DNA of 29,776 bases from a virus: IMG/VR virus record IMGVR_UViG_3300017940_000560, positions 1-29,776 of that record; one strand, given 5' to 3'. The position numbers and the translations under genes were made by a program. Shown here one piece after another: positions 1-29,776 of the stretch. Under the pieces are notes generated by a model. That model did not search any database. It had not been told where the DNA came from and was given only the letters and a program-made list of their open reading frames with translations. Within the stretch, counting starts at the first letter, position 1. Every line of letters begins with the position of its first letter.

Positions 1-186
1 ATGACTACGTTTTTGATCGGCGTGTTCTCGGTCATCTGCGGATTCGTCCTTGGCGCCATCTACGGCCGCAAGCTCGCCGCCCGCGCGGAGCAGGAAGCGA
101 AGGAACTGAAGGCGGCGGCTGAGGAGAGGGCCGCTTTTTACAGGGCTCGGTACGAGGACCTGACGAAGCAAGCGACGAAGTTGTAG
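1..186 (+). CDS. Small membrane-anchored coiled-coil protein
   Basis: The 61-residue product has one hydrophobic segment at about residues 4-22, then a basic RK pair and a charged, Ala/Glu/Lys-rich stretch to the end that looks like a coiled coil. This is the shape of a single-pass inner-membrane protein with a soluble tail. It lies just before a holin-like gene, so a role in lysis (for example an accessory or spanin-like protein) is possible, but no family motif confirms it. The ATG is the first base of the window, so no ribosome binding site can be seen and the true start could lie upstream. I do not recognise a specific family. Confidence 0.5.
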   Translation: MTTFLIGVFSVICGFVLGAIYGRKLAARAEQEAKELKAAAEERAAFYRARYEDLTKQATKL

Positions 187-199
187 TGAATGGGAGCCG

Positions 200-342
200 T
201 TTGCCATTTCACATTTCCCATGCGCCCTTTCGGAATGGGGAATGGGTCATGGCAAATGGAAAAACCAATGCTTCTCCCACCAAGTCACAAAGGCACAAAG
301 AAGTCTTTTTCTTGGATGACTTGGTGACTTGGTGACTTGGTG
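200..342. repeat. Two adjacent intergenic inverted repeats (family A, then family K)
   Basis: The spacer between the first two genes is almost entirely repeat. At 200-259 a family A element has a left arm of CATTTCACATTTCCCATG type and a right arm reading GGGTCATGGCAAATGG. At 279-342 a family K element has a left arm of ACCAAGTCACAAAGGCACAAAG type and a right arm repeating GACTTGGT three times. The right arm ends 13 bases before the ATG at 356. Neither has a T-tract, so they are not classical terminators. Family K recurs at 15198-15265 inside a coding sequence. Confidence 0.85.
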
Positions 343-355
343 TTGAAAGGGTCTT

Positions 356-898
356 ATGGCGAAACTGGACAAAATCAAATCCGTGCTCGGCTCCCTCGCC
401 CCGACCATTGCTTCGGCGCTGGGCGGGCCGCTGGCGGGCGTGGCGGTGGGGTCGCTCTCCAAGGTGCTGCTCGGTGATCCGGCGGCGGGGCAGGCGGCGC
501 CCGACAAGCTCGAAGACGCCGTGCTTTCCGCCAACAATCCCGACGTGCTCTTGAAGCTGAAGCAGGCGGAAGAAGAATTCCAAATTGCCATGCAGCAGCA
601 CGGCGTGGACCTGGAAAAGCTTGCGGAAGCGGACCGCGAGTCCGCGCGCCAGCGCCAGGTGGCGCTCAAGGACTATACGCCTACCGTCCTAGGCTACCTT
701 GTGGTCGTGCTGACCGGCTCGCTCGAAGCGTTCGTCCTGCTGCACGGCGTTCCCGCTGCCGTCGACCCGGTGATCGTGGGCCGGATTCTGGGCACGCTGG
801 ATGCCGCGCTCACCCTGGTGCTGTCGTACTACTTCGGCAGCTCGATGGGCTCGGATCGAAAGACGGAAATCATGGCGGGGGCGCAGAAGAAACCGTAG
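356..898 (+). CDS. Holin-like protein, three-helix GTA/phage type
   Basis: The 180-residue protein starts with an Ala/Gly-rich amphipathic region (residues 10-45), has a charged helical middle (residues 60-105), and ends with two clear membrane segments around residues 110-130 and 138-160 followed by YYFGSS and a basic tail. This layout, including the YYFGSS motif after the last helix, matches my recollection of the 'holin of 3TMs, for gene-transfer release' family (GTA_holin_3TM). Members are thought to permeabilise the inner membrane so that endolysin can reach the wall. No endolysin gene is visible nearby. The start is the ATG just after a family K repeat, with AAAGGG upstream. Family assignment is from motif recognition only. 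Confidence 0.7.
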   Translation: MAKLDKIKSVLGSLAPTIASALGGPLAGVAVGSLSKVLLGDPAAGQAAPDKLEDAVLSANNPDVLLKLKQAEEEFQIAMQQHGVDLEKLAEADRESARQRQVALKDYTPTVLGYLVVVLTGSLEAFVLLHGVPAAVDPVIVGRILGTLDAALTLVLSYYFGSSMGSDRKTEIMAGAQKKP

Positions 899-926
899 GG
901 CCGTCCCTTGGGGGCAGCCAGCAGGA

Positions 927-1053
927 ATGTCAAATGGGCCATGGCAAATGGCAAATGTGAAATGGCAAGACCGGCAGACCCGGCCACGCGGCTTCCGCCA
1001 GCCGACGCCATTTGCCATTTCACATTTCCCATGACCCATTTGAAATATTTTGC
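927..1053. repeat. Intergenic inverted repeat, family A
   Basis: The left arm (from about 927) is made of ATGGCAAATG/GTGAAATGG words and the right arm (about 1009-1053) of CATTTGCC/CATTTCACATTTCCC words. The roughly 40-base centre is unrelated GC-rich DNA. The right end reads CCATGACCCATTTGA, as it does at 5254-5272, so the family has a reproducible outer edge. The spacer 899-1111 also carries, from about 1062, one purine-rich arm of the GACGAAGGAC/GACCAAGGAC family, which supplies the likely ribosome binding site (AAGGA, 1099-1103) of the next gene. Confidence 0.85.
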
Positions 1054-1111
1054 GCAGCGGTCGAAGAACGAACGACGAAGGACGAATGACCAGTGACCAA
1101 GGACGAAGACC

Positions 1112-1420
1112 ATGTTTCCCAGCGAATTGGCGCGCGCGGCACTCTGGTGGGGCCCAGGCGTAGTGCTGCTGATTCTGTTTGGCTACGGCTTCTTGAAGTT
1201 GGCCCACTACTGGGTGGAGAAGGTGATGGAGCCGGCGCTACCAAATGGAGGGCGTGTTCAGCATGACGCGGCAATACATCGAGCAATTCCTGAACACCCA
1301 GAAATCGCAAGCCGAGACCTTGTCGCGCCTGGTGAACTTTGTCGAGCAGCGCGAGTCGCACGAGAGCTTCGAGCACCAGGAAATTCTCATTGCCCTGAAA
1401 GCGATGCATCGAGAGCTTAG
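1112..1420 (+). CDS. Membrane-anchored protein, N-terminal part of a probably frameshifted gene
   Basis: The first ~43 residues are convincing: a short N-terminus, a membrane segment at about residues 9-28 (WWGPGVVLLILFGYGFL) and HYWVEKVMEP. After about base 1240 the translation becomes a shuffled sequence that is simply the alternative frame of the good coiled-coil frame at 1245-1454. I therefore read 1112-1454 as one ancestral membrane-plus-coiled-coil gene broken by an indel near 1225-1245, or less likely two overlapping genes. The ATG has AAGGA 9 bases upstream, supplied by a repeat arm. A role with the neighbouring holin is possible, but no family is recognised. Confidence 0.4.
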   Translation: MFPSELARAALWWGPGVVLLILFGYGFLKLAHYWVEKVMEPALPNGGRVQHDAAIHRAIPEHPEIASRDLVAPGELCRAARVARELRAPGNSHCPESDASRA

Positions 1421-1454
1421 TGCGCTCGGTGCGGGGAAGGAAATGGAAGTGTGA
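1245..1454 (+). CDS. Small coiled-coil protein, C-terminal part of the split gene
   Basis: The 69-residue frame is rich in Glu, Gln, Leu and Ser with heptad-like spacing (YIEQFLNTQKSQAETLSRL) and looks like a genuine coiled coil. It is in the +1 frame relative to the membrane segment encoded from 1112. The first ATG (1245) has no good ribosome binding site. A second in-frame ATG at 1263 has GGAGGG at 1247-1252, so independent translation from 1263 is possible. Either this is a separate small overlapping gene or the 3' half of a frameshifted membrane/coiled-coil gene. Together with 1-186 it would give two single-pass coiled-coil proteins flanking the holin. Confidence 0.4.
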   Translation: MEGVFSMTRQYIEQFLNTQKSQAETLSRLVNFVEQRESHESFEHQEILIALKAMHRELSALGAGKEMEV

Positions 1455-1594
1455 TTTGTGATTGGTGATTTCTGATTTGCGATTTCTGATCTGCAATTTC
1501 TGATTTGGATTCCTGCTGGCGCGGGAGAAGCAATCACCAATCACCAATCGCAAATCACCAATGAAGGGCAACGGACAAAGGACAAAGGACCAAA
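1455..1594. repeat. Intergenic inverted repeat, family B, plus GGACAAAG arm
   Basis: The left arm (1455-1509) is made of GATTTGTGATTGG/TTTCTGATTTGCG words and the right arm (about 1531-1561) of CAATCACCAATCGCAAATCACC words, its rough reverse complement. The centre is short. It is followed by a purine-rich run ACGGACAAAGGACAAAGGACC (about 1570-1590). The last AAAGGA of that run lies at the right distance to act as the ribosome binding site for the ATG at 1599. Family B recurs at 5050-5110 and 11482-11567. Confidence 0.85.
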
Positions 1595-1598
1595 ATTT

Positions 1599-1913
1599 AT
1601 GAAAAACGACGTTCGCTCGAAGGAGCTGATTCGCGGAAAGATTCTCTATTACCTCAGCCTCGTCTATCCGCAATCCACCAGTCTGCCCTTGCTTCAGGGC
1701 GAGCTGGACATTTTCGGCTATCCCGTCCCCCTGGAGGACCTGATCTTTCACGTCGCCTACCTGAAGGAGAAAGGCTACGTGGCGACGGACAACGTGCGCG
1801 GACCGCAGGGGCGCGGCTCGGTGACCCTGGTGCGAATCACCGCGCAAGGGATCGACTACAAAGAGGGCCGCTTGCCCGTCGATGACGGTGTCTACCTGGA
1901 GCCTCATGCATGA
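1599..1913 (+). CDS. Phage winged-helix-like protein (VpaChn25_0724-like)
   Basis: This 104-residue protein has a helical N-terminus ending in ILYYLSLVYP, a segment resembling a recognition region (LPLLQGELDIFGYPVPLEDLIFHVAYLKEKGYV) and a beta-wing (VTLVRITAQGIDYKEGR). The pattern resembles the small winged-helix-like proteins found just before the small terminase in Mu-like phages (VpaChn25_0724 family, as I remember it). The role is unknown. It could bind DNA or act in packaging. The last codons overlap the next start as ATGA (1910-1913), so the two genes are translationally coupled. The ribosome binding site comes from a repeat arm. Confidence 0.6.
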   Translation: MKNDVRSKELIRGKILYYLSLVYPQSTSLPLLQGELDIFGYPVPLEDLIFHVAYLKEKGYVATDNVRGPQGRGSVTLVRITAQGIDYKEGRLPVDDGVYLEPHA

Positions 1914-2025
1914 GCGAGAAACCCAAGCAACAGGCAGGGGCACCCCTGGTGGGTGCCCCCGAGGGCAGGGTCGCCGAGGCGACCCGCGGCGACCCAGCCC
2001 CAACCGCAGCCGCAAGCATGAGCGA
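1908..2025. repeat. Two in-frame hairpins flanked by a 10-bp direct repeat
   Basis: GCATGAGCGA occurs at 1908-1917 and again at 2016-2025, exactly 108 bp (36 codons) apart. Between the copies lie a perfect 9-bp stem hairpin (1937-1945 with 1951-1959, loop CTGGT) and a perfect 8-bp stem hairpin (1968-1975 with 1978-1985, loop GA). The arrangement resembles a small palindromic insertion with a target duplication, but a simple tandem duplication of the gene start would also give it. Confidence 0.6.
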
Positions 2026-3019
2026 ACCGCCGAAACAGAAGTCGGAGCGCGTCAGAAGGCTCAGGCGGGGGTACCCGATCTACTACCGCGCCCAAAGCTT
2101 CCCGGACGAGCTTCGCTCCAGGCTGCACGAGTTGCTGGTGGAAGGCTTCACCGTGGAAGGCGCCGCCCGCTACATCAACCAAGACCCTAAGTCGAGCTGC
2201 CGCGTCAAGGAGGCGGCGGTGGAGGAGTTCGCCCGCTCGGACAAGCGACTTCCCGCCCAGCGCGCTACTTATCTCGTCGAGACCACGGAGGCCATCGGCG
2301 CCATGCTCGGCGGCGGCAATGAGGGCGAGCGGCGGTTCATTAACGCCGTCCTCATGACCGGCCTGACGCACCTGCACGAAGGCGATAAGTCGCTCACCGT
2401 GAATCAGGCGCTGATTCAAAGAAGGCAACTGGAAACTCTTACCGAGCAGCGGGTGTTGGCCGTGGCGAAAAGAAGAGCCATCCTCGCAGCGGCGGAAGTC
2501 CGCAAAGAAGAAAAGAAGCTCGTCAAGGCGCGCACGGATTACATCGACGCGCAGACCGGAAACTTGCGCCGCCTCGTTGTGAAGTGGGAGAAGAAGAGAA
2601 ATATCACTCCCGAGACTATTCGCGAGATTCGCGAAGTCTACGGGCTGATCGCCGATAACGTCGCGCAGTTTAATGCCACGCCGATCGTTCTGGAAGCCCA
2701 GCCTGCCGCCAGCGAGCCGGTGGAGAATGATTCTGACCTCCAGCCGGACCCCTATCTCGCCAACGTCGTCGACCCCCAGGCCGAGATCCAGCGGCAGCTC
2801 ACCGAGCGCGCGCGGCTCATGCTCAGGGCCGCGCCGGTGGAAGAGGCGGAAACTGGAAACTCGAAATTCGAAAATCGAAACTCGCCGGAGTCTGGTTGTC
2901 GGGCCGATCCCGCTGGGCGGGACGTCCGCCTCCCAGCAGATGCCGCGTCCGACCAGAGCGACTTAGAGCCGTCTAACGAGGAAAATTCTTCGCCGGAGGA
3001 GGGCAAACCGAACACCTGA
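1910..3019 (+). CDS. Probable terminase small subunit (Mu gp27/DUF3486-like)
   Basis: The 369-residue product lies between the winged-helix-like gene and the large terminase, where Mu-like phages keep gp27. Residues ~65-100 (ELRSRLHELLVEGFTVEGAA) resemble the N-terminal helix-turn-helix region of that family, and residues 165-260 are long charged helices. The predicted role is to recognise phage DNA and hand it to the large subunit. Both ends look repeat-derived. Residues ~10-36 are encoded by two perfect hairpins (1937-1959 and 1968-1985). Residues ~313-350 come from a GGAAACTGGAAA-type arm and a 15-nt hairpin at 2908-2922. A second start-like segment (MSEPPKQ, ATG at 2018) copies the first (MSEKPKQ), so the ancestral start may be 2018. 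Confidence 0.55.
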   Translation: MSEKPKQQAGAPLVGAPEGRVAEATRGDPAPTAAASMSEPPKQKSERVRRLRRGYPIYYRAQSFPDELRSRLHELLVEGFTVEGAARYINQDPKSSCRVKEAAVEEFARSDKRLPAQRATYLVETTEAIGAMLGGGNEGERRFINAVLMTGLTHLHEGDKSLTVNQALIQRRQLETLTEQRVLAVAKRRAILAAAEVRKEEKKLVKARTDYIDAQTGNLRRLVVKWEKKRNITPETIREIREVYGLIADNVAQFNATPIVLEAQPAASEPVENDSDLQPDPYLANVVDPQAEIQRQLTERARLMLRAAPVEEAETGNSKFENRNSPESGCRADPAGRDVRLPADAASDQSDLEPSNEENSSPEEGKPNT

Positions 3020-3024
3020 TCTTT

Positions 3025-3161
3025 GGCGCCGCAGGCGCCTTGGACTGCGGGAGCGGTAGCTCCCGCCTTTGCTTCAAGCAACTCCAGCCGGTCCCGCTGG
3101 ACCGAACAGAAGTGCAAGGCGGTGGCTGGCGCTACCGCACTCCAAGGCGGGCTTCGCCCGC
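3025..3161. repeat. Cluster of five compact hairpins in front of the large terminase
   Basis: Five short palindromes follow each other in 137 bases: 3025-3039 (GGCGCC, loop GCA), 3047-3066 (8-bp stem, loop GGTA), 3089-3104 (6-bp stem, loop CGCT), 3119-3138 (8-bp stem with one G-T type mismatch, loop TGGC) and 3147-3161 (GCGGGC, loop TTC). The second and fourth share the same GCGG...CCGC 20-nt architecture, as in REP-like elements. An open frame runs through the cluster from a TTG at 3040, but nothing in it looks like protein and I treat it as spacer. Confidence 0.75.
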
Positions 3162-3168
3162 ATCGAGT

Positions 3169-5049
3169 ATGGCTATGAGCGATTCAACCCGAAAGAGAGC
3201 TCGAAAAAAGACGCCACTTGTCCCTGGTCCTTCGTCCCTTGCCCGGGAGTCGAGCCCTGGCGCTGAGGAACAAGTGACCAAGAACCAAGGACAAAGGACC
3301 AATGACGAAGGACAAGTGACCAAGGACCAAGGGCAAGTGACAGAAAGCAATCTCTCGACTCATCGCTTGGTTCCATTGCTCCCTTACCAACGTAAATGGA
3401 TCGAGGATGCGTCCCCGCTGAAGATCGTCGTCAAGGCCCGGCAAATCGGCTTCTCTTTTGCCGCCACGCTGCGCGTGGTCCTCGAGTGCCTGAAGAGAAA
3501 GACCACCTGGATCCTGCTCTCCAAGGGCGAGCGGCAATCGCGCCTGCTGATGGAAAAAGTGCAGGAGCACATCCAGTCGTGCGGCATCGTGGCCGAGGCT
3601 CGCGAGTCGCTCTTTTTCGAAGGCACCCTGCTGAAGCAGCTTGAGACGCGCTTTCCCAATGGCTCGGTGATTTACGCTCTGCCCGCCAACCCGGATACGG
3701 CGCGAGGCTACTCCGGCAACGTCACGCTGGACGAATTCGCTTTCCACGCCGACGCCGACAAAATCTACGCCGCGCTCTATCCCTCCATCACCCGCGGCTA
3801 TCAGCTCGAAGTGATTTCCACGCCCAATGGGACGCAGGGGAAGTTTTACGAGTTGGCGAAAGCAGCAGGGCTGATCGGCCGGGATTCGGGATTCGGGGTT
3901 GGGGTTTCGGGTCCCGAACCCCGAACCCCAAACCCCGAACCCCGCCATTGGTCCAGCCACTGGGTCGACATCTACGACGCCGTCCGCCAAGGCCTGAAGA
4001 TCAATGTTCAGCTTCTTCGTGCCGGCTGCGAGGACGAATCCGCCTGGCAACAGGAATTCTGCTGCCAGTTCATTTCGACAGCCGAGAACTTTTTCTCCCC
4101 GGACCTCCTAGCCGCCTGCCTAAGCGCCGAGGCCACCACCGACACCTCCCTCCACATGCTGGCTCGCGAAAGCGATCCCGCTTTGCGGGACTCGGCGCCC
4201 GGCACTCTTTCGGGGTTCGGGATTCGGGGTTCGGGATTCGCAGAAGTACCAGGATTCGGGATTGGGGATTCGGGGTTCGCAGGAAACAACGCGGGGCTCC
4301 GTTCTTCCCAAACCCCGAACCCCGAACCCCGAAGCCCGTCTTCGTTTTTCCTCGGGATCGACATCGGCCGGCATCACGACCGCACCGTGTTCTGGCTAGA
4401 TGAAGTTGTTGGCGGAATTGATTCATTGAGCCATCGGGCCATTGAGCCATTGAAAAACGAAGAGTCTTCCAATCGCTCAATCACTCAATCACCAAATCGC
4501 TCAATTTTCTCCACTGGCTCAATTTCAATCACTCGAGTAGTGCGTACGCTCTCGAACACCCCCTTCGATGACCAACTGGCGTACGCACGCGAGCTCCTTC
4601 TCCTGCGCCAGGGTAGCGGCTCACCCCTTATTCGCCGCGTGGCCATAGATGCCACCGGGATGGGCGCGCCACTTGCCGAGTCCCTCGCGCAGGAGTTTGG
4701 AGCCCGCGTCGAGCCGGTGATTTTCACCGCTGCGGTGAAGGAGGACCTTGCTTACCGCACCAAGCGGCGCATGGAAAGCGGCCTCACGCTTTTGCCCGAC
4801 TCGCGCGAAATTCGCCGGGCCTTTTCGGCGGTGAAGAAATTCGTCACAGTCAGCGGCAACGTGCGCTTTGACGCGGCACGCACCGACGCCGGACACGCCG
4901 ATGAATTCTGGGCCAAGGCGCTGGCCGATCTTGCCGCCGATGTGCGGCCTGTCGCCCACCTCTCCGACGGCTATATCGCCAGCGGCAAGCCGATTATTTC
5001 GCCCAGCGCGTTTATGGAAGCCAACGAGAACTGGAGGACGATTTTTTAG
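3169..5049 (+). CDS. Terminase large subunit (Mu gp28-like ATPase/nuclease)
   Basis: This is the packaging motor that pumps DNA into the prohead and cuts it. The ATPase part shows a Walker A-like KARQIGFS (residue ~89), a Walker B VTLDEF (~185) and an ISTPNG coupling motif (~216). The RNase H-like nuclease part shows GIDIG (~396), VAIDATGMG (~491) and HADEFWAKAL (~576), which carry the expected acidic residues. At least four repeat elements are inserted in frame, at residues ~16-58, ~238-259, ~336-391 and ~417-455. They lie outside all motifs, and without them the 626-residue protein shrinks to roughly 470. The start is ATG 3169 (or 3175). The open frame extends upstream only through hairpins and no good ribosome binding site is seen. 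Confidence 0.88.
   Translation: MAMSDSTRKRARKKTPLVPGPSSLARESSPGAEEQVTKNQGQRTNDEGQVTKDQGQVTESNLSTHRLVPLLPYQRKWIEDASPLKIVVKARQIGFSFAATLRVVLECLKRKTTWILLSKGERQSRLLMEKVQEHIQSCGIVAEARESLFFEGTLLKQLETRFPNGSVIYALPANPDTARGYSGNVTLDEFAFHADADKIYAALYPSITRGYQLEVISTPNGTQGKFYELAKAAGLIGRDSGFGVGVSGPEPRTPNPEPRHWSSHWVDIYDAVRQGLKINVQLLRAGCEDESAWQQEFCCQFISTAENFFSPDLLAACLSAEATTDTSLHMLARESDPALRDSAPGTLSGFGIRGSGFAEVPGFGIGDSGFAGNNAGLRSSQTPNPEPRSPSSFFLGIDIGRHHDRTVFWLDEVVGGIDSLSHRAIEPLKNEESSNRSITQSPNRSIFSTGSISITRVVRTLSNTPFDDQLAYARELLLLRQGSGSPLIRRVAIDATGMGAPLAESLAQEFGARVEPVIFTAAVKEDLAYRTKRRMESGLTLLPDSREIRRAFSAVKKFVTVSGNVRFDAARTDAGHADEFWAKALADLAADVRPVAHLSDGYIASGKPIISPSAFMEANENWRTIF
3215..3341. repeat. In-frame inverted repeat in terminase N-terminus (GGACCAAGG family)
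   Basis: The left arm at 3215-3232 and the right arm at 3322-3339 pair at 16 of 18 positions. Between them are further GACAAAGGACC/GACGAAGGAC words. The purine-rich arm is the same word family that precedes the ATGs at 1112 and 1599. Here it is translated as a Gln/Lys/Thr/Asp-rich segment (EEQVTKNQGQ...) before the ATPase domain. Confidence 0.8.
3881..3945. repeat. In-frame palindromic element, family F, in terminase
   Basis: GGGATTCGGGATTCGGGG words run into their complement CCCGAACCCCGAACCCC, meeting at the TTCGGGTCCCGAA centre (about 3906-3918). It encodes RDSGFGVGVSGPEPRTP followed by NPEPR, between the ISTPNG motif and the linker to the nuclease domain. The same peptide is encoded by family F copies in the protease gene. 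Confidence 0.9.
4176..4340. repeat. In-frame family F element with adjacent 15-nt hairpin, in terminase
   Basis: The hairpin TCCCGC-TTT-GCGGGA (4176-4190) is followed by a long family F element (about 4209-4340): several GGGATTCGGGGTTCG words, a centre of about 35 bases, then CCCCGAACCCC words. The frame stays open for 55 codons and gives a Gly/Phe/Ser/Pro-rich linker just before the nuclease GIDIG motif. Confidence 0.85.
4416..4532. repeat. In-frame inverted repeat, family H, in terminase nuclease domain
   Basis: The left arm is made of ATTGATTCATTGAGCCATTG words and the right arm of CAATCGCTCAATCACTCAATC words. CATCGGGCCATTG (4432-4444) is identical to 19955-19967 in an intergenic family H copy. 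The insert lies between the first nuclease strand (GIDIG) and the rest of the domain, and encodes a Ser/Ile/Asn-rich stretch. Confidence 0.85.
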
Positions 5050-5274
5050 ATTTGTGATTTCCGATTGGTGATTTGTGATTGGCAATCGCAAATCACAAGT
5101 CGCAAATACGCAACTGACAACGGACAACTGGCGATGAAAGAAGGAAGGAATTTCAAATGGCAAATGGGAAATGTGAAATGGCAAATGGCCCAAAAGGGCG
5201 TCAGCAGGAACGCCCCGCGCCCTCACGTCTTGCCATTTTACATTTCCCATTTGCCATGACCCATTTGACATTCT
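5050..5274. repeat. Intergenic inverted repeats, family B then family A
   Basis: Immediately after the terminase stop, 5050-5108 is a family B element (GATTTGTGATTGG into CAATCGCAAATCAC, almost no loop). Then 5151-5274 is a family A element with arms ATGGCAAATGGGAAATG... (about 5157-5183) and their complement (about 5230-5256), differing at one position over 27. The family A right end again reads CCATGACCCATTTGA. The spacer up to the ATG at 5314 contains a third word, ACGGACGACGGACAACTG, similar to the purine-rich arms before other genes. Confidence 0.85.
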
Positions 5275-5313
5275 TTGTTTCCCGCACCGGACGACGGACG
5301 ACGGACAACTGAC

Positions 5314-6636
5314 ATGAGACTAGGACCACTTGAATTAACTTGGAACCGAAAGACGTTGGCGGACTCGCAGGTGGACGTTCCCCTCGAGCGCACCACCGAA
5401 TCCGCCGAAACCCGCCCCAGCGGTCTTCCCGGCACGCCGATTTTTCACGGTTTTCTCCAGGACTTCGGCGAGTACAACGGCATGCTCTCCGGCCTCGCCG
5501 CCATCCGCACTTACGAGATGATGCGCCGTTCGGACGCTCAGGTGGCGGCTACATTGCTAGCCTGCGAGCTGCCCATCCGCGCCGCCAACTGGGAGGTGCG
5601 CCCGGCCTCGGACAGCGATTTTGACCGCGAGGTGGCCGCGTTCATCCGCAACAACCTGTTTGGCGGGCTCGAATACGAGTCCGCGACCGGCGTGAAAACC
5701 ACCCAGTGCTGGGACGACGTGCTGCGCAATGCGCTTCTGATGCTGGCGTTTGGCGCTTCGGCGCACGAGGAAATCTATGCCGTGGATGGCGAGCGCATCC
5801 GCCTGGCGCGCCTCGCCCCGCGCCTCCCCGTCACCTTCTACCGCTGGATCACGGACGAGGACGGCGAAACGCTCGTCGCCCTTAACCAATACGGTTATAA
5901 GAACGCGAATTTTATGAACGTGGAGATACCGGCCGAGCGTCTCGCGGTGTTCACTTTCAACCAGGAGGGCGCCAACTTCTTCGGCCGCTCCATGCTGCGC
6001 CCGGCCTACATGCACTGGTACATCAAGAGCCAGCTCTACCGCATTGACGCCATCGCCGGCGAGCGCAACGGCCTGGGCATTCCCACCATCGAGCAGGGAC
6101 CCAATCCTTCGCAGGAGGACCGCGAGGCCGCGGCGCTGTGGGTGCAGCAGCTTGCCGCGCACGAAAAGACCGGGCTCTCGCTGCCCAGCGGCTGGAAATT
6201 TTCGCTTCAGGGCGTGGCGGGCAACGTCCGCGATCTCTACAACTCGATTCAGCACCACAACATTGAAATTTCGCGTGTCGCTCTGGCGTTTTTCATGAAT
6301 CTTGGCATGGGCGCGCGCTCCTCGGGCAACCGCGCCCTGGGCGAATCGCAAACCGATTTCTTTTTCCTCGCCGTCCAGGCCACCGCCGAGTACGTGGCGC
6401 GCCTTCTCACCGCGACCGCGGTGAAGCGCCTGGTGGATTTCAACTGGGAGAACGTCGAGCAGTACCCGGTGGTGAGGGTGGCGAACCTGCGTTCGCGCAA
6501 CTTCAATCAGGTGCTCACTTCGCTCGCGCAATTGGCGCAGGCGGGCGTCGTTTCGCCTTTCCCCGAACTGGCGCAGTACGTGGCGCGGGAACTTGGGTTA
6601 CCGGAGCCGCCGGCAGGGACAGTGGCTAGTGGTTAG
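5314..6636 (+). CDS. Portal protein (Mu gp29/DUF935-like)
   Basis: The 440-residue protein follows the large terminase directly and has the expected portal size and mixed helix/strand pattern. YEMMRRSDAQVAATLLACELPIRAANWEV (residues ~67-96, quoted here only as a region) and LLMLAFGASAHEEIY (~139-153) match the portal theme seen in DUF935 proteins. NFFGRSMLRPAYMHWYIKS (~221-239) and ERNGLGIPTIE (~250-260) fit the stem/clip region. It forms the ring through which DNA enters and to which the tail attaches. ATG 5314 follows GACGGACAACTGAC. An upstream TTG at 5275 is in frame, but the 13 extra codons lie in the repeat edge, so I chose 5314. Confidence 0.8.
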   Translation: MRLGPLELTWNRKTLADSQVDVPLERTTESAETRPSGLPGTPIFHGFLQDFGEYNGMLSGLAAIRTYEMMRRSDAQVAATLLACELPIRAANWEVRPASDSDFDREVAAFIRNNLFGGLEYESATGVKTTQCWDDVLRNALLMLAFGASAHEEIYAVDGERIRLARLAPRLPVTFYRWITDEDGETLVALNQYGYKNANFMNVEIPAERLAVFTFNQEGANFFGRSMLRPAYMHWYIKSQLYRIDAIAGERNGLGIPTIEQGPNPSQEDREAAALWVQQLAAHEKTGLSLPSGWKFSLQGVAGNVRDLYNSIQHHNIEISRVALAFFMNLGMGARSSGNRALGESQTDFFFLAVQATAEYVARLLTATAVKRLVDFNWENVEQYPVVRVANLRSRNFNQVLTSLAQLAQAGVVSPFPELAQYVARELGLPEPPAGTVASG

Positions 6637-6870
6637 TGGCAAGTGGCTAGTGATTTTGGATTTTAGATTTTGGATTTTGGATTGAAAGGAGAAACCAGAT
6701 GCAGGCTACAACGCCGAACAGAACGTCAAGCACGACGATCCTCGCCCAAGTGGGAACCGAAAAGGGACAACGGGCCGTGCAAAATTCTAACTTACCACTT
6801 GCCACTCGCCACTTGCCACTTGGTTCTTCAATCCAAAATCCAAAATCTAAAATCCAAAATCACTTGCCAC
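6626..6870. repeat. Large inverted repeat enclosing the start of the protease gene (perfect 38-bp arms)
   Basis: Positions 6649-6686 and 6827-6864 are perfect reverse complements over 38 bp (GATTTTGGATTTTAG words). Outside and next to them both sides also carry AGTGGCAAGTGG / CCACTTGCCACTCGCC words. The loop holds the AAAGGAG ribosome binding site (6685-6691), the ATG at 6699 and the first ~42 codons, while the right arm is translated (QNPKSKIQN). A transcript could therefore fold the start of the gene into a closed loop. Confidence 0.9.
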
Positions 6871-8597
6871 AGTACCTGATCGTGGACTCGAACGGAAAGG
6901 GCCACTTGCCTGTGCGCGACACCGCGAACGGCCCGCTGAACCATCACCTGATGGGCGCGGCGTGGGCGGCCCTGCACGGAGGTTATCGCGGCAACAAGTA
7001 CGAAGGGCCAGACAAGCAGAAAGCCATTGAGAAACTGAAGGCGCTCTACAGGGCAGAGGGGATGCCGCTGCCGAGCGGGCAGTATCGGGATTCGGGGTTC
7101 GGGGTTAGGGTTTCGGGACCCGAAACCCAAATCCCGAACACCGAACCCCGGTTTGTTGTTGCCCTGAGCGATGTCGGTGCCGGCGCAGTGCGCATTCCGC
7201 TCGCCATCACCGGCAAGTGGGCGCGTGACGCGCAGCAATTCTCCATCACCGAGGACGACCTCGAGGAGATCGTTCGCAATTTTGCCCAGCGCAAAAATGG
7301 CGAGATCAACGTCGATTACGACCACGCCAGCGAAATGCCCGAAGTGGCGGCGGGTGGGCCGATTCCGTCGGCCGGGAGAGTTGTGAAGCTCGACACCCCG
7401 GAAGAATTGCGGGATTCGGGATTCGGGGTTAGGGTTTCGGGTCCCGAAACCCGAACCCCAAAACCCGAACCCCGATTCGTCTTGTACGGGACGTACGAGC
7501 CTACCGACCGCGCGCGCGCACTCATCAAGAATCGTGAATATCGTTACATCTCCCCCGCCATCGATTGGGGCGCGAAATCGAAGCAGACGGGCAAGCCGCA
7601 GGGCACCACGCTCACCAGCGTCGCGCTCACCAATCGGCCGTTCCTGGAAGAGCTGCCGCAGATCCGGCTCTCTGATCCCTCGTATCAGCTCGTGGATGTC
7701 GGCGACGTGCACGTGGATTCCTCGCTGGGATCACCTGAAGACGACGCGATTCGGGATTCGGGGTTAGGGTTTCGCAGAGAAGGACCAAGGGCTTCTTCCG
7801 CTCCGAAAAGCAAACCCCGAATCCCGGAACCCGGTTCTTCTGCGAACCCCGAAACCCGAACCCCGAACCCCGGAAGTCAAACCCCGAACCCCGATTTCAA
7901 AGGAGGTCACATGAAGCAAGTGAAGCTCTCAGTCGAAGACGGCAAGGTGCGCGTCGCGCACGACGATTTTGGTGACGCCTACTACGCCGACCCCGAGGAA
8001 ATGAAACAGTGCCTCGACGATTTGGGCTTCGGCCCGGCGGAGGGTGGCGAAGCGCCGGACGAGTCTGTGGCGGAAGAGATTCGCGACCTGGCCGGGATGC
8101 CCGCGCCGGAAGATGGCGGCGCGTCCGCTCAGCCGGTCGCGACGCTTTCCGAATGCGTCGCCGCGCTGCGGCGCCGGCTCGGGGCGCGCGCCGAGATTTC
8201 ACTCGCCCAGGCCGGCACGCTGCTCTCCGAGAGCGAAGCCGGCGGCAAATTCATCGCCGCCGCCGACTACTTCCGCTGGCGCGTCGAGCAGGAGCTGGAC
8301 CAAGCCGTGAAAAGCGGCAAAGTGCTGCCGCGCCAACGCGACGATTGGAGAAAAATCGCCCTCTCGGATTTTCCCACCTTCCGCAAAATCGTCGCCGAGC
8401 AGAAACCGCAAGTGCCGCTGCGCCCCGTGGGGCTCGCGGGCGCCGGGCCCGAAGACCCGCAGGCGCAAGTCAAGCTGCTGGCCGAGCAGCGCATGAGGGA
8501 GCGCCGCATTTCCTTCGGCCAGGCGCTCAGCGAGATCGGGCGCGAGCAGCCGGAACTCGTTCACCAGTATCGCCGCGCCGTGAGCGGAGGTGAGTAG
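6699..8597 (+). CDS. Prohead protease with fused scaffold (Mu I-like)
   Basis: The 632-residue product matches the Mu I-like protease at residues ~152-345: VRIPLAITGKWARDAQQFSI, the conserved INVDYDHAS, then YRYISPAIDWG and TSVALTNRPFLEELPQ. It matures the prohead by cleaving scaffold and probably itself. Residues ~60-128 (HLMGAAWAALHGGYRGNK...) form a separate small domain I do not recognise. Residues 405-632 are a charged, helical scaffold-like region with its own start (see 7911). Repeats are inserted in frame at residues ~28-58, 130-151, 238-259 and 351-398, always between domains or in loops, so the protease core motifs are intact. ATG 6699 has AAAGGAG 7 bases upstream. Confidence 0.82.
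   Translation: MQATTPNRTSSTTILAQVGTEKGQRAVQNSNLPLATRHLPLGSSIQNPKSKIQNHLPQYLIVDSNGKGHLPVRDTANGPLNHHLMGAAWAALHGGYRGNKYEGPDKQKAIEKLKALYRAEGMPLPSGQYRDSGFGVRVSGPETQIPNTEPRFVVALSDVGAGAVRIPLAITGKWARDAQQFSITEDDLEEIVRNFAQRKNGEINVDYDHASEMPEVAAGGPIPSAGRVVKLDTPEELRDSGFGVRVSGPETRTPKPEPRFVLYGTYEPTDRARALIKNREYRYISPAIDWGAKSKQTGKPQGTTLTSVALTNRPFLEELPQIRLSDPSYQLVDVGDVHVDSSLGSPEDDAIRDSGLGFRREGPRASSAPKSKPRIPEPGSSANPETRTPNPGSQTPNPDFKGGHMKQVKLSVEDGKVRVAHDDFGDAYYADPEEMKQCLDDLGFGPAEGGEAPDESVAEEIRDLAGMPAPEDGGASAQPVATLSECVAALRRRLGARAEISLAQAGTLLSESEAGGKFIAAADYFRWRVEQELDQAVKSGKVLPRQRDDWRKIALSDFPTFRKIVAEQKPQVPLRPVGLAGAGPEDPQAQVKLLAEQRMRERRISFGQALSEIGREQPELVHQYRRAVSGGE
7086..7152. repeat. In-frame palindromic element, family F, copy 1 in protease gene
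   Basis: CGGGATTCGGGGTTCGGGG words run into their complement around the TTTCGGGACCCGAAA centre. It encodes RDSGFGVRVSGPETQIP and then NTEPRF, between the N-terminal domain and the protease core. Copy 2 at 7410-7474 has the same frame and nearly the same peptide. Confidence 0.9.
7410..7474. repeat. In-frame palindromic element, family F, copy 2 in protease gene
   Basis: It has the same architecture and frame as copy 1, encoding RDSGFGVRVSGPETRTP then KPEPRF. It interrupts the protease domain between GRVVKLDTPEEL and VLYGTYEPTDRARAL, a position that must be a surface loop if the enzyme is active. Confidence 0.9.
7749..7893. repeat. In-frame long family F element joining protease and scaffold
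   Basis: CGGGATTCGGGGTTAGGG words, an internal segment, then two blocks of CCCCGAACCCC words. The internal segment TTTCGCAGA..AAGGACC.AGG (7770-7790) matches 17677-17697 at 19 of 21 positions, so long family F copies share a defined core. The element ends 17 bases before the scaffold ATG and may have removed an ancestral stop codon. Confidence 0.85.
7911..8597 (+). CDS. Scaffold protein from an internal start inside the protease gene
   Basis: The in-frame ATG at 7911 has a near-perfect ribosome binding site, AAAGGAGG, at 7899-7906, the strongest kind seen in this window. Translation from here gives a 228-residue acidic, helix-rich protein (EEMKQCLDDLGFGP near the start, then IAAADYFRWRVEQELDQAV) without a protease domain. 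Mu makes its scaffold (Z) from an internal start in the I gene, so this is the expected layout. Scaffold shapes the prohead and is removed by the protease. Alternatively, it was a separate gene joined to the protease when a repeat landed in the spacer. Both full-length and short forms may be made. Confidence 0.6.
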   Translation: MKQVKLSVEDGKVRVAHDDFGDAYYADPEEMKQCLDDLGFGPAEGGEAPDESVAEEIRDLAGMPAPEDGGASAQPVATLSECVAALRRRLGARAEISLAQAGTLLSESEAGGKFIAAADYFRWRVEQELDQAVKSGKVLPRQRDDWRKIALSDFPTFRKIVAEQKPQVPLRPVGLAGAGPEDPQAQVKLLAEQRMRERRISFGQALSEIGREQPELVHQYRRAVSGGE

Positions 8598-8660
8598 CTG
8601 TCAGCCCTCAGCCGTCAGCGATCAGCAGGCTGAAAGCTGAGAGCTGATAGCTGACGGCTT
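8598..8660. repeat. Intergenic inverted repeat, family C
   Basis: Starting at the base after the scaffold stop, CTGTCAGCCCTCAGCCGTCAGC words face TGAAAGCTGAGAGCTGATAGCTGACGG with only a few bases between. The second copy is at 9295-9376. There is no T-tract, so it is not an obvious terminator. Confidence 0.88.
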
Positions 8661-8698
8661 GCCCAGATTTCAGTACCTAAAATCTCAAGGAGGATCGA

Positions 8699-9112
8699 AT
8701 GGCAGGAGCAACGTACGTTCTCGATAAGACTTATCGGATCACTTCGTCGGGCGGGGTCGGCAGATACCTGGCCGTCGGGATTGGAGCCAACGACGGCGAT
8801 TGCCAGTTGCCCACCTCAGCTAGCCAGCTAGCCTATGGCATCACGCAGGAGGCGCAGCCCAACCAGAACGAGAATGTGATCGTGCGCAAGTACGGCATCT
8901 CCCGGGCTTACGCCAATAGCCCCATCAACAAGGGCGACTACGTGGAGGTGGCGGGCTCGAGCGGATACTTGCAGACCGCCAACCTCACCACGCTGCCCCC
9001 CACGGCCACGCTGCACAACGTCGTGGGGATTGCGGAAAGCTCGGCCTCGGCATCAGGCCAGATCTTCTTCGTGTTTCTGGCGCCCAATCCGTGCGTCGTG
9101 CCGCACGACTAG
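8699..9112 (+). CDS. Capsid cement/decoration protein (DUF2190-like)
   Basis: The 137-residue protein is rich in Gly, Ala, Ser and beta-prone residues. It has a beta-roll pattern with YLAVGIGANDGD near residue 25, AYGITQEA (~45) and INKGDYVEV (~75), resembling the small DUF2190-type head proteins that sit before the major capsid gene. Such proteins decorate and stabilise the expanded capsid. The ribosome binding site AAGGAGG is excellent and ends a few bases before the ATG, fitting high expression. Position between scaffold and capsid gene is strong support. The exact family was not checked by search. Confidence 0.6.
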   Translation: MAGATYVLDKTYRITSSGGVGRYLAVGIGANDGDCQLPTSASQLAYGITQEAQPNQNENVIVRKYGISRAYANSPINKGDYVEVAGSSGYLQTANLTTLPPTATLHNVVGIAESSASASGQIFFVFLAPNPCVVPHD

Positions 9113-9120
9113 TTCCGACG

Positions 9121-9199
9121 GGAGTAGGGAGTCGGGGGTAGGGAGTCGGGAAGCCGACCGCGGTCTTCCCTAATCCCTAATTCCTAATCCCTAATCCCT
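9121..9199. repeat. Intergenic inverted repeat, family D
   Basis: GGAGTAGGGAGTCGGGGGTAGGG words face CCCTAATCCCTAATTCC words across a short GC-rich centre. Family D recurs right after the capsid gene at 10368-10456. Confidence 0.85.
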
Positions 9200-9425
9200 G
9201 TCTTTCCGCGGGCTCGGTCCCGAGGGTCAGCTCCTCGGGATACTTTTTGCCCGATCGCAGGGAAGCGACCCACTGACGGGTCTCCGCGTTTTTCGAGCTG
9301 TCAGCGGTCAGCCATCAGCTTTCAGCGGGCCTTCACGTGTCTGCTGACGGCTGAAAGCTGACGGCTGAGAGCTTCCAGACCGCCCGCGCGCGGAGCGCCA
9401 TCTGCGATCGGAAGGGAGAATCACC
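9200..9425. other. Spacer before capsid gene
   Basis: Bases 9200-9294 are unique GC-rich spacer with no convincing frame. Bases 9295-9376 are a family C inverted repeat. Bases 9377-9425 are unique sequence ending in the capsid ribosome binding site (GGAAGGGAG, 9410-9418). The 313-base gap before the most highly expressed head gene would be a natural place for a promoter, but I cannot point to convincing -35/-10 boxes. Confidence 0.5.
9295..9376. repeat. Intergenic inverted repeat, family C, second copy
   Basis: GAGCTGTCAGCGGTCAGCCATCAGC words face GCTGACGGCTGAAAGCTGACGGCTGAGAGC around a GGGCCTTCACGTG centre. The words are the same as at 8598-8660, about 640 bases upstream across the cement gene. 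Confidence 0.88.
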
Positions 9426-10361
9426 ATGCCCGATGTCTCAATGGTGCACGTGGACCAGGCGCTGACCCAGGTGTCCATCGCGTACCACAATGGCCAGTTC
9501 ATCGCCGACAAGCTTTTTCCGATGATCCCGGTCAACAAGCAGTCCAACAAGTATTTCATCTATTCCAAAGACCGCTTCCGCACCATGCAGGACGCGCGCC
9601 GGCCGGGAGCCAAGGCCAACGAGATCGAGTGGTCGCTCTCCACCGACACCTACTACGCGGAAGGGCACGCGCTCGCCGAGGCCATCCCCGACGAGCTGCG
9701 CGCCAACGCCGACCCGGCCATCGACATTGACGTGGACGTGACCGAAACGCTGACCGATCTGCTCTTCGTGCAGCGCGAGGTGGCGGTGGCCAATACCTGC
9801 ACCAACCCGGCCCTCCTGACGCAAAACGCCACGCTCTCCGGCACCAGCCAGTGGTCCGACTACGTGAACTCCGATCCCATCGTGGCCGTCGAAGCGCAGA
9901 AGGCCACCATTCAACAACAGATCGGGCAGCCGCCCAATTCGCTCCTGGTCAGCTTCCCGGTGTTTCTCCAACTACGAAACCACCCCAAAGTGACTGACCG
10001 GTTCAAGTATACCCAGGTGGGTATCATCCAGCCTGAACACCTGAAAGCGGTGTTCAACGTGGATAACTTCATCGTCGCCGGCGCGGTGATGAACACCGCC
10101 GCGGAAGGCGCGGCCGACTCGCTCAACTTTATTTGGGGCAAAAACGCCGTGCTCTTCTACCAGCCGCCCTCGCCCGGGCGGCGCGCCGTCTCGCTGGGTT
10201 ATCAGTTCACCTGGCTGTTCGGCTCGAACACGGAGGGCTTCCTGGTGAAACGCTACCGCGATGAGTCACGCACCTCCGACATCGTGGAAGTGCAGCGCTA
10301 CTACGCCTTGAAAGTGGTGGCGCCCACCGCGGCGTTTCTGTGGCTCTCGGCCGTCGCGTAA
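9426..10361 (+). CDS. Major capsid protein
   Basis: The 311-residue protein has the size, position and features of a Mu T-like / HK97-fold capsid protein: an N-terminal FIADKLFPMIPV segment (residues ~26-37), the DELRANADPAIDIDVDVTE helix region (~91-109), a central domain with LVSFPVFLQLRNHPKV (~175-190), and the FYQPPSPGRRAVSLGYQFTW segment (~244-263) with YALKVVAP near the end. It forms the icosahedral shell. There is no repeat insertion in this gene, unlike terminase and protease. The ribosome binding site GGGAG is well placed and the gene stands alone between two repeat-filled spacers. Confidence 0.8.
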   Translation: MPDVSMVHVDQALTQVSIAYHNGQFIADKLFPMIPVNKQSNKYFIYSKDRFRTMQDARRPGAKANEIEWSLSTDTYYAEGHALAEAIPDELRANADPAIDIDVDVTETLTDLLFVQREVAVANTCTNPALLTQNATLSGTSQWSDYVNSDPIVAVEAQKATIQQQIGQPPNSLLVSFPVFLQLRNHPKVTDRFKYTQVGIIQPEHLKAVFNVDNFIVAGAVMNTAAEGAADSLNFIWGKNAVLFYQPPSPGRRAVSLGYQFTWLFGSNTEGFLVKRYRDESRTSDIVEVQRYYALKVVAPTAAFLWLSAVA

Positions 10362-10367
10362 GGAGAC

Positions 10368-10456
10368 AGGGATTAGGAATTAGGAGTTAGGAATTAGGAA
10401 GAGCACAGCTTCCGGTTCCTTCCCTAATTCCTAAGCCCTAGTTCCTAATTCCTAGT
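10368..10456. repeat. Intergenic inverted repeat, family D, second copy
   Basis: GGGATTAGGAATTAGGAGTTAGG words face CCCTAATTCCTAAGCCCTAG words around a roughly 20-base centre (AGAGCACAGCTTCCGG). It directly follows the capsid gene stop and leads into the next ribosome binding site. Confidence 0.88.
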
Positions 10457-10468
10457 TTGGAGAAAATC

Positions 10469-10954
10469 ATGGGATTCACCACCATCGACGCCGTCGCCGC
10501 TCACTATCCGGGCTTTCAGCGCGGCGTCGTCAATCAAAATCCGTCGGACGTGCAGATCCAGGCCTGGATTGAAAACCAGAGCGCGCGCATCTCCGCGCTG
10601 GCCCTGGCCCGCGGCTACGCGCTCGCCAATCTGTCCAACAACAACCCGCAGGCTTACTCGCTTCTGGCGCTGATGAACGAAGTTGGCGCCGCTGCGGACC
10701 TGGGTGACGCGCTCTTTTCCATGATCGGCCCGGAATCTTCGGCGCAGGGCTGGGCCAATCCCAACACCTTGCGCCGCAGCTACGAGAACATGCTCGCTGA
10801 GCTCAACCGCGGCGCCTACGACAAACTGTTCAACACGCTGGCGCGCACCGGGGATGTTTTCCCTGCCCTCGGCGGCACGGCGGGCCAGGAAACTGATCCC
10901 ACCGATCCCGAGACCGACAGCAATCTGTCGTTTCGGAAAGGGGACGTTTACTGA
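10469..10954 (+). CDS. Head-tail connector / head completion protein (gp36-like position)
   Basis: The 161-residue, largely helical protein starts FTTIDAVAAHYPGFQRG and continues VQIQAWIENQSARISALALARGY, a pattern typical of adaptor proteins that dock under the portal (the Mu gp36/DUF1320 or HK97 gp6 position). The gene sits just after the capsid gene and its TGA overlaps the next ATG (10952-10956), which also points to neck function. TTGGAG is the ribosome binding site for ATG 10469. An in-frame TTG at 10457 is part of that site rather than a start. The assignment rests on position and overall pattern, not on a diagnostic motif. Confidence 0.55.
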   Translation: MGFTTIDAVAAHYPGFQRGVVNQNPSDVQIQAWIENQSARISALALARGYALANLSNNNPQAYSLLALMNEVGAAADLGDALFSMIGPESSAQGWANPNTLRRSYENMLAELNRGAYDKLFNTLARTGDVFPALGGTAGQETDPTDPETDSNLSFRKGDVY

Positions 10955-11481
10955 TGCAGTTCACTTACGACATCGATTCGGAACCGGTCGATCGAGGCCT
11001 GGAGTCGTTCCAGAGCTCGCTCGCGGACAACTCGCCCGCGCTCGCACTCATCGCCGACGACTTTCGCGAAATGATGGCGGAGCAATTCGCGACCGAAGGC
11101 GCCTCCGGCGGCACGCCGTGGTCGCCGCTCGCGCCTTCCACGCTCCGTTCGCGCCGCTCCGGCGGCGCAATCCTGGAATCCACCGGGGCGCTGCTCGCGT
11201 CGCTGACCGATCCGGGCTCGGCCGACCACGTCGAAGAAGCGGACAGCCAATCGCTGACCATCGGCTCGAGTTTGCCCTATGCGCTTTTCCATCAGACGGG
11301 CGCCGGCCGAGGCTTCGGCCTGACTTCCATCCCGTCCGGCCGTGGCTTGGGGCGCGGATTGCCGATGCGGCCCATCGTCGTGCTCACCGACGAACGAAGC
11401 GGGAGCTGGGTGGACATGGTTGGCCAAGGTCTCGAAGAGAAGGCACTTCTGTTGGGCGGGGATGAATTGGGAGGACAGTGA
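10954..11481 (+). CDS. Virion morphogenesis / tail completion protein (gpG/gpS-like)
   Basis: The 175-residue product shows the hallmark pattern of the phage virion morphogenesis family: a helical N-terminus, then FATEGASGGTPWSPLAPSTL (residues ~48-67), ILESTGALLASLTDP (~73-87), a YALFHQTGAGRG segment (~109-120) and the RGLPMRPIVVLTDE end (~134-147). These proteins join tails to heads. The start overlaps the previous stop by one base, so the two are coupled. No repeat occurs inside the gene. I am fairly sure of the family. Confidence 0.75.
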   Translation: MQFTYDIDSEPVDRGLESFQSSLADNSPALALIADDFREMMAEQFATEGASGGTPWSPLAPSTLRSRRSGGAILESTGALLASLTDPGSADHVEEADSQSLTIGSSLPYALFHQTGAGRGFGLTSIPSGRGLGRGLPMRPIVVLTDERSGSWVDMVGQGLEEKALLLGGDELGGQ

Positions 11482-11567
11482 ATTGCCGATTGTCGATTGA
11501 TGATTGCCGATTGACTTCGGCAACTGCAAATCGCCAATCGCAAATCGGCAATCACAGATCAGCAATG
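11482..11567. repeat. Intergenic inverted repeat, family B
   Basis: GATTGTCGATTGATGATTGCC words face GGCAACTGCAAATCGCCAATCGC words. An open frame runs back through its right arm (from 11504), but the encoded residues (NCKSPIANRQSQISN) are plain repeat translation, so the next gene is taken to start at 11570. Confidence 0.87.
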
Positions 11568-11569
11568 TT

Positions 11570-12124
11570 ATGACTCAACGATATCAAGCGCAATTCGCGA
11601 AGCAGCTTGTCAACCAGTTGATCGCTATTTTGCAGCGCGATCAGCAGGCAGCGCTCGCGGTCATCAACGCGTCGCGCCCCCCGGGCCGGACGCTGAATCC
11701 TTTCGCGGCGTTCTTCAAAGAAGCGGCGCCGATTCAAAACTGGCCGGCAATCGTCCTGGTCGCTCGCACCGCGCAGTTCGACCAGGCTTCCGACGCCGAC
11801 CTGCGGACTCAAACACACGCTTTTTTCTGTGCCATGGCGATTTCAGGCACGGACCCCGAGTGGCTGGCCGATGACGCGATGGACTATTTGCACGCTGTGG
11901 ACATCGTTTTGACTTCCGTGCCACTCGGGGACTTTTATCTGCCGCTGCCCATCAGTCACCGCACCGTGCCCAGCGGCCAGACCAGCGGGCTAAGTTCGGC
12001 GGTCAGCAAAATCCAGGATCTGCGCGTTACCCGGCACGACATGGGCTCGCTCGTCGCACGCCGCGGCGGCACGCTGGCCCGCGGCCCGCAGATTGAATTC
12101 GTGATCGAGTTGGAGGAAAGATGA
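11570..12124 (+). CDS. Tail terminator / neck protein (Mu gp37-like position)
   Basis: The 184-residue protein has a helical N-terminal third ([18 protein letters not shown]), then beta-prone segments ([27 protein letters not shown]) and a mixed C-terminus ending FVIELEER. The size, alternating pattern and place between the gpG-like gene and the tail genes suggest a tail terminator or neck protein. No diagnostic motif is visible. ATG 11570 lies directly after a family B repeat and has no clear ribosome binding site. Its own end encodes GAGGAAAG, which serves the next gene, whose ATG overlaps this stop (12121-12124). Confidence 0.45.
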
Positions 12125-15100
12125 GATCGGAAATTAGAAATCAGAAATCAGAAATCAGAAGCAATGAACTAGAAGTCCAGAGCAAGAGATCGGCTTTCAG
12201 CGGCAGCGTGGAAACAGCCGCTGCTCGTCATTCTGTTTTCTGCTTTCTAATTTCTGCTTTCTGCCTTCTGCTTTCCGCGTTCTGCTTCTTGCCTTCTGCT
12301 TTCGCCAACACCCAGGTGACCGGAGTGTATTCCCTTCCCGCCAACGCCGTGGTGATGACCACGGTCAACGGTAACCCCGAATACGGGCTGATCTTTGCCC
12401 AACGCAACAAGCCGGTGACCTATAACGGGACTCTGTATTTTAACAATGTGGTGAATGCCTATTTGGATGTCAACGGCAACATAAACGACGGGAACGGGAA
12501 CGCAGGGATCAACTTGATTCCCGACGCCAACGCCACGCCGGGCGACAGCTACTACGTGGTGACCATCAACATCCAGGGCACGGTGCACACGGAAATCTGG
12601 ATTGTTCCGGACCAGCCGTCGGTCAACGTCGCCTCGATCATCCAGCCCTCTGCGCCGCCGTCGGGCGGGACCGCACCGCCCACCTTCTTTTATCAGACCT
12701 TGCAGCAGACGGGAGCGAACTTGCCACAGCGGCCGGCGCTGAACCTCAGCGGCTCCGGCGTGAGCTGCGTTGATAACTCGGGTCTCCAGCGGACGGACTG
12801 CACGATCAGCGGGTCGCAAGCCAGCACGGCCACGCCCACCGCGCCCGGCACGGTGGAGACCGATCAATTCGCATCCATGCCGGTTGTTTACCTCAAGAGC
12901 AGCACGGACTCTTTGCTCACCGGCAGGGTCCCGACCAGCCGGCAGGTCCTAACCACAGCGCCTCTCTCGGGTGGCGGCCCCCTCGCCTCCGACCTCACGC
13001 TCTCGATGCCGCAGGCCATGAGTACACAAAGTGGCTATCTCGCTTCCACAGACTGGTCAACCTTTAATTCCAAGCTGAGCACTGCCGTCACCAGCGTGGG
13101 CTTCGTCGGCGACGGCACAGTGCTCAGCTCCACGCCCAGCTCGCCCGTGACGACCACGGGCAACGTTTCGGCAACACTCTTGTCGCAAACGAAGAACACG
13201 TTCCTGGCCGGGCCGGCAAGCGGCAGCGCTGCCCCGCCGATCTTCCGCGCGCTGGCGAGTGCGGACCTGCCCGCCATCAATCTGGCCGCGAGCGGCGCCG
13301 GCGGTGTAACAGGCAACTTACCGGTGAGCAATCTCAACGGCGGCACAAACGCCTCAAGCACTACATTCTGGCGCGGTGACGGCACTTGGGCAACGCCAGC
13401 CGGCGGCGGGAACGGCACGGTTAACTCCGGCACCGCCGGGCACCTGGCCTACTACGCGACTTCGACGAACGCCGTGAGCGACATGGGCTCGGACTTCAGC
13501 TTCAACACGCATACGCTCAGCGGAGGGCCTTCGGCCATTCTCGATCTGAGCGCGGCGAGCCTCGCTAACGTGAAGTTAAACTCGAGCGGCTTCACGAATG
13601 GCGACATGGTGATCGGCAACGTCTCAGGCGGAGTCTTGAATCTGGCCGATGGCGGCTCGCCGATTGTCAAGTGGAACGCGAATGCCAATCCGAGCGGCGA
13701 TCTGAACCTGACTATGAATGGTTTTCAGAGCGTGCTGAGCGGCCACAATTTCGGCAGCGGCTCGACCAAAGATGGCTTTGTCGTCAGCGACCTCTCGACG
13801 AATCAGAGTTCGGGCTACGCGCAAACTTGGTCTATCGCCTCGGGCGGCGGATCGTTGTGGCATGGCCCGCGAGTCTTGCAGGCCACGGCAGCGACAAGCT
13901 CCAACAATTATGCTTCGAACGGCTTTCATTGGCATTCGACCTATTGGAACGGGTCGGTGTCGGCGATTGACGAATGGAAACTCGCGCCGGTGCTAGGTTC
14001 GGGCGCCAATCCCACTTCAACACTGACTGCGTCGCATACGGGTTCGAGCGGCGCCGCGGCAGTTAGCCTTCCGGCGTTGACGTTGACCAACGTAGCTTCG
14101 GGGACGCAGTGCCTGCACGCCAATTCATCCGGCGCGGTGACCGGCACCGGGTCGGATTGCGGCTCGGGCGGCCTGGGCGATCCCGGCAGCAATGGGATCG
14201 TGAAGCGAACCGCACTAAATACTACGGCCATCGCCACCTCAACGGATGTCGTTGGGCTCTTCACATCCTGTTCGGGAACGCAGTACCTGGGCGCAGATGG
14301 TGCCTGCCACACCGCCGGCGGCAGCGGAACGGTCACGCAATCCAGCAGCGCGCAGTACCAAACTGCCGCATTCACTACCGCGACCAACATTACCGGCATT
14401 GGCCCTGGCACTTCCGGGCAGTGCTACATGTCGAATGGCGCCAGCTCCAATCCGTCATTTCAAACCTGCCCCGGATCGTCAGGCGGAACGACGATGAATG
14501 TGAACGGCAGCGCGGTGGCGGCGACATTGAACCTTGGCAACCTGCCCGCCGCGCAGACAGGGGACGTGCTCGGCGTGTGGCAGTATTCGAGTGGCAATGC
14601 TTCAGCCGAAATTCCGACCAGCAGCACCACGACGCCGAGTAAAGTTGCCTCGGCTTCCGGCGCCTTTACCAGTGGCCACGGGGTCAAGGCGAATGCGACG
14701 GGCGACCTGATAGATTCCGGGGCGGCCTACGTAGACAGCACGCAGTTGGTTTCGTCGATGCAGTTTTCGACCTGCGCCACTATCAGTGCGACCGGTTATG
14801 TCGGTGTGTGTTTTAAGAATGCCGCAGAGACGACTCTTCAGTCGCCCGTTGCTTTCTCGTCCGGCACCTTAAAGTCAATGGTTGCTTTCTTCTCCGCAGC
14901 CCCCGGAACGAGCATTACCTGGACTGTCACGGGACGCTGCGGTCCCACTTCAGCGCACTGCACGCCCGGGAACACTGTGTTTTCAACCACCGATCTTGGT
15001 GGCGGTTCATCTGGCACTTGCGTCGTGACCGGAACGTCGCAGCAAGTGTGCGGCGTCTCAGGCGGAAGCACAGCTATTCAAGAAGGCGATTTTGTAGATA

Positions 15101-15183
15101 TCTACGTTGCAGCCTCAGGTGGAACGCCTGCCGCTGCGCTGGTCAATATCACACTTCAATTTACAGGGGTGACGCCGAAGTGA
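12121..15183 (+). CDS. Exported tail-fibre-like protein with repeat-derived signal peptide
   Basis: The 1020-residue protein is rich in Ser, Thr, Gly and Ala. Residues 1-35 are polar/basic, ~39-62 are strongly hydrophobic ([17 protein letters not shown]) and end in SAFA, a plausible signal-peptidase site. Residues ~64-165 form a beta-domain ([12 protein letters not shown]..., IWIVPDQPS). The rest is repetitive fibre sequence with [31 protein letters not shown] and repeated Cys pairs ([13 protein letters not shown]). This resembles phage fibre shafts. The ATG overlaps the previous stop and has GAGGAAAG, so the repeat-derived N-terminus is very probably translated. A signal peptide is odd for a virion fibre, and the place, before the tail tube gene, is also unusual. 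It could be a fibre or a secreted adhesin carried as cargo. Confidence 0.6.
12122..12305. repeat. In-frame inverted repeat forming a signal-peptide region (AAATCAGA / TTTCTGC words)
   Basis: The left arm (AAATTAGAAATCAGAA at 12131-12146, with more copies of AATCAGA) and the right arm (12238-12253, one mismatch over 16, then TTCTGCTTTCTGCC words to about 12305) belong to the spacer type seen elsewhere but lie entirely within codons. The purine arm encodes Arg/Lys/Asn/Gln/Ser/Glu. The pyrimidine arm encodes Phe/Cys/Leu/Ala. Confidence 0.85.
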
Positions 15184-16904
15184 TGAAGAGATCTCAACAC
15201 CAAGGCACCAAGGCACAAAGAAGGATTTTTATGAGAACAGTTCTTGGTGTCTTTGTGTCTTGGTGTTTCATCTCTTCTTCCGCGATCGCCCAGAATCCGC
15301 CTTGGCAATTCGGATATCCCGGCCAGGCCCAGCCCGGCTCGAATGGCCTCGGCGACTGGCAGAGCGAGCCGCTCAACACTCTGGACTGTCGCAGTCTGTA
15401 CAAGGGCCAGTACGGCTACGGGCTTTACGGTTGTCAGCTCGATCCTGCGAACCCTAATTATCCTCCGCCCGATCTGGTGGCGTTGCTCAAAGCGGCCGAT
15501 GCCGCTATCCGGCCGCTGGATACGACCGGGGCCGCAAACTCCGCTGAGTGTGGCGTGAACACCGGAGGCTGCGTGGTGGCCGTGGACGCAGGGTACAGCA
15601 TTCTGCACGACAAAATGTGCGCGCGCACCGACAGTAGCGGCGACTTTACGTCGCCACCCAACTGCGAATCGACTTCATGGACGGGTTTCTTGAGGCCAAG
15701 CGGCTCGTTTTCGCAACCCAACGTGGATTGGTATACCAATACCTCTCCAGCCGGACATTTGATCTGGATTGACGGAGCGCAGGTAGGCGTGGCGTGTGGA
15801 AGCTGGAACGCCAACAATCAGACCACCTGGAATAATTTCGAGAGCGGCGCAGGCACGCTCTTCAACACTTTCGGGCTTTCAACGAACCAGGTGCAGGTTG
15901 TCTACCTTCAAATGTGGAACGGCAATGAAGTGGGGTCGAATCCGAGCGGGGATTTTGCCGCCAACGTTCTGCCTAGCTCAACCTCATCCGCAATCCTCAA
16001 TCAGACTTGCATGTCGAGCATCATGCGCTGGCTGCCAAACCACTATCCGCACCTTCAGGTCATCTTCCTGGGAACGATGAGCTACCTGTGGGATTTGGCC
16101 GCGCACATTCAGTACGTGGGCTTCCCTGGGCAGGCGGGCATCTCCAGCGAAAGCACAAAGGGCAGCATCCCGCCCTACGACCTCGAATACGGCTGGACCA
16201 ACCAATTCATCGTGAAAGCCTGGCTATTGCAGCGGCGAAGCCGCGTGCCGGTTGCGTCAACGAGTCGGGCCAGCGGAACAGAGACCGTGACCTTGTCTTC
16301 TCCGATGTTTTCAACGGACACCTACGGCGACACGATGTATCCGGGGAACGGCGGCCACTTTAGTGCGCAAGTCCAAGGCAATTCGGACAGCGCATCGAAC
16401 ACCTGCGGCGTCATGACCTCCTTGCCCACCACTTGCAACGGGGTCACGGCTACGGTAGTGGACTCTACTCACGTCACGTTTTCAACCGGGGCGGGCACGA
16501 CATCTGGCACGGGCGGGTATCTCTCTATCGTTCAAGACGCGAACTCCGGGGGCCTCGATACCGTGCCGCCCGTGGCCTGGGCTGACTATTCCTGGGACAA
16601 CACGATGTACTGCACGGCGACCTTTGACTACACGCATCCTTGCGGTCCAAGCGACACCTGCACAGCGCAGCGCGGGAATTATGCCGGATGCTGCACTCAG
16701 AACGACACGACCGGCCACTGCTCAGCCTCTCTTTTCCCCGGCTACAGCGGGGCGGCACACGATAATCCGTACAACTCGACCGGACGAGGCCAGTGGTTTC
16801 AGGCCAACAAGATGGCGCAATACTTTTTTGGCCCGACGACGACCTGGACGACGTTTCTGTGCCAGACAGGATTCAAGACGCCGGGAAGCGGCTGCGCGAA
16901 CTGA
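15183..16904 (+). CDS. Exported protein, possibly SGNH-hydrolase-like
   Basis: The 573-residue product starts at the ATG overlapping the previous TGA (15181-15185). It has a basic n-region, a hydrophobic core (VLGVFVSWCFISSSA) and AIAQ as a plausible cleavage site, so it should be exported. The mature part is Cys-rich. VQVVYLQMWNGNEVG (~240), HYPHLQVIFLGTMSYLW (~286), PYDLEYGWTNQFIVKAWL (~330) and the late DYTHP and DNPYNSTGRGQWFQANKMAQYFF regions recall acidobacterial secreted proteins that look like diverged SGNH hydrolases. A classical GDS motif is not seen, so activity is doubtful. A beta-rich insert lies around residues 355-455. It could modify host-surface polysaccharide or be virion-associated. 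Low certainty. Confidence 0.45.
   Translation: MKRSQHQGTKAQRRIFMRTVLGVFVSWCFISSSAIAQNPPWQFGYPGQAQPGSNGLGDWQSEPLNTLDCRSLYKGQYGYGLYGCQLDPANPNYPPPDLVALLKAADAAIRPLDTTGAANSAECGVNTGGCVVAVDAGYSILHDKMCARTDSSGDFTSPPNCESTSWTGFLRPSGSFSQPNVDWYTNTSPAGHLIWIDGAQVGVACGSWNANNQTTWNNFESGAGTLFNTFGLSTNQVQVVYLQMWNGNEVGSNPSGDFAANVLPSSTSSAILNQTCMSSIMRWLPNHYPHLQVIFLGTMSYLWDLAAHIQYVGFPGQAGISSESTKGSIPPYDLEYGWTNQFIVKAWLLQRRSRVPVASTSRASGTETVTLSSPMFSTDTYGDTMYPGNGGHFSAQVQGNSDSASNTCGVMTSLPTTCNGVTATVVDSTHVTFSTGAGTTSGTGGYLSIVQDANSGGLDTVPPVAWADYSWDNTMYCTATFDYTHPCGPSDTCTAQRGNYAGCCTQNDTTGHCSASLFPGYSGAAHDNPYNSTGRGQWFQANKMAQYFFGPTTTWTTFLCQTGFKTPGSGCAN
15198..15265. repeat. In-frame inverted repeat, family K, forming a signal-peptide region
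   Basis: CACCAAGGCACCAAGGCAC words (15198-15220) face CTTGGTGTCTTTGTGTCTTGG (15243-15263). The same words form the intergenic element at 279-342. Here the left arm encodes HQGTKAQRR (n-region) and the right arm LGVFVSWCF (hydrophobic core). Confidence 0.85.
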
Positions 16905-16911
16905 CAAAAGC

Positions 16912-17021
16912 GGAAACTGGAAAATGGAAACTAGAAAATGGATCCCGATTGCGAATCTGGACGACAGCACGACGGGGGCCAGTTTCCAATTTCCAGTTTC
17001 CAATTTCTAATTTCCAGTTTC
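16912..17021. repeat. Intergenic inverted repeat, family E
   Basis: GGAAACTGGAAAATGGAAAC words (16912-16941) face CCAGTTTCCAATTTCCAG words (16979-17021) around a 37-base centre. Single arms of the same family are translated in the small terminase (about 2848-2882) and the tail chaperone (about 18164-18195). Confidence 0.88.
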
Positions 17022-17031
17022 GGAGGTTGTC

Positions 17032-17631
17032 ATGGCAAATATTGATGCAACAAAAATCCATCAAGGGCCGGGCAAGCTGTGGTTGTCCGTAGCGGTGCCC
17101 ACCACCGGCAACCGTTTGCTGATCGACGCCACGGGCACGCCGACGCAAAGCAGCCCCGTTTTTGCCGGGGCGACGGACGGCGCCACCACCGTCGCGCTGT
17201 CGCCTAAGATCGAACAAATTATGTCAGATCAACTGGCCGCGCCCGTTGATGTGGTGATGACGGGCGAGGCCGAGACCATCGAAGTCACGATGAAACAGTC
17301 GGATCTGAACAACTTGAAGAACTTCGTCATGCACGGATTGTTCTCGACGGGGACCGACAACGGCCTGCCGTCGGGGTCTCAAACCTACGAAGAAATTTCG
17401 TTTGGGGGCATCATCCCCATTCCAAAGACTTCTGTGGCCGTCATTTCGCCTCGGCGCGACGTGGCAAGCAAATACGTGGTCAGCCAGCTTTATCAGGCTT
17501 ATCAGGCGCAGGCCGTCCAACTTCCCTTCCAGCGTGGCAAGGAGACCACTTTCAAGGTGAAGTTCGAGGGCCTCGCCGACCCGACGAGGATCGCGGGAGA
17601 CCAGGTGGGGAAGATCTATCGGCAGACGTAG
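17032..17631 (+). CDS. Major tail tube protein
   Basis: The 199-residue, beta-rich protein has the size and position of a siphoviral tail tube subunit, just before the chaperone pair and tape measure gene. It opens with IDATKIHQGPGKLWLSV, has the LSPKIEQIMSDQLAAPVDVV and EAETIEVTMKQ segments at ~63-95, and ends with the TTFKVKFEGLADPTR strand typical of tail tube proteins. It would polymerise into the tail tube around the tape measure. The ribosome binding site is CGGAGG, 6 bases before the ATG. A perfect 9-bp hairpin begins on the last base of the stop codon. Confidence 0.68.
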   Translation: MANIDATKIHQGPGKLWLSVAVPTTGNRLLIDATGTPTQSSPVFAGATDGATTVALSPKIEQIMSDQLAAPVDVVMTGEAETIEVTMKQSDLNNLKNFVMHGLFSTGTDNGLPSGSQTYEEISFGGIIPIPKTSVAVISPRRDVASKYVVSQLYQAYQAQAVQLPFQRGKETTFKVKFEGLADPTRIAGDQVGKIYRQT

Positions 17632-17651
17632 GGCCGAGCGGCGCTCGGCCC
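17631..17651 (+). terminator. Strong hairpin at the stop of the tail tube gene
   Basis: GGGCCGAGC (17631-17639) pairs perfectly with GCTCGGCCC (17643-17651) across a GGC loop, starting at the third base of the stop codon. It is placed like a terminator or mRNA-stabilising hairpin for a highly expressed gene, but no T-run follows. It could simply be another member of the compact hairpin class. Confidence 0.35.
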
Positions 17652-17740
17652 CGGGTTTCGGTGTTCGGGATTCGGGTTTCGCAGATAAGGACCGAGGATT
17701 CTTTTTTCCCGAACCCCAAACCCCGAACCCCGAATCCCGC
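17652..17740. repeat. Intergenic long family F element
   Basis: CGGGTTTCGGTGTTCGGGATTCGGG words, a core TTTCGCAGA..AAGGACC.AGG (17677-17697), then CCCGAACCCCAAACCCCG words. It is the only full intergenic family F copy here. The others lie inside the terminase and protease genes. Confidence 0.88.
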
Positions 17741-17757
17741 AAGCACGGAGGTCGCTT

Positions 17758-18291
17758 ATGAGCAGAACACGAAAAAACGGAATAGCCAGCCCGGCCGTGT
17801 GGCATTCGGCGATGGTGGCAGACCGCATCATGCGCGCCGAACACTTGAAGCTGCCCAGCGGCGCGACCATCCTCGCCGTGAAGCCCGAACCGCTGGATTG
17901 GATTCTGTCCGGGCGCATTCCCCAGAACTTGCTCGGCGCCGCGCTGGGCGTCCGTCAGCCGACGGACTCCTCGGAGGCGGACCGGACCATGACCCGCGAG
18001 GAGATTCTCGACTTGGCCGCATTCGCCCGCCGCTTGGTCGAATCCAGTGTCGTCGAGCCACCCATCGGTGACGGGCCGGGTGAAATTCCCATGGACGAGA
18101 TTCCGATCAGGGATCGGGCGTTCATTTTCGAGTGGGCATGCCGCGCGCTGAGTGAGGCGCCGAAAATGGAAAATCGGAACTCGAAACTCGAAATGGGTCA
18201 ATCGGTCCCGCAGGGCGGGAACAATCGACAAGCGACAAGGGAGGGCCTTTCCATCCCGCAGAGCGGGATGGAGCGGTTTCGTGAAAAGTGA
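17758..18291 (+). CDS. Tail assembly chaperone (gpG-like)
   Basis: The 177-residue protein reads like the first chaperone frame of siphophages: LKLPSGATILAVKPEPLDWILSG (residues ~30-52), IPQNLLGAAL, EILDLAAFARRLVESSVVEPP (~82-102) and PMDEIPIRDRAFIFEWACR (~112-130). These proteins coat the tape measure during tail assembly. Residues ~135-175 appear repeat-derived: a GGAAAATCGGAACTCG arm plus two TCCCGC-NNN-GCGGGA hairpins (18206-18220 and 18252-18270). The ribosome binding site is GGAGG. The end overlaps the next frame by 11 bases, as expected for the G/GT gene pair. Confidence 0.65.
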   Translation: MSRTRKNGIASPAVWHSAMVADRIMRAEHLKLPSGATILAVKPEPLDWILSGRIPQNLLGAALGVRQPTDSSEADRTMTREEILDLAAFARRLVESSVVEPPIGDGPGEIPMDEIPIRDRAFIFEWACRALSEAPKMENRNSKLEMGQSVPQGGNNRQATREGLSIPQSGMERFREK

Positions 18292-18499
18292 CAACTTTTT
18301 GTTGCTCGCCTTGGCCGCGCAGAAGTTTGGTTGCCGCCCCAGCAGTATGGCGGTTATTCGCGATCCGGTTCTCGCGCTTGACTTCGATCTGGCGGCAACA
18401 GCCCGATTGCTCGAAACAGAAAGGCGGGCACTCCAGGAGTGCGCGAGCGAGAAGGGTGCCGATGGGTCCCCGGCGAGGCCTGGCGACCTTGATTGGTAA
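18281..18499 (+). CDS. Second tail chaperone frame (GT-like), GTG start or frameshift product
   Basis: The +1 frame after the chaperone encodes SDNFLLLALAAQKFGCRPSS (residues 3-22) and DPVLALDFDLAATARL, a pattern typical of the T part of siphophage chaperones (LALDFDLA). It may start at GTG 18281 with weak initiation signals. It could also be made as a fusion by a +1 slip at AAG-TGA-C (18286-18292), which joins REK directly to DNFLLL. Its C-terminus includes a 15-nt hairpin, GCACTC-CAG-GAGTGC (18428-18442). Lambda uses a -1 slip at this point, so the geometry here differs. Confidence 0.5.
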   Translation: MKSDNFLLLALAAQKFGCRPSSMAVIRDPVLALDFDLAATARLLETERRALQECASEKGADGSPARPGDLDW

Positions 18500-18584
18500 G
18501 GACGCCGGATCATGTCCACCGACTACAACCGCGGGAGGCCAACCCGCTTTTTGTGCAGACGCGCTCATGTTTGAAAGGTGAACC

Positions 18585-19478
18585 ATGACAGGCCAAAGTG
18601 CTGCGGAACTTTTGATCACGATCGGCGCTGATCCGACGAGCGCGGAAACGAGTATCCAGCAGTTTCGCACCAACTTCTCGAGCAGCCTTTCCGGCGTAAG
18701 CTCCGACCTCGCCCAGTGGTCGGCGCAAGGCACGGCGAATTTCAGCGTGGTCGACCAAACTGCGCAAACCCTCTCTGACCATTTCAATGTGAACGTCGAC
18801 GCGGTGACCAACATTTTGGACCGCAACCAGCAGAAGGCTCAGCTCTGGAAAACGCAACTAGTGGCTAACCTGACGGAAGTGTTGAACACCTCCCAGAATC
18901 TAAGCATTGAATTCGGAAAGAGCTTTATGCAGTTTGACTCGGCGCTGGGCGCCAACATCGCCAACGCTATCCTCTGGCAGACGTCGATTGGCGCAGCGTT
19001 CAGCAAAGCCGCAACCCAAGCGATCACTTCCATCGCGCAGCAATCCCTGGTGCAGGCGATTCAATCCGCCGCGCTCGGCTTCTACCTGCTCTCCATCCAG
19101 GACTACAGCGGCGCGGCGGCCGCATTTGAGTCGGCCGCCATGTATGGAGCGGTGGGCGGGGCCGCCGCGTTGGCCGGCCGGGCCATCGCCGGCGGCGGAT
19201 CAGGAGCAGACGCCGGAAGCCGAGGGACGCAATCATCCTTCGGCAATCGGGCATCGGCAGCAGGGGCAGAGAACTCGGCGTACGGCGCGCAGCTCGCCCC
19301 AGGCGCCTCGGGGTCAAACGTTGCCCGCGGTGGAGTGACGGTCATTTTTCAAGGACCGGTCTATGGTGGCCAGCAAGGCCTGAACGAGCTGGCCAACCAC
19401 ATCTCGCGCGGCGTGGAGCAAGGCACGCTATCGGTGAAAGCGACGGTCGCCCAACGAGTGGGCGGGGTAGGGAGGTAG
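18585..19478 (+). CDS. Tape measure protein (short)
   Basis: The 297-residue protein follows the chaperone pair. It has long helical stretches (SLSGVSSDLAQWSAQ, ILDRNQQKAQLWKTQL), hydrophobic segments at ~125-150 and ~183-205 (GAVGGAAALAGRAIAGG), a Gly/Ser/Ala-rich linker and a C-terminal beta segment (GGVTVIFQGPVYG) followed by a helix. This is the tape measure layout, in which protein length sets tail length. At 297 residues it is short, which would imply a short tail of roughly 45 nm if the usual ~1.5 angstrom per residue holds. The ribosome binding site is AAAGGTG. It could instead be a minor tail protein, with the tape role elsewhere, but no other candidate is seen. Confidence 0.55.
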   Translation: MTGQSAAELLITIGADPTSAETSIQQFRTNFSSSLSGVSSDLAQWSAQGTANFSVVDQTAQTLSDHFNVNVDAVTNILDRNQQKAQLWKTQLVANLTEVLNTSQNLSIEFGKSFMQFDSALGANIANAILWQTSIGAAFSKAATQAITSIAQQSLVQAIQSAALGFYLLSIQDYSGAAAAFESAAMYGAVGGAAALAGRAIAGGGSGADAGSRGTQSSFGNRASAAGAENSAYGAQLAPGASGSNVARGGVTVIFQGPVYGGQQGLNELANHISRGVEQGTLSVKATVAQRVGGVGR

Positions 19479-19483
19479 AAGGA

Positions 19484-19547
19484 AGGATTCAGGATCTAGG
19501 ATTTAGGATTTAGGCCTAAATCCTAAATCCTCAATCCTAAATCCTGA
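19484..19547. repeat. Intergenic near-perfect palindrome, family G
   Basis: GGATTCAGGATCTAGGATTTAGG words run straight into CCTAAATCCTAAATCCTCAATCC with no loop, centred on TAGGCCTA at about 19511-19518. It fills the spacer. The next ATG (19553) follows 5 bases after it and lacks a ribosome binding site. Confidence 0.9.
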
Positions 19548-19552
19548 CGCTT

Positions 19553-19936
19553 ATGGCGATTCCCAAGATCACTTACGTGGCGGGCGGCGGGACCATCACC
19601 CTGCAATTCACTTACCCGCCCAGCGGCTTGCCCGCGTATTACATGGAAGCGGTGCGGCACGACAACATCGCCAGTTCCGGGGTGAGAGAAGCGATCATCG
19701 AGCGCATCGACAACTTCATCGAGCTCAACATGCAGACCGTACTCTCCGGGTCGGACGTGCAGAACTGGAGCTTCTTCATGGAATATGCCCTGCAAGGGAA
19801 TCCGTTCAGTTACTACCCGGACGGCACGCTAGCGGCTTATACGAATTACACACTCGAAGACACCACCTGGGACGCAGCGTGGAGAACACCGGGGGTTTAC
19901 ACATTCAAGATGAAGTTCAGGCAGGTGGTGACCTGA
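19553..19936 (+). CDS. Distal tail protein (unrecognised family)
   Basis: The 127-residue protein is beta-rich at the N-terminus (ITYVAGGGTITLQFTYPP), has a central helix (VREAIIERIDNFIELNMQ) and ends in strands (VYTFKMKFRQVVT). Position after the tape measure gene suggests a distal tail (Dit-like) or tail tip component that links tube to hub. I do not recognise a family. The start follows a family G palindrome directly with no visible ribosome binding site, so translation may depend on the palindrome's structure or on read-through from upstream ribosomes. Confidence 0.5.
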   Translation: MAIPKITYVAGGGTITLQFTYPPSGLPAYYMEAVRHDNIASSGVREAIIERIDNFIELNMQTVLSGSDVQNWSFFMEYALQGNPFSYYPDGTLAAYTNYTLEDTTWDAAWRTPGVYTFKMKFRQVVT

Positions 19937-19937
19937 G

Positions 19938-20019
19938 GAATTGTGCCATTGATTCATCGGGCCATTGGGTCAGTGAAAAAAAGAAACAGAGCGCTCAATA
20001 ACTCAATGACCCAATCCGT
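19938..20019. repeat. Intergenic inverted repeat, family H
   Basis: ATTGATTCATCGGGCCATTGGG words face CTCAATAACTCAATGACCCAATCC words across an A-rich loop (GTGAAAAAAAGAAACAGAG). It shares CATCGGGCCATTG exactly with the in-frame copy in the terminase (4432-4444). Confidence 0.88.
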
Positions 20020-20037
20020 GATCGCGGAGGAACTTCG

Positions 20038-20214
20038 ATGATTATCGGGAATCAAAGTTGGCAAACCGCTTTAGGGCAAAACGTCAAGCAGCCGCTCTAC
20101 GTGCTGCAGATTCCAGCGTTCGGCATTTTCCTGTCCAGCTTCTCGGCCGGTTTGATTACGCTCCTGGGCGGCTACGGGGTGATCCCCTATGGGCTGGGAG
20201 GTTACGGCATTTGA
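20038..20214 (+). CDS. 58-residue tail protein fragment or small tail gene
   Basis: ATG 20038 has a strong ribosome binding site (GGAGG, 20026-20030) and opens a 58-residue frame, MIIGNQSWQTALGQN..., with QPLYVLQIPAFGIFLSSF in the middle and a Gly/Tyr-rich end (GGYGVIPYGLGGYGI). The PLYVLQIPAFGI motif resembles the first strands of phage minor tail/baseplate proteins (PLYVLEIP-type), which normally continue into a longer domain. Here the frame stops and a different frame starts the giant hub at 20285. It may therefore be a true small gene or the detached N-terminus of the hub. Initiation signals are good in either case. Confidence 0.5.
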   Translation: MIIGNQSWQTALGQNVKQPLYVLQIPAFGIFLSSFSAGLITLLGGYGVIPYGLGGYGI

Positions 20215-20284
20215 TCCGGACGCTTGCTGATGGGTGGAAAAAGTTCCACGGTCGTTCATCGGCGACAGGGGTGGCGGAGGCACG

Positions 20285-23200
20285 ATGGCCGCGGTTAAAG
20301 GCTATTATCCTGGCTCATATTACGCGGATTTGAACAAGGCGGTGGCGTGGCTACTGGCCCGGCAGACGGGGCCGGTCGGCAACTGGCAGGCGAACGCACT
20401 CCTGACGGCTGGCGCGACGCCTTCTCCGCAGACGCCGGGCCAATCCAGCGGATTCATCGAGTGCGGGCTCTCGTCTGAAACCAACTTCATTACCGGGCAG
20501 ATGGTCAGTGAAGCGCAGGGCACGCCCTTCCTTTATAACCAAATTGAAAACATTGTGCTTCAGCTTCCCGCCGGCCTCTATCCGGACACACAGCTTGGCC
20601 CGGACGGCTACCCCATTAACGAGTCGCCGCAGCCGCTCGGCTGGGGCTCGCTTCTGGTGAACTCTTACCAGATTACCCCGGCCATGATCGCCGCCACCAA
20701 TTACCTGCTTTCCGACGGCAGCGCCAACTTGACGCCCGGCCCGCCGCAAACGCCCGGCGTCTACGCGAAGTGGGTGGCGGGCGCCGTTTACAGTTTCGGG
20801 CAGATGATCGTGGACTCAAACAACAACACGCAAATGGCGCTGGTGACCGGCCAGACGTGCGCCAGCGGGATTGCCGGTTGCGGCGGCGGCAACCCTCCCA
20901 ACTGGCCGGCGACGCTGGGCGCCCTGACGGGCGACGACGCGCAGGTGTGGAAGCTGGTGGCGCTGGGCTACCAAAACGTCGGCTGGCTGGCCCTGGGTTA
21001 CGTTTTCAATTTGCTTCGGCCTCTCTCGTATTATCGCGTCGACCTCTTCGTCCACACTGACGTCTTCTACTACCAAGGCAGCTCGTCTCTCTATACAACC
21101 GCGCTCGGTGGCGATGCGTTCGAGAGCGCCGGAACGTTCAGCGTGGCCAGCGTGGCGCCGGGCCTGCTATTGGCTGTGCTCTATCCCGCCAGCGTTGCCC
21201 AGCCCGCCAGCGGCTGGAGCGGCGCGCAAGTGCCGGCCGGGTGGGTGGCCCACTCGAACATGGGGATCGGCAGCCAGCTTTCGAACTACAAAGCGCAGGT
21301 TTTTGTGAAGACCGACATTGAATACCTGCAGGAAGACAATATCCCCATCCTCATGCAGGCTGACGATTTCCACGCGCGCTGCGGCTCGAGCGTCTGGCCC
21401 GGCGAGGGCGCGCCCACGGTCCACGTGCTCTATAACGACCCCGTGGCCGGCTGGATTACGGTCTATTCATCCATGCAGAGCCTGGCCGCCTACCAGGGCT
21501 TGGCGCGCTCGTTCGATGTTCCCACTTCCGATCCGCTTTACGATCCCAACCCCACACTGTCAAACGCCGCCGCGCTGCAGAATCGCAGTTTCATCTACGA
21601 CGACGCCCTAGCCATTATTGCCTACAGCGCTTCGGGAAATTTTGCCTCGGCACAAAAGGTCATCCAGCAGTTGAATGACCTGCTCGATCATCCCGGCTAC
21701 CTCGCGAATGCCGTCCTGGAAAACGGGGAAGATGGCAATTCGGCCTCGCGCTGGAACAAATCAAACGCCTCAGACTCGATCACTGACGTGAACGATCCGA
21801 CTGAGCCGCCCTACGGCGCCGGCCTGGTGGTCGATTTCCACGCCGCGAACGCGGGGGACTATTTCACTTATACGGGCAGCGGCCTTCCCGCATCGACGGA
21901 GAGTCAAATCGAGTGGCAACACAGCGAGGCTGCCGGCGTCGGTTTCAGTTTTGACATTTCGGTGACAACGGCGAACGGCGCGGTGACGGATGTGCTGGTG
22001 ACTTCCGGCGCGGAGGCCCCGGCCTTATTCAACGCCGGAACCAAAACCATCACCCTGGCGATCGGTCCGGGCGCAGGCACGTACCGCACCCAACTTGTCA
22101 ACCTGGCCTCTCTGATTTCTTCGCTCGCTTCGGACACCCTCAGCTCCATTACCGGGTTCAGGATCACGCTGGACGCGGCGGGAGATCTTAAATTTGACAA
22201 CCTAAGCATCGGCAACATCCAGCCGGCGGACTCGCTGAGCTTTTCTTATGACGTTTACAATGGCCAGATCGACCAAGCCTACATCCGCACCGGAGCGATG
22301 GCCTGGGTGTGTTACGCCTACGCGCTTTACATGCAGATGTCAACGGACTTTTCCCATGTCCTCTATCTGCAACGGATGCTGAATTTCCTGCTGACTTTGC
22401 AAAGCAGCGCGAGTGACCTGACCAACGGACTGTTCTACATGGGCTACGGGCAATATCAGGACCCAGGCTACCAATTCGTTCCGGGCGAACAGTTGGCCGT
22501 TTCAACCGAGCATCAGGTGGACTTGTGGTTTGCCTTTACGCGCGCCGCGGCGCTGCTGCCCACGGCCTCCTTGAATCTCATTAAAACGGGTCAACTTACT
22601 TCTGCGCAAGCCTCTTCATTGACAGCACTGGCTACGATGCTGAGCACCGCCGCTGCGACGATATGGACGAACCTTCTCGCCGGTCTCTATATCGCGCCAG
22701 CCGGCAACGTGCCCGGCCATTTCGCGCAGGGAGCGAGCGCCAGCGGGCTCGACACGAGCCAGGCGCTCGATGCCAGTGGAGCATGGACCGCGATGCTCGC
22801 CGACGCCAACGCCCGCGACGACATTGCGCTCCAGTGCCTCGAGTTCGCCTACGCGAATTTCCTGCTCAACAACGAAACCATCGTCAAGTCGAACGGCGCC
22901 AGCACCTGGAACGAAGCCTATGCTCTCGCCACCCCTTTCAGCGGGATGAAGCCTTACAACGATTCTTCCGGCGGCTATTCGGGATCTCCGGCGTCCGTCT
23001 GGCAAGAAGGAACCTGGGGGATGATCGCGGCGCTTCTCCGGCTCTATTCGACGCCTGGCCTAGCCGATTATTTCGCCGGCCTCGGCACGACGACGGACGC
23101 CGTGCTCTCCGCCCTCGTCACTGGCCAATGCAACATCCTGCAAGCCACGGGGAACGGGTCGCTGGTGGGTTATTCGCTCGCGGCGCGCGGGCTGCCGTGG

Positions 23201-24742
23201 GAGTTCGAGGTCTGGCCGATGCTCGCGCCGACCGCCTGGATGTGGATTACGGCCACTAACCCCACGCTCGTACTCTCGAGTTCGACGCAATCACAGTTGC
23301 TGCCCAATATGGTCTTGCCGGACGGGCCGAGCCAGGCGATTCGAGACTCGGAAGGATCGAGCGACGTGGGCGAGTTTACGATCGAGTGCAACGACCCGGG
23401 CGGCTCGCTGCGCTCGCTGGCGGCGCAGCAAGCGCTGATTGGCCAGATCGCGGTGTTTTCGATGGGCTTCTCCGGCCTGGCGCTCAATGACTTCATGCCG
23501 CTGCACACCGTCACCATCAAGGGTGTGGGATTTTCATCCGACGGCAAAGTGCAAATTACGTGCTCGGATTTGCAGCGGTATATCGCGGGTGCGATGATTT
23601 GGCCCAATGGCGGCCCGAGCGAGTGGCTGCCCGGCCAGCCCGCTCCGCCGTTTCCCATTGGCGATTCGTGGCTCGCGAACGCCTTTCCCACTTCTGACAA
23701 GAACCCGCGCCAACTTTCCGGCCATCCACTCGACTTGTTACTGGCCGCGCTTCAGAATGAGCTCGGCGTGGGCCAGGACCCCGCCTTGACCCCGATCCTG
23801 ACTGGCGTCGGTACGACCAGCCAAGTGATGGCCAATCCTTACTGGGTGAAGTACGTTCCCGGCCACCCGGAAACACTGATAAATCCCAACCCATTTATCG
23901 ATATCCCAGGCATTCTGGCGCTACGCGATGGCATATACGGCGGCGCGCACTTCGAGTTCACCATCACGACAGGCATGCAGGCAAAAAGCTGGATCGAGGA
24001 TTACATCCTCAAGCCGCTCGGACTGGTCGTGGTCATCCGCGCGTCCGGCGCAATTTCACTGGTGCCCGTCAAGAATCCCGCCGGCCTGACGCCAGTCTAT
24101 TCCTTTACGGACTCCAACGTGATCGGCATTCCCGAGGTCACCCGCGACCCGGTGGTCAACATGCTGACTACGCGCCTTGAACCCGACGATGGCGGGCCCA
24201 TGTCGGCGGCCCGCGGGTTCCAGAACCAGTGGTTTTTTCAGGAAAACGATTCCATCAATCTGCACAAGTACGTTTACAACCAACAGGTGGAGTCCACCGG
24301 GTTGCGAGTGAATTACGGCGGCTATTTGTGGTCGTATCTGCTGGCGGACTGGCTGTTCCGCAGTTACGCCTTTGATACGCCACGGTATAAGGTGACTTCC
24401 TTCTTGAGCGCGGTCGGGGTGGAAGTGGGGGATTACGTTACTCTTTCACATCGCAAAGTGACGGACCTGAATCCCCAGGGCAATGGCGGAGTGGGGATTT
24501 CCAACGTTCTTTGCAAGGTGATGAGCCGTCAACCCAGCTACGCCAAAGGCCAAATGCAGTTTGAGCTGCTCGATGCCCGGTTTATGGGTCTTTCGACGCC
24601 CTATCAGATCGCGCCGGCGTCGCTTGGTTTGCCGGTTTGGGCCGACCTGACGCCAGCGCAGAAGGCGGAGTACATGGTGATCTCGGCAAGCGCGACGGGC
24701 GGGACGTATAGCGATGGCACGCCGGGAAACACCATTTTTTAG
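20285..24742 (+). CDS. Giant tail hub protein with apparent carbohydrate-active domain
   Basis: Residues ~157-238 (VYSFGQMIVDSNNNTQM..., then GALTGDDAQVWKLV) follow the W/G/D pattern of small phage beta-modules. Residues ~430-500 and ~650-990 look like two halves of an (alpha/alpha)-toroid of glycosidase type (FIYDDALAIIAYSASG, DQAYIRTGAMAWVCYAYALY, STEHQVDLWFAF, LPWEFEVWPMLA). Between them, at ~512-640, lies a beta-sandwich-like insert resembling carbohydrate-binding domains. Residues ~1025-1485 read as a tail hub (VGEFTIECNDPGGSL, VTIKGVGFSSDGKVQITC, FQNQWFFQENDSI). The protein probably docks at the tail tip and attacks surface sugar, but catalytic residues cannot be assigned here. ATG 20285 has GGCGGAGG upstream. 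A GTG at 20234 would add 17 residues. Confidence 0.65.
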   Translation: MAAVKGYYPGSYYADLNKAVAWLLARQTGPVGNWQANALLTAGATPSPQTPGQSSGFIECGLSSETNFITGQMVSEAQGTPFLYNQIENIVLQLPAGLYPDTQLGPDGYPINESPQPLGWGSLLVNSYQITPAMIAATNYLLSDGSANLTPGPPQTPGVYAKWVAGAVYSFGQMIVDSNNNTQMALVTGQTCASGIAGCGGGNPPNWPATLGALTGDDAQVWKLVALGYQNVGWLALGYVFNLLRPLSYYRVDLFVHTDVFYYQGSSSLYTTALGGDAFESAGTFSVASVAPGLLLAVLYPASVAQPASGWSGAQVPAGWVAHSNMGIGSQLSNYKAQVFVKTDIEYLQEDNIPILMQADDFHARCGSSVWPGEGAPTVHVLYNDPVAGWITVYSSMQSLAAYQGLARSFDVPTSDPLYDPNPTLSNAAALQNRSFIYDDALAIIAYSASGNFASAQKVIQQLNDLLDHPGYLANAVLENGEDGNSASRWNKSNASDSITDVNDPTEPPYGAGLVVDFHAANAGDYFTYTGSGLPASTESQIEWQHSEAAGVGFSFDISVTTANGAVTDVLVTSGAEAPALFNAGTKTITLAIGPGAGTYRTQLVNLASLISSLASDTLSSITGFRITLDAAGDLKFDNLSIGNIQPADSLSFSYDVYNGQIDQAYIRTGAMAWVCYAYALYMQMSTDFSHVLYLQRMLNFLLTLQSSASDLTNGLFYMGYGQYQDPGYQFVPGEQLAVSTEHQVDLWFAFTRAAALLPTASLNLIKTGQLTSAQASSLTALATMLSTAAATIWTNLLAGLYIAPAGNVPGHFAQGASASGLDTSQALDASGAWTAMLADANARDDIALQCLEFAYANFLLNNETIVKSNGASTWNEAYALATPFSGMKPYNDSSGGYSGSPASVWQEGTWGMIAALLRLYSTPGLADYFAGLGTTTDAVLSALVTGQCNILQATGNGSLVGYSLAARGLPWEFEVWPMLAPTAWMWITATNPTLVLSSSTQSQLLPNMVLPDGPSQAIRDSEGSSDVGEFTIECNDPGGSLRSLAAQQALIGQIAVFSMGFSGLALNDFMPLHTVTIKGVGFSSDGKVQITCSDLQRYIAGAMIWPNGGPSEWLPGQPAPPFPIGDSWLANAFPTSDKNPRQLSGHPLDLLLAALQNELGVGQDPALTPILTGVGTTSQVMANPYWVKYVPGHPETLINPNPFIDIPGILALRDGIYGGAHFEFTITTGMQAKSWIEDYILKPLGLVVVIRASGAISLVPVKNPAGLTPVYSFTDSNVIGIPEVTRDPVVNMLTTRLEPDDGGPMSAARGFQNQWFFQENDSINLHKYVYNQQVESTGLRVNYGGYLWSYLLADWLFRSYAFDTPRYKVTSFLSAVGVEVGDYVTLSHRKVTDLNPQGNGGVGISNVLCKVMSRQPSYAKGQMQFELLDARFMGLSTPYQIAPASLGLPVWADLTPAQKAEYMVISASATGGTYSDGTPGNTIF

Positions 24743-24823
24743 ATTTTTGCACGACGATTGATGATTGGAACAAAGCGCTTTCATTCGTCCATCCGCCTTC
24801 GGCAATTATAGAGGAGATTAACC

Positions 24824-25327
24824 ATGTCCCAGCTATTGCTCAGCGCCATACCCGGTTTCATCGATTTGCCCGACGCCTCGATTTCGGCAAACCAGCCGCT
24901 CACCGACTATTCCATGATCAAGATCTCGCAGAACGCCAAGTTTGCCGCGGTGCGCCCCGAGTTGATTTATATGGGCTTCTACGCAAATGGGAACACCGTG
25001 CCCGTGCCGGCCAGCCCGGTCGATGGTTACCAGTATTCTTATCCTGAGTGCCTGTTCATCCCTATTTTTGCAGCGAGCCGCCCGCCGGGGCCGGGATTCA
25101 CGCCGGGACAAACTGCTTTCCCGTCGCTCTCGAATTCAAACGGCGGCGCGGGACAAATTTACAGATGGATCGTGGACATCAACGACGCCAACGGCATAGT
25201 GACCACGGTGGTCAGTTACTACGTGGGGGGCGGCGCAGAAACCCCGACTAATGACGGCACGGTGAAAGTGTATTGCTTGGCCACAAGATCGAGCGTGAAT
25301 CTGCCGCTCGGAGTCTCATCAGATTAA
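24824..25327 (+). CDS. Distal tail/virion protein (unrecognised)
   Basis: The 167-residue product is beta-rich and Pro/Ser/Tyr-rich, for example ELIYMGFYANGNTVPVPASP (residues ~46-65) and IYRWIVDINDANGIVTTVVSYYVGGG (~113-138, region only). It lies between the hub and the fibre region and is probably a tail tip or fibre-attachment protein. No known family is recognised. The ribosome binding site GAGGAG is well placed before ATG 24824. The preceding spacer (24743-24823) is one of the few without an inverted repeat. Confidence 0.5.
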   Translation: MSQLLLSAIPGFIDLPDASISANQPLTDYSMIKISQNAKFAAVRPELIYMGFYANGNTVPVPASPVDGYQYSYPECLFIPIFAASRPPGPGFTPGQTAFPSLSNSNGGAGQIYRWIVDINDANGIVTTVVSYYVGGGAETPTNDGTVKVYCLATRSSVNLPLGVSSD

Positions 25328-25425
25328 GGAGGTCAGGGCTTAGGAGCTGGGGAACGGGGTTTGCCGAAGCGCCTTTTGCTTTGGCTAATCTCGAATCCCC
25401 TATCCCCGATTCCTGGATTTCGAAC
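25328..25425. repeat. Intergenic inverted repeat, diverged family D/F
   Basis: GGAGCTGGGGAACGGGG (from about 25345) faces CGAATCCCCTATCCCCGATTCC (about 25390-25413), around a centre containing GCCGAAGCGCC and GCTTTGGC. The upstream frame from 25273 reads through it, but those residues are repeat translation. The next ATG is taken as 25426, which has no clear ribosome binding site. Confidence 0.75.
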
Positions 25426-26088
25426 ATGGCGATCGTAAGAACAGTTTTGCCGCGAAAAGGAATTATCGAGCCGCAGCACGGAAACAACTACGAAACTGAC
25501 CTGGACACCAACTGGCAGACCATTGACTCGCTTTTGCAGGACGCCAACGACGTCCGGAATGCGGTCCTGGCCGCTGGGACTGTCGCCGCGTGGCTTGGCG
25601 ACATTGGCCTATCTGGTGTGATCGCCGGCTTCACGCTTGCAACTTCGGCGAATTTGACGCCGGGTCTTTCACCGGGAGTGCTCTACGCGCAAGGAATGCG
25701 CTGGGCTCCTTCGTCCCCGACCCCCTCAGCGGCGCCGGCCAGCTCCACGAGTTTCCTGTGGTGGAGTTCGATCACCGGGTTCTATTTCAATCTGACGGGG
25801 TCGCCGGCAACGCCGGGCGACGCATATCTCGGCAGCGTGACCACCGACGCGACCCACGTCCTCGCGGTGACAAACGCCACCAAGGTTTACGGTCGGCTGG
25901 CCGTGAGTGCCGCGGCAGCGGGCAATTTTTCAACTAACCACAATCTTGGGCGGGCACCGCTGGGCGCAATCATTTACATGACCTCCGGCGGAGCGCTGTG
26001 GTTTCAACCAACAACTCTGTTCGACGCTACCAACCTGTATCTCACCGCCTCGGATGCGGGGGTCACGGCGAGCATTCAGATTTGGTAA
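25426..26088 (+). CDS. Tail/fibre-associated protein
   Basis: The 220-residue protein starts MAIVRTVLPRKGIIEPQHG, followed by ETDLDTNWQTIDSLLQDAND (residues ~22-41), a motif often found near the N-terminus of phage proteins that attach to tail tips. The remainder is beta-prone and Ser/Thr/Ala/Gly-rich (TPGDAYLGSVTTDATHVLAV, TNHNLGRAPLGAIIYM, ASIQIW). It probably belongs to the adsorption apparatus with its neighbours. The family is not recognised beyond this general pattern. Confidence 0.5.
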   Translation: MAIVRTVLPRKGIIEPQHGNNYETDLDTNWQTIDSLLQDANDVRNAVLAAGTVAAWLGDIGLSGVIAGFTLATSANLTPGLSPGVLYAQGMRWAPSSPTPSAAPASSTSFLWWSSITGFYFNLTGSPATPGDAYLGSVTTDATHVLAVTNATKVYGRLAVSAAAAGNFSTNHNLGRAPLGAIIYMTSGGALWFQPTTLFDATNLYLTASDAGVTASIQIW

Positions 26089-26171
26089 GCGTGCGGCGCC
26101 ATTAGCGCACGACTTTGAATTAAGGCCTGCCCTTGCTGGTGATTTTGAAGCCAGGTCCATGAGGTGATCGT

Positions 26172-29100
26172 ATGTTGAAAGCAGCATCTAAAAGTCAAAA
26201 GCTAGAAGTTAGGAGTCAGGAGTCAGGAGTCAGGGGTCGGAACGGGCACGATGCGCTGCGAGTTGCTCTGATCGTGGTCGTTCTAACTTGCTCGTCACTC
26301 TTCACTCGTCACTCGTCACTAGTTTTGGGGCAGCAGCCGCAGGCGGAAGGCGGCCAGCCCGTTTACGCCGTCAATGCGAAGTACGTCCAGGGCGTGGGTC
26401 CTGGCTATTGGGTGACGGCGGGGACTTGGCCCAACGTGAACATTGCCGCGGGAACGGCTTTTTGCGGCAATCCGCAGGCCCCAGTCAGCTATCCCGGCGG
26501 CACCCTGCCCATGACCGCGAGCGCGACGAATTACGTGTATCTGGACCCAGCCAATAACTGTGTGCCGGCCTCTAACACCAGCGGCTTCGTCGCCGGTCAA
26601 GTCCCTCTGGCGGAAGTCAGCACGGGGAGCTCGTCCATCAACTCGATCACCGACGTGCGAACTTGGTCTGTGCCGCAGCCGCTGGGCACCGACTCCACGG
26701 GTCACGTCGAGGCCACGCGATTCTGCGACCAATTTTCCGGTTCCACGCCTTGTGCCAGCGCCATCTCAAATGCCGGAACGAACGGCGCGCTCATCGTGAA
26801 TCCCGCGAGCAAGTCCAGCTCCACGGAGGCAATCTGCGGCGCGGGCAGTATCTACAGCGGCATCACCTCGATGACAGGTAACTCCAATGGGTGCTCGAAT
26901 AGTCCCAATCTCCAGGTTTGGGACTTCCGCGACGGGCTTCACGTCACCAACTACGATTCGCCGGGCAACGCGACTGACAGCGGCGGCCTTCCGAATCTCA
27001 TCGTCGGCAATCAGTGGGTGGGGAATCGCTACCGAAGCAGCGGCTATACTCAGTTCATGAATGTAGTGGAAAACGAGTTTTCCCAGAAGGTCTTTGATGG
27101 CGGAAGGAATCTCTACAACTGGCCCTATTACGCCGACAAAAGCGTCTTCAAGGCCGTTAACATCGCCGGACAGTACTACACGCCTGCTGAACACATTCCT
27201 CTGAGCATCCAGACGCTCAGCGGGGCGACGGGCGACACCATCGGCCTCGAAGTGTTGAGCATGAACTACGGAGGCGCGAGCACGATGGGTGACGAGGGGT
27301 TGGAGTCGGCCGGCTTCACCGCTTATCAGGTGAGTGACGTATACTCCGGCACGATCTGTGGTCCGCCCTCCTGCCCTGCATTATCTCAAGGGGCCACGCA
27401 GATCACCGTGAGCAATCTCCAGTCCGAGACCGAGCAGGGCGCCGGGCGCCCGTTGCTCGATATTTCCAAAGGCAGCAATGGCACGCTCTCTTCCCTTGGG
27501 ACGTATAACCTCGGCGCATGGACCTGGCCGCAGTATGTTGGCAACGGCACGTCGTGGACTGCGAACACCGTGCTGGCCCTGACCGACGCTGCGATCCCGG
27601 GTCCGAACTGCAACCCTACTACCACCCTGCCTGCCACCTGCACAGTGACGCCGGCCAGTTACACCATGGGGACGAACTTGAGCGGTGTCACCACTAACAC
27701 GCCCATCGTCATCGGCGATGACGGAAGTTACGAGATTGTGAAAGCCACTGCCTTCTCCGGAAACCCTCAAACCGCCTTCACTGCGACTTTCAATAAGCCG
27801 CACCCTCCGGGAGCGGTAGTGAGCATTGCCAACGGTGGCGCGTGCGCATCGGGCAACGCTGGAGCCTGCGCGGGTTACTATGTCGAGTTGGTCTCGGACC
27901 GTTACGGCGAGGCTGGATATAGTTCGACGTGCGGAGTCTCGCCCGCGGTGAACTGTGTTCGTCAGGCGTTCCCGATACTTGCCGTCACTGACAGCTCCCA
28001 CCTGATTCCATGGGCGGTTGGCAACAACGGAATCGGTTACTCCGGCCATGGGATCAGCGGAAGCTGCTCGCCACCCACCTGCACGGGCTGGCAGCAGTCC
28101 AACCAGTACTACGTTTTTCCGGGGGCCGAGGTTCTTTCGTGGCAGCAAAACGGGAAGCTTTCGGACACGGCAACGCTGGCCCCGAACAACGTCAACTGGG
28201 CAAGCGGCGAGATGGTCGAAAATCAACACTACTGGCAATTCGATTCCAGCGCGAACGTGTTCTCCGGCGTGCACAAATTATTGCCCTACGTGGGGAACGC
28301 GCCGAGCAGCACGATGCTGATTCAACTGTCCGGGCACGGATGGCAGAGGAGCGAAAATGCGATTGGCGTCCAAAATTTGAACGACCCGTCAGAGTATGCG
28401 GACTATGTCAATGGGGCTCCCTTCTCGCCGCCTGCCGTGATCACTGCTCAAGGGCTATTCTTCTACGGAATGTGGCTCCCGACTGCCCCCAGCGTTTACG
28501 GTGGCGCAGCCATCCGGATTGGCTGCCCGGCTGCGCAAGTGAATAACGGGACCCCCGTCAACACGGGCACGAACTGTTCCGCCAATCAGCCCGTCTACGA
28601 CATGATAAACTCTGACGCTGCGGGGTCGGACTCTCTCTACCTCAATCCTTCGTCTTCACAGTTTGTCTTGACAGCCTCGAACGGCACCAAATCTTATATC
28701 TTCGGAGCGAGCGCGCTCAGCGTACCGCAGACGATCACACCCTCCTCCGCCGGCGTCGGGGACCTTGGGTCGGCCTCGCTCCCGTTCGGCAACCTGTGGC
28801 TGGGCAGTGCGGCTACCAACAACATCAAAGTCACCGGCACGGCAACAGGCGCGCGCACCCAGACCCTGCAAGACGTGACCGACACCTTCGTCTACAGGGC
28901 TTCTGTCGACACGTTGACTAACAAGACGCTGACCTCGCCCGTGATCAATGGGGGCGTGACGTCGACCGGCGCCATCTCGCTCACCGCGGGCGGAACGAAC
29001 CAGAACGTCACACTCACGCCTAGCGGCACGGGCGCGGTTACGGCGCGAAACTTTGCCACATCACTGAACGTCGTGACGTTCTCAGGGACGCCTACCTTCG

Positions 29101-29357
29101 ACGCGTCCCTCGGCAACACCCAAAAGATTACGCTCACCGGCAACGTCACCAGTTCGACGCTCGCCAACGCTTCTGCGGGCGAGCAATTGAACTTCATCAT
29201 CTGCCAGGACTCGACCGGCAGCAGGACCTTCGTCTGGCCCTCAAACGTGAAGGGCGCAATGACGATTGGCTCGACCGCCTCGAAATGCAGCGCGCAGAGC
29301 TTTGTGTTCGACGGCAGCAACGCGGAAGCAACCTCTCCAGGCGTCACTAACATGTGA
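26172..29357 (+). CDS. Large exported tail-fibre/tailspike-like protein
   Basis: The 1061-residue product has a basic/polar n-region, a hydrophobic core (LRVALIVVVLTCSSLF) and a plausible signal cleavage near VLGQQ. Residues ~65-175 form a beta-domain with YVYLDPANNC, PLAEVSTGSSSI and ITDVRTWS, as in phage fibre N-domains. The large middle (GDTIGLEVLSMNYGGASTM...) is beta-rich and could be a beta-helix. The end is typical fibre sequence: GSASLPFGNLWLGSAATNN, VDTLTNKTLTSPVING and LTPSGTGAVTARNFATS. It probably binds host surface structures. GAGGTGATCGT places the ribosome binding site before ATG 26172, so the N-terminal signal segment, encoded by repeat words, is included. Confidence 0.62.
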   Translation: MLKAASKSQKLEVRSQESGVRGRNGHDALRVALIVVVLTCSSLFTRHSSLVLGQQPQAEGGQPVYAVNAKYVQGVGPGYWVTAGTWPNVNIAAGTAFCGNPQAPVSYPGGTLPMTASATNYVYLDPANNCVPASNTSGFVAGQVPLAEVSTGSSSINSITDVRTWSVPQPLGTDSTGHVEATRFCDQFSGSTPCASAISNAGTNGALIVNPASKSSSTEAICGAGSIYSGITSMTGNSNGCSNSPNLQVWDFRDGLHVTNYDSPGNATDSGGLPNLIVGNQWVGNRYRSSGYTQFMNVVENEFSQKVFDGGRNLYNWPYYADKSVFKAVNIAGQYYTPAEHIPLSIQTLSGATGDTIGLEVLSMNYGGASTMGDEGLESAGFTAYQVSDVYSGTICGPPSCPALSQGATQITVSNLQSETEQGAGRPLLDISKGSNGTLSSLGTYNLGAWTWPQYVGNGTSWTANTVLALTDAAIPGPNCNPTTTLPATCTVTPASYTMGTNLSGVTTNTPIVIGDDGSYEIVKATAFSGNPQTAFTATFNKPHPPGAVVSIANGGACASGNAGACAGYYVELVSDRYGEAGYSSTCGVSPAVNCVRQAFPILAVTDSSHLIPWAVGNNGIGYSGHGISGSCSPPTCTGWQQSNQYYVFPGAEVLSWQQNGKLSDTATLAPNNVNWASGEMVENQHYWQFDSSANVFSGVHKLLPYVGNAPSSTMLIQLSGHGWQRSENAIGVQNLNDPSEYADYVNGAPFSPPAVITAQGLFFYGMWLPTAPSVYGGAAIRIGCPAAQVNNGTPVNTGTNCSANQPVYDMINSDAAGSDSLYLNPSSSQFVLTASNGTKSYIFGASALSVPQTITPSSAGVGDLGSASLPFGNLWLGSAATNNIKVTGTATGARTQTLQDVTDTFVYRASVDTLTNKTLTSPVINGGVTSTGAISLTAGGTNQNVTLTPSGTGAVTARNFATSLNVVTFSGTPTFDASLGNTQKITLTGNVTSSTLANASAGEQLNFIICQDSTGSRTFVWPSNVKGAMTIGSTASKCSAQSFVFDGSNAEATSPGVTNM
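26191..26330. repeat. In-frame repeat words forming the fibre signal-peptide region
   Basis: AGTCAGGAGTCAGGAGTCAGG words and CTCGTCACTCTTCACTCGTCACTCG-type words flank a unique centre. CAAAAGCTAG (26196-26205) pairs with CTAGTTTTG (26319-26327), apart from one unpaired base, so the outer ends are inverted, while the inner words are only loosely complementary. It encodes QKLEVRSQESGVRGR on one side and CSSLFTRHSSLVL on the other. Confidence 0.6.
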
Positions 29358-29776
29358 GGGCGTTGCCGATCTCTTGAAATCGGACTGTGTCATGCGCGGT
29401 CAGAATTCCCAAAAGCCGGACGGCCAGCGATGACTTGCGAGTGCACTTTCCTTCCTCGATTGGGCCACAACTGGGAAGATGCAAGAGTTCTCCGCCCTAC
29501 CCAACGAGCCGCTCCCCGCCGCTCGCCTCAAGCCGTGGTAAAATAACCCGATAAGCTTGAACGGGGGAATTGCCTGTCCTGGGGAAACCTGGGATGGGGA
29601 GGTCGTGTCAAGACGTGAACGGGCGCTCCTCGCTATTTTATTGAATCGACATGTAGATGGATGACGCCCGCCGCAGAAGCGCTCGAGTGATGTTAGCTCT
29701 GCCCATTCGAGTGCGCGGCATGTCCACAGAAAACAAGTTTTTTGACGAATCGACACAAACCATCCTGATCAGTCAG
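29358..29776. other. Non-coding tail end of the window
   Basis: No convincing gene was found in these 419 bases after the last fibre gene. A small hairpin (CCGAT 29366-29370 with ATCGG 29379-29383) lies just after the fibre stop but has no T-run. TGGTAAAATAA (about 29535-29545) is AT-rich and could be a -10 element, without a clear -35. No attachment site, tRNA or known riboswitch could be recognised. None of the inverted-repeat word families is present, unlike most spacers upstream, so this may be the edge of the phage late operon. Confidence 0.4.

Follow-up and report, generated by a model that had tools for sequence, protein, structure and literature searches.

The window, a virus record of 29,776 bp, encodes a Terminase_6 terminase, a Mu-type portal, a Mu-like protease and a major head protein. 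Its close relatives, with a capsid identity of 72–77%, are IMG/VR contigs and Acidobacteriota/Terriglobia MAGs, and the window itself belongs to a phage of Acidobacteriota, which are soil bacteria. No isolated phage relatives were found in INPHARED, and the whole window yielded no match to Rfam families at gathering score. The analysis concerns three genes, designated by the start positions 12121, 15183 and 26172, whose mature proteins had no matches in Pfam or PHROGs. Gene calls were made with a simple caller, and signal peptides were called from hydropathy, charge and the -3/-1 rule with a core cut-off of mean KD 1.9. The features are collected in Table 1; other loci are referred to by L numbers.

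Table 1. Features of the three genes in the window and palindromes at junctions of related phages.
Feature	Position	Strand	Basis or remark
Upstream conserved phage gene	11504..12124	+	TGA stop overlaps ATG of gene 12121
Shine-Dalgarno GGAGG for the 12121 start	12112..12116	+	Sequence; kept before the coupled start in orthologues
62-codon n-region and signal-peptide segment, swapped among related phages	12121..12306	+	Orthologue comparison
Purine-rich heptamer array (AGAAATC)n, 72% purine, coding polar, basic residues	12126..12164	+	Array detector
Pyrimidine-rich heptamer array, TTCTGCT type, coding hydrophobic core and c-region	12231..12303	+	
Mature part of fibre-like protein, stop codon included	12307..15183	+	Orthologue identity
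Octamer inverted-repeat element and signal peptide of second gene	15183..15290	+	Mature start 15291
Purine-rich octamer arm (CACCAAGG/CACAAAGA)	15195..15222	+	Array detector
Pyrimidine-rich octamer arm, coding VLGVFVSWCF	15240..15269	+	
Signal-peptide segment of third gene, Shine-Dalgarno GAGG at 26161-26164	26172..26330	+	Sequence, family alignment
Purine-rich heptamer array (GAGTCAG)n	26199..26241	+	Array detector
Pyrimidine-rich heptamer array (GTCACTC)n	26290..26325	+	30/35 identical to L085 signal-peptide array
GTAGCG...CGCTAC junction palindromes	L138 2793-2858; L258 373-463, 1529-1598; L261 536-623		

The window is rich in short tandem arrays. A detector for periods of 7 and 8 reported 71 arrays in the window and 0–3 in shuffled copies, and the resulting density of 2.38/kb is 8–24 times that of sampled host-genome contigs (0.10–0.30/kb). 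Among related prophages the density ranges from 0 to 3.2/kb. The arrays do not form a single recognisable repeat sequence family of the kind that defines a Rickettsia palindromic element or a bacterial MITE, since 573 of them fall into 224 canonical heptamer classes. Arrays of 7-nt units are mostly intergenic (68–89% by group) with a median length of 30 nt. Where two arrays form an inverted pair, a purine-rich array followed by a pyrimidine-rich one (R-Y) is the rule, with 62 R-Y pairs against 8 Y-R pairs; this layout is inherent, as the purine-rich arm of such a palindrome comes first whichever strand is read. By comparison with L083, L082, L085 and L090, the window terminase and Mu-like protease contain in-frame insertions of heptamer or octamer arrays (4207–4281, 4462–4500, 6753–6872 and 7698–7835), a tolerance of repeats within essential phage genes that resembles that seen with Rickettsia palindromes.

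Gene 12121 follows a conserved gene whose homologues, 66–78% identical, occupy the same place in L082, L083, L085, L086 and L090. Its start lies in an ATGA that overlaps the stop of this upstream gene, and the overlap together with the Shine-Dalgarno sequence supports the assigned start. The preliminary description held that about 60 codons at the beginning of this gene are repeat sequence, which is borne out by 62 codons of opposed heptamer arrays. The arms at 12128–12160 and 12245–12277 are 82% complementary over 33 nt. Within the pyrimidine-rich array, the detector found 12231–12282 (16–17% purine) and the remainder to approximately 12303 was assigned by eye. The mature part shares 55–59% identity with its orthologues over the first 118 amino acids. 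Broad viral matches to the fibre repeats (L003–L081) were uninformative on the N-terminus, and a structure model of the N-terminal domain of the family was unusable (pLDDT = 39). In L090, the gene at this position (12902–15010) encodes pectate-lyase-like and NosD beta-helix domains behind a signal peptide and is thus tailspike-like.

The same repeat style and length had been assigned to the starts of the other two genes, where the description applies only in part. Gene 15183 does possess an inverted repeat (15196–15222/15241–15267, 85% complementary); however, its unit is an octamer and not a heptamer, and it spans about 28 codons rather than 60. The purine-rich arm runs into the Shine-Dalgarno sequence AAGGA (15221–15225), which lies 5 nt upstream of an ATG at 15231 and past the arm. 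The gene caller favors 15231, which is likely the better start. The resulting signal peptide, MRTVLGVFVSWCFISSSAIA with QNPPW beginning the mature protein, is textbook-like. The only relative of this protein, L029, is a weak match (26% identical) with an array-free signal peptide.

Gene 26172 does begin with two repeat arrays, but these consist of different heptamers, and a repeat search reported no inverted repeat between 26199–26241 and 26290–26325. Much of the hydrophobic core falls between the arms, including most of the codons of the strongest 10-residue core (VALIVVVLTC), and the mature protein is predicted to start at 26331 (QQPQAEGG). The protein belongs to family C, for which 31 viral loci were compared, and in most of these the residues preceding QQPQ form an ordinary signal peptide free of arrays. 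Only the window, L227, L266, L267, L268 and L272 have arrays close to that peptide. The family is tail-fibre-like (L263–L289; window 26172–29357), and ordinary predicted Sec signal peptides are kept in most contigs.

Orthologues of gene 12121, designated family A, provide the most informative comparison. Ten further sequence-distinct members occupy this junction in phages and prophages related to the window, so that the set comprises the window, L258, L259 (= L083), L163, L260 (= L085), L164, L261, L262, L295 (= L138), L297 (= L136) and L298 (= L137). All eleven N-termini are signal-peptide-like and derive partly or wholly from heptamer arrays of about eight classes (TTCTGCT, CTTCTTT/CTTCTGG, CTTCTGT, GTCACTT, TTCACTG, CTGACTT, CTTCCTA and mixtures). 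The signal-peptide rule calls ten of the eleven; L163 falls short with a best core of 1.69 against the cut-off of 1.9. In ten members the detected pyrimidine-rich array ends 8–11 nt before the mature start, and in several orthologues the arrays cover only part of the signal peptide (47–86% of its last 66 nt). The last three residues before the mature domain are AFA (three members), SFA and ALS (two each), and SYA, AFS, AFG and AIA, which places the small residues expected for signal peptidase I at -3 and -1. Ten members retain the ATGA overlap together with its GGAGG. In L083, a stop codon closes the frame of the coupled ATG 11 codons on, and the signal peptide would instead be read in a different frame from a GTG that has a separate Shine-Dalgarno sequence.

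The L083 arrangement and the better start of gene 15183 past its purine-rich arm would both fit a reading in which the repeat segments are an untranslated or mis-annotated leader, with translation starting downstream and no signal peptide made. Both alternative starts nevertheless keep the full hydrophobic core and cleavage motif. In gene 12121, the only in-frame starts between the assigned ATG and the mature part are a GTG that lacks a Shine-Dalgarno sequence and a TTG inside the core. Since the hydrophobic core is also held in frame across unrelated DNA, this reading is extremely improbable.

How unrelated the DNA has become is evident when the upstream gene, the element and the mature part are aligned separately. 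For L260 and L295, DNA identity falls from 88% in the upstream gene to 39% in the element and rises again to 85% in the mature part; the corresponding values are 88/50/83% for L258 and L261, and 86/46/77% for L258 and L295. Identity between the ATGA and the mature start drops to 39–50% where the flanks are 83–88% identical, and the homology breakpoints fall at the ATGA overlap and at the mature start. No target-site duplication was evident at these two breakpoints on a non-systematic look. The converse is seen between L261 (2330–2500) and L262 (2840–3010), where the signal element is 97% identical and the flanks are 85% and 82% identical, so that the element behaves as a unit; its greater similarity suggests a recent transfer of the element alone. 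Such replacement is also seen at other junctions in these phages, in some cases by another palindrome type (GTAG...CTAC). This REP-like palindrome, GTAGCG...CGCTAC, is found at junctions where relatives have heptamer arrays.

Arrays are also common to unrelated proteins. The L085 array of family A and the L267 array of family C are identical at 33 of 35 nt, and related copies of the L085-type array lie between genes in host chromosome contigs. In most members of the unrelated families A, C and D, the pyrimidine-rich array ends 6–11 nt before the mature start, and a further unrelated gene, in L154, has a TTCTGCC-type array inside its signal peptide. Across 18 array-bearing signal peptides, the best 10-residue uncharged core has a mean KD of 1.69–3.25 with K/R upstream. 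The frame that is used is the most hydrophobic of the three in 16 of these 18, a bias indicative of selection at the level of the translated product. Within the phage set, 11 of 32 genes with a signal peptide have an array that overlaps it, as compared to 16 of 326 N-termini of other genes (odds ratio 10, p = 2.5e-6), with the qualification that orthologues are not independent.

The preliminary description proposed that an inverted repeat with purine/pyrimidine strand bias would automatically produce an n-region and an h-region. As neither 7 nor 8 is divisible by 3, a perfect array of either period encodes one cyclic peptide in all three frames. In theory, 833 of 3,710 pyrimidine-rich heptamers (22%) give a core with a mean KD of at least 1.9, and no purine-rich heptamer does. 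With the signal peptides of the window itself left out of the count, real arrays encode a hydrophobic core in 4.2% of pyrimidine-strand frames, or 10% if strongly pyrimidine-rich. Composition-matched shuffles of the arrays reach the cut-off in 6% and, for the strongly pyrimidine-rich, 12%; random genomic 48-mers do so in 1.6%. Complete R-Y elements outside known signal peptides have an open hydrophobic reading in 2.8% of cases versus 1.9% for random DNA. What stands of the proposal is that the N-termini are Sec-like and largely repeat DNA, and that the R-then-Y layout is inherent; the outcome is not automatic, as some 4% of array readings suffice and complete elements barely exceed random DNA. 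The R-Y layout adds little, and the elements found in signal peptides are a selected subset.

It had further been proposed that the repeats offer a route to new export signals, with the palindromic element creating them de novo in previously non-exported proteins. Every close family-A member bears arrays and none of the close relatives has an array-free, prior signal peptide, the array-free state being confined to distant relatives and family C; an R-Y layout also yields polar residues followed by more hydrophobic ones. Against this, signal peptides free of arrays are present in most family C viral contigs, at the family-A locus of L082, and in the distant family-A relatives L304 and L310, and R-Y elements elsewhere are export-like hardly more often than random DNA. 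De novo creation is therefore very unlikely. Since array-free signal peptides are usual in family C and present in L082, the signal peptides appear to predate the arrays, at least in family C. The direction would then be the reverse of that first proposed, in that repeats probably replaced existing export signals and did not invent them.

The idea that host secreted proteins might also draw on these repeats was addressed in approximately 1.68 Mb from seven host MAGs, sampled by stretches. Arrays were not enriched in signal peptides, occurring in 4 of 381 signal-peptide genes and 4 of 850 others (p = 0.26), and host-wide use of arrays in signal peptides was rejected for this sample. Two of the four host signal-peptide genes with an array belong to the L227 prophage. 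The phenomenon belongs to these phages.

Most of the signal segments fold into RNA hairpins better than dinucleotide shuffles do, with z ≤ -1.9 in 11 of 13, and the lowest value, -6.7, is that of the 15183 element; the 26172 segment folds moderately (z = -2.5). One could suppose that the element is kept for an RNA or DNA hairpin serving mRNA stability, translational coupling or recombination, with the coding sequence constrained only not to break an ordinary signal peptide. Besides the folding, this would agree with arms that often change together and with the mostly intergenic placement of the same elements elsewhere. The segments of L258 (z = -0.7) and L163 (z = -1.1), however, fold no better than shuffles and yet keep their signal-peptide character, and the arms of the 26172 segment are different heptamers. 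As the sole reason for the elements, a hairpin is distinctly unlikely. A hairpin role may exist alongside the signal peptide but does not account for the in-frame hydrophobicity; it is compatible with the explanation given below, to which it mostly adds.

The explanation that probably holds is that exchangeable heptamer palindromes occupy the gene junctions of these phages and, at junctions that encode a signal peptide, replace the DNA as selection maintains a predicted capacity for export. The junctions would be filled with short palindromes in which, usually, a loop separates a purine array of some five heptamers from a pyrimidine array, and these would be exchanged wholesale at a given junction among related phages. 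Several fibre-like late proteins would bear ancestral Sec signal peptides, such that the exchangeable element comes to lie inside the reading frame from the start codon, often in an ATGA overlap, to the signal-peptidase site. At such a site, the purine arm would encode a basic n-region or else serve in ribosome binding, and the pyrimidine arm would encode the final part of the h-region together with the c-region as far as about residue -4. Only elements that are open in frame and hydrophobic would survive selection for export, with the function persisting as the DNA becomes unrelated heptamers. Exchange presumably proceeds by recombination or by copying of dispersed elements rather than by slippage in place, and the proteins are presumably exported by Sec. 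A stronger version, in which true mobile signal-peptide cassettes are exchanged as a unit of export signal and 5' hairpin between otherwise unrelated fibre-like genes, possibly to adaptive effect, is unlikely; if it were true, cassette exchange might tune expression or export upon a host switch.

Mobile palindromic cassettes that combine an early promoter and a stem-loop (PeSL) are present at gene junctions of T4-type phages, where they are intergenic, regulatory and linked to modular shuffling. In contrast, the cassette described here lies inside the reading frame and codes a predicted export signal. A single-gene precedent exists in Yersinia, where the RU-2/YPAL repeat forms part of the YPO1552 signal peptide and relatives have signal peptides unrelated to the repeat (Delihas 2007, PMC2759123, PMC2229807). 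That case involves one gene and one conserved repeat sequence, whereas in the phages the repeats serve three or more protein families, belong to about eight heptamer classes and have been swapped repeatedly at a single site. Rickettsia palindromic elements likewise insert in frame into protein genes, as the arrays do in the terminase and protease of the window; however, they form sequence families of about 105–146 bp, and the phage elements have only a heptamer architecture in common. Heptameric tandem repeats are described in Xanthomonas and Nostoc (GGGAATC, GGGGAYT; PMC4692102) and in Calothrix, and these are similarly short (mostly about four units in Xanthomonas), intergenic, sometimes in inverted pairs and variable between relatives. 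They comprise one heptamer type per genome, and no coding role is described in the portions of that literature consulted, unlike the many heptamer types, systematic R-Y pairing and signal-peptide coding of the phages. Replacement of signal-peptide sequence with preservation of function is described for GDF/BMP proteins in the part of the source consulted (PMC2717928), although these are vertebrate genes without a repeat cassette. Relative to the open-licence PMC literature, what is new is that the phenomenon recurs in several protein families and heptamer classes, that the swap is clean, with conserved sequence on both sides, and that the position relative to the cleavage site is fixed.

The family-A junction may be regarded as a natural experiment on the sequence demands of a signal peptide, which appear small, since unrelated repeats have repeatedly replaced the DNA at one site. 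Despite this replacement, an in-frame hydrophobic core and a cleavage motif remain. The finding raises the question of why phage fibre-like proteins carry predicted Sec signals. It also provides a concrete way, with a simple period-7/8 rule, for non-coding palindromic repeats to become protein sequence.
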